From Ceratothoa steindachneri (Eukaryota > Arthropoda > Malacostraca > Isopoda > Cymothoidae), in NCBI GenBank assembly GCA_963969495.1, contig OZ018324.1, forward strand, positions 43,522,609 to 43,586,608: a stretch of DNA of 64,000 nt, read 5' to 3'. Shown in pieces: positions 1-64,000 of the stretch (the stretch's first letter is position 1; each line of letters starts with the position of its first letter). Below the pieces are notes generated by a model. The model had not been told where the DNA came from and did no database searches. It saw nothing but the letters and a program-made list of their open reading frames with translations. The position numbers were made by a program, and so were the translations under genes.

Positions 1-838
1 CACTATATAATGAATGCCCCAACATTATTTGTCCTTTCAAGCTCAAAGCTACACAACTATTTGTCCAAGACCAATTGCCTCTTCATCGAAGCAGCCTCTC
101 AACGCGCTCCCTCACAAACCCCCTTCTCTCACACCTATCATACAAAATATCTTTCACTTGCTCCTCGCTCAGAACATCTTTCTCAAAACTTTTCACATAA
201 TCCACCACCTACCCACTCCTTCATACCCTTTCACTCTCTTCACAAATCTCTCTAACTCCATTTTTTTTATCTAACCACGCCACATATAATAAAAACCTCG
301 TCCATACCCCTTTTTCGCCATTTATTTCCCTACCCTGTCTATACTTTATACATCCACCATTCCACTCAATTTGGCCACTTGCACAGCTTTATTTCGAGAT
401 CTTTCTTTCTTCCGTACCATAGTTTCCCTCACATACACCAACTTATGTACCAGTACACTCTAAGGCAGTTTTATGATACATTCACACTCAAACACAGCAT
501 TCACAAAACCACTGATCGGCTCCCGAGGTTTCTTTCCATTCAAACCCTTGAGGTTGCAATTGTACCACTATCATTCACTTGTTCAATTCTCTCACCACTT
601 ACTCTATTTTCACACCCCACTAAATACTCACCACCCAATGCTATTACCTCACTCTTTTTGCTACTTACTTTTAGCCTCCTCCCCAACATACACACCGCAA
701 CAAACGTTTCGCTTGACAATTCTAAATCCCTCAGCCATTACTATCAGGTCTTCAGCGCATACAAAGATAAATCTATCTCTCATCAATCTTACACCTCTCA
801 ACTTTATTTCCATTTGTACTTCTCTCAATTTTGAAGCA
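1..838 (-). pseudogene. LINE reverse transcriptase, C-terminal half (decayed)
   Basis: Read on the minus strand this stretch resembles the back half of a non-LTR retrotransposon polyprotein. Near 690-780 the reading AEDLIVMAE corresponds to the RT palm motif YADDLVLM, here degraded. It follows a GVRL-type segment and is followed by a Lys/Glu-rich segment and an RKKERS segment (about 395-415) that in related LINEs lies just before the C-terminal domain. Frameshifts and stops are frequent, so no intact ORF exists. The front part of the same RT lies at 3030-4290 in the same orientation, separated by a SINE-like piece and a solo LTR, so the two parts are probably one copy. Recognition rests on memory of related LINE proteins common in decapods; the clade is not assigned. 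The window edge cuts the 3' end. Confidence 0.6.
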
Positions 839-839
839 G

Positions 840-916
840 CTCTCGCTAGCTCAGTATATTTGTCTTTGGGTTCCTAGCATCTAGGTGTCGGGTTTAAATC
901 TAAGTAAGAGCGAACA
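840..916 (+). repeat. tRNA-like SINE head
   Basis: TAGCTCAGT (about 845-853) fits a Pol III A box and GGGTTTAAATC (about 889-899) fits a degenerate B box. The spacing of roughly 43 bases is that of a tRNA. Between them CCTAG and CTAGG could pair as an anticodon-like stem, and CTCT and AGAG flank the unit as a weak acceptor-like pair. It lies at the edge of the LINE coding remnant. A tRNA-derived SINE is more likely than a functional tRNA because the stems are poor. A chance A/B-box match is possible. Confidence 0.35.
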
Positions 917-1107
917 CAAATGCCAACGATCCTAGATATCTTGCTACTAATTGGCTGAGGCGCTGTGCTTATCCCCGCGGGGAGAGGTAGATCTTGCACA
1001 GATGACAACACTCATACAGTTAATCACAACACTACTCTCTTCCCTCTTCCATCTTCATAGCATAAAACACATTCTCTTCTGCCATGTTCAAAGAAATCTT
1101 GCTCATG

Positions 1108-2438
1108 GGTAGTGTCGTAGAATGCCGAGCTAATATATATTTATTTGTTTTATTAACTTTTAATAAACCAAATAACTTTAAATTGAGGCGTAAGTTCGTG
1201 CCTCTTTGATCGCGTAAGGATCGGGCTCTAAGAGTGCTAAACCTAATTTTTATTCTGGTAAATGAATAAACTGGGTTTCTTTCTTAACCTTATCAAATAT
1301 TGCCACTTCAACTCGTTCGGGGATAATTAAAACAGTGCATTCACTAAAGAAAAATAGACTTTAATAAACATAACCCACCTCACTAAATAACATTAAAACA
1401 CACAGATCTAATACACGTATAAAAAGAAAATGGGATTACAGGGCTAGCTCTAGAGGCTCGAGTAGAGATAAAATTTTACGGGGGAACAATTTTTAAGTTA
1501 ATAGCGTTGTCTTTGGCCAGACATCCGCTAAACTAATTTTTATGCACGGGGACATAAATAACAGGATTATTCTTTACTTACATAAGGTAATGGAGATTAA
1601 TACCAGTTTCCAGTTAGAATATCGTCGGGGATTATTGTTCCTGAGAGGAATAGCTCAAGTAGTTTGCAGTTTGCTCCCCAAGATGGCGCTACTCCGGCCT
1701 AAAGGGGGATAAGTGACGTCACACGGAATTTCGAGTTGGCGTAAGAGAATCAAAACAAAGACGCCGATCAGGAGGGTTGGTTCTCGTACGTTTATGATCT
1801 TGAAAAGGTTTCTAATCTTGGGATATGTTTATATTCTTTTCTAGCGATTTGGGTCTTGCTTATATAATTTCGATTTTGAATGAGAAATCTATCTAGTTTG
1901 GAGTTGTCAAACTCAGATAGAATAAGATATGGAGTCCTCAATCTGTGTAGGTTGATACTCACTAATCTTGGGCTCGAACGGTGCCGAGCTTCCTTGGTAC
2001 AATTTGGTATTGTACAAGGACTGCAAATTCTCCTTAACTTGCAATAACTTTGTACCGGTGATTTTTGAGTCTTCCTGTCAAACTCGAAAAATCTTCTGTC
2101 AACCGGTGACTTTCGGGTCATCCTGTTATATACTCAAATTACTCCCGCTGAGGTAGTGGGGAGGTGGATGGCGGGGGGGCCTCGCAAGATGGGACCTTGA
2201 GGTGGTCTGCTGCACTTTTGCGTCTTGTGGCTAGGAGAGGGGGTAATACGAGATCGGCAGTTTGTACTTTTGACTGGGTTGTTTATAAGTACACCCTCGA
2301 AGTGCCTGCCTTTTGAGCTGAGATCAGGAATCAGTCTCGTATCACTTACCATTTTGCCCGTTCTCCTATGTTACCGGATAACCTCGAAGGGGCAGAGCTA
2401 AACCCAAAGGTCTTTAGTTATTTTTTTCCTTAGACTCG

Positions 2439-2499
<61 letters not shown>

Positions 2500-2540
2500 T
2501 ATATATATATACTAATTTCTTATTATACCTCTACAGGTAG
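1108..2540. mobile_element. Solo LTR, family B, with 5-bp target duplication
   Basis: The segment starts TGTCGTAGAAT at 1113 and ends CTCTACA at 2535. It is bracketed by the 5-bp direct repeat GGTAG at 1108-1112 and 2536-2540, the duplication size usual for Ty3/gypsy integration. The TG...CA ends and 1423-base length fit a solo LTR. No coding region is recognised inside. A (TA)n array occupies 2443-2496 near its right end. It shares its first 11 bases with the family A LTRs elsewhere in the window but then diverges. It lies within the LINE remnant that continues on both sides. Orientation is not determined. Confidence 0.65.
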
Positions 2541-3029
2541 GGTTATCTACATAACTTTGTAGCATAAAGGGTCCTTCTTCCCGCCGGGTGAAGATGGTTC
2601 GTTACCCCGTTGCTGGTTGGTGTCAAAGGCACAAAATACTTTCCCCTACACCAAAAGGAAAACCCATTCCTAGCGCCTAAAGGCTTATTGCGATAATCAT
2701 GCTGATTATTATTTTGTTTCTTTATCCTCTCGGATGGTACATCTTTGCTAATAGATGGATAGCGTTACTCCTCTCAGTAGAGCATCCGCTAAAATATTAA
2801 TCTACCCTGGTTACATTGATGCCAGTACACGCCGAAGCCTTAAACTACTTACTCCGGTCATCTTTAATCGACTGCTGGGAAAACTACCCACATTGATCCT
2901 TTTCTAACCTTCCATCATTTCACAATTAACTCCATACATTGATAAAATTCTCCTAGAGCTCCTGTATCTATGTGTTCATAGGCCTGCTCTATTCTATGAA
3001 ACCACCATACACTCTACATTTCATCTCCC

Positions 3030-4290
3030 TTGTTTTTTAGCTCTCTGTCTTTCTCCAACTATTTGACCCACCTCTCCCTCCCTCACGCCTCTTATTTCAG
3101 CTCGCTCATACTCTATCACTTCTTCTCTTACCCTTCTTATACACCAAATCATAAAATTTTTCTACATCTTGCCGCTGTATTACATTCAATGGCAGTCCCC
3201 AGACGAGATTTTTTTATACGTGTTGCCTATAATACAATAGACTTACTCCAGGGAACTCCTTGCTTTCAGCCTTTTACACCTCTACAACGCAACTATGACA
3301 CCATTATTTCAGTCATAGGCACGCTTTGCCTTTATTATTTCCAACAACATACCCATCAAATGCATTCCACAATATTTCATCACCATTTTGCAGCATTCCT
3401 GCGACTATATAATCTATTCCTGCTGCCTTCCCATTTTTCAGATCTCTCAAAGCATTTGCAACCACTTACTCACCTCCCTCTTTTATTACTCTGAAATTGT
3501 ACCAAGTTAAAACACACACAGCGAATTAAATTCATATTCGCTGAATCTTTCAGGCACTTAATATGCAATTCAGGTAAGTACTCTCGCCATTAACTTTTGA
3601 CCTCTTCATACATAGCTCACAATTCATCACGCTTTTTTATCTTTGATGTTCACAATACAATTCTCTTCTTCTTTCTCAACATTCTTACTTCTTCTAAATT
3701 AGCTCCTTGCTCTCCCATACGTATCATATTCCCTCAAAATAGTTCAGGGATTGCTTCCGCTGTCAGGTTAAAAACTCTTTCTCCTTTTCGTTTCGCCTCA
3801 TTTGTATGCATTCAACCGCATCTCGCTGACAAGTGTTTAGTTTAGAAACTAATTGAATCGGAGCTTTCTTTCGTCTCGTAGAAAAAGCGTTTGTTTCCAT
3901 GTCTTTGTAACAGATTACATTCCCCGCAAAAGCGGACGCACAAAATTTTGGCAATCGCAAGGTGCAGTCACTAGTCTGGTTGTGCGTCGAGTCGTTAGCC
4001 ATTTATGTGATCAAACACATAACCAAACAGAACACCGCTGTCTTGGTTTCTTCCTTCTTTTGCATCTACAAATCACAGCTGTTGCAATTCAATGCGAAAC
4101 CTGCCGAAAGCGTTCATAAATGGAGACAACAAGTACGTGGAGCTGGTGTTCGTCCTTTTGGCCAAGAATGGTAGCAAAGAAATAGTATTCTGACATATCT
4201 GTCCTTTCCCGTCCAAAGGGACCAGTCCCTGGTGCAACAAGTTGACGGTCATTGTACATCTTATGCCTATGTAAACTTCATCATCCACTC
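3030..4290 (-). pseudogene. LINE reverse transcriptase, pre-RT linker and RT start (decayed)
   Basis: On the minus strand, about 3440-3390 reads LRDLKNGKAAGID, matching the N-terminal RT motif (LKNGKAPGID) of many non-LTR elements, followed by AGMLQNGDE, equivalent to AEMLKNGGE. Upstream (3500-3850) is a Lys/Glu-rich linker (NEKEKEF, MYEEVKS, WREYLPEL) like that before the RT in LINEs. Upstream again (3850-4290) the match is weak. Several stops and frameshifts break it. It is probably the front half of the copy whose back half lies at 1-838. The middle RT blocks are missing or unrecognisable between 2541 and 3030. Confidence 0.6.
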
Positions 4291-5894
4291 TGAGGATATT
4301 TTTGCAATCGAAGAGGGAGGGTGTACGTAAGTAACAAATTTATTTTATGTTTATGACAGTTTACTTGGCAATTAAAGCAATCTATAAACTGTAATAGCGA
4401 TGAAGTAGGAAACACGGTTGTAAACGCAAAAACACAATTAAACAACAGCGGATTCTGTCCTAATCACCTAAAACCAGAATATCAATTATATAGAAAGAAT
4501 TTACTGAATAAAATGAACTAATTATGCAACATATCTCTTCCAAAAACAATAACTGCACTTATAGCTTGCGACTTTTTTACATTAAAAAGAATTCTTTTAA
4601 ATTTACATAAACATAGCATATAATCTACCAAACCAAAGTTAATTATTTTGACTAATTAAACGATATCTATTGTTAGAATATCCATTCAAACGAAAGTTTT
4701 AACAATTTGCATCACTTCTGAAATCAAGTTTATATATAGTTTTCTACTAAATTTACTCGCTTTGTCCAGGGTTATTAGATTAACACCAGGTTTAATGGTG
4801 AATGTAACAGTTAGGTAATGTATCCTTCAAAAGGGTGAGGTATGAGTTTAGTGACTATAAGAGTGCTAGGTTGTTTACAGAGAGAACTATGCAGAGTAAT
4901 TGAGTCTTATCGCCCTTGAGCTGGCTTTCTGCTAGGCCTGAGATTTGTCGCTTAACAATTTCAGAGTATGAGAGTCTATCAGAGCAAAGAATCACAATTC
5001 TAAATTTAATATAGTGAATATGTAATGTCACGATTTAAGTCTCTTGGGTCTTTGGAGCGCTTTTCTGGTACGCCACCAATTCGATGCCTAGTCATTTACT
5101 TTGGTTAAGTTGCACCAGACAACACGCTAGAGAGAATGACCGTATAAGCAGTTTAAATTCGCTATAAACAAATTGAAAGAAGGAAGAACTATAAACTTAA
5201 TTAGACCCAGCACATTAAAAACAGAAATTCAATTAAATAGAAATATTTTACAACTCAGGAAAATAAATAAAGAGGGACATTTAAATCAATATATTCATAT
5301 CCGACACAAAATATTAAATTCAGGCATGATTTTTTTTAATTAATTTTTAGGAGCCGATTTACAGGCATTCTACTAGAGTAAGGCAAGTATATATCATAAG
5401 CCTACTTAAAGGCTGATTTATTCCTAATAAAAAATAGCCAAAAATAGCATTAAAAGTAAAATCAGCAATTCACGCATTTAGCCTTGCATGAAACAGCTTC
5501 TTCGTGCGAACCATCTGAAATGTATGCACAGATTTAAGGTAAACTCGATTTAGCACGAATGTAAGCTTTATCCATATGGCCGAAACTCTGTCAGTAGTAA
5601 GACCACGAAAATAGCACGAGTGCCTTAAAGCTGTAGCGATTCCAGCCAAGAAGCACCGACTCGGCGAGCCTATTAAGGTTGAAGGTGAATAAGTACCTCA
5701 CATTGGGTCTAAAGAACACTAGTTTCTTCCTTGACACTTGCTTAAACATGATACCCAATTTTAAGAGTCGTTTCCTATTTTTTTGAATAAATTAGCCTTT
5801 AGAAAGTTGTTGTGGAGCATGGGAACACACACACAAGACTGACATCGAGTGTCCGGACACTAGTTTGTTTTACACTATGGGCAGAATTAACTAT
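4291..5894. other. AT-rich stretch, no gene recognised
   Basis: No ORF of note, repeat array, TIR pair or RNA gene was recognised. It is ordinary AT-rich DNA between the LINE remnant and the first gypsy insertion. Confidence 0.5.
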
Positions 5895-6340
5895 ATTATT
5901 GTCGTAGAATAGGCTTTCGACAATATACCATATATATCTATTCGTTGAGGGAATTATACTAATATTTCGAGTGCGTGGTAATCTGATTGACGGAGGTTAG
6001 TCCAAGGGGATGGGGGCTAGAGAGGCTTCTTTATCTTCAATATGTTTAAGAAGTGGAACGGGCAACAAGGATAAATAATATGGCTACCATTAATAAAATA
6101 GAGTTTTATTAATTAAACTATCAACAACACACAAAAAATATGTTTACATAAACGGAGAATAAGAAGGCATAAGACAGAGGTAACAGCGTTATTACTGTCC
6201 TCGGCGGATCGGTAAAGTAGCCTACCTTGCTCCAGGTACCTTATTACTTTGCGTCCACGGACAGTCTTCGTGTCCGTGTTTTGGGCCTTATGCAATAAGG
6301 GTGTTATTGCTTCAAACTCCTTTTGTGCGGACCTAAAGTC

Positions 6341-6960
6341 CTAGTTAAGGAGCTCCGAGAATTCGGACGGTATTGGGGTTCTGAGAGGGACGGACTCCTG
6401 AGCTTCCTTCTTAGCTCGGACTCGAGTAAGGGCGGCTTGGGACACAGGGTGAAAGCTTACTTGAGGGCTCTGTCCTATTAGTACGGAACAAAATTTTATG
6501 GGTGCTGAAATGACTTCAGCCCAGCCATCATAATACTGACACGGCAGGTAACATCTAACGACGGGGAATCGGTTCGCCCGCCCAAGGTAGCCATGTACCA
6601 CCGCAGATTTTCGTGGTTAGGGGCCACTGGGGGAAGCAGCTCGTCGGACACGATGAAACACGTGCACCATGTGTCCCTAAAGAGAGTAGATACACGGCAG
6701 CCGTTCACGCTTCCCTCCTCAAATTTCAAAGTTCCCGGGGAACTTTTATCAAAAATAAAATTTACCTGGTGGCCTGACGGAGGGGGAAAAGTTGATGCTT
6801 GGGTTTGCACCACCAGGGAAGCCGGGGTGGCATTAATCTGGTGAACTTAGTGGGCTGGTCCGCTTTTAAGTCTAGAATTAGAATTTTGGGGAATTCCAGC
6901 TCATGTGGTTTTCTACACAGCAGGTGAAGCATATGATTGGTCGCTTCAGGAAGAGTGATG
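6341..6960 (-). pseudogene. Gypsy element 1: zinc knuckle and aspartic protease region
   Basis: Minus-strand reading gives a CCHC-type zinc knuckle near 6935-6895 (CFTCCVENHMSWNS), in which the final Cys is Ser, followed by a Pro/Gln-rich spacer and then GSVNGCRVSTLFRDTWCTC near 6710-6655. The latter fits a retropepsin flap-to-active-site region in which the catalytic D-T-G has become D-T-W. ISDELLP-like and ISAPIKF segments follow, to about 6340. Element 2 carries the same region with a different lesion (NTG), so the two copies mutated independently. This part of Pol would process the Gag-Pol precursor. This copy is non-functional. Confidence 0.65.
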
Positions 6961-7981
6961 GTGGAGAAATCTTAACGGGATGTTTGATGTCCCGTTGTTG
7001 GTTTGGGGGGAAGAAGTTTGGGGTTTTTACGGGGCCCGGAAACTTCGTCGGCTTTCCTGTGAAGGGGTGCGAATCCTTCCTTCTTTCTTAGTAGGGGGAT
7101 TGGTGAGAATTCCGATTCTTCTTGAAGTGTAAATTATGGCTTGCGGCATAGACATCTGCTTCTTCGGTACACTCTTTAAAGGTCTGGCACCGACGATCCT
7201 TGACGAACGCGCGGATCTCCGTCGAGAGAGACGCCAAAAATTGATCCTGCAACACGAAGTCTGTTAAGGACTCGTAGTTAGGATCAACCTTTGAGGATTC
7301 TAACCAGAATTTAAAATTTATTTGAAGAATGTATCCGAATTGACGGAACGTCTGTCCGGGTTTAATACGACCTCCTCAAAATTCTTGTCGGTAGAAATCG
7401 GGAGTCATATTATGAGCGGCCAATAACTCAGCTTTTAAGGTGCTGTAGTCAATTTTACATTCAGATGGTGAAGATATGAAAATGTTGCGCAATTCACAAT
7501 TTAAAAGGGGAAGTAATCTCACTACACCTTTAGCCTCCAAATCCAAGTTATTGATCTCGAGGATCTTTTCGAAGTGTGCTAAAAATGCTCCGAAATCCTC
7601 TCTATCCTTGAAATTGGTGAGCTTAAGTGGTAAATTGGGTGGGGCTTTGGAACGCGAACTTAACGATTGGCTTTCTGCATGTACACGAGCCATTTTAAGC
7701 TGATGGTAAAGTTCAGCTTGTCTTTTCCGTTCCTCTCTTTCTTTTGGTTGGATTTCTCTTTCTCTTTCTTCATCTTAGATTTCTTTTCTCTTTCTTTTCG
7801 TTGGATTTCTTTTCTCTTTCTTCTCGTTGGATTTTTCCTTCTATTTTTTCTCGTTCGATTTATACTTCTCTTTGCCTTTCTTCTCTTAACTTTCCTCTTT
7901 CTGTTCGTTGCTCCTCTTGAACGTACTCAATCAATCTTTTTCCGGAAACTCCCAAGGATTGTCCCTGCGCTTTGAAGATTT
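6870..7981 (-). pseudogene. Gypsy element 1: gag (SCAN-like capsid)
   Basis: The N-terminus reads ITQFEIFKAQGQSLGV (about 7997-7950); element 2 has Met at the first position, so the start codon here is mutated to ATC. A very basic and acidic KREKE-type segment follows (about 7930-7720), then LKLTNFKDREDFGAFLAHFE near 7640 and a capsid-like helical region (KAELLAAHNMTPDFYRQEF, then IKPGQTFRQFGYILQ and FVKDRRCQTFKEC), which resembles gypsy Gag with a SCAN-like C-terminal capsid domain. It would form virus-like particles that carry element RNA. Stops and frameshifts after 7376 break it. The charged N-terminal segment is expanded relative to element 2. Confidence 0.65.
7725..7920. repeat. Coding minisatellite, unit about 36 bp, in gag
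   Basis: A pyrimidine-rich plus strand repeats a unit like TTTCTTTTCTCTTTCTT followed by CGTTGGA about four to five times with decay. On the gag (minus) strand this is a Lys/Arg/Glu-rich repeat. Element 2 has about one unit at the equivalent place (49.10-49.17 kb), so the array expanded in element 1. Confidence 0.55.
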
Positions 7982-8356
7982 CAAACTGAGTGATTTTGCA
8001 ATTGTGGGATGGAGGGGTAAGTGGGCAATGTTCACCTAACTAAATTTCTTGCGATAAGAATTATGCCTTTCTAGAGAATTGGCCTACCCTAAATATGGGC
8101 AGTGACCTATTTGTGATTGGTTTCTCGACCTAGATAACCAATGACTAAAATAACACAAAAAAACACAAACAAATTATTATAACAGTTCGTTGAGCTACTC
8201 CAGCTTTTTAAGTTTCAAAAAGGGGATAGCATTCGTTAAAACAAAAGGGAACTACTATACTCTATTCTTATAACGAATAACACTATGCTTTACTCGACCG
8301 AGACCAGTGTTTGCAAAGATATAGCGTTAAACCTTACACATTTGACACCAAATTTA

Positions 8357-8359
<3 letters not shown>

Positions 8360-8411
<52 letters not shown>
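8360..8411. repeat. (TA)n at LTR/internal junction of gypsy element 1
   Basis: A pure TA array lies between the 5' leader (ends AATTTAAATA) and the 5' LTR (starts at 8412). A primer-binding site normally occupies this place. Element 2 has the same arrangement. Confidence 0.9.
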
Positions 8412-8416
<5 letters not shown>

Positions 8417-9760
8417 TAGAATAGGCTCTCGACGATATACCATATATATCTATTCGTTGAGGGAATTATTCTAATATTTCAAGTGCGTGGTAATCTGATT
8501 GACCGATGTTAGTCCAAAAAAAGGGGAAAGGGGGGCCTGGAGAGGCTTCTTTATCTTCAATATGCTTAAGAAGTGGAACGGGCAACAAAGGTAAATAATA
8601 TGGCTACCATTAATAAAATAGAGTTTTATTAATTAAACTATCAACAACACACAAAAAAAATGTTTACATAAATGGAGAATGAAAAGGGTCGTTGGAATAT
8701 CTGACTAATCCGAGGATTAAGATTTGGAGAGATTTAAAAAGGTAAACAAATAAAAATTAAAGGAAGGGGAATGGTTCGCTAAACCATTTAAAGCACAGGG
8801 TTGCGTTGACAAAAGGTTAAATGATTAAAGGTAATGCTTAGCTTACGTAATTACAAAGTTGTTGTGCAGAGGAAGACGATGCAAAGGAATCTTCGGTTCC
8901 CTGGCGATTTCCAGCAGAAGGGTTCTTCGGGGGGTTGTCCTTAACCAAGGGGAAGGACTGTCCTCGAAGAGTGAGAGCGAAGTGGGGCTCGGAAGTACGA
9001 GCAATCTTTGTGACAGCAAATCGGAGATGTTCTAGATGAACAATGGAGGTTATTGTTGAAACCAAGCGTTCTCTTGAAGAACATTAAAAAGGGGGGAATC
9101 AAATTATCGGGACGTGATGTCTTGGGAACGAGAGCCGGATCTTGACAAACGGGCTTAAAGAACAATGGCTTTCCTAACGTTGTTTTCTTTTTGAACAACA
9201 GGGAGGGGGGGGGGGGGTAAGAACCGTTTCTTGTCAAACGGGCTGAAAGAACAATGGCTGTTCTAACGTTGTTCTCTTTCTGAACAACAGGGGCGCCTTG
9301 TTGACTTGGCGTTTTGAAGGCACGAACCTTGGCCCTCAAGGGATATTGTCCTCTTCTGGACAATAAGGGGGTTCTCGAGGTATAGAGTTCCTAAGGGCAC
9401 AAGGGAGACCGGATCGGCGTGATGCCTCATGAAGATAATCTGGATCTGATCTGCTTCAATCGGGAAAAGCTATGGTATAAATACCCGGAGCCATCTCCAT
9501 GGCGTAGGGGATAGTTAAGTGGGGGACTTCGGGAGAATGTCCCGCTGCGCCTGGGAATATACCTTATCTGCACATAAGCCTAACTCAATCTGCGAGATTG
9601 ACGTATGGAGGCGAAACGGGGTAGTGAACCTCCTTGATTAAACATTTGCTATGGTGGGTGATAACGCGCTCTGCTTCCTCTTGCAGATGCACGTGGGTAG
9701 CATGTGTTTCAAACATGTGATAGCGGCTGAATTTAAGGGGCCTTAGACCGTTCTATCACA
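8412..9760 (-). mobile_element. 5' LTR of gypsy element 1, family A
   Basis: 1349 bases, starting TATCGTAGAAT on the plus strand (G to A in the second base compared with other copies) and ending TTCTATCACA. In element orientation it carries AATAAA in the conserved block near 8612-8640. The hairpin repeat array is short here: two full units (about 9160 and 9250) plus a diverged one near 9345-9362 (ATTGTCC, six-base loop, GGACAAT). Confidence 0.8.
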
Positions 9761-9787
9761 ATTATCTTGAAAGATCATACCCACAAA

Positions 9788-10522
9788 TGTAACACCCTCG
9801 GCTTTCTACCAAGAAATGCTGCTAAACTATAATGCTGAATAAGCAAGTGACCTTCGAGAAACCTCGTTCCGACAATAATACGGATAAATGTTAGAATTAA
9901 AGCCGGCGGGCTAGAATACGCCATGTTGTCGCTCAATGGAAAGGCTCGAGTTCTCTAAGGTTTAATTCATTTTAATTTTGATGTTCTTCGGTGAGAAGGT
10001 TTTTTTAATGCTTTCACTTTGGCGGTGCGACGAAGAACGGACCATCCCTGGCTTGGTCTTTTCGTGAAAAGAAGGAGTGGCCAGTACTCAGAGACAAAAG
10101 GGAGAGGGAGAATCCCTGCTCTTTTTATACTTTTGTAGGTGCTCCTTGGCCCAAAAGCAGTACCCTCTCGAAGAGTTAAATCGTGGTTAGGGTTAGTACC
10201 AGGTAATCCCTGATCCATTTTTAGGGATCATGTTTTCCGAGAGAAAGGGAAACATTATTCCCCCAGATCTATGTAGCTCACATTCGCCTTAATGGGGGAG
10301 CGGAAAACCTTACGCGTCGGAATTCTTGTCTGGATAGTTCTCTTGGGGCATCGGTTTCGCCTTATCATAGGGTATACATGTTAGCTCGTTAGCGATTTAT
10401 ATAATGTTTACATATCCAGGGGGAGGATTTTTGGACATGACCTTTGTCACTGTACTTTTAAGAATCTTTCTAGTACATTTAGACGTACGCCATGTCTCCT
10501 GCGAGCGTTGTGTTACGCCAAC
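9788..10522 (-). mobile_element. Possible solo LTR with TATA promoter
   Basis: The segment begins TGTAACACCC at 9788 and could end GCCAACA at 10522, giving LTR-style TGT...ACA ends. On the minus strand TATAAAAAGAGCAGG near 10120-10106 looks like a TATA box followed by a GC-richer leader. I could not find a 5-bp duplication at these boundaries, so the limits and the identity are uncertain. Confidence 0.25.
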
Positions 10523-13500
10523 ATTTATTTATGAAGGTCGCTGAGAAGGTAGTAGTTGAGGTGCCATCCATAGAAATGTGTAACCCACTTGAGGGCAGCT
10601 CACATAAAGTAGATATTACAATCTAGGAGAGGGATAAACCCTGCCTTTGTGTAGAAAGATATGTTTAGTCGTCTCTTGAAAAATCAAAGTGGAGGCTCTC
10701 CAATTTCGAATTGAAATTGCTTTGAGTGCATAACAGCATAATATTAAAGGATACATTCCCTTACCGATTGACTGTTGTGGATGGGTAACTCCTGAAGCAG
10801 AAGGGGTTGTTGTAACCCTTCTCTTCCTCCCCAACATCAAGGTGTAGCAAAGTTTAACTCTTTTCATTAGCTTCAAAAGACATTGTTAGCCTGCAAACCT
10901 ACAAAATATTTTTTTTAAATTGTAATAATAAGATATGTGGAAAGGTAGTGAACTATATCTTGTTTCCTTCTTCTTACTTAGGCCCTTTGGAGGAATCCAA
11001 GTGCGCTAAAAAGTGGTGTTCACTAAATGTATAACACTACTATCGACGGGATGATATCTAGCGGACGGTTTTTCCCTAATGTTAAGCCAGAAAAGAAGGT
11101 ACGAGAGATTTGACTCTAATACTAAGCAATATATTTATTGAGGGAAGTGCCAAAATATGAAGATCATTATTTTGCATAGACATAGTCCTGGTGGAGACTT
11201 TATATTACCTGGTAAACCACAAGGCAGTAAAGCCCGCCTTCCATAAGTTTACGGACTTAGTCACACGAGAACATACATATTGGGGTTGTCAAACCATACA
11301 GACAGGGATGCTTATATTGTGGTTCACTCCATTAATCGCGCTCCAATTTCCAAGTCATCTCAGGTCATGTCACTTGGAACCTGCCGAAGTTAGACGGAAA
11401 TGATCTTATTGGATAACAAAGCCACTTTTCTGAAACGGCAAGATATAGCTTGTTAAGCCATTTTAAGAGATAGAAGAGCAAGTAAACAAGTAAGGGAGAT
11501 TTTACAAAGGTGTATGTGAGGCTGCGAGAGATAGAACCGGTATCTCGAGGCAGTGACTGTAGTGGTGACAAATATAAGAACAGTGAACGTCTTGTTTCTG
11601 TGTTTTGGAAATATAGGAAACGAGGTCCACTAAATATTATGTGTACGATAGTTTCTCAAGCAGTCAAAATTATTGAGTACACATGAAAGTTTTATAAAGG
11701 TGGAGAGGAGGAACAGAGAGAGAGATGCATTTTCTCTAGGTAGTGTATGTAGTGGTATTAATGACCACCACCGTCTTCGTTTTCGTTATGGGTAATGGAG
11801 CCTAAACTGCACAAGATCCTCTCAACTATAATATTGTTGCCTATGCTAAAGCTGGAATAATCGTGAGCACAGGAGGCTGAAGGGCATACGGCTCACACAT
11901 GAATATGATCTTACCCTCTACTGTACACAGGACACCAAATTGCAGGGCTCTCGTGTGATATAGAGTAAGTGCTCAGTCGACCTATTGGTAAGTTTTATTT
12001 TCCCCCGTCCCAATACAAGAATGTTATATGATTTTAGCGATGTAACCATAGAGTAATATTTCTGTAGAATTCAGCTACATTTGCTTAACAAAAAGAAAAA
12101 AACTGGAGATTTGTACCTCCAGCCTTATTTGATTTGCGTGTGGGTATATGATTTTTGTGTATTCTTATTTAGAGTTTAACTGTATGGATGTAATGTTTGT
12201 GTTGCTGAGTGTATGTATTATTAATTTTGACAAATTGAGATATAAGGTTTCTGTTACAGTTTTCTTGACGTTGATAACGCAAATTAAGTTTGTAAAAATA
12301 ATGACGAGTGTTAGCTTACCTTGCTAAGGCAAGTGTTTATAAAATGGAGTTAATCTGTGATTTAAATACAGCTTCCCCTTTATTCGTAGAACAATTATTT
12401 CGAGTAAAAGCTAATCATGCACATTTCAAAGGTTAAATAATATTGTCTTAAGCGAGTTATGAGAAAATTGGACAGTAAAAGAATACTTTCTACAAATTTT
12501 CATCGAAAAGCAATAGTTGAACTGTCTGTTGAACTTTTGCCAGTGTATTAAGTTTCTGAGAAACACATGTGTCCATGCTCGAGGATCCTCTAGAATATTC
12601 GCACGCTGTTAAACAAATTGTATGTGAATATATAGTCAGTGTAGATTCTTCATGATGTCTTTGCAAACTACGAATTCTTAAAGTGCAAAGCTGGTGTCAA
12701 TGCTAGTTACATAGGAACATGTAATAAGTAAGCAGATGCCATAAACAGCTTTGTTAAGAGATATTCAACCATCAGTTTGTGTTTTTCTATGGAGGCAATA
12801 AGTAACTAAGTCAGTTTTTAAATAATTTTCTCAGGAAAGTAACCTGATCAATGAAATTTCGAGATAAAATAGGGCAAAAATACTCGGACACCTTTCCCAA
12901 ATACGATGTTGGGGATATATGTAGAATGATCTGGTAAAGACTATACCGAAAATTTCTTGCAATATTTTGGTATCCTGAAGCGAGGAATCCATACATGTTA
13001 AATACTCTCGGTGTATTTGAGTGTAGATAGATCTCATATAGGAATAGCATCTATCCACACGGTATATCAGTCTATCGAAAATATATAATAGATAGTTGAA
13101 ATCATAGAGCTGAACAGAAACCCTGTCTGATCTATGAAAACATTGGAGTATCGTAGTCAAACAGATTTAGTTGTTGGAAACGTGGTTTTATTGTATGTTT
13201 AGCCTATTTTTTAACAGGATATCCAGTTAGAAACAAGCTATTTAATATTATATTCTCCCTCAGTGATGGAAATAAATATTGTTTGCTTATAAGGAATGTT
13301 GTAGTTTTTTTGCCCCACCATGTAGTAGGTTAAAGATTTATTCGCGAAATTAGTGAGCATAAACACTGATTCTTGGCATGAATTCCCTATGACTTGTATA
13401 CTGGTTTTATCGTAGTTCGGAAGAGATGGAAAAGAGCAGAAAGTTGTAGATTGGTGTCTTATTCCAATAAAAACTCTAGAAATGGGACAACTTTGTTGGT

Positions 13501-16200
13501 CTCTTGTCAAAGGATCATAATTTATGTACTCGAAAAAGAAGTGATAAGCACTATTGAAGAGAAAAGAGGAAGAGCTTTAAAATGTTCGTGAATTTCTTGT
13601 GAGAATTAAGAGGCATCGTTATAATTTTGACATCTAGTTCAGAGCAATTTTTTCAGTGTTGTCTGGTAAGAGAGAGACTGTTTGTTCTAGAATTCCGTTT
13701 GTCTATTTGATCATGTCATATGCTTTATCAAATTGCATGATGAATTCCAAAGGTTAAACAGTTAAAGACGGTGATTAGAAATGGACAGATGGAAAGCGAG
13801 ATGGCATAATGTCTAGTGTGTAATAACAGTGCCATTTTAACCTACACTTTGTGATTAAACTTTCCTGACCCTAGTTTAATTAGTTTAATGTTTGCCCGAA
13901 GACTTGCAAAGGTGGGAAAAATTTAAGGAGATGCAGAAGAGAAAAATAAGATTTCGTTTTAAATGAAAACAAAAGATAACTAAATTCCTCAAATAGGGCA
14001 GAAAATTCAGTAATTTTCTTGAAATGCACACCAGTTGTCAGCTGTCCAGAAAATGATATTGAATGGGAAACTAGGTCGGCTATCTCCGACCTAAAATCAG
14101 AAGCTGCATCCTGATGTGCTTCTTTCTCACATTTAGCTAAAGAAAAGTTAGGTCTTTATAAAAAGTAAACATTAAGGTCAGTCACGCACAGCAACTTTAA
14201 CAGACAAAAGCTAAAGGCAGCAAATTACATCGTCTTATCCTATCGCCCAAAATTTTGGTAATCATTTTTTTTACATTAATTAACTGCAAATGCGCAATTC
14301 TATATTAATCTAAAAAATATATAGTAAGGTTCTATAAATTCTGCCCCAACATTAAGGTATAGCTTTCAAAAGTCTGGAACTAACGACTGTTACTACTTAA
14401 ATACGTCCTTGTGACCAGTGATTTTTAATCTATAAAACATTAGAATATTATACTTTTAACAGACAAATTTTTAAATCTACTAAAATGACCATATATAGCC
14501 ATCACGAGACGACTTCCTTCGATGTTTTGTAAAGGGTCAGTCAGAGACGAGTCGTGTCAAAATTAAAAACCTCCACAGCGTCTGAGCTCGGAGAAGAGGG
14601 GATCGTAATTTACGTCTTCTTCAGATGATAATACTGTTCGTGTCAAATATAATATTTGATATGCAAACAACATTATTTGAAATCCAAGTTGGTTAAACGA
14701 GATTTAATTATTAAAATATTGGGTTGGAGCATTCCATGCCCCTTGTTTTCTTCATTCTCTAGGGCTACGGACAAGCCAATTGGCAATGTTGCTTACGCTT
14801 AGGATGCAAGAGGAACTCTCGATTTGGATCGACTTCAAGCCGGCTGTCACATGCACTAGTAATAGGTAGTTCGTATCCCTCGTTAAAAATCATCCAATAA
14901 ACGTTGAGATCTGTGGTACAACCTCTACCTAATTATTTTATTTTTCCTACCTTCTTATTATCTGAGTTAATATTTTTACTTCGAGTAATTCTCACGTTTT
15001 TTTGTTTTTCGGAGAATTGTAAATGCACACATTCGGCCTCTTATTATAAAAAGTTCTGTTTCGTTTCGTTTGCTTTTTTCTATCTCTCTACTTCTTCCTT
15101 TATTTTCGAGTCATCTTTCTTTCCCTCAACAAGTTATCCCTTTCATATTCTTTAACATTCACTATCCTATCTTTTTCTATCCCTGTTTCTCCCAATGTTC
15201 TTTTTCTTTATTTCTTAATATAAAAGCTCAGAGGCATCAAATACCCTCATCATTTATGAAGCTCATTGCAACTTTCATTCAGCAGAAAGGAGTAGGAAGC
15301 TCTTAGGTATATTAAATCGCATTCTTCCTCTCTCTTTTCAGTAGAAATTTTTTATAGGCAAGTTGCTTTAGTATCTTTGCAAATTTTAGGATTTAGAATT
15401 TATTCTTGATTTTTTTTTAATTTTAGGAGCCTATCTTGCGACTACCTAAGTTTTTTTTAGGTAGTCTAGCGAGATGGTAATTAAATAATCTTATATTATA
15501 ATTATGTTATTACAAGCAAATTTGAAGTGTGTGTTTTCATCAAAAAATAATTTACTAGTATCATTTAATAATATCTATCATTAGTTCAGAAGATAATTGA
15601 CTGAAAACAAAGCAAACTTTAGGAAGATTACATAGGATAGAAAATATAAAATAAATATCGTAAATGAGTCAAAGTGAATAGAAGACAATGATAAAAACGT
15701 TAGGCAAAAGATTTAACTTTTAAAAACCGGTATTTTGGAGAAGACTTTGAAAAGGATTACTCAGTCAAGGAGACTCTTCTGAGCCTTTCTCGAATCAAGG
15801 AGATTAAATATATTTCCATCTTCAATCTGCAGTTATTTGAATATAAGCGTAGAGTAGTTTAATAAAATGGGTTGGCCAAACTAAGGAATGTAATTTAGGC
15901 TAATTTTTATTTTTTGTTTAACTGTAACCAAGAACCGAAAACCAAAGGAAAGGATTCACACCAGAAAATTTGCGAGATGTTCGCAAAGAAAGTGTTGAAC
16001 GAAAGATTTGTGAAAGGTTTAGTGTTCGAGTTCTCTAAAATAGACTACTTTGTGTTCTTTGAAGGGAAAACGAAGCAATTCCTGGGATTATCCCCATATG
16101 AAGAATTATTGCATATCTCCTTTGAAGTGTTAGGGTAAGAGGGGTACGCGATATTCCAAATGCAGAGTTTACCATAATTGCCCATGCCAATCCTAGGCGG
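10523..16200. other. AT-rich region, no gene recognised
   Basis: No protein family was recognised on either strand. Small ORFs near 10.6-10.9, 12.8-13.5 and 14.9-15.3 kb are short, composition-driven and unsupported. Two imperfect direct repeats with a spacing of about 210 bases occur near 11485-11590 and 11690-11790 (shared TTTTA-AAAGGTG, GAGAGATAGA- and TGTAGTGGT-like segments). Confidence 0.4.
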
Positions 16201-16267
16201 TAACATAGAGTGGAAGAAACATTTCCGTGGCGGAGGTCAATTTGTGCTCATAGATACGGTGCGGAAA

Positions 16268-16299
16268 GAATGATAAGGTTCACTGAAACCTTATCATTC
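16268..16299. repeat. Perfect 13-bp stem inverted repeat
   Basis: GAATGATAAGGTT at 16268-16280 and its exact complement at 16287-16299 are separated by the six-base loop CACTGA. No gene on either side explains it. It could be the core of a small foldback element or chance. Confidence 0.85.
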
Positions 16300-17139
16300 A
16301 AACATCTAGTTGGGTAATGGAGAGTACGATAAAATTTCAGAAAGAAGAAAGATGGGTTTGTAAAATCGACTTCTCTCACCTAATATTTAAGTTTAGGTAA
16401 ATAAGTTCGTGGTGGTAAATTTTTTAAGAGTAAAATTTATCTACAGCTACCGAAATTAATATTAAAAACAGCTGAAGAAACAAAGGCTCCTAGATATGTA
16501 GGCAGCAAAAAACTGAAAAAGCCAGCTAACTTTTTGCATAATCTAGAGGAAAGGCCTACATAAAACTAGTTCGGCGCTGAAAGCGTTCCTACTTGTATTA
16601 CGTTATGCTTTGCACTCAATAAAATACTTATGGGCATAAACCCACTACGAACTTCGCGTCACCCTGCTGAGACAAGGCCAAGCTCTGCTTAAGCAAGTTA
16701 CAATCCAATACCACCATTTAAAGAAAAACTGACTTCAAAACCACCAAGAGCAATTCCAGCAAACTTTAAGGAAGCAAACACGACGGTGATTCACGCTAGG
16801 TCATTCTCATACAGCGCAATGGACTAACTTCATTTTCTGAGATCTCTCCCAGTATGATTCTTCTCCATGAAATTATCACAGTTTTAACCATTTCATTGTT
16901 ATGGGTTTCGTGAAAAAATTTTAATAATTTGGGAAAATTATGAAATAAGTTGAATAAAATGCGTATATTACATTATTTTTACGAGATACAATTTTGAAAA
17001 TGGATGTAAACTCATTTGAATATAATATTTCTAATGCAAAACGGTCACTATGTTCTTAACGAGCAATACGTGCAGGAACTACCCGTATCAGAATGAGTAT
17101 TGAATGCCTTTAATCTGAATATAAAAATATTCTAAGTGG

Positions 17140-17793
17140 TTTTGTGGATGAAGCAGTAATTCACCGTATCAAACTTTCAGATATTGATCCAAGTAATGTA
17201 TGTTAATACAAAAATCATGATAGCATTCCCTTGGGAGGACAAATGATTAATGAACCAATATTTAGAGGTATATTGAAGATATTCTAGAATGAGTCCTTAA
17301 AACTTCTTGTGAAACTCTGCGTTCAAATAAGGAACATATTTTCACTGAATGAAGATAATGTGATTGCCTAGCTAAATGCTCTTTATCCAACCATTGCCTC
17401 AAACATAAGGTAGCTAAAAAGCTACCTATCTCAAGCGACAACATTACACAGTACTTATGAATTATGTACCATTAAATATGGTATGGCAATTCCAAATTTG
17501 CGCTAATTTCTGATTTAATGACATATCTATCACGTTTAGCATATTCATCATCATGGGTTGAACGTATATTTTCGCAAGTGAAAAACAACAAACCTACCCA
17601 AACTAATTCACTAAAGGCACAAAGAGTAGCGGATAGATTTCTGGCAAAACAATCAATTACAAAAAACAATTCCGGCTGTACTAAATGGGAGCCAAGCGAG
17701 GAATTAATTAGAGATGTAGAAAATGAAACAATTGCTATGTACAATAAATGTATGAAAGAAAGTAATATAGCAATTACTTTAGAGGCAAAATAA
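17140..17793 (+). pseudogene. hAT-type transposase, C-terminal part
   Basis: The plus-strand reading contains LNEDNVIA and LNALYPTIAS (about 17340-17400), then a stretch with several stops, then an open 91-residue segment from 17518 with the hAT dimerisation hallmark SSSWVERIFSQV followed by TNSLKAQRVADRFLAKQ and a W-P-S-EEL segment. hAT transposases cut and paste DNA; their C-terminal region mediates dimerisation. The usual (S/A)S-A-x-VERIF motif is present with Trp in place of a small residue. The N-terminal BED finger and the first catalytic block are not visible, and no TIR was found. TAA at 17791-17793 ends it. Confidence 0.65.
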
Positions 17794-18971
17794 GAGGATG
17801 AATCGCATTTGTATCAACCATTGGTAAGTACATAAATTTGGTTTAATTAAATTTATTTCATTAAAGTTCATTTTTATTATAATCTAGGAGATTTTATTTG
17901 AATCTGGGAAAATTTTTATTCAGGTTCTGGGGGAAATCGAAAAATCTCATTGGCAGCCCTACTTACTACATGGTTTCAAACCTTGCCCTTTAGCCGTTTA
18001 CCATTGCCATTAAATCTCGCGTCTAACGATCATAGTTTTTCATCATTCAATCACATATCTGGCAACAAGGACTAAATGGAGTATTGTTTAGATGATAATA
18101 GGTAATAATAGGTTATATAAAGATTATTTGTCCTAAGCAATGCGTAAAATTAGGAGGCCCCCTCCATTAAATGGACGCTGATAAAAAAAACAGTTCAATC
18201 GCTAAACTCAATGGAGTTCCCTCAATATTAATTTTAGAAAGGAATTTAATCAATGATGCAACAGACCACTGCCTTTCATCGCAAACAAGAGCCTCAAAAT
18301 GCATAATAATTTCATATAAAGATCAGGAATTCAATATCTCGAAACTTCAACGGCACCAGGGGCGAGCCCGCGTTGGTGGGGGGAAGTGCTATGAAAATCG
18401 GTAGTGTTGTGTCTCCCCGCCAAACCAAGGGGCGCCAATCCATGCCTCTCTAACGTTTACCTTTTTCTATTTTACTATTTTTTGTTCTATTTCCCTTTTA
18501 GCATTTGGTTTTTATATTTTCCTTTTAGCATTTTTTTTTTATTTCCATTTTGCTATTTAAATTTTACCATTCCTTTTTTCTGTTTTCCTTTTACCATTTG
18601 CTTTATTTTAACCATTTCATGGTGTCAAAATTTTGTCATTTAGATATGTAAAAAAAAATAGCTAAATCTCTTCTTTGCCCTAGAGATAACTCCCACCCAC
18701 ACAGTCCACCTGAAGAGGAAATCCCGTTCGGCAGGTTGTGTGATGAAAGAGCTGTGCATGAAAAGTAGATGGTTAAAGAAAAAATACCATCTAAAAGTGA
18801 ATATATATAAATGTACGAAGCATTTAAAAGATCATTATTCACCAAACCATATGATTAAATTACTTCACCTATGTATATGGTTTTAGGTACAAAATTCAAT
18901 TTAAGAAGGGGATCTCCTTTGCACTCATTATAGACGCCACAAGAAAAGCATCTTTACCCATATAACAACGC
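17794..18971. other. No gene; low-complexity T-rich patch
   Basis: No protein family recognised. About 18455-18615 is a T-rich array with repeated TTTTAGCATTT/TTTTACCATT phrases, preceded by a GC-rich patch at 18355-18450. The plus ORF at 18404 is a product of this composition. Confidence 0.4.
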
Positions 18972-19140
18972 TTGAATCTAAGTTAAATATTTGAATTCAA
19001 ACTTAAGTTTGTCAAACTTTTCCCCAAAACAAAGCTTGTTATAGCCTTTTATCATTTTGCTACTGCAAGGTGCTACAAATCTCAATGGAAGTTTGACAAA
19101 GCTTAACTTTGTTATCGAGTTTATTTGAGTTTAGAACAAC
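18972..19140. repeat. Foldback/MITE-like imperfect inverted repeat
   Basis: About 45 bases at 18974-19020 (ending GTTTGTCAAACTT) pair imperfectly with the reverse complement of 19090-19137 (which begins AAGTTTGACAAAGCTTAAC). About 70 bases lie between. It resembles a small foldback or MITE remnant; target-site duplication is not clear. Confidence 0.4.
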
Positions 19141-21051
19141 TGGCAAAGTCAATTTCTCTACAGCCTAAGTAACCAAACTCATCTCTCTGTCTCCAACTGG
19201 TCACAATGATATGTATATTACCTAACCCATCAGTTTTACTGGAAATGTTTTAAGTTATAAAATGTGGCAAGATGGCTACGGCAAGTTGGACTCTGGTTAG
19301 TTGAAACACCTCCATTCTATGTACTGTACGGTCTATTTTATCTTCTAAAATGAAAGAGTTAAATGTCCGCGAGATTTTGGCTCTCCTAATGGCAGAGTTT
19401 TTTGCTACTCAAACTCGTTGTTATGGCGAATTACTTGTAAAAATATGTCAGTATTTGGGTCATAAAATGTCATATCGTCAATTGAGATTTAAAAAAACTT
19501 AAAGATCCTGCAAATCTTTATTGAGAACACTATTTATGGAACAAATTCGATATATATTTAAAATAAAATAAAGTTAAAAGAGGTTTCTAATGTTAGAGGA
19601 GGTTTGACCCAAATTAGCCTTATTCTTGATATGAGCTTTCATGGCTCGCTATAGGTGACAATAAATTCCTTGTTTGTTTGTTTTGTTTGAAATAATTGGT
19701 TTCCATTTTCAGTCCAAAACACTGATAACAAAGAATGATGAAGAATTGATTTGAGAAAAGGTTTCATAATAAGAGATATAAGAGTAGTAGAAAATTAGGA
19801 AAATAGTAAATTACTAGGATTTTTACTATGGTAATTAATGAGAGAAACGGTTTTATTTATATTTTTGTGCATCTAGCGGGAGGAGATTTTGAGTATTTCT
19901 TTTTCGTCTATATTTTATGTGAATTTTCATGTCTTCTGTGGTAACTCTCAAGCCTTTATATTATTTTTTTAAAAACTAATAATTTCATATTATTTTATTT
20001 ATGATTACACAGGCCTGCGTTTGAAATTTTTTTTTATGTTCCTCAGGATTTCTTTGTGGTTTCTTAATGAATCCAACCTCCTGAGCTCAAAAATGAATGT
20101 ATATTTGTTCAATCAGATCAGATTTTCTCAGTACAGCATACACCATTTTCATTGAGATTACCTCATTTTTTCTGAATTTAAAAAAAAAAAACTTTCTCTA
20201 TCTAATAATGCATTATTACTGTTATATCATATAAACAGGAATACACGTATGTAAACTATAATTCTTTTAATAAACAAAAAATAAAAGAATGCAACATAAT
20301 AAATAAAATAATTATAATTTCGAAGAACAGACGCCCTTGACGATTTTCGTTTGTGCCTGTCATCTGGTCCATCACGCTTCAAACACCAACAGTATTCAGC
20401 AAGCATGTTTCCGTTCCATTTACACTGGTACCTGGATTCCATTGTTTTTATGTCCTGGTGGAATCTTTGCCCCTGTTACTTACTGTAATCCCCGCAGTTG
20501 TCGAGAAAATAATCCAGATGGGACTGTAAAAAGTGTATCTTTATAGACATTCGAACTTCCAAATATTTGAGACTTGTTAAGAGCTGATTGACCAGGGCAA
20601 CATATTCTTTTAGGCTTCTTTTATTGCCTAGAAAATTGTTAACTAGAGCTTTGAAAGCTTTCCAGGCATCTTTTTTATAAGTCCTTAATTGATGCTTCAA
20701 ATTGCTGATCAAGTTCCTGATTTGAAGTCCATCAAAAATTCCCCCATGGAGCTTAGCGTCGCTGATTTGTCGAAATTTTGGAAGAAGAAATTTAAAAGCT
20801 TGGCCTACTTTATTAAGGGTTTTGACATAATTTTTCATTATGCCAAGCTTTATATGCAGTGGAGGAAGGAGTATTTTTGGAGGAGGCACTAAAGGTTCAG
20901 CTATCACATTGTTTGATCTAATTCTAAATGCTTCTCGTGGAAGCCAAACCTTCTTCTCATAGTGCATACTATCTGCACGACTGTCCCATAAACATAGGAA
21001 ACAGAGATGCTTCGTGTAGCCTGTTTGTATCCCAAGCGTAAGAGATACTAC

Positions 21052-21464
21052 CTGAAAAAAAATTGGCATGGTATGTAAATTCAGTGTAATATTTCTAAAA
21101 ACAAATTCAAATTAATATTTCTTAAAACAATAAGAATATGAATATGTACTAAAAAATCCTGTATGCCGATGCATTAAATCATCGTATTGGAACTGATTGG
21201 ATATATGTACATCTTATTTTGAGTTTATTGAGTTGTGTTTTATACCTTCTCAATTAGGATAAGTTCCCCATTAACCCAATAGGATGCATTAACCTATAGG
21301 GACACACTTCAACAAAAAATATAACTCAAAAATGACTCATGATTTCCAGATTTGCATTCTTGTAAAATGTAAGTTAACCAAAAGGTGTATACAAGTATTA
21401 ACAATTAAAAATGAAAATGTCAAAATCAAAAAGCTTAGAAATGCCAAGTGTAAAATGATTTTAC
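21052..21464 (-). other. GT-AG intron of the Cys-rich pseudogene
   Basis: On the minus strand the exon ends TTAAAG and the intron starts GTAAAA. It ends in a T run and CAG before GTAGTATCT. Removing 413 bases joins GDLK to VVSLTLGIQTGY in frame, restoring the family motif order. Supported by reading-frame continuity, not by transcripts. Confidence 0.75.
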
Positions 21465-22056
21465 CTTTAAGTCACCACATATCCTCCACTTATAGCTAGA
21501 GTAATTTATTGCATCCAGCAATTTTTTCATATTTTTATAACTTTCAGTAAGTTGGATTGAATGGCCTATAGGAACGGAAGCTATTTTGTTCCTAATATTC
21601 AGTAACACAGCTTTTAAACTTCTACTGGAGGAATCTATGAACAGTCTCCATTCTAATGGGTTGTAGGGAATTCCAAGGGCCTCGACAAGTCCTTTAATAT
21701 TGGCGCAGTATACTAAAGAGCTGAAAGAATGCTGTAAAAAATAGCTTCGAAACTCTTGTTCTCTACTTCTGTACCCCCCTAAATGTTGTTTCTTAAGCGA
21801 GAAGATTACTTTCACGAAGTCGAGAGCCAAGAAGTTGTGTATTCGCCTTTGAAACCCTCAGATCCATGTTCAGGAAATTTAACCTGATAAGACTCAGATG
21901 TGTCATAATCTTGGTCAACTTCCATATTAATCTCTTCATGTACCTCTATATGTTCAGGGGGAGAAGGTATAGGAATTCCTGGGCCATGGGGCAGGGGTTT
22001 GATGGCAGAAGGAACATCCGGATATGCCACACTATGTTTATTCTTCTTATTTATAC

Positions 22057-22254
22057 CTGTGGGAAATATAATTGCATATTACATAAAGGAATTGATTTGG
22101 AGTTGCAGATAGTACATAAATGTTTAGTAAAGGATATGTTCATGCTGAAGTGAACTATGTTAGTTTTTAATTTTATGCTAAGTCTTTGCATAATAATGAC
22201 ATTTTCAGGAGCCAGTATATTACAGAAAGCTTAAATACTTGATACAATGCTCGC
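22057..22254 (-). other. GC-AG intron of the Cys-rich pseudogene
   Basis: The exon ends CTTAAAG, the intron begins GCGAGC and ends CCCACAG before GTATAAATAAG. Removing 198 bases joins NLK to GINKKNKHS in frame. GC-AG is a known minor variant; it may equally be a decayed GT. Confidence 0.65.
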
Positions 22255-22561
22255 CTTTAAGGTTTGGCATGCAAAAATAGCAGTCCGTAGTGTGGTCCTT
22301 GCCATCTCTCCACACCATGGGAACACCAAAAGAGAGGGACTTCTGTTCGCCCTGACTCCAGCGTCTTAAACTTATGTAGCATTCCTTGCAGCAGATATGT
22401 GGTGCAAAACTTTTATCTTAATCTCTTAGCCTTACTCCAAAATATGCATGATACAACAAAGATTTAATTACAGGAGAGATTGTGCTTTGCTGCTCGGGAA
22501 AAGTCACTTTGCCGCAAACATAGCAAAATCTGTCCGAGCTAGTCTTACATTTTCTGTTCAT

Positions 22562-22950
22562 TTTTAACTCAACCACTATTATTATTGTTCTTATTATTAT
22601 AATGCTAAGCAATTTTTAACCTGAAAATATAAACCTATTTGAATAATTACTTAAAATGTACACAAAATTTACTGCGAATAGAGCAGTGCAAAAACTATTG
22701 AAATTTGATGTATGTAATATAGGAGATGTATAAACTATAAAATTATTATCACCCCCTGTATCGCAAAAACTGGAGGTGATAGAGAAAAACGGATGACAGT
22801 TTCGGATTTAGAAGGTCAATTTTATTAAGAAACACTATAGAAAACCTAAGGTACATTTTTGACGCAGACCAGTGTTATTGTTTCTTTTATTTTTTCTCTA
22901 TCTCTTTCACTCGCAAGTATCATACCTACATCGCTATTTATTTTTAAATT
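22562..22950. other. Flank of the Cys-rich copy, no gene recognised
   Basis: AT-rich. It contains GTATCGCAAAAACTGGAGG near 22760. This could be the 5' flank or terminal part of the repeat unit carrying the Cys-rich gene. No TIR was established. Confidence 0.3.
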
Positions 22951-24890
22951 TACATTACTAATATTGTGATTAAGCCTTGCTGTTTTAGTATGTTAGTTTT
23001 GATTCTATCTTCAAACTCACATTTCGCCCTAAATTTTTGACGGCTATTTTTGTGATGTACATGTGAAAATTGACTCAAGATTTTCATTCGAACAGATCAT
23101 TCTGCTTGAAAAATTTTTGTTTCCTCTCAAAACTGTTATTTGTTTTCAAGTATCTCTATCCCTCTAGTTGGTTGGTAATGATTTTATATTGATTCTTTCC
23201 TAGGTTTTCTTGACCAGCTTTTGTGCCACTAATTATATAGCTTTTCCTCCACTGCACCAATTTGAAGTATATCATTTTGTCCTTTTGGACAGGCAATTTA
23301 TTTGCCGCTTCTTGGTCCCAGCCTAGGGGATCATCGATAATTAAATGAATTTGCGTAGAGTAAAAATTAGTATAATTTCTTGATGTTTTTCGAGTTTAGG
23401 TTTCGGAATCTGTGGCTGTTATTAAATTCACTTTTTGCCAGATTTTTTTTAAGCACCCGTTGGCTAAAAGGCGGAGTCCAAAAACATTTCATTCAATGGC
23501 ATATCTATAATAACTTCGATTCATGATCACGTCAGAAACCTTCGGGCAATATATAGGATGGATCTGGAATTTTTGAGGTGTTCGTTCTTGTTTTCCATTT
23601 CTTCTTTAAATTGTTGATATTTGTGATGCCTGGGCCATCACATATCTGTACCTACTGTGAATTATTTCGTTTGCGAATTAAAGATACATCGGATTTTTGT
23701 TTACTGTATGGGGAGAGAGAGATTCTGTGAATAAGGTCAAGGAGGGGGCTTAGGTTGCCTTACAGAATACTTGCTTGTAGCTTATATTATAGACCCTCGT
23801 AGCATTCTCAGATGATTGAGATCAGCTTTTGCATGATAAAGTCAGAAAGGATTTTTCTCTCTCCATGATAGGCTTTGGGTAAAGCTTAAGGATTTCATAA
23901 TGTACATCTCTCAGGTAGACCTTATCGAAGGCCTTCTGAAAGTTTCGTAATATGTTATATACCTTCTATTCGTACGTTTTTTATTGATCATTTCCATCAT
24001 AATTCCGAGAGGGGGATTGTACTACTTCTTCCTGGACTTGTGTTGTTATGGGTTGTGCACACTCTTTTCGCTCAGTCGTGTTTGGATTTTGTTAGCCAGG
24101 ATACAATGAAAATTGGCCCAGCTCACCTAGAGGCATGTTCTGTTTGGGAAGGATAATGACTGTAGGTTTCTGGAGTATTCAAACCCACTTCCACGGTGAT
24201 ATGAGGAGTAAATTTCCTCACCTCTCTTTCTTCGTAGACGTGCGAATGCAAGTGCTTTGCGTCTATGATTGTGTTTTCTTGATAAATTAATTGGCCTTCG
24301 AAATCCTGGTCTAATTCGTTGTTTTGTCTAGTGCTATGGAAAAACTTTAAGCCCATAATCCCCCGAAACCGCTCACCTATCGTCTCAGGATCCACTAGGA
24401 TTTTTCCGTTTTCAAGGGTCATAATCTTTTCTCTAGGTGACATTCCTTTAATACTTTTGATGTTCTTTCACAACATTTCTAGGTCGTTTTCTTCATCTAT
24501 TTTGCTCATTATGTCTTTCTAGTTTTGAGACTTTTGTTCATGTATTAGCCTTTTAAGCTACTCTCTTATTTAATTAGTCAGGATTAGAGCAGATACCATA
24601 TCGCACTGTAAATGTCCCTGTCTTCTCGGGTAATTTCCTGCAACTCATCGATCCATCTTGTAGTCAGCGTAGTGGAGACTTTTATTTAGGTACCTGTTCT
24701 CGGTGGCGGAGATCCGCTAATTTTACAGAACACTCCATTCGTTGTATTGTTCGAGTTTGTTCCCATTCAAACACAAAGAATGTTCTCATATTCGGAACCA
24801 CATTATAATTTGACTTACTGATGCTACAATAGATGGTTTTAAAATCTAAGATAGTTCTTAGGATAAAACGAGACTCAGAATGCATGAATC
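22950..24890 (-). pseudogene. LINE reverse transcriptase remnant
   Basis: On the minus strand, 24443-24300 reads MTLENGKILVDPETIGERF, typical of the linker just before the RT of non-LTR elements (EDGEILTDPEEI-like). Upstream is an acidic/basic helical stretch (MSKIDEENDLEML). Downstream near 23960-23910 is FQKAFDKVYL, matching the RT motif DFxKAFDKV that carries the first catalytic Asp in intact RTs; here the acidic residue before FQKAF is not preserved. The rest, to about 22950, decays into stops. The clade cannot be assigned. Confidence 0.5.
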
Positions 24891-25283
24891 AATTTATATT
24901 AAATTCCTTAAGACCTCTCTTGACAATAAAGTCTCTGGTTTTCCTCTTCGTTTCATCTAACAGACAACTAAATTTCCTTAACGTATCTTTCTTCATTTAT
25001 TCATCTTCCCACATTCAGAATTATCTCTCAGCCTTTTTAGTGACCGGTAGAATTTCTATTTTTGTTTTCATATTTTGTACATGCATATTTAGTTTTTTCT
25101 TCCCATTTCTCTATTTTGTAATATATATTTGAATAAAAAATATTCATGATTTGCATTATTGCAAATATTTGTACCTCCTCTATTTATCGTAATATAATTG
25201 TAATCTATTACTCCCGAAAATGAGCATTTTCTGCTCGACTAAAAGTAATGAAATCAGATATTTATTTCCCCTTCGCATTTTTA

Positions 25284-26611
<1,328 letters not shown>

Positions 26612-26704
26612 GAAAATTGATATCATTTGAGATCTAAATATCACAGAAACTACATAGTCAAGGCAAATGAAACTAAACAAGCTTAATGTTTAACAACATA
26701 AGAT

Positions 26705-27807
26705 TTATTCCTCCAAATTAGATGAGAAAATCAAAGATATTTCGATTCTATAAACGATTTCCAAATGTTCAATATGCGCACTGCCTGAAACACGGCACAC
26801 GCCAAGTCCGTAGTCCAACTCCTCCCAAACACGTTGCAGCATGTCTTTGGTAACAGTCTCCAGTGCGGAAGTGATTCTGTGCTTGAGTTAATCTAGGTTT
26901 GCAGGAAGGTAGACCAGTCCCTCAACATAGCCCCCCAGAAAAATATCGCAATGTCTAAGGTCAGGTGAACGTGGCTGCCATTTCAACAGCACATTGTCTT
27001 CATCACTATCACGCTTGATCCATCTCCCTCGCAGATTGTCATTCAGACAGGCCCGTACAGTTAGTTTCCAGTGAGGTGGGGCCTTGTCCTGTTTAAAAAC
27101 CAAGTCTTCTTCTTCATTTCCAATGTGCTCATCCATTAGCCAATTCTGAAGCATTTGCAGATAAACACGGCCGGTCACATTTTCCTCAAAGAAAATCGGG
27201 CCATGAAGATGGTTCTTGGAGATGGGGAAGAAGACATTCACTTTCTTTAAGCCCCTTACGTGCTCAACTGTGGCATGGGGACTTTCTTAGTCCCAAATTT
27301 GAACATTATGCTTATTGACTCTGCCATTCGTATGAAATGTGGCCTCATCACTGAAAACAAGACGTTCCTTGAACTTGTCTTCTTTAAGTTTCTTATGCAT
27401 ATCAACACAGAATTCTTTGCGCTTGCGCTTGTTATCTGGCGTTATGGCCTGAACTAGCTACAGCTTGTAGTGTTTCATTAGTAAGCGTTTTCTCAGGCTG
27501 CGACACACTGTTGTTTAGGGAATTTGGGTTTTCAGACGTGCCTCTTCTTATTGACTTCTTGAGGATTCGCAAAAGAGATTTTGGCGAACCTGCTCGATTG
27601 TGTCTTCTAATGTTATTGGTCGTCCACATGCTTTTGCCCTGCACAGACAGTCTTCTTTTTTGATTTTTTGGGCCGTGTCCAAATCTGCATTGTCGTTGGT
27701 GACTGTTTAAAGAACTCTCTCACAAATGCCCGATGCACAGTCTTGCTCGACAGTGATCGACCATACTCCAACACACAAAGCGCCTTTTCACCTTAAGCGA
27801 ATGACAT
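26705..27807 (-). pseudogene. Mariner/Tc1-superfamily transposase, near full length
   Basis: A continuous minus-strand frame from ATG at 27807 to TAA at 26705, about 367 codons, broken mainly by in-frame stops. It starts MSFA-stop-GEKALCVLEYGRSL (N-terminal HTH), then GRPITLEDTIEQVRQNL (second HTH). The first catalytic block is RLVFSDEATFHTNGRVNKHN, the second LVFKQDKAPPHW and the third SPDLRHCDIFLGGYVEG. A C-terminal tail SALETVTKDMLQRVWEELDY follows. Asp of FSDE, KQD and HCD are all retained. Stops occur after SFA, SSRSQ, TQIP, HYKL, RIWD and PANLD. TIRs were not resolved. The third-block spacing (46 residues between KQD and HCD Asp) is longer than classical mariner, so the subfamily is left open. 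Confidence 0.8.
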
Positions 27808-27969
27808 TTCTATACCCTTCAAGACAAAAACATTAAACATAAAAATTTGACGCATTTCTACACATGCTTTTAAAATTTCAATTCATTTGAACGGAAACTG
27901 GTAAAGTTATTAGAGAGCAGAGATCTTACTGGAAATGACCCAGATAAAATCAGAGAGAAAAACAAAAAC

Positions 27970-28045
27970 GTCGCCCCATCAAGGTCTCGAACATTAGACA
28001 TCTAGTTATCTAGATTGGTGTTCTACCGACTGAGATAATGAGTTC
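27970..28045 (-). tRNA. tRNA-like sequence, probably a SINE or tRNA pseudogene
   Basis: On the minus strand TATCTCAGTCGGTAGAAC fits a D-arm/A box and TGTTCGAGACC a B box, followed by GGGGCGACG and then runs of T that could end Pol III transcription. An anticodon-like stem pairs ATCTA with TAGAT around a six-base loop. The acceptor stem cannot be formed and the T stem is mismatched, so it is more likely a tRNA-Lys-like SINE head or a tRNA pseudogene than a working gene. Confidence 0.4.
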
Positions 28046-28765
28046 AATGAGAAAAGCAACACATTTTATCAATTTAACTTGTTTGTTCGCACTTCCAAAG
28101 AGCGCCAAAATGAAACTGTGGATGGAGAGGATGAAAACGGAAATGTACGCTTCCCTTCTTTATTCGACTGAAATCGCATTTAAATTATTCGATAAGAAAA
28201 CTACTTATCGGATGCAGTGAATTTAAAGTCATTAATAATAATTTTTAAGATGTGTTTTGGCAGAGGGGGCTTCATTCAAACTTCTCATATAAAGGGCGAC
28301 AAATGTTGGTTTCCCTAATTAATGTGCTCTCAATATTTCTTTAGGAAACTCGTTCAAAGGGAAGTAATTTGAAGGAATGGAAGTCTCCTAAAAGGTTTCA
28401 ATTTTTAAGAGAATTAAAAATACTCAATGTAGCGCTAACTTCACTCCCATCATTGCTTTCATACATCCTTTTTCTAAACACGTCTCGCTCTTATCTTCGA
28501 AGAACTATGTAGTGAAATTTCTGGATTTGAATTAGATTAAATATACATCTGCTTAGTTAGTTTTCACTGGGGTTTTTATTGAAGTAATAAAAGATAAGTT
28601 TGTTGGGAGAAAGAAAACTGCTTAATCGTTTAGAAGAGAAATAAGAAGGGATAGATAACTTACATTAGGGTTTCTTTTTGGTTTTCGCTCATAGAATATT
28701 GTTATATCCCTTTTTCTCTCTGATCATGAGGTGGAGAAGATATTTTAGTCCATTAATAAAGGTTG

Positions 28766-30250
28766 AATACTGTCATCGAATAGACTCTCGATGATATACC
28801 ATATATAACTATTCGTTGAGGGAACTTCTTCAATTATCTTTAGAGTCCGTGGATGTCTGGCTGCCCGATATTATGTATATTCGATATGCTTAAGAAGTGG
28901 AACTGAGCTCAAGGATAGTAATATTGCTATCATTAATAAAATAGAGTTTTATTAATAATAACTATCAACAACACACAAAACGGAAAATATTGACATAAAT
29001 AGAGAATGGAAAGGGTCGTGGGGAATCGAGGTAATCCGAGGATTAAAAGATTTAAAAAGGTAAAACAAATATAAGGTTAAAGAGAGGGGATGGTTCGCTA
29101 AAACATTTAAAGCACAGGATAAAGTTGACAAAAGGGTTAAGTACCCGAAGGTAACGTTCGGCTTACGTAATTATACTTGTTTTGCAGAAGAAGGCGACGT
29201 GAAGGAATTTTCGGTCTGCTGGCGAGTTCCAGCCGAAGGGGAGGGAATTAAATGATCCTGACGCAGCGTCTTGGGAATAAGAACCGTTTTTTGACGAATT
29301 GGCTTGGAGAACAATGGCTGTTCTACGTTGTTCTCTTCTGAACAACAGGGGGGGGGGAGAGTGAGAACCGTCTCTTGTCTAGGAGCTCGAGAACAATTGC
29401 TGTTCTAATGTTGTTCTCTTCTGAACAACAAGGGGAAAGGGTGAGAACCATTTCTTGGCGAACGGGCTCAAACGAACAATGGCTGTTCTACGTTGTTCTT
29501 TTCTGAACAACAGGGGGAGGGGAAGTACGAGAACAGTTTCTTGTCAACGGGCTCGAACGAACAATGGCTGTTCTAACGTTGTTCTCTTTCTGGACAACAG
29601 GGGAAGGGTGAGAACCGTTTCTTGGCAAACGGGCTCAAAAGAACAATGGCTTTTCTACGTTGTTCTCTTCTGAACAATAGGGGGGGGGGGAAACCGTTTC
29701 TTGTCAACGGGCTTACAAGAACAATGTCTGTTGTAATATTGTTTTCTTTCTGAACAACAGGGGAAGCCTTGTGGACTTGACGTCACGAAAGGCTCGAACC
29801 TTGGCACTGAAGGGATATTGTCTTCCTTGTGGACAAGTGATGGTGAATCTCGAGGTCGAGGTCCCTTAGCGCACAAGGTGAGAGTGGGTCGTAGTGATGT
29901 TTCACGACGAAAATCTGGATCTCCAATCTGATCTTAGTGGAAAAGTTTTCAAATAAATAGCCGGGACATCTCTTTAGCGTGGAGGACAATGGAGTGGAAG
30001 CTTCGAGGGAATGCGCAGCCGAGCCTGGGAACAATGCCTTTTCTGCCCATAAGCCTAACTCAATCTGGCGAGGGTGGTGCATGGGGTGAACGGGGGGAAG
30101 ATAAACCTCCTTGTTTAAACATTGACTCAGGTGGCTGCGATAAGGCGCTCAGCTTCAAAGCGAAGATGCACGTGGGAAGCATCGTGGTTTTAAATAACAT
30201 GTGATAGTGGTTGAAATTAACGCGGCCTCAACCCGTTCTATCACAAATAC
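28766..30250 (-). mobile_element. Solo LTR, family A, with 5-bp target duplication
   Basis: The LTR runs 28771-30245 (1475 bases) from TGTCATCGAAT to TTCTATCACA, bracketed by AATAC at 28766-28770 and 30246-30250. It has no internal region, so it arose by LTR-LTR recombination. It carries the longest internal hairpin array, about six units (29.31-29.76 kb). Orientation is assigned by similarity to the LTRs of gypsy elements 1 and 2. Confidence 0.88.
29310..29765. repeat. Intra-LTR hairpin minisatellite, six units
   Basis: Units of about 80 bases start near 29310, 29391, 29477, 29560, 29641 and 29722. Each has GAACAATGGCTGTTC, then GTTGTTC, a loop of six or seven bases and GAACAAC (second arm sometimes degraded), then a G run and GAGAACCGTTTCTTG. 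Units alternate between a TACG and a TAAYG/TAATG spacer, so the true period is a dimer of about 165 bases. Confidence 0.85.
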
Positions 30251-30990
30251 TTAATCTCGGGTTAACTAAAGCATGAGTCACATTCGTATTGCTATAAAAG
30301 CATAGTTAATGCAACAGCTCTTTTATATTAAAATCATTATATGGGAAGAAATAATGTATTTAAATGGATTATATTTTGGTGAATAAAAACATAGTTTGAT
30401 TATTAATTCCTCTGATTTTGTCCTTAATAGCGGATAAATAATATTCTGTTCCTGATTCAACTAGGAAATTTATAGTAAGGCAGAGGTTACTGAGACTGTT
30501 AATAAAGTTTTCATATTTGTCTAAAGTGATAAAAAGCTATATCGGGATCAACATAACTGTATCCTGCATTATTTTGTTTGGAAATATAAATAAAAGATGA
30601 AAAAGGTTGGCTATAGTGCATTACTCATGATAAGGCCACATTGCTGGGAGAAAGTCATGTCACTTCTTAAAACTATCATTCAAACAAAATTTGACAAAGT
30701 TAATAATTTTGGCTAGGAGTAAAGGTAGTTTTTATTTTGGATTTTACAATGCATTGGATAGTACATTGAAGCTAACTAAGTGGATATTTTTAATATCAAT
30801 TTGTCTTAAGTCCTCAATAAAATATAACAAATGAGTTTTGTATAATGATGAATATATTTTTTAACAGATTCGTAAGGAATGAGAGATTTGGGTTGTTATA
30901 TTCAATTTGAATTAAATACTCTCTAACGAAAATCGTTGCCTTGACAAATTATTTGGGAGTGAACGATATCTATTATTTTGTTTAAATGGG
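30251..30990. other. AT-rich stretch, no gene recognised
   Basis: No supported ORF. It may include decayed upstream sequence of the PLE that becomes recognisable at about 31.0 kb. Confidence 0.35.
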
Positions 30991-30999
30991 TAAGAAAGT

Positions 31000-31640
31000 C
31001 ATTCCAATTTTGTATTGTACAGGTATGCTGATAATGTCATAATAATTTGGGAATTGAACCGTTTAGTGACAAAAAGTAACTTGATGAGCAAACTGATATT
31101 CTATGCCTCGCCATTAATTTCCACTGACTGGGAATATGAAAGTTGTTTATCTATTCTTGATATAAAAGTGATAGTAGTTCCCAATCAAACAAAATTCACT
31201 GTACTTTTTAAACGAACCCATTCTATTTCGTACAACAATTTTATCCCTTGTCAGGGCTTAAACATTTAAATGATCATTGCAGTATCCACGTATTTAAGAA
31301 AATTTAGAATATGTAACTATGATATTTCATCATGAATTTACTTATACAAATGTGCCATAGAGTCATGGGATATCCCTCTATTATACCTCTATTAGTTTTA
31401 ATTTAAAAGTATCCACATCATTTAGGTTGCTCAAAGCAAGGCGATGTAAATTATCATTGTTTGAAAAGCGTATTGTAGGTGCCAGATAAATAGGACATTC
31501 CATTAGTAAAATTGTGCGAACATTGAAACATTATTCGATCTATGGTCACATATTCTAAAATTTCATGCAAACACGGATTTTGGCAAGGGTCATTTAATAT
31601 TTAAACAATGATGTGAAAAGAAATAAAGGTGTGATAGTAT
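31000..31640 (+). pseudogene. Penelope-like element RT and connector fragment
   Basis: The reading MYRYADNVIIIW at 31015 corresponds to the PLE RT catalytic block (RYVDD), with the second Asp changed to Asn. WEYESCLSILDIKVI (LPFLDVL-type) and RTHSISYNNFIPCQGLNI (RKPT...YIHYFS.HD-type) follow. After the stop at 31267, shifted frames keep PLE connector-like pieces (STYLRKFRICN, YKCAIESWDIPL) to about 31620. PLEs copy themselves by target-primed reverse transcription. No GIY-YIG domain is visible here. It is degenerate. Confidence 0.6.
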
Positions 31641-31959
31641 TGGTTGGTTTATAGCGAAGAGAAAATGTTTTAATGAACTTTTAGGATTTTGCCATCAGGA
31701 AGAAATAAAAAAAAAATAATTTTCCCATTAAACTCCAAATTTTATGGTAAAACGAACGATATTGAGGCGGTTCATTAAGCTATGAAGAGAATCTAATGAT
31801 ATCTATGATATCATTATTATTCTTTAGCGGCAGCCTCAAACTGAAATGCTACTATATAGGTATTACTCTCTATGGTTTAAATTTAACAAAATAACAGAGG
31901 ACTGTCAAAATCACCACATTGTATTTATATATCATTGGCCTGGTGAATATATGAAGGAA

Positions 31960-33163
31960 ATTTACCTTTAGTTCTACATTCTATGTTGCAGTTCTTCGTT
32001 ACATTATCGGCGTCAGATTCATCTTCTAACTCTGAATTGGCACCATCATCTAAACAAAATTAAAATCTTACTGCTTCCATCAATACTGCTTCTATCAATT
32101 TAAAGTAGATGATTCAAGTTATCTGATTGGAATTTCAGTGACCTGGACTGGAAAAGGTTATGGATGTAGGAGACAAAAAGATGTTTAGCCACACTTGCAT
32201 CAAAGTTTTGGATACCTTCACGTTGCCAAGAAAGTTATTCATTATTAGTAATGTCTTCCTTGCTTCCATTTATACTTCATTCATTGAGTTTCAAACTCAG
32301 GATTTCTGATCAGCTGAAAGAGTTGATCACCATCAAATATACCAGTTGTCAGCTTTTCAATGGTCAATCCTGGAAAAGCGTAGCACAAGTAAGTGAGGCA
32401 GCCAAAATTCGTGTCCAGACGTTTAGTGAACTTTTTTGTCAAGCCGATCTTGATGTGGGGCGGTTCGATGAGTTTATGGCCATCCTTGCTCAGAAAGGCA
32501 CCAATTCTCGCAGTACAGGCCAGTCCTTCTTCGTGTTATGTTGAACTCATTCCATACTCTTCCAAATGCAAAAAAAAAACCACTGGTACTTGGTAAACCC
32601 AGACTATTGACCAAACAAAAAGTTCACTAGCAACACAAAAGATAAACACAAATCAACCCTTCATGCAAATTATAACAAATCTTTCCAGGACGTACTTCCT
32701 CGCTTCATTCTCCTTCAATGGAGTCGAGCGAGCGTAGTCAATATAGGCCAATGGTTGACGTTGCGCAGCAGAACATATTTCAATGCTCTACCGGACGATT
32801 TACTGATCGAAGCCTAGGACACTTGAGGCAGCTACAGTTTTTCCGCTGATCCCAGTAAAATCAATGGCTCATAAGTAGCAGTCAGTGTCATGGTTTGTCT
32901 GCCTCCTTCATCCATGAGAATTCCAAACCTCAGAGAACTCTCCTTGGACTTCGGCCAACGACGCTGATACTACAGACATGTATTTTATATCCTGTATGGT
33001 GCACAATCTTTATCCTCTCACCAAGTTTCATGCCAAAATAAACATGCTAAGCACGTTTTATGAAACCTGTGACTGGATTCCTTTTAGGAACAAGAGTATA
33101 TTCGCCTCAGATATAGCTGAATACATCGGGCTTATTTCTGCAAGATCTTCTTGTCGAATCCAT
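31960..33163 (-). pseudogene. Second, decayed copy of the Cys-rich repeat family
   Basis: Minus-strand pieces in family order: MDSTRRSCRNKPDVFSYI with GEYTLVPKRNPVTGFIKRA (33163-33040; the CxxC of the head is lost), YFGMKLGE, RRWPKSKESSLRFGI in a shifted frame, then after a gap HNTKKDWPVLRELVP (about 32540-32500) and, in another frame, HKLIEPPHIKIGLTKKFTKRL and FPGLTIEKLTTGIFDGDQL (about 32490-32330). These match positions of the copy at 20.2-22.6 kb (HIKLGIMKNYV, GGIFDGLQI). Frameshifts, stops and a central deletion make it non-functional. An acidic run (ANSELEDESDADN) near 32050-32010 may belong to it or to something else. Confidence 0.55.
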
Positions 33164-33629
33164 TTCTTCACGTGCAAAATAAATATACGAGTTAGTCAAG
33201 GATTGTCACATGTAAACTCTTCAGAATTCTTTTATTTAAAGAAAAAAGAAGGGTATATGCATAATATTAATTAAATTGCCGTACATCTAAAAAAAATGTA
33301 AAAAATATCATGTGGCGATAAATAAAAAACTTGACCTGATTAAGCAAAATCAATGTCATTTTTGGATTAAGCACATCGAAATTGTCCTAAATCAGCTAAA
33401 AACCTTTGACGATAAGGTTGATGTTGGTAACTGTTTTCTATGAGTTTCAGATCCAGTGAATATGGGAACCAATCCAGATATCTAATTGTTTTGAAATTGA
33501 TAATGATGGCAGTCATTTATAGTTCTAGCCAGTGAACGGAAGATTTCTTATTCTGAAGACAATGATTGGAATGTTACGTCCAATTAATTAATAAAACCCG
33601 AGTATATAACAGACCCTTCCCCATTTTGA

Positions 33630-34020
33630 ACGCACCTTGCACGGTATATATGGACATCATGAGATCCTCAAAAGTGTTAGCTAGTTTCTACCTACTTTGT
33701 GGGCACAAGTTTGCCAAGTACTCTTGTGTGCCACTCCGCTCGATGTATTTCTTGTATGCAGTTCCTTGCGAAGTGTTCTTACAGTAATGGGTGTTGATGG
33801 TTGGCACAAACGTATTGCTGCAATATCTAAATGAAGCGAAGCAATTTTAGGCAGAAGCCGGAAAACATTCAGACGGTCTCATTTTCTTAGTATCGTCTTT
33901 CGGGCAGGATTGTGGTGAGAATTTCCTGTAGAACGAGATATTTGCAATTTTAGGTAAATTCCGCCAAATTCTGCAATATCTTTCGCAGAATGGTCTTTAG
34001 CATTCTCAAATACAATCACT
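33630..34020 (-). pseudogene. Tc1-like transposase N-terminal fragment
   Basis: The minus strand reads AKDHSAKDIAEFGGI, then TGNSHHNPARKTILRK and TPITVRTLRKELHTRN with GVAHKSTW. The order resembles the paired-type HTH of Tc1 transposases (PITxRTVRRELH...RVARKKP). One stop interrupts it. No catalytic domain follows. The assignment is tentative. Confidence 0.4.
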
Positions 34021-34219
34021 CCATTTGCCACTGAGTAACATCTATTATACGTCCAAGTTTACATAAAGCGCAGGAGAAAGGTCATGTAAACATACCATCT
34101 ATGCGAAATCTATCAATCCCGTCATATATCTTCTAAGTAGTAACCTCAGGATTTTTGTTGTTCAATACTAATTAGCTGCCCATGTTGGTTAAACACGTGA
34201 CTAATTTTTCTCCCCTGAG

Positions 34220-34221
<2 letters not shown>

Positions 34222-34293
<72 letters not shown>

Positions 34294-34689
34294 TTAGAAG
34301 GGCAATTTTTGGCTAACTAGCTCTTCATCAAAGCCCTCTGAAGCTCTGAAGGAGCTCTTCTCACATACACGAGAAGATAACGCAGAAAATAGGCTTTTCT
34401 AAGACAGCCAAAAAAGTCTCTTTCGATCTGCTTTTTAATTGTCATCCTTTCTTGTCAAAGAGAACAGAAAATTTGTTATATCCACTCTAACCCCGCCTTG
34501 TAAAATCTAGACTTGTTTGTAATAGTACAATCATAATTATGCAGTTAAGAAGGCAATTTTTGGCTAAATAGCTCTTCATCGAATCCCTCGGATGCTGCTC
34601 TTCGACAAAGAGGGATGACAATTAAAAAGGCCTATCGAAAGACAGTATTTGGCTGTCTTAGAAAAGTTTATTTTATGCGTTATCTTCTC

Positions 34690-34754
<65 letters not shown>

Positions 34755-34767
34755 TATATTATATATA

Positions 34768-34849
<82 letters not shown>

Positions 34850-34850
34850 C
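34222..34850. mobile_element. Foldback element between two (TA)n arrays
   Basis: (TA)n at 34222-34288 and about 34690-34847 bracket two nested structures. Arms of about 81 bases at 34369-34449 and 34611-34691 are inverted repeats with about 85% identity by eye. A direct repeat beginning TGCGGTTAGAAGGGCAA (34289) and TGCAGTTAAGAAGGCAA (34542) is the same sequence as the end of the MITE at 38528. No ORF. Its origin seems to be insertion of related MITEs into the TA array. Confidence 0.65.
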
Positions 34851-35190
34851 TGTGTGTGTGTATCTGAAACCTCATTATGTCATTAAAAACCTTATTTTTA
34901 AGGAAATTATCAAATTTAATTCCTAGCTCTTTCATTTATTCAACTTTTTATATAGATTTTCTTCATTGAAAAAAGGTATTTATATTTGCAGAGGTTTATA
35001 TTCATAGTTATGTTACTTTTATTTATACCTTTTACACACACTCTGTCCCTTTTGTACCTGCTTTAATACTTCTTTTATGATCATTTTTACTCACGCCTGT
35101 TCTGTTTTGTATCTTATTGTTGTATGCAGGCAGAGAGTCACTTAGTATTTTAATATATATAAGGTTATTTATTCATATATATATATATAT

Positions 35191-36048
35191 ATATATGATA
35201 GTGAAACCACTGTATAGGAGCCATGCTTCTTAGCAGACGAGATTACATATATAACCTGCAGTTTCATTAAATTAAATTATCCCCTCCACCTGATCAATGA
35301 AAGTTTATCTAAAGCAAAACCTACTCATTACCTTTCCAAGGATAAAAACAAATTTAAAAAAACGAAATGTCTATCCCTCCCTTTTTCTCCCCTCCCGAAA
35401 GGAGTGACAAAGTTATTTCTCCAGGCCTAACCACATTTAAATACCTTTTTTCTATCCTTAAATCTTTCAATTCGACTAAGTCCGTGGATCAGCCAAATGA
35501 AGCAGGTGTATATTTAATCCTGTGTGGCTCTAAAAAATGTCCCTCATTTTACATAGAAGAAACCGGAAGAACCTTAACAAAATGAATTCATGAACATAAA
35601 GGTGATGTCAGACGATGCAGTACCACATCCACTATTTTTAATCATATTAGCACTTTCAACCACCAAATTGACGATTCACAGGCAAAATCATATATAATTG
35701 TAAAGTTTCCCGTAAAATAAAAATAGTAGGATCTATATTAATAGAAAAGTTCTAAAATTTAATTTGTCAGATGGTCAAGTGAAATGCAGCCCACATTCCC
35801 GTAACCTCATTGTAAACAGCTTAGTCAACGATCATAGATTTACACACCTTGATAAATGAATTTTCCCCCTCGTTTTGTGTTTCTCGGGGAATTTTCTTTT
35901 CTTTGTTTTCTGATTTGTACGCTATTTATAGACTTTTGTAAGAATCGCATTCTCAGTATACAACTGAAGAGGGTATGATAAACTACATACTTGAACTAGT
36001 CTCGTAAATTAAACTTTTGGCCGATATACAGTGGTTTCATTATCATAT
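35191..36048 (+). mobile_element. PLE fragment with GIY-YIG domain, bracketed by 24-bp inverted repeats
   Basis: From 35367 the frame reads a Penelope C-terminal region: NEAGVYLILCGSKKCPSF, YIEETGRTLTK, then after a stop IHEHKGDVRRC, a shifted SPHSRNLIVNSLVNDH and LDK-stop near 35858. GIY is present as GVY and YIG as YIE, so the second motif is damaged. The GIY-YIG nuclease nicks the target for reverse transcription. ATATGATAGTGAAACCACTG (35191 on) is repeated inverted at 36025-36048 with one mismatch in 24. A short TA run precedes the left repeat. The RT domain is absent. Confidence 0.65.
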
Positions 36049-36690
36049 ACCATAATTCACCATTGATTTATATATATATATTATTTTAGAAAGTTTTCCA
36101 TTCAATCGCGACCAATTTTCAGATATTTATTGCCTTTCCCCTGAAGAAAATTTATTTAAATTTTCCATTCAATGGCTCGAAACTTCTTAAAGTTGATGGA
36201 ATTTCAATTCGGACCACTTTCTGACCAACTTTAACTAATTTTTCATGACATCTTTTAAAGATAGGTTTTGATCAAATCCACCCTTCCCCCCTTTCTCCAG
36301 ATCACTGCAAATTAAAGTACTATCTGTCAGAAATTCAATATATTGGTAGCGTCAAATGATAAACGAGCGATGAACAAGGAAATTTATAAGAATTATGATA
36401 GAATATATATTAAAGAATTACTCAAATTTTGGCACCACCCATGTTAGTTTAAGGTATTGTGAGCTGAGAAATAAATGGACGTTAATAAATAAAGAGGCCT
36501 TCTTATGCTCAACCTGAGGATCCTTCCCAAACACATGGAACGTGAGAAGCATATTCACATCCAAATATGCCTTAGATGCTATAAAAGAGGGCCATCTGAC
36601 CAGACAGTGAACTGAAAGAAGAAATATGTGCAAAATGCGAATCAAAGCCAAATGAATTGAGCTACATAAATTTCAACTGATATTAAGAGT
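36049..36690. other. No gene recognised
   Basis: AT-rich. Decayed PLE sequence may extend here but no motif is convincing. Confidence 0.35.
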
Positions 36691-36694
36691 GCTT

Positions 36695-37640
36695 TTTATA
36701 GGCATTTTTTGGTGATACATTTGAATTATTCAAATCTTAAAATGATGGCTCAAGTTTTTTCCAATTTTGAATGCACTTCATCCCCCTTAAAATTCGCGAT
36801 TTTGAAGGAATCTGAATACATTGTTTCCTTTCTAGACATTTTACTTAAAAATAAAATAATTGTTTCTCCAACTCTCTTTTTAGGAAGCCAATATATTCTG
36901 GATTAGGTTAATTTTCTCTAGTTTTTGCGATCGAATACTTATGATTAATATTTTGTATTTGATCATAAAAGAATCGTTCCATTTATTCTTCCTACACTTT
37001 AATGTACTGAGAATACGACTTCTAAGAAACTCTTTTGTGAGCAATACGTTCCAGCTTGATTTGGTTAACCAATGCAGAAGATGAATATTTAATTATGTTT
37101 TCCAACCAAATGTTGTAGCAATCGCTGTCTCGAAATGCTTACATCAATTTTCTTCTTCCAGATCTTGGTCCTTTGAACCAAGAGGTTTCAAAACGTTACA
37201 TGCAAATTTTTCAAAGGTTATTTCCGCAAGTTAACTTTCGAATAATCTTCATAAACAATTTAAGAGTAAATAGTTTCTTTAGGACCAAGGCTTTGTGCAC
37301 CCCTGGCCGTTAGTTACAGAACGTGGAAATCTCACTCCAGAAGAATCGCCCATCAAAGACCATACCATAAAATGCAAGTTTGATGAAAGCATTAAAAAAA
37401 TTTGAGATTTTAGATTCCAATCATAATAACCCCCACTTCAGAATTTTAGAGTCGCGTTGATTAAAATACTTGCTCCAACATTAAAGTCAGAATCCACTTG
37501 CAACCCCTTGTCTTTAATAACAACCGCTAACGAACTTCAAACTTGTTAATAATTGCTACCAAACCGACCTATCAATAACGATATCTCTTCTTCAAATTCC
37601 TGTCTGCTGCTCGACTCGCTGATAGAAGGTTTGTTTTAAA
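36695..37640 (+). pseudogene. PLE fragment: end of RT and decayed endonuclease
   Basis: Fragments appear in PLE order across shifted frames: FGDTFELFKS (from the YVDDTF block), SSPLKFAILKESEYIVSFLDILL (read in two pieces), KPIYSGLG, then about 37170-37290 KRYMQIFQRLFPQVNFRI and LRVNSFFRTK (FFKYKD-type connector). The GIY-YIG domain itself is too decayed to point to. This copy is distinct from the ones at 31.0 and 35.2 kb. Confidence 0.5.
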
Positions 37641-38013
37641 TATCTCTTTTTGCGGTAACTTCATCTATGTTTCATTGTAAGGAATTATTAACTTTAGGTA
37701 AATTTTCTTTAGTCTTTAATTAGAGATGTTGTTTCTTGCTATTATTTGTTTTGAACTCTTTCTTAAGACTAAGTACCATACAGTATTGATTTACTATAAA
37801 ATTCACTACCTATAATTAGTATTATATGATTTTTAGTTGCACCTTATATATATATATATACATTTATATATAAGGTAAGAGGGCATGTAGGATACATTCA
37901 CTGTTAAAGAGTTTACAGCAATGTCACCGTTATTCGCTCTGACTTGTATATATATATATATGATGTATATCTGTGATGATCGTGAGAGAATGATGAAATA
38001 AATCTAACATACC

Positions 38014-38270
38014 GCAAGAAAGAGAAAACGGAATATTTTTTTCATTGGAAATAGTTATTTCCTACTTCGAAAAAATCCATGCTGGGGAGAGATTCGAACC
38101 AAGCACACTGAAGCAGCAAGCAATCGCTTTGATTTAAATAAAAGTAAGCTTATAACCACTCGGTCTTCCTCGTAGCCGAGTGGTTGAAGGCTCACGGTTT
38201 TTTTCGAAGTAGGAAATAATTATTTCCGAAGAAAAATATTATTCTGTTTTCTCTTTCTTGTTTCTGTTTA
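38014..38270. repeat. Inverted pair of tRNA-derived SINE-like units
   Basis: The left unit on the minus strand has GACCGAGTGGTTATAAGC as an A box and GGTTCGAATCTC as a B box (38165-38088), like tRNA-Ser/Leu. The right unit on the plus strand has TAGCCGAGTGGTTGAAGGC (38175-38193) but lacks the B box through a deletion of about 60 bases. Both run outward into the same tail (TTTTTTCGAAGTAGGAAATA, then AAGAAAGAG or its complement), so 38014-38085 and 38197-38270 form long inverted arms. The centre (38153-38186) pairs AACCACTCGG with CCGAGTGGTT. Confidence 0.6.
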
Positions 38271-38444
38271 TCAATTCTCCACAATACTGTTATCAAGCGT
38301 TTTAGATTGGGGGTGGATGCATGCTAGTTTGCGCGCCAACCACCCCAGGCGATAGCTTTCGGTTGCTCAAAGAAAGGAAGTCGGGCTTTTACAACTGTAT
38401 CTTCCAGTAGGATCTCTTCTCTCTTGTTCCTGTCTATCACTTCT

Positions 38445-38525
<81 letters not shown>

Positions 38526-38532
<7 letters not shown>

Positions 38533-38679
38533 TTAAAAAGCTATTTTTTGCAAACCAGTCTTCCTCAAAGCCTTCGGACGGAGCTATTTTAAGTGCTACC
38601 TTTTCGTGTATGTGAGAAGAGCTCCTTCCGAAGGCTTTGAGGAAGACTGGTTGGCCAAAAATAGCCTTTTAACCGCATA
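38526..38679. mobile_element. MITE inserted in a (TA)n array
   Basis: 150 bases at 38528-38677 start TGCGGTTAAAAAGC and end GCCTTTTAACCGCA. The two arms, about 58 bases each, pair almost perfectly around a loop of about 35 bases. The TA dinucleotide flanks both ends, though inside or beside TA arrays this is hard to distinguish from background. TA duplication and terminal repeats suggest a Tc1/mariner-mobilised MITE. The same terminal sequence occurs at 34289 and 34542. Confidence 0.8.
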
Positions 38680-38707
38680 ATTAATTGCGTTACTGCAATA
38701 ATTTTTC

Positions 38708-38740
<33 letters not shown>

Positions 38741-38741
<1 letters not shown>

Positions 38742-40460
38742 CTGGTTCTATTAATTTTAACTTGCCTTTTCTTAAGATTTTTTACAGATTTTTTTTAACG
38801 CGGTCTTCGAGGCGAGAAAAAACATCCGCGAATGACATTCTTTATTCCTAGACTTCTTTCGACCATGTTAGGTCATCTTCAGCGAATGAACAGACATGGA
38901 AATATTAAAAAATTGCTACATTATATATAGTATTTTTACGAGAACATAAGTATTACAAATTTGGCCAATCATGGCGCTGGAAACTTTTAAGGGGAAACTA
39001 AGCGCTACAAGAAACATATAAAATTGGAAGGCTCATATTGTCTGACTATTTGATTCTATTCTATTCGTATTTGGATTCTTTCTTACAACGGAGAGCTGTG
39101 AACGCGCTAAAGGAAAAGTTCGCTTTTAATTAAAGTTAACTTCAAGAAAGAAGAAATATATGCGCCCTCTGGACTGATTAGAGATTCCTACCGTTTGCAG
39201 TGGGCGGAGTGCTTACCCTAAAGGGGTAATTCATCCTTAATTCCTCCTTATTCCACGATTTGACATCCACATACTTCACTAACTAAAAGCAACATAACAC
39301 GACCACTACTGCGCCCAGAGCTACTTAAAGTAGGCTATAGTGAACCCTGAAAGCAAATCCCTCGATTTTCAAGGATCATCCTCTCCACATGGGCCACATT
39401 GTCCTCATTGGTCACGTCTGACGGGCGTCCTGGACGGGGGTCATCTTCAAGGTACTCACGACCATGGCCGAACTCACTATTCCAGCGAGCAATGGTTGCA
39501 TAGGAAGGGTCGGTGTTGGTGTACACTGCGACCATGCGTTCATGGATCTCTTTTGCATTCTTGCCTTCCTTGGTCAAAAATTTGATCAGTGCACGGTGCA
39601 AAATCATCTCCATTGTTGAAAAATTTGTGACTGACGATCTGCGATCAGCTACTGCTTCTTAAATCGACGAGGCAGAAGCGTGCGGCTGCAGGTCCTGACT
39701 TGGCATAACTTGTCCCAACACCCCCACAAACAGCCATCTTCCTTCTTCTGTTTTGCCCTACTGATTCGTAATACTTATTGCTTGCCCCTCGTATATAATT
39801 AGATAAATATCAAGTATGAGGGTCGGTTGGGCTCACGTTACGATGAAGAATGGCTTTGAGAACCTTTTGGTCTTCACGGTAGCCAGTTTTCATATTGGCC
39901 TTGTAATAAAATTCAATATTACTCCTCTTCAGGGTAGACCTAACGCCAGGGCAAGTAGCCAAGTTAATTTTCTCTGTCATGGTGGCGTCGATAGATTCTT
40001 GCTGGTAGCCGTTGTTAACGAGAACTCGGGAAACCCTCTTAAGATCGTGATCTACAGCGGTCCACGAGGATGAATGAGAAATTGCCTTGTTAACTAAGGC
40101 ATTGATGAATGATCTCTTGTGACGTTAAGGACACTCAGAAAAACCGTTTAAGCAGAAGCCCAAGTTCGTGGCCTTAACGTATACTTGGGTCACAAATTTT
40201 GACTCTTGGGCACTTATGAGGATATCAAGGAAGGGACGGGATCCTTCACCTTCCGTTTCGTGATGAAATCCAGATACGTGTTGTTCTTGAATTTTTCAAC
40301 TAGGCCGTTCACTCGTTCAAGGTTATTCGTATTCAAAATTATGTCATCGATATAGCGTGCTTAGATGAAAGGCTGAGGTGCTATATTGCTCAGAAAAATC
40401 TTGTTCTCAACTGAGCCCAAATAAAAATTGGCAAAGTAGCGCGTGAGTAGTGCAATAATT
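38741..40460 (-). pseudogene. PLE with YIDD reverse transcriptase, split by a mariner fragment
   Basis: Minus-strand frames read ANFYLGSVENKIF (about 40435-40395), ARYIDDIILNTNNLERVN (the RT catalytic block, both Asp kept), EGEGSRPFLDILI, KATNLGFCLNG, DHDLKRVSRVLVNNGYQQ and NIEFYYKANMKTGY with LKAILHRNVSPTD (to about 39800). The 5' two thirds of the RT are missing. The mariner piece at 39335-39613 follows. At 38885-38845 the conserved PLE 3' element CTGAAGATGACC then GGTCGAAAG lies close to a (TA)n array, so 38741 is probably the 3' end of the same copy. Confidence 0.65.
39335..39613 (-). pseudogene. Mariner transposase N-terminal domain fragment
   Basis: An open 92-codon frame starting MEMILHRALIKFLTKEGKN, with IHERMVAVYTNTDPSYATIARW (read in two parts) and LEDDPRPGRPSDVTNEDN. 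This is the SETMAR-like mariner N-terminal region: two HTH motifs joined by the GRPS/GRP minor-groove linker. It binds the TIR in intact elements. The DDD catalytic domain is missing; the frame is lost after ENRGICFQGSL. It lies inside the PLE sequence. Confidence 0.7.
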
Positions 40461-40929
40461 GCAAAATTCCTCTTCAGTTCATTCTAAAGGAATGAGGAAG
40501 TACTTAACAGAGGTGGTATATATAAGAAAAAACAGAGTAGTCCCTAGACAATCCAGAGCGGAAGGGCAGAGAATAGAGAAATATTATCAAAGACCGGATT
40601 AAATACCCCATATGAGGGGTAAAGGCATATAGATAAGGTCCACTTCCGGGAGTTCCAATTGTGAGAAAAGAATATCAACATTTAGATCACACAGCTATAA
40701 ATACACACACATGCATTTATAAATACATTGAAATAAACATAAGAAACATAGCTAATTTAGTAAAACAAAGAGCTAAGTTTTAAAATTGATAATTTCGTTA
40801 CAAATAAGCCTTTTAATTACAGGGTCCAATTCAAAGAAACCGGGAGGTATATTAAGATTAAGTGAGGAATTAATGAATGAGCATTAATTCCTATCACTCT
40901 TACAATATTCGTAAGGAACAAATTCTGGC

Positions 40930-41403
40930 AGCCATAGTACAAAGACAACCACTTGACGAAGGCACATAGGCTCTTGCACAAACTTAAGCATCACTTCAGC
41001 CGGAGATCATCAAGTTCTTCCCAGCACCTAGAGCAACAGGTGGCTTGCCTACTAATCATGCAATGCTTTACGTATAATGTAAATCAAGTTCCCCAAAACT
41101 GTGATGGTTTGGGGGCTTCTCCAGAGAGGGAAACGTCTTGCCGACCAACATCTTAATCTAGGTCTTAATTATACAAGAGCCATTTTCTGGCCTTCCAATT
41201 CTCCCCATTTTAATCACATGGATTTCTATATGTGCACCGCGCTTAGGATACCAACCGTTCGGATTGCATCACCAAGGACGAGCTGGTAGCCAAGATCAAG
41301 CAGGCTTTCGAAGATCTTAGAAGGGACACATTGAGGACTGCATGCGCTAATCTCCGGAGCCGTCTTAATACCTCATCATCTTGTATGTACAAACAGACTT
41401 ATT
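40930..41403 (+). pseudogene. Tc1/mariner-type transposase C-terminal fragment
   Basis: Frames read MVWGLLQRG (the VMVWG strand before the second catalytic Asp), then directly IFWPSNSPHFNHMDFYMCTAL (third catalytic block; DxNP(L/M)D degraded to HFNHMD), then TKDELVAKIKQAFEDLRR and TACANLRSRL to a stop at about 41403. The stretch with the second catalytic Asp (QQDxAPxH) is deleted. This is a separate family from the mariner copies at 27 kb, 39 kb and 60 kb. Confidence 0.6.
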
Positions 41404-43010
<1,607 letters not shown>

Positions 43011-43372
43011 TGTAATTAATTGTTATTTCTCTTAAAATTTTATATTTTGTCATAACTGTAAGAAGTAAGAATTATATTTTGCTCCTTTGATAAATTCATG
43101 GGAGAAAGATGGAGATCACAATAGTGATCTCCAGACAGAAATTTGTCACCGAAATTTTCCTCTATTCTCTGCATTCGCTGCAGATTCCATCTCAACTTTA
43201 AAACCAAATCGATAGAGGAAATGACCAGCAATATATTACAATTAGATTTCTACTGGCAATCCACTAGAAATCTATAACCTGAGGAGGCGTAGAAAGAAAA
43301 GTATGCGTTGTAAATTCACTATAAAGGAATACCAACGATTATTTGTTATATAAAAAAGTTGAAAGTCTTGCT

Positions 43373-43595
<223 letters not shown>

Positions 43596-44059
43596 TCTTT
43601 GTTTTCAAAATATTTACAGAATAAATATTATACTAGTAGAAGCTTTGTGTCTCATTAGGTAAACTGTAGCCTCAATAAAATTCGATACACACAGTAAGCT
43701 GGATGGTTCCAATTTAAATGGGTGCTTCGTCTTATGTGGCATGGTGCCCATTTAAATTTCAGCAGTGGTCATCATTTTGATTTATTTGATGTTACATATT
43801 AAAAAATTAACAAGTTTGAAAATGTACAATGAGTATCAGGGCGCGGTGGTTAAATACTAATGACTCAAATAGTAACGTTTATCATCCCCGTGCTACTGGT
43901 CTTAGAATGAAAAAGTTATGATATGCATCATTTTGTCATTGAAAAATCCTATTATCTAGCTAGGAAAATTGTTTCAAATAACAAATGAGAGGATTCACAT
44001 AGGGTGGTGAGATCGGGTAAAATGATTGATGCAAAACCAGTAAGTCCCAAAGTAGAAAA

Positions 44060-44332
44060 ATTTGTTTATGTGTTAATGGGAAAAGGTTAGTTATTGATCT
44101 AACTCATTTTAGACACGAAACTTATTTATCTGTTTGATTTTGGTCCAGGACGGTTTGTGTTGTGGAGGAAAGTAAAACTAAAACTGCTGAGCATTCTACA
44201 ACTATTTTGAATGAAATCTTTTTAGAAAAGGACCGGTTGGAGAAATATTAGTGGATAAGGCTAACGCATTTAAATCAAAGGAATTTGAACATTGGTGTGG
44301 AAAGTGGAAGTCGTGGTATAGCAATTGTATAT
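44060..44332 (+). pseudogene. Retroviral-type integrase core fragment
   Basis: Shifted plus frames give DLTHFRHETYLSV, DFGPGRFVLWRKVK, KTAEHSTTILNEIFLEK and KGPVGEILVDKANAFKSKEF with EHWCGKW. The order matches gypsy-type integrase cores (the DVxxFS/VDCGPSRFxxW Asp block and the (V)DNGTxF Asp block). The second block keeps Asp but reads DKAN. Integrase inserts element DNA. It ends at a TA run near 44330. It does not belong to gypsy element 2, which starts at 44790 on the other strand. Confidence 0.5.
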
Positions 44333-44707
44333 ATATATATTCCTATTGAATCTATTTTACTGTTAGTGTTTACAAATCTAAAACAAAGTTTAAAATTATT
44401 ATTATTATAGTTGATTATCTTTAACTATTACCAGGTCAATTTCTCTTATAGTTTTTAATTAATTAACTTTTACAAATTTCTGAAATAAACTTTACATTTA
44501 TTAACTACATTTTTGAGTCCTTTTTCCAAGCAAATTTAACTTTCGCCAAGTCATATTTAAAATTTTAAATTATGGGACATTTTACTGATATTTTATAATT
44601 AGTTACCTTTTAAAGCGATACAATGTCTTGCTGGCCACTACCTTTTCATGTTTTCTTCAAGGGTATTAACTTTAGTATAATTTTTCTAGCCTGAGGATGA
44701 AAACTTG

Positions 44708-44708
<1 letters not shown>

Positions 44709-44789
<81 letters not shown>
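44709..44789. repeat. (TA)n at the left edge of gypsy element 2
   Basis: TA array with one AA break. The LTR starts directly at 44790, so the element sits in or next to a TA array. Confidence 0.92.
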
Positions 44790-46180
44790 TGTCGTAGAAT
44801 GGACTCTCGACGATATACCATATATAACTATTCGTTGAGGGAACTTCTTTAATTATCTTAAGAGTGCGTTAATGTCTGGCGGGCCGATATTATGTATCTT
44901 CGATATGCTTAAGAAGTGGAACTGAGCTCAAGGATAATAATATTGCTATCATTAATAAAATAGAGTTTTATTAATAATAACTATCAAAAACACACAACGG
45001 AAAATATTGACATAAACTGAGAATGGAAAGGGTCGTGGGGGCTCGGGCTAATCCGAGGATTAAACGATTTAAAAAGGTAAAACAAATATAAAGTTAAAGG
45101 GATGGGATGGTTCGCTAAACCATTTAAAGCACAGGATAGAATTGACAAAAGGGTTAAGTTCTCAAAGGTGACGTTTGGCTTACGTAACTTTATACTAGAG
45201 GTGCAGTGGAAGGCGACGTGAAGGAATTTTCAGTCCGCAAAAAGAGTTCCAGCCGAAGGGGGGGAATAAGATAATCCTGACGTGGCGTCTTGGGAATGAG
45301 AACCGTTTCTCGACGAACGGCTTGAAGAACAATGGCTGTTCTACGTTGTTCTCTCCTGAACAACCGGGGGGGGGGGATGAGAACCGTCTCTTGTCTACAG
45401 GCTCAAAAACAATGGCTGTTCTAATGTTGTTCTCCTCTGAACAACAAGGGGGAAGGGTGAGAACCGTTTCTTGGCTAAGGGCTCAAAAGAACAATGGCTG
45501 TGCTACGTTGTTCTCTTCTGAACAACAGGGGGGTAGGGGAGGAAAACCGTCTCTTGTCTACGGGCTCAAGAACAATGGCTGTTTTAATGTTGTTCTCCTC
45601 TGAACAACAAGGGGGAAGGGTGAGAAACGTTTCTTGGCGACGGACTCAAAAGAACAATGGCTGTTCTACGTTGTTCTCATCCTGAACAACAAGGGGGAAG
45701 CCTTGAGGACTTGGCGTCACGAAAGGCTCGAACCCTTTGCACTCAAGGGATATTGTCCTCCTTCTGGACAAGTGATGGTGAATCTCGAGGTCGAGGTCCC
45801 TTGGCGTACCAAGTGAGAGAGGGTCGTGGTGATGTTTCGCGACGAAAATCTGGATCTCCAATCTGCTCTTAGTGGTAAATTTTCCATCTAAATAGTCGAG
45901 ACACTCCCTTGGCGTGGGGGACAATGGAGTGGGAACTTCGAGGGAATGCACAGCTAAGGCTTGGAATAATGCCTTATTTGCCCATAAGCCTAACTCAATC
46001 TGGCGAGTTCGGCGTATGGGTGAGAACGGGGGGACGATAACCTCCTTGTTTAAACATTGACATCCGGTGGCTGCGATAAGGCGCCAAGCTTCGAAGCGAA
46101 AATGCACGTGGGAGCATTGTGGTTTTAAATAATATGTGATAGGAGTTGAAACTAACGCTGCCTCAACCCTTTCTATTACA
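44790..46180 (-). mobile_element. 3' LTR of gypsy element 2, family A
   Basis: Starts TGTCGTAGAATGG, ends TTCTATTACA. It contains five hairpin units (near 45328, 45407, 45490, 45571, 45653) and a diverged sixth near 45752. On the element strand a purine-rich GGGGGAATGGAGTAG-like tract (CCCGGAATGGAGTAG) sits just before the LTR at 46181-46197 and may serve as polypurine tract. Confidence 0.85.
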
Positions 46181-46591
46181 CTACTCCATTCCGGGGGATG
46201 TTGTCACTTCGAAAAAAAGAGAGAAGGGACAACGATAGAGCTCCATTGTGGGGAACTCGTTTTCTTGTAACAACCGTACCTTCCTGCACCTAACTCGTAT
46301 TACCTCAATACATATGATTATTTTGATCTTTTAAAAAAAGGGAAATAACCTTTAATTTCAAACTTAAAAAAAAGGCATGGAACAATGAATTGATATAAAA
46401 TTAGTACATACGGTGCAAAATAATTTATACGTAAATTAATGGGTACAAAAATATATACATCCAAAAAAATAGACATTGAGCGTTACAAAATTCAGACATA
46501 TACATTAACTAATTATATTACAAGAGAATCTTAATTTAAGTCGTACAAGACGGTATATACCTACATAGAGATACTAATCCTATGAATACAA

Positions 46592-47440
46592 TTATTCTAC
46601 GCTATTCGGTAACGCATTCACACTGAGTGCGTCAGCGACCTGGTCATCGAAACCTTTAATATAATTTATTTTACATTGATACTCTTGCAAGTGTAAACTC
46701 CAGTGCATGATTCGGCCGTTGGAGTGTCGCACATTCCTAATATAGGCTAACGGACGGTGGTCGGTTCCTATCTGAAATTCTTTACCTATTAAGTACATCT
46801 TGAATTTGTCTATGACCCAGATAATTGATAGAGCTTCCTTTTCTATAGTGGCATATCTCTTTTCGCGTGGTAATAATTGACGACTAGCATATGCAACTGG
46901 ATGACTCGTGCCGTCATCCTCGTATTGAAGGAGTACACCTCCAATGCCCTCGTTGCTCACGTCGGTCTTAATCCCAAAGGTTTTTTCCGGGTTGGGCAAC
47001 TTTAAAATGGGGGCAGAAATGAACTTACTCTTGAGCTGATTAAAATTGGAAACAGCGACATCATTCTAACGTAAACGATCGGGGAAATTCCTTTTTTGAA
47101 GGGGGCTCAGGGGGGCCAAAATTGCAGCGAAATTCGGAACAAATCGCTGATAGTGAGAAGCTGATCCTAGGAACGATCTCAATTGCTTCTTTTTAATCGG
47201 GAGGGTCATGTCGGCGATTGCCTTAATCTTATCCTCTTGGGGACCTAACTGGCTTTGTCCTATTTTGAAACCCAAATATTTGATGGTTTCGTGGGTAAAA
47301 TGGCATTTGCTGGGGCTAATGGTAAGGCCATTTTCGCGCAGTCACTCGAAAAGAGCTAATAGGGTGGTTAAATGGTGACTCCATTCAAATAGTTCTTGTA
47401 GCTGACTCTTTTGATGTGGTGTCACCTGCGCGTCAATATC
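46592..47440 (-). pseudogene. Gypsy element 2: RT C-terminal part and RNase H
   Basis: Minus strand: TPHQKSQLQELFE (an upstream pol linker) is fused to WSHHLTTLLALFE and GLTISPSKCHFTHETIKYLG, the part of RT after the YxDD box, so the RT fingers and palm are deleted. Then LRSFLGSASHYQRFVPNF (47275-47066), a short gap, and an open RNase H frame (46999-46592) with FGIKTDVSNEGIGGVLLQ, PVAYASRQL, EKEALSIIWVIDKF and IGTDHRPLAY. The RNase H acidic residues Asp, Glu and Asp are kept. It ends in VNALPNSVE-stop. RNase H would degrade RNA in the RNA-DNA hybrid; without RT it has no partner in this copy. Confidence 0.85.
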
Positions 47441-47771
47441 CAGGTCAGAGGGGTTCCAAAGACTCGCCTGGTAGGGAAGGAGGAGGGTAATCAGCATCAG
47501 GTTGGGTGCACACTGTCTGTATTACATTAAGGGACTCCGCAGGGTAATCTTCTTCAAGCGCCGAGGTTTCGTCCAGTTCTACGAAGGTATCTCCATGGGC
47601 GCGTTGGGGGTTCTTTTTTTCTTGGGGTCCACGGACAGTCTCCGTGTCCTTGTCCTGGGCCTTTTCGCCTAAGGGTGTTAGTAATTCACACTCCTTGTGT
47701 GTCGTTCTAAAGTCCTGGTTAGGGGTCTCCGAGAAATCGGACGGTATCGGGATTCTGATGGGGACGGGCTC

Positions 47772-48320
47772 CTAGGCTTCTTTCTTATCTCGGCCTCGAG
47801 GAAGGGCGGCCTGAGACAGAGGGTCGGAAATTACTTGGGGGCTCTGTCCTATAAGTACGAAACAGAATTGTATGGGTGCTGAAATGACTTCAGCCCAGCC
47901 AACATAATATTGACACTGCAGGTAACATCTAACGACGGGGAATTGGTTCGCCCGCCCAAGGTAGTCATGTACCATCGCAAATTTTTCGTGGTTATGGTCC
48001 ACTGGGGGGAGGAGTTCGTCGGACACGATGAAACACGTAACTCCGGTGTTCCTGACGAGAGTCGATACTCGGCAGCCGTTTACGCTGCCCTCCTCAAATT
48101 TCAAAGTTCCTGGTGAACTTTTATCAAAAATAAAATTTACCTGGTGGGTTGACCGAGGGGGAGAAGTTGCTGCTTGGGTCTGCACCACCAAGGGAGCCGG
48201 GCTTGCATTAATCTGGTGAACTTGGTGGGCTGGTCCGCTTTTAAGCCTAGAATTTTGGGGGCAATTCCAGCTCATGTGGTTTTCTACACCCCAGGTGAAG
48301 CATATGATTGGTCGCTTCGG
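47772..48320 (-). pseudogene. Gypsy element 2: zinc knuckle and protease region
   Basis: The zinc knuckle reads CFTWGVENHMSWNCP (about 48310-48265), with Trp in place of the second Cys. A spacer with HQVHQINASPAP follows, then GSVNGCRVSTLVRNTGVTC (about 48095-48035), in which the protease D-T-G reads N-T-G, so the catalytic Asp is lost. CFIVSDELLPPV and PVVRCYLQCQYY follow, then ISAPIQFCFVLIGQSPQV. The open frame is 167 codons. Compare element 1, with different lesions at the same two sites. Confidence 0.7.
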
Positions 48321-49238
48321 GAAGAGAGATGGACGAGAAATCTTAACGGGAGGTTTGGAGTCCCGTTGTTGGTTTTAGGGAAAGAAGTTTTGGGTGTTTA
48401 CGGGGCTCGGAAACTTCGTCGGCTTTTCTGTGAAGGAGCGCGAATCCTTCCTTCTTTCCTTGCAGGGGGATTGGTGAGAAGTTCGATTCTCCTTCGGGAA
48501 TAAATTATGGCTTGCGGCATAGACATCCGCTTCTTCGGTACATTCTTTAAAGGTCTGGCACCGACGATCCTTGACGAACGTGCGGATCTCCGTCGGGAGA
48601 GACGCCTAAAATTAATCTCGCAACACGAAGTCTGTTAAGGACTCGTAGTTCGGATCAACCTTTGAGGATTCTAACCAAAATTTAAAATTCCTCTGAAGAA
48701 TGTATCCGAATTGACGGAACGTCTGTCCGGGTTTAATACGACCTCCTCAAAATTCTTAGCGGGAGAAATCGGGAGTCATATAATGAGCGGCCAATAACTC
48801 AGCTTTTAAGGTGCTGTAGTTAATTGTACACTCAGATGGTAGAGATATAAAAATTTCCCGCAATTTGCAATTTAACAGGGGAAGTAATCTGGCTACAGCT
48901 TCAGCCTCCAGATCCATGTTATTGATTTCGAGGATCTTTTCGAAGTGGGCTAAAAATGCTCCGAAATCCTCTCCATCCTTGAAATTGGGGAGCTTTAGTG
49001 AGAAATTGGCGGGGGCTTTAGAACAGGAACTGGCGGACTGTATCTCTGCTTCAACACGAGCTAATTCAATCTAATAAGGAAGCTCAGGTTGTCTTATCCG
49101 TTCCTCTCTTTCTCTTGTTTCTCGTTGGATTACTCTTTCTTCCTCCTTTCTTTGCTCCTCTTGAACATACTCAATTAGTTCTTTTCCAGAAAGTCCCAAG
49201 GACTCTCTTTGCAATTTTAAGATTTCAAACTGAGTCAT
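48320..49238 (-). pseudogene. Gypsy element 2: gag
   Basis: Starts at ATG 49238: MTQFEILKLQRESLGL, SGKELIEYVQEEQ, a short Arg/Glu-rich coil, a stop at LPY-stop-IELARVEAE, then LKLPNFKDGEDFGAFLAHFE, ILEINNMDLEAEAVARLLP, KAELLAAHYMTPDF and RIKPGQTFRQFGYILQ, with FVKDRRCQTFKECTEEADVY toward the C-terminus. Four or five stops break it. The domain order (coil, capsid, SCAN-like domain, zinc knuckle) is that of gypsy Gag. The intact Met allows the start to be placed; element 1 lost it. Confidence 0.7.
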
Positions 49239-49588
49239 CTTTGCACGTAGGGCGCATTAGTCAACCAACTAAAATTACATGCAACAAGAATTAGGCCTTC
49301 TAGAGAAATTAGCCTACCTAAATATGGGCACTGACCTATTCGTACTTGGTTTCTCGATCTAAATAACTACTGACTATAATCACAAAAAAAACACAAACAA
49401 ATTATTATAACAGTTCCTTGAGCTACTCCAGCTTCTCAAGTTTAAAAAAAAGGGGATAGCAATCGTTAAAACAAAAGGGAACTACTATACTCTATTATTG
49501 TAACGAATAACACTATGCTTTACTCGACTGAGACTAGTGTTTGCAAAGATATAGCGTTAAACCCCACACCTGACATCAAATTTAAATA

Positions 49589-49688
<100 letters not shown>

Positions 49689-51080
49689 TGTCGTAGAATG
49701 GACTCTCGACGATATACCATATATAACTATTCGTTGAGGGAACTTCTTTAATTATCTTAAGAGTGCGTTAATGTCTGGCGGGCCAATATTATGTATCTTC
49801 GATATGCTTAAGAAGTGGAACTGAGCTCAAGGATAATAATATTGCTATCATTAATAAAATAGAGTTTTATTAATAATAACTATCAAAAACACACAACGGA
49901 AAATATTGACATAAACAGAGAATGGAAAGGGTCGTGGGGGCTCGGGCTAATCCGAGGATTAAATGATTTAAAAAGGTAAAACAAATATAGAGTTAAAGGG
50001 ATGGGATGGTTCGCTAAACCATTTAAAGCACAGGATAGAATTGACAAAAGGGTTGAGTACTCAAAGATGACGTTTGGCTTACGTAACTTTATACTAGTGG
50101 TGCATTGGAAGGCGACGTGAAGGAATTTTCGGTCCGCAGAAAGAGTTCCAGCCAAAGGGGGGGAATAAGATAATCCTGACGTGGCGTCTTGGGAATGAGA
50201 ACCGTTTCTCGACGAACGGCTTGGAGAACAATGGCTGTTCTACGTTGTTCTCTTCCGAACACTAGGGGAGGGGGGGGGTGAGAACCGTCTCTTGTCTACG
50301 GGCTCAAGAACAATGGCTATTCTAATGTTGCTCTCCTCTGAACAACAAGGGGGAAGGGTGAGAACCGTTTCTTGGCGAAGGGCTCAAAAGAACAATGGCT
50401 GTTCTACGTTGTTCTCTATTGAACAACCCGGGGGAGGGGGTGAGAACCGTCTCTTGTCTAGGGGCTCAAGAACAATGGCTGTTCTAATGTTGTTCTCCTC
50501 TGAACAACAAGGGAGAAGGGTGAGAACCGTTTCTTGGCGAAGGACTCAAAAGAACAATGGCTGTTCTACGTTGTTCTCATCCTGAACAACGTGGGGAAAG
50601 TCTTGAGGACTTGGCGTCACTAAAGGCTCGAACCTTTTGCACTCAAGGGATATTGTCCTCCTCCTGGACAAGTGATGGTGAATCTCGAGGTCGAAGTCCC
50701 TTGGCGCACAAAGGGAGAAAGGGTCGTGGTGATGTCTCGCGACAAAAATCTGGATCTCCAATCTGCTCTTAGTGGTAAAGTTTCCATCTAAATAGTCGAG
50801 ACACTCCCTTGGCGTGGGGGACAATGGAGTGGGAACTTCGAGGGAATGCACAGCCGAGGCTTGGAACAATGCCTTATCTGCCCATAAGCCTAACTCAATC
50901 TGGCGAGTTCGGCGTATGGGGGCGAATGGGAGGGGCGATAACCTGCTTGTTTAAACATTGACATCCGGTGGCTGCGATAAGGCACCAAGTTTCGAAGCGA
51001 AGATGCACGTGGGAGCATCGTGGGTTTGAATAATATGTGATAGGAGTTGAAACTAACGCTGCCTCCACCCGTTCTTTCAC

Positions 51081-51081
<1 letters not shown>
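49689..51081 (-). mobile_element. 5' LTR of gypsy element 2, family A
   Basis: Starts TGTCGTAGAATGG, ends TTCTTTCACA. It has five hairpin units (near 50226, 50308, 50390, 50469, 50554) in A-B-A-B-A order and a diverged one near 50655. A (TA)n array follows at 51083-51168. Confidence 0.85.

Positions 51082-51082
<1 letters not shown>

Positions 51083-51168
<86 letters not shown>
51083..51168. repeat. (TA)n between gypsy element 2 and LTR family C
   Basis: Pure TA array with LTRs of two different families on its two sides. Confidence 0.93.
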
Positions 51169-51171
<3 letters not shown>

Positions 51172-51173
51172 CA

Positions 51174-52290
51174 TATGCACTCGTTGACTAGGCTGACTAG
51201 CTAGTTGATGGGAGTTTTTAAAGAGAAGGGGAAGAAAACCACCCCACAGTACATGGGAAATAACGATCAATGCAAGTGAATGCAGATTGATCTTGAGGAC
51301 TGGGTTACGGCTGAGTGCGGTTAAGGTTATTTAAAAAAATACTTCCAAAATAATATTTAATATAATAAAACGAAAAAGGAAATAATTAACAAAGTGGATT
51401 TACATGAAAATATTTTGTCAGAAGGAAGATGACCCTGTTTAGGCTGAGAGGACAAATCACAGGGGATTATAGCGGATTAATGACCTGACTCGTAAAGGAG
51501 TCTTTAAAGGGGCTACGCTTAACCGAACTACGAACAAAGATTATTTCTCCGGGAAGACCAGATTATAACAAGATCCGCTGGTGGTGGCGGCTGGCAATAC
51601 GTATGTTTGCAGCGTCGAGGGGAAAGCAATTCTGGGATGCGAGAATAGCAAAAGGAACATGTTTTACCTCATGGGTGTTGTGATCTAGTACTTGCGGTAA
51701 ACCACGAAATAACAGCATTTCAGGGAGCTTGTCAATCGTCTGGGGGAAAGTCCAACGGCACCGAGTTCTAGCCTTCGGTGCCCGAAATAAATCAAGGAGA
51801 AAGCCGAATCGAGAATCGTGACGAGTCCTCGTGTGTGGGGTGAGCGGTTACTGACTATATCTAGCCAAACCTTGGGTTAAATAAGATTAGACGAGGTGAG
51901 GAAATTGCCACAGGCTACGGCGCCCTGTCTTTGTTGAACCATGGAGCTCTGGGGATAGCCGGCTTCCTGCGAAGAATTAGAGATAAGGAGCCCAGTGGAA
52001 TAATCGTTCGCATTCTTCCTCGCTTTGAAGGTATGGGTTGAGAGATCAAATCGACTCAAGCGCTGGGAATATGTTTTCTCAAATAAATACAGCTGTGCTC
52101 AATAAAGCCACGTTGACCCGATTTCAGCCTAGTTTACTCTTATTATTTACGCTCTTTGTTTTCAGTTTAAGGCAACGTGTGTTCCTGAGCACTCGAGATA
52201 GACCTCAAGGGTCTATTTTACCAAATCTTCTTCCCTCCGGAAGATGGCGCTTGAGGGAAGAAAAGTGTCCTCATAGGAGAATGATGGGCT
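51174..52290. mobile_element. LTR-like repeat, family C, copy 1
   Basis: This segment aligns by eye with 63353-64000: GAGTGCGGTT...GGTTATTTAAA, GGACAAATCACAGGGGATTA against GGGCAAATCACAGGAAATTA, TTAATGACCTGACT, GGCTGGCAATACGTATG, and GGGAAAGTCCAACGG. Two noncoding dispersed copies, each starting right beside a (TA)n array, suggest LTRs. The right limit is approximate because a LINE 3' end lies next to it. Placement left of the third gypsy internal region makes it a candidate 3' LTR of that element. Confidence 0.55.
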
Positions 52291-53208
52291 GGTAAAAGAA
52301 AGGTAACAACAAGGAGTAACAACAAGCAAAGAAGGTACCCTAGGAGACCTTACGGTCCATTCAAAGAGGGTACCATTGGACTTGCAATCGAGCGAGCACA
52401 AGGCTGCTCAATTGTTTTGCGTCCCTAAACGGCCACTTTTCAAGACCTTGTCTAGTCTTGACTTGAACTGGTCAACAGATTCACTGTTGACAACTTCCAC
52501 TGGAAGTGCGTTCCACTTACCGAAGATACTGTAGGTGAAAAAATTTCCACACAGATTGCGATTGTAACGCTTCAGTTCAAGTTTGAAGCCGTGATTGCGC
52601 GTTCTGTTCTCACTCAGTGTGAAAATATCCCGGTAGTCAACATTGTCGAACCCTCGAAGTATTTTGAAAACTTCCATGAGCTGACCACGCAGTCTACGGG
52701 TTTCCAGCGAGAACAGATCTAATTCCCTTAGTCTATCCTCATAACTTTTATGTCGGATAGAGGGAATCAGCTTGGTTGCCCTGGCTTGTACGCGTTCCAA
52801 TCTCGCGATGTCTTTTCGCAATGAAGGACTCCAAAATTGTACGGCATACTCCAGGTGCGGTCGGACAAGTGAGTTGTACAGGCACAGTACAATCTCCTGG
52901 TTCCGATAACCAAACTGGCGCTTAATATAGCCTAGCATCCTTTGGGCCTTTTTCTCCGCCTCAATGCACTGTTTCGAGAACTTGAGGTCACTAGTGATAG
53001 TAACACCCAAGTCCTTCTCAGTGTCACTCGATTCAAGAGCAGTGCCCTTAAGGATATACTGAGATTGGGGGTTTCTGTGGTCGATATGCATCACGTGTTT
53101 TCCACGTGGATGGTCAAAAGGGTACAATTTAAAAGGAAAGCCTGACCTTAGGCGAACAGATATACACAGGTAATACCGACTGATCCTAATAAATTTATCC
53201 CCCCCCAA
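52290..53208 (-). mobile_element. CR1-like LINE, 3' fragment
   Basis: A 5'-truncated non-LTR element holding the open reading frame at 52408-53208 and a short 3' UTR. At its 3' end near 52295-52320 is a tandem TTGTTGTTAC repeat, like the short 3' repeats of CR1 elements. It lies between LTR C and the third gypsy internal region. Confidence 0.65.
52408..53208 (-). CDS. LINE (CR1-like) polyprotein C-terminal region, open 266 codons
   Basis: This is the longest uninterrupted ORF in the window. Its first 30 or so residues are probably not element sequence. From about residue 34 it reads HPRGKHVMHIDHRNPQ, SSDTEKDLGVTITSDLKFSK, QRMLGYIKRQF, LYNSLVRPHLEYAVQFWSP, LRKDIARLERVQARATKLIP, YEDRLRELDLFSLETRRLRG and GKWNALPVEVV. 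This is the thumb and C-terminal region after the RT palm in CR1/Jockey-type LINEs. The catalytic RT (YADD) and endonuclease are absent, so it cannot work alone. The intact frame suggests a recent insertion. The annotated Met is simply the first in frame. Confidence 0.8.
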   Translation of the reverse strand: MGGDKFIRISRYYLCISVRLRSGFPFKLYPFDHPRGKHVMHIDHRNPQSQYILKGTALESSDTEKDLGVTITSDLKFSKQCIEAEKKAQRMLGYIKRQFGYRNQEIVLCLYNSLVRPHLEYAVQFWSPSLRKDIARLERVQARATKLIPSIRHKSYEDRLRELDLFSLETRRLRGQLMEVFKILRGFDNVDYRDIFTLSENRTRNHGFKLELKRYNRNLCGNFFTYSIFGKWNALPVEVVNSESVDQFKSRLDKVLKSGRLGTQNN

Positions 53209-56200
53209 AAAAGGTAATATATTTAAATCGCTACATTGACAATGAGATGGAACAAAACAACTAAATGAGTTGACATAAAAATTTAATATTTGATTATATT
53301 CACACTGGATTTGGTTAATTAACGAGCAAAAAAATCTTATACGAGTCTAGGAACAAAAAAACGACACATAAATGATAAGAAAAAATAATTAACAATAATC
53401 CATACAGATAAATTGAAAATGGACCGGAAATCTATAAATGAAAATATATACACAATAAAGGCAATAGGGCTGTTTCCTACTATACAATTAACCTTGATTA
53501 GTGCCAAAGGGGTTACGGCTGAGAGTATCCGCTAACAATTGTCTGATCCCTTTATGTACAATATTTTGAACTGGTATTCTTGCAGAAGTAAGCTCCAGCG
53601 CATGATGTGTCAGTTACTATTCTTGATATTACAAAGATACGCAAGAGAGAGGTGGTCCGTCTTGATTACGAACTCCTTCCCTACCAGATACACTTTATAA
53701 TTACGGCAGGCCGTTACTAAGCCAAAGGGGCCCGATGTAACTGCATTCAGCCTTTATCGGTTGTATATTGTCTCACGCTCTTTCTATATAGGATCTGATA
53801 ATATGCCTTGCAAAGATCTAACTGTGATGAATTTCACTTCTTCGTAAAGGTGGAGGTTCTGGTCTATTAGGGGAATTCATTCAGCATTAAAGACAGTCAC
53901 GGTATCAACCTTTCGAAAATGTACGCACATATGGTACGTAACTATCATTCATCCATACCATCACTAGAGCGGAGCAATAACTTAAAATGGAGGGCTCAAT
54001 GATGTAAAGATTAGGCAAGTTTTCACCCTCGGAGTTAAATGCTTGTTTTATGTGAATAGGTAGGGGTTACGGATTCGAACGGATGCGTTCTTGAGTGGTA
54101 AGCGTAATCTGACTATTACCGTGCTCAAATTGTGTGGCACAGCCGTATATTTTTGATATTACATCTCCAAACCTACTTAACAGCTGCTGCAGCTGATTAT
54201 TTTCTTTGAGATCAGCCGTGCTTCAACGTCTAGTCCAGTGGGTAGTAATTCGGTTAGGCCGGGCAAGGTAGGAAGAGGATAATCCTTATTCTGCTCCACG
54301 CACATGACCTGTATCATATACAGTGCACCCCTGAGGTAATCAACCTCCATAGATGATTATTCATTGAATAACTTATTTGAAATAGTTATTAAAGTCCCAT
54401 TTAGTTCTTTGCAAATACTGTTTGCTACAGAGAGAAACGGGGTGGTAAAAGAGGTTTTTACCCTCAGGCATTTTGCAATATTGTGGCAAAAATAGCCAGG
54501 GAGCAAACTGTCTTGGGTAGTTTTACGATCGTGCGAGTCGTAAGGACGTGGAACGCACAGCGAATGAGCCTCGGTTTTATTACCATCTGATGAAACACGG
54601 TACCAAAGGCCTTCTATTACGGAGTAAGAGGTAGTTGTGTGGCTGCAGACAGAATCTTGCTCGTTGCTCCAAGCTTATTCCAACATGGGAGGTAGGGTCT
54701 GGGACTCCTTCTGGTCTCGAGCGAATTATTCGCTTTTGACGTTGTTGGAATCAGAATCGCAGAGGGCTTCAAGGGAAACTGACGTCTGAGATTCCCTCTT
54801 AGCCGGGGCTCGTGTGACAACGGGCTGAGCCACAGGGTTGGATAACACTTGGGGACACTGTGCAATAAAATCCGAACAAAATTTATAGGTGCTGAAACCA
54901 GTGCCAACCAGCCTGTAAAATACTGGCATTTCAGGTGGCAATTTACAATGGGAAGCGGTTCGCACGTCTTAGTTAAACATGAAATATTGCAAACTCTTGT
55001 GTTCAGAGGTCACTTGAGGAAGAAGTTCATTTGACACCAGGATACAGGTGCATTCACGGTTCCATTTTCCAATTTACAGTAAATCCTCCTGGCAAGCTTT
55101 TGTAAAAAAAAAAAATGCCCAGATGTCCGGGGGAGCTAGAAGACGAGAGAGGAGCGGAGGTTTCGGGTTGAGGTGATCGGGGACCGGGAGCGGTGCTCCC
55201 TTGGTGAACTTGGTGAACGGGGTTATTTCGGAATTGGTAGTTCTGGGAGCAGTTCGTGCGTACATGTCTTTCCACTCCACCCTAAAACAAATTATCGATT
55301 TCCTGAGGAAGGACGACCCAGGGGGAATAGTAATGAGAGGTTTTACATCTCGGGGTTCCGATGGGGTGAAATTTCTGGGCTGAGAGGAGCCCGAAACCTT
55401 AACAATCTTATGGGAGTTACTAGGAGGAACCTTGGATTACTATTTTTGGACTTGAGGAGGAAGGGGGAGACATCCTTTTGCCCTTTGGGTACAAATTATG
55501 GCTTGTGCGTAGACACCCGCCTCCGCAATACATTCTTTGAACGTGTAGCATCGACGGTCCTTCAAGAATGCACGGATTTCTGGAAGTAGCAAAGACAATA
55601 ACTGGTCCTTTAAAAAAAAAATTGACTATAGCCTCATGACCATGGGCTGTCTTGGAAGCGTCCAACCAAAAATGAAAATTTCGCTGGAGGCTACATATAA
55701 CAAAACTGACGGAACGTCTGATTTGGTTGAATTCAGGCATGACGAAATTTACAACGGCAAAAGTCACGGGTCATTTTATATACTGCTAAAAGCTCTGATT
55801 TGTGGGCGGAGTACTCAATCGTGTCTGCCGAAGGAAGGAAGATGAAAATGCCCCGGAGCTGGTAACTGAGTAGGAGGTAAGAGTATGGCAATACCGTCTG
55901 CCTCGATGTCCCTCGATCTTCAAAGATATTCTCGAAGTGGGTGAGGAAAGATCCGAAGACCTTACCTTTTTAAACATGGGGAGCTTGACTGAAGTGGACT
56001 GGGAGCCTTCCATACCTGAATTAATGGAAAGAGTCTCTATCCGGGCGCGATTTATTTTCAGGTCGTACTGTCAGGCTCTCTGTCGTTCTTCATTCTATGC
56101 CATTTCTAGCTCTCTCCTTTTGGCTCTTTCTTTGTGAGTTCTTTTTCTCACTTTTTGTTTCTGAACTCATCTCTCGTCTCTCTCATTCCTTTCCTCTTCT

Positions 56201-56675
56201 GGTATATAGGAGAGAAGATCTTTCCCCGTTAATCCAAGGGATTCTCCTTGTAATTTAAATTACTCGAAGGTGGACATCTTGTGGGTAATGATGGATTTAT
56301 ATCGCCTGGAAGAAAATTCAATTGACCCCAGGCACGCGACAGAGTTAAGAACCCGGATGAACGCAAAATACGCTTTGCCAAATAAATCAAAATTGAGCCT
56401 TCACTGGTTAAGATGGGCTAAGAATGCTAAGAACCCGCATGAGGATTAAAATGACCCAAGGAGCAGGTCAATCTCCAACAATTTAACCTAAGAAACGTTC
56501 AGGGTCCAGATAGAGACACGTACAAAAATAAATATGGAAGGGTTGTTCCACCGATCCTTAAATAACTTAAACGATATTCAACCTTAGGAAAATAAAACGA
56601 AATAGAAGGAATTTTCTTAAAAGACCTCTCTAAAGAACTTTTAAGAACCCTACTAAACCTGAAACCAGTTTTTAT
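53209..56675 (-). mobile_element. Gypsy element 3 internal region, degenerate
   Basis: Minus strand, same domain order as elements 1 and 2 but more diverged. Gag starts near 56280 (STFE then stop, GESLGLTGKDLLSY) with a capsid segment SVKLPMFKKVRSSDL. The protease region is near 55000-54750 (FYRLVGTGFS, FCSDFIAQCPQVLS). An RT start is visible near 54040-53930 (IIEPSILSYCSALVMVWMND, the GIIEPSxSPYCSPxVMV block), then the frame jumps to RNase H near 53720-53560 (YLVGKEFVIKTDHLSLAYL, RWSLLLQEYQFKILYIKGSDN). The RT palm and the first half of RNase H are lost. No integrase. Flanking LTRs are probably family C, not A. Confidence 0.65.
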
Positions 56676-56685
56676 AATATATATA

Positions 56686-56736
<51 letters not shown>
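56676..56736. repeat. (TA)n at the gag-side end of gypsy element 3
   Basis: TA array immediately after the element 3 leader, at the position where elements 1 and 2 carry (TA)n. On its other side is the PLE end. Confidence 0.9.
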
Positions 56737-56738
<2 letters not shown>

Positions 56739-57875
56739 GGTAGGAGACCATGTTGTATGCATGCGTTATTAAAGTCAGCAGCTGCAGTAGTGTGATTGAT
56801 TTTGACTTGAAATTTCTTGATTTGCCTTACAAGTCTCCTAAAAGGAAAATAGCCACAAAAGATATATTTTATTCCTAGACGCTTTCGACCGCAGTGGGTC
56901 ATCTTCAGGGAAATATGGTAGTAACTCTTATAATTTTGACAATATGGTAGAAGTATATATTCATTTTCTCTAAATCGATAAGCATACAAAAATTGACCAA
57001 TCAGGGCACAGGAAAATTTTAAAGGGAAAACTATATGTTACAAAAACGTATATAACAGGGAGATTTTTATATCTAAATTTTAGGTAAAGGAGGCAATGGC
57101 AAAGGAGGCCAGGGAACAGCACATGGAAAAAATTTTCAGAAGGGAAGACTATGCGTTACAAAACCGTATATAACGGGAAGGGTGAGATTTTATATCTAAA
57201 TTTTAGGTAAAGAGGGGGCAAGGACAAAGGAAGACGGGGAACGGGTAAACTATGCCTTACAAACGGAATTAAGTGTCAGTGGGTGCTTCTTCTAACGACG
57301 CTCAACTTAGGGACGGTGAAATTTTGAGAGTCCGGTCTCTGGCTGGAGCTGCACATTGTTTGCCGAATTCCTTGCTTGTATAATTACGGCTTCGGCTATT
57401 CTTAACCTTCGTTGATCTTTCAACCTAATGATGATCGAGGTGTTCTTAGTTAGCTCCTCGCGTTTCAAGACAGTTCAATGGGAGTGAACGTGCCTTTTTG
57501 TCGCTCCGTCTTGAAGGTGAGCTGTCAACCGCCTTGAGAGGGTTGTGGAGGTTACGCGAATGTACTTAGAGTTGCCATGTTCGCAGTCACCAAATTTGCA
57601 TGTAAATTTGTACACGACGTTGGTCTCCTGGTGCTCAGCTATAGGCGGACGGAAGACAGCTATTCTTCATTATGCAGCTGCTCGTTTTTTGGTTTTGTAG
57701 AATATAATTAGGTTAATATTTGTATTCGTGTCGATTGGTGTCACGTTCCGATGTAGGATGGTTTTTAGAAAGAGGAACGGTACCGGAAAAATCAGCCTCC
57801 TGCGCACTCCGCCCACGACAATAGGTCGCCTCAACGTGACACAGTTAAAGTATGCAGTTGGCACGGTATTCGCTA
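56737..57875 (-). pseudogene. PLE 3' part with decayed GIY-YIG domain
   Basis: On the minus strand: FLFLKTILHRNVTPIDTNTN with LIIFYKTKKRAA (57770-57670), a frame break, then NVVYKFTCKFGDCEHG, KYIRVTSTTLSRRLTAHLQ (YIG has become YIR), REELTKNTSIIIRLKDQRR, AEAVIIQARN and NVQLQPETGLS (57630-57300). This is the C-terminal GIY-YIG nuclease of a PLE with its CCHH-type linker partly visible. The 3' UTR follows and contains CTGAAGATGACCC then GGTCGAAAG near 56915-56880, ending at a (TA)n array. The RT is absent: a LINE begins at 57880. Confidence 0.65.
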
Positions 57876-57879
57876 TACG

Positions 57880-58506
57880 GTTGCCAACTGGGTCCTAAAC
57901 ACACAAAAACCGGACATAGTACTCTTGAACTCAAGCAGCCTACATCCTCTCAACAATATACTTCGATTCGTAGGCTACCACACATACCTATCTCCACAGG
58001 AGCAGCACTTAGGATCAGCGATCCGTGTAAAACGCTCCACACACGACGACTTCATACAAACACAAGACGGCTCCATTCTACCCTGCAAGATACAGACAAG
58101 CTCCGGCTCCATTCTAGTGGCCACATACTTCAGACCACCTCACCTACAGTTAAACATAGAAGCCCCACTCCGTGCTCTATCTAACCACAACCACCATATC
58201 TTCTTCGGGGCGGACCTCAACCTCTTTCACCCGAGACTCTTTTTAAACAGTAAGATTGACGCAGGAAGGTAGCTGGTTGATGCCTTGCGGCGTTATCGCT
58301 GCGAGCACATCGGCTCTGCCTTTCCTACATTATTCGGTCCTCATCGAGGTACCACGTCTCCGCACTTGGTCTTCCGCAACGACCACGCTACACTCTTCTA
58401 CACGCACATATCACCGGGTCCCCACGTACTCTCTGACCACATACCGATATGCCTAATCATATCCACATCTCCAGTACTTATACCTAGACCCCCTCTCTTC
58501 GACTAA
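57880..58506 (+). pseudogene. LINE apurinic-type endonuclease domain
   Basis: From about 57888 the frame reads WVLNTQKPDIVLLNSSSLHP, then GYHTYLSPQEQHLGSAIRV, SGSILVATYFRPPH and HHIFFGADLNLFHP (Asn/Asp catalytic block), then, after a frame change near 58260, FPTLFGPHRGTTSPHLVFRN and HVLSDHIPICLII with the catalytic SDH motif. This is an EEP-fold endonuclease that nicks the target for reverse transcription. The Glu of the expected LQET block is lost (LNSS). Confidence 0.7.
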
Positions 58507-59797
58507 AATAACACAAACTGGGAAGAGTTCAAGAGACACAATAGACAATACGCGACAAAATCTCGACCTGGAACACACCGAGACAGAGCTTTTAGACGAC
58601 CACTGGTGCTCAATCATAAACATCATAACCGCAGCAAGCAATCTACACACACTACATACTTTGATAAAACATTTCGCATTTTCCATACACACTCAGAGAC
58701 TGATCTCACAGTACAACAATCACTACTCTAGAGGCCCACGAAAACATAACATTAATCATTTACGTGCCCGCATCGTACAGTGCGTGCGGCTAAACAGGAA
58801 CCGGCATCGTCGGCGTGAGGTCGTCCGCATCGCAGACGACACCCGTTGGGCTAACCCCCCCTTCTTCTGGCGGAAAGTAAAAAGGATGATGGGCACCGAC
58901 ACACCAAAACTCATCACCCTCCAAGTAAACAACTTAACACTAACAGACACTAAAGTCATCCACGATGCATTTAGGTTCCTTTGGGACACAGTATATAAAC
59001 ACAACCCACCAAAACCACACGCACGGCTGCCTTCCAGGAAGTCCATGAGTGGTTTCGGGCTCATGCTCACGAGCTAAGGCATGCCCCCCTGATACGAATG
59101 GAGCTGCTTGAATATACATCCACATTGACCACTCCAATCACCCTCTAGGAAAAAAAAACACTACATTAAGAAACCACCAAAACGCACCCCCGGTCCTTCC
59201 GGGCTACCATCCACACTAATCCACAACCTTCCTTCAAACATATACCCCACACTAACACACCTATTTAACGCCTTACTACCTCAGGCCACTCCCTGAATAT
59301 ATTTAAAGTCTCTCACCACATACTCCTAAACAAACCCAACAAAGACCACAAACACAAAAAATTACAGGCCTATTGCTCTATTAGAGCACCGAGGCAAAAT
59401 ACTCAAATGCATGATCAACTTCCGCCTGCGGTAATACCTGGAAGAGAGGGACTGGTTCTCCCCCCACGAATATGGGTTCAGAACGGGCCGGTGCGCTCAG
59501 GAGGCCGTGACCATCATTCATGAAGGAATACAAAAAAAACACCAGATACATCAAAATACACGCTCCATCAGCAAGGACGTGGAGAAGGCCTTCGATAAAG
59601 TGTGGCACGAGGGACTCCGTTGGAAACTCGCCAACAATACGGAGTTACCACTCCGCACCAGAATGCTCCCCTCGCACTACCTTACTGAACGGAGATGCCA
59701 CATAAAATACAAAAACACTCTCTCACAACCCTTCATGCAACGCCCAGGGGTTCCCCAAGGGAGCGTACTAGCAACCACACTAACCTCACGTACACAT
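58507..59797 (+). pseudogene. LINE linker and start of reverse transcriptase
   Basis: A linker with NHLRARIVQCVRLNRNRHRR and RWANPPFFWRKVKRMMG (58.76-58.90 kb) is followed by RT blocks: NYRPIALLEHRGKILKCMI, SPHEYGFRTGRCAQEAVTII, KDVEKAFDKVWHEGL (first catalytic Asp present as KDVEKAFD) and QRPGVPQGSVLATTL. The order is that of Jockey-clade RT blocks 0 to 4. The frame is lost at the mariner insertion. Two frameshifts and several stops break it. Confidence 0.72.
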
Positions 59798-59903
59798 ATA
59801 GGGTCTTTAAATAAGGGCGATCAATTTTTAAATGTAAATAAAACAAGTTGAGTATGATATATGCACTCTGTTTATTTTAAAGTTGAAAGTACATTTTATG
59901 GCA

Positions 59904-62343
59904 TTAAGTGTGGAATATGACGTCGTTCAAATGTCCGCCGTGGCTTCGCTTGGTGAAACATATTCGGGAGGCCCAATTTTTGATGACTTTTTGTCGCATA
60001 AATTTTGCCTGAATTTGCTGGATGGTGTTCGTTATGTTAACATTGAGAAAATCAACTGTTTGCGGATTATTAGCATTTACCTGCGATTTAAGCTAGCCCC
60101 CCAAAAAGTGGTTTAAAGGCGTTATATCGCATGATCTCGTTGGCCAGTTGACGTCACCGCCGCGCGAGATGACCCTGCACTGAAATCGCTTGTGCAAAAT
60201 GTCTCTCGCGGCGTGCGTAGTGTGGCAAGTAGCGCTGTACTGTTGGAACCACATGTCGCCAGTATCCATATCAGGCATATAATCCATTTGAGGCCAGAAG
60301 AATTTGCTTATCATCGATCTGTAGGTCTCGCCGTTGACGGTTATGGCAATCCCATCTTAGTTCTCTAAAAACTACGGACCGATGATTCCGTTAGACGAAA
60401 ATCCGCACCAAACAGTGACTTTGTTGGGATGCAGTTGGTTCTGGAGTATCTCATGTGTATTGTTTTCGTCCCAAATCCGACAATTTTGCTTGTTCACAAA
60501 TCCATTCGTCCAAAAATGAGCCTCGTCTCTAAAGATGATTTTGGGGGGGAAATTTGGGGCAACTTCCAACTGTCCTAGAGCCCAATCTTCGAACACCCTG
60601 TTTCTTCTATGGTCGTTTACATTAAGGTCCTGGGTGTCGTAGAACAGGGTCCCGACGATATATTATATATCTATTCTATGTGGGGATTATTCTAGATTCT
60701 ACTGCGGGTTGATCAGATGGACGAGAATGACTACATAAATAATTAGGCCTGGAGAGGGCTTATTTATCTTCAATATACTTAAGAAGTGGAACGGAGCCCA
60801 AGGATAAATAATATTGCAAACATTAATAAAATAGAATTTTATTAATTAATCTAACAAAACAACACATGGAAAATATTTACAGGACTGGGGATTAAAATGG
60901 AAGATACACATGAAACGAAAAAAGTAATTGGAATATTTGACTAAGCGGAGGATTAAGATTTGGAGGGATTTGAAATGACAAAACAAACAAGAAGGGAAAG
61001 GGGTGGCTAAATCCGTTTAAAGCACAGAGTTACGCGGGCACAAAGTTAAATAGTTAAATGTAATGCGTAGCTTACGTATTTATAAGGTCGTCGTGCAGAG
61101 AAAGGCGATTTGAAGGAATCTTCCGTCTAACTGGTGTTTCCTTTTCATGAGAAGGGGTTTTTAGGGGGGTTGTCCTTAACGAGGGAGGAAGTACTGACTT
61201 CGAGGAGTGAGAGCAAAGTGGGGCTCGAAAGTACGAGCGATCCTTGAGACAGGATATCGGAGATGTTCTGGATGAACAATTGAGGTTATTGGTGTAACCA
61301 AGCATTCTCTTGAATAATGTTAAAAGGGGGGAATTAAATTACCACTAAGGTGATATCAGGGGAACGAGAACCGTTTCTTGTCGAACGGGCTCGAAGAACA
61401 ATGACTTTTCTAAAGTTTTTCTTTTTCTGAACAACAGGGGGGCGAGAACGGTCTCTTGTCGAATGGGCTCGAAGAACAATGACTGTTCTAAGGTTGTTCG
61501 CTTTATGAACAACAGTGGGGTCCTGTTAACTTGACGTCTAGAGGGGCACGAACCTTAGCATTCAAGGATATTGTCATCTTCTGGACAATAAGGTGGTTTT
61601 CGTAGGAGAGTTCTAGGTGCCCATGGAGACCGGATCGGCGTGGAGCCTCACGAAGATAACCGGGATATGGTTCAAACTCGAAATTCTATCGCCTAAATTG
61701 CCGGAGCCAGGCCCTCGGCGTAGGGGAGAATGTGAGACTTCGATGGAATGTCAAGGTAGCGCTTGGAAAAATCTTATCTGCCATAAGCCTAATTCAATCT
61801 GGCCAGATTGACGCCTGGAGGCAAACGGAGGATTGAACCTCCTTGATTAAACTTGGGAATAGTGGGCGATAAGAACGACGTTCTACGCTCTCTCACAGGA
61901 TGCACGTGGAAAGCATAAGTTTCGATATATGATAGAGGCGAGGCGTAGCAGCCTCAGGCCATTTTATCACACTGGGTAAGTTTGATTTTTTAAGGGGGAA
62001 AACCCAGGTCCCTACGTATAATTCGCCAAACTGGAGTCGCAGAAAGACCAAGTTTTTGTGAACGACGAGAAATTGACTGCCTCAGATTTTCCCGTACACT
62101 CTCATTTACGGGAGCAATGTTTTCAGCAGACATTGCGTTTTAGCGACTTTGGGGTGTTGGCTGATGGTTCATCGACCCTTTTGCATCGAATTTGGCCACT
62201 AAGCGTCGAACAGTGTACTTGGAAGGACGATTCTAGCGAAGATAGAAATCACGTAATTTGCGGAACGTTTGTCGAAAGCAGCACTGATGTTGATAATAAC
62301 ATTTGATGATTTGCACACGCTGTTCAACGCTATAACCTTCCAT
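59904..62343 (-). pseudogene. DD41D mariner transposase, split by LTR insertion
   Basis: From ATG at 62343: MEGYSVEQRVQIIKC, FRQTFRKLRDFYLR-stop, TVRRLVAKFDAKGS, a frameshift, SVRENLRQSISRRSQKLGLS and IIRRDLGFPP-stop. The LTR (60635-61971) interrupts next. Beyond it: VFEDWALGQLEVAP, IIFRDEAHFWTNGFVNKQNC (first catalytic Asp kept), KVTVWCGFSSNGIIGP, SKFFWPQMDYMPD, MWFQQYSATCHTTHAA (second catalytic Asp is Tyr) and SCDITPLNHFLGG (third is Asn). Forty-one residues separate the second and third sites, hence DD41D type. It ends at TAA 59904. Two of three catalytic residues are lost. Confidence 0.8.
60630..61976 (-). mobile_element. Solo LTR, family A, inside the mariner element
   Basis: The LTR runs 60635-61971 (1337 bases) from TGTCGTAGAACAGG to TTTTATCACA. 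The pentamer CTGGG flanks it at 60630-60634 and 61972-61976. It carries a short hairpin array (two units near 61397 and 61474, and a diverged one near 61566). Removal of the LTR plus one pentamer restores the transposase region. Confidence 0.88.
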
Positions 62344-62457
62344 TGTGACATGCCAAGTAGAACTAAACAGTTCTCAGTGAGGTTGCCAGACGTCGCTTTA
62401 ACAACATGGCAACTATCGCCTGACAAAGCTCGATGGTTCTTGTTGAAAGACCCTTTA

Positions 62458-62834
62458 CATCGCTGCGCAGATTCTCCCCTGCCAGCAAAAAACTAAAGTT
62501 ACACCTATATAAAACACTCATACGACCTATTCTCACTTACCCCCTACTGTCACTCGTAGCCGTGAGTGTCACGTCACAGCAGAAGGCTCAGCAAATTTAG
62601 AGCTTCCCTCTGAAGCGCGCTTGGCGCTCTTCCCGGTACACGAAAATGGCCACACTACACGACAACGACAAATTAGCAACCCTCAATACATACGCTCACA
62701 CAAGACTCACAAAACAACTCTGGAAACTCGCCAAAGACCCATTATACACAGCACTACATGCAAGAATGTATGCGATGGCACAGCGATACCCCGCGGCCCA
62801 TGACCTCCCGCAACCCATACCCTTCTTCGCATAA
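62458..62834 (+). pseudogene. LINE C-terminal region after the mariner insertion
   Basis: SLRRFSPASKKLKLHLYKTL, RPILTYPLLSLV, a stop, then SRYTKMATLHDNDKLATLN and KQLWKLAKDPLYTALHARMY to a stop at 62832-62834. The KLRLYKTLIRPILTY block is the hallmark of the region after the RT palm in Jockey-type LINEs. It is one frame with a single stop (after AQQI). Confidence 0.72.
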
Positions 62835-63059
62835 ACTAAAGGCATCATGAATAACGCGTTTCCGACCGAGCTGACAGGCCCTCCTTCCTGACCAGCCTCC
62901 AACCTTCATCCAGTCACGATCACGCCGAGTCCAACCTAACTATACCACGCATCAGTGTCTAGCCACCAGCCTATCAACTCTTCTTATCGCTTCTTAAGTT
63001 ATTTCCAAAACCTTTCCTCTTCTACTGCCTGTTCGCCTGTGTTACACAGTGATCCCTTT

Positions 63060-63266
63060 CTGTCCTTTCTATACACAAAATAAAAAACAAAATGATTTGC
63101 AAATTTTTGTACGCTTATCGATAGAGAGAAAATGAATATATACTGTACCATATTGTCTAAATTCTAAGAGTTATTACCATATTTCCCCGAAGATGACCCA
63201 CTGTGGTCAAAAGACGTCTAGAAATAAAATATGTCCTTTGTGGCTATTTTCTTTCTCCTCAAACAT

Positions 63267-63268
<2 letters not shown>
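63060..63268 (+). mobile_element. PLE 3' end, inverted copy
   Basis: The reverse complement of 63100-63267 aligns with 56836-57000 over about 165 bases: AAAATAGCCACAAA, GTGGGTCATCTTC, GGGAAATATGGTA, TATATTCATTTTCTCT and ATCGATAAGC are shared. Both ends abut (TA)n. This is a PLE end in the opposite orientation to the one at 56.74 kb, so inverted PLE ends bracket the LINE. Confidence 0.75.

Positions 63269-63352
<84 letters not shown>
63269..63352. repeat. (TA)n before LTR family C copy 2
   Basis: TA array with one TT break between the PLE end and the LTR-like repeat. Confidence 0.93.
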
Positions 63353-64000
63353 CTGGTGGGCTGGGCCGATCAGTTGAAGGGAGGTGTAATGAGAAGGTGG
63401 GAGAAAACCGTCAGCCAGTACGCGGGTATTTACTCTCAAAGTAAGCGAGTGCAGATTGGCCTTAAAGACTGAGTTACAACTGAGTGCGGTTCTGGTTATT
63501 TAAATAATACGACAAATATAATATTTAATAACATAAAAAGAAAATATTAAATAATTACAAAAGAGGGTTTACGTGAAATTCTTTGGTAAGATGGAAGATG
63601 ACACTCGCTGTCGGTCGAAGGGGCAAATCACAGGAAATTATAGCAGCTTAATGACCTGACTTAGACCGAAGACGTTTAATGCGCTACCTTAGCCGAAATA
63701 CAAACAAAGATTATAATATGGTCTTCCCGTATCAATAATTATTGATACGGGAAGACCGGAATATAAATAAGATCTGCAGGTTACGGAGGCTGGTAATACG
63801 TATGTAAGCTTGAAGCGTCCAGTGGTAAAGCAATTCGGTGATTCGAGAATGGCAAACAGACCAGATTTTAATTCAGGGTTCTTGTGAGGGAGTACTTGCG
63901 CAAATCCACAAGAAATGGCCGTTGTAGGGAGCTTGCCAATCGACTGGGGAAGAGTCCAACGGTGAAGTGTTCTAGCCTTTGGTGCTCAAAATATATCAAC
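63353..64000. mobile_element. LTR-like repeat, family C, copy 2 (cut by window end)
   Basis: Aligns by eye with 51174-51800, the first half of copy 1, and runs off the window. It differs from copy 1 by a perfect palindrome at 63720-63757. If copy 1 is the 3' LTR of gypsy element 3, this would be its 5' LTR (inference). Confidence 0.55.
63720..63757. repeat. Perfect 38-bp palindrome
   Basis: GGTCTTCCCGTATCAATAA is followed at once by its exact complement. Copy 1 of the repeat at 51.55 kb has only one half (CGGGAAGACC), so the palindrome arose in this copy. Confidence 0.93.

Follow-up and report, generated by a model that had tools for sequence, protein, structure and literature searches.

Structure and decay of the coding unit

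Within the 64-kb window (the whole stretch of DNA that was analysed), a three-exon gene lies on the minus strand, inside a bounded element of 2867 bp at positions 20008–22874. Exon 1 (22255–22561) carries the start codon and an N-terminal Cys-rich region with three Cys pairs, and is followed by a 198-nt GC-AG intron (intron 1, 22057–22254) at the junction NLK/GIN. Exon 2 (21465–22056) encodes a linker together with the first and second catalytic Asp (codons at 21635–21633 and 21473–21471, respectively), and a 413-nt GT-AG intron (intron 2, 21052–21464) at the junction GDLK/VV separates it from exon 3 (about 20320–21051, the 3′ limit being the end of the match), in which the catalytic domain ends and the motifs C(2)C, LH and H(4)H lie. 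At the places where the window copy has introns, relatives such as P0010 show uninterrupted NLKGIN and GDLKVV. In a protein search, the full length of a 558-aa protein was matched by the joined exon reading (57% identity, E = 1.2e-209), and the three pieces were also matched separately by tblastn (1e-81, 3e-41 and 5e-39), all of which is far beyond chance. The conserved blocks, Cys pairs and two splice-consistent introns (GT-AG and GC-AG) of the original prediction were all located on this strand; its span of 20228..22561 describes the coding part, while the whole element reaches from 20008 to 22874. Apart from the transposase, the element contains one stop-free frame of at least 90 codons, which is antisense (21797–22150).

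The unit had been judged to be decayed, which was confirmed, although the damage exceeds the two stops and one frameshift counted at first. Frame-aware alignment of the window copy with the family member P0001 (324 identical of 539 aligned positions) revealed three in-frame stops and two frameshifts, all on the minus strand. The stops lie at 22418–22420, 21793–21795 and 20476–20478, one frameshift is at 21774–21777, and the other falls near 21877, in a poorly conserved linker where its position is uncertain. The stop read at 20478–20476 occupies an invariant site, at which 110/110 aligned relatives have a glutamate (E506 of P0001). With five breaks in its gene, including the one at this invariant glutamate, the copy is inactive and cannot make transposase.

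Element ends and target-site duplication

The borders of the element were sought by applying the published Chapaev3 end rule to the flanks at 22562–24200 and 18000–20330, which contained a single pair under the rule: CACTGGTCTGCGT at 22874 and CACAGGCCTGCGT at 20008. The former constitutes the 5′ terminal inverted repeat (22862–22874, minus strand) and is identical at 11 of 13 positions to the 3′ repeat (20008–20020, read on the plus strand). A TAA target-site duplication is present on both sides, at 22875–22877 with an A before it (5′ side, minus strand) and at 20005–20007 with a T after it (3′ side, minus strand), and the borders read A/TAA/CAC...GTG/TAA/T, in one copy.

No pair was obtained from 3000 dinucleotide-preserving shuffles under the full rule, and 18/3000 gave one when the rule was relaxed to any 3-bp duplication; the termini and the duplication were taken from the published description (PMC4079192), while the 13-base length and the 11-match threshold were set after the pair had been seen. 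Judged by the repeat match alone over 16 bases, the chosen pair scores 11 and is surpassed by one of the 287 remaining CAC/GTG pairs, which scores 12 but lacks a duplication. Searching the flanks for inverted repeats in general, with an exact 8-base seed, gave nothing convincing; such a search would miss the real ends because these share only 6 consecutive bases. The retained introns, the terminal inverted repeats and the target duplication together imply that the unit moved as DNA, and the earlier argument against retroposition stands.

The protein family

The 558-aa P0001 contains C(2)C, LH and H(4)H, with each motif residue conserved in 110/110 sequences of alignment A2, and the window copy retains all three motifs. 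The catalytic triad is similarly conserved among the 110 aligned relatives (P0001 numbering: D257 in 110/110, D311 in 109/110 and E506 in 110/110), where we infer that E506, rather than E509 (109/110), is the triad glutamate. The three Cys-pair motifs first noted fall short of the intact family, which carries at least four (C13/C16, C57/C60, C93/C96 and C330/C333 in P0001).

Of 7234 candidates in a first protein search, 1904 passed E ≤ 1e-3. A Pfam domain was absent from all of the best 120 of these 1904, and the names among these 120 matches listed were only “uncharacterized” or “hypothetical protein”; the organisms named among them were the tunicate Clavelina, the mantis shrimp Oratosquilla and the hagfish Myxine. 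When another member was used as the query, 2500 proteins were found among 7301 candidates, with 118 of the 120 matches listed lacking a Pfam domain and the frog Ranitomeya and the pseudoscorpion Cordylochernes as the organisms named among them. Two proteins of Cordylochernes scorpioides (P0180 and P0207) join the family transposase to a mariner-type transposase domain, and are probably nested elements or faulty/fused gene models. Viral contigs and prokaryote genome contigs gave 34 and 101 pattern matches, respectively, with 0 confirmed relatives in either. Neither Pfam nor NCBIfam returned a significant family for the transposase, zf-AD being a weak match in 13/38 relatives (best 0.0018, 18.9 bits vs. 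a cut-off of 28), and a literature search with the motif string PPLHIKLG found no paper.

Assignment to Chapaev3

The sole recognised gene of the element encoded a transposase of ~557 aa, comprising an N-terminal Cys-rich region and an RNase-H-like catalytic domain with a D-D-E triad. The Chapaev3-type element is placed in the EnSpm/CACTA-Mirage-Chapaev-Transib clade, and RAG1, the enzyme responsible for assembling human antibody genes, is its distant relative. Via the published description of Chapaev3 we assign it, with high confidence, as an old, dead autonomous cut-and-paste DNA transposon of this type whose ends are well preserved. The available portion of that description gives the Chapaev3 element Garfield a 556-aa transposase bearing C(2)C, LH and H(4)H, ascribes CAC..GTG ends to Chapaev as a whole, and reports a TWA duplication, with insertion between A and T, for every Chapaev3 element that its authors examined (PMC4079192). 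Protein length, C(2)C/LH/H(4)H, D-D-E triad, CAC..GTG ends, the A-TWA-T target and animal hosts are all shared with Garfield, Merrow and Conan as described there. The size is 2.9 kb, against 2.3 kb for Garfield, whose consensus was published at 2289 bp. The element differs in having three exons, whereas one is given for most Chapaev3 elements and two for Merrow and Garfield (PMC4079192). Because published Chapaev3 (PMC4079192) is matched in the motifs and length of the protein as well as in the ends and the target duplication, the proposals of an undescribed system and of an “unnamed” family are unsupported: the flanks belong to a transposon class already known to carry this ORF.

Other lineages of the same clade share many of these features. 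According to the accessible part of PMC12730594, C(2)C and H(3-4)H lie between D2 and E in EnSpm, Mirage, Chapaev, Transib, others and RAG1, and the clade lineages mostly have CA..TG ends with duplications of 2–5 bp. The element resembles EnSpm/CACTA, Mirage and Plavaka in this arrangement and in its CA..TG ends, features that do not by themselves set the lineages apart. It could belong to EnSpm/CACTA, Mirage, Plavaka, ESTA, Lanisha or an unnamed sister of Chapaev3, but this is unlikely, because Chapaev3 is described with the same protein length, LH and H(4)H motifs and A-TWA-T rule. Even then, it would remain a RAG1-fold cut-and-paste transposon. A difference from EnSpm/CACTA, Mirage and Plavaka is that the family shows no significant Pfam transposase match.

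Comparison with RAG1 and Transib

The original prediction had recommended structure prediction, and the predicted fold of a relative has its best structural matches in RAG1, Transib (HzTransib) and BbRAGL. Most of the domain, an RNase-H-like core with a zinc insert, aligns with the RAG1/Transib-type fold; C(2)C and H(4)H are predicted to occupy the places of the RAG1 zinc site, and the LH histidine that of RAG1 H795. Sequence alone gave no such link, with a best E of 0.93 against PDB profiles, and a fold search of BFVD had no match at E ≤ 1e-3. The Pfam RAG1 model, on which a true RAG1 reaches 1262.9 bits, matched 0/38 of the relatives at E ≤ 1, and no RING or RAG1 zinc-finger Pfam match was seen in the same 38.

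For the N-terminal region, the accessible text of PMC4411706 describes a zinc domain, Chapa, common to Chapaev, Chapaev3, TransibSU and RAG1. The N-terminal Cys pairs of the family align in order with residues 156–224 of mouse RAG1 (hhalign E 0.0073, probability 5%), with 13/200 shuffled controls scoring as high. When 19 RAG1s out of the 27 found were used for a profile comparison, E was 0.16, weaker than with one RAG1, and Pfam RAG1_imp_bd reached an E of 0.13 on one window piece, below its cut-off. The region is presumably zinc-binding.

Given these structural matches, a Transib or RAG-like (RAGL) transposon proper might be considered, but is very improbable: all 38 relatives scanned lack a Pfam RAG1 match at E ≤ 1, and the TAA duplication is 3 bp long, not the 5 bp described for RAGL and as predominant for Transib and RAG in the consulted part of PMC7204232. 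The family also has no significant sequence match to RAG1 or RAG-like transposons, the only extra frame of at least 90 codons in the element is the antisense one, a further difference from them, and canonical Transib is, in the accessible text of PMC4411706, reported with no domain beyond the core. A decayed host gene, the option named in the original prediction and here taken as one domesticated from a transposase, would account for two introns with good splice junctions but is likewise very improbable, and is unneeded, for a unit that is bounded by inverted repeats and a target duplication, has numerous and widespread relatives, and shares the window with a second family relic.

For the Chapaev3-type element, RAG1, Transib and Chapaev3 suggest a course of transposition in which transposase molecules would bind the inverted repeats and cut at the CAC..GTG ends, excising the element, which would then be joined to a staggered A-TWA-T target with duplication of TWA. 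The roles of zinc, assembly, chemistry and end binding are likewise putative, by analogy with the family and RAG1/Transib.

A second relic and the history of the introns

The window holds another relic of this transposase family at 32177–33163 (minus strand), which is more decayed and has an internal deletion. Among 11 members tried it aligned best with P0026 (138 identical of 317 aligned), in a noisy alignment with 8 stops, 9 shifts and the internal deletion, and in which no long insert was seen at either intron site. This genome has thus housed lineages with these introns and lineages lacking them. Intron absence is stated here solely for the relic at 32177–33163 and not for relatives from protein databases, since some source contigs of protein collections may derive from RNA. 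Elsewhere in the window, the ORF at 17476–17790 (plus strand) looks like a hAT transposase fragment, namely the dimerisation part at the C terminus, those at 26891–27286 and 39338–39658 (both minus) look like pieces of mariner transposase, and those at 46595–49070 (minus), 52411–53346 (minus) and 57769–59848 (plus) look like LTR and LINE retrotransposon pieces.

The variant structure with three exons comes from one dead copy. A Chapaev3 lineage with three exons, next to a family relic lacking these introns, might mean that a mobile transposase gene acquired (or lost) introns, an idea that we hold only tentatively and regard as rather doubtful. The literature covered on Chapaev3 and the Chapa domain, which comprises sources other than Repbase Reports and most subscription papers, makes no mention of a three-exon Chapaev3.

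Implications

In the literature, Chapaev has been placed near Transib and RAG1 (PMC4411706, as far as accessible), and the predicted structural match to the RAG1 core adds support from another line of evidence. If these readings are true, compact single-gene transposases with a predicted RAG1-like core and a RAG1-like order of N-terminal Cys pairs would be useful models of the pre-RAG state. A family that has no Pfam domain and, where named, only “uncharacterized” or “hypothetical” proteins among the 120 matches first listed can now be named as the transposase of Chapaev3-type elements, and its genes should be masked as repeats and left out of host gene counts.
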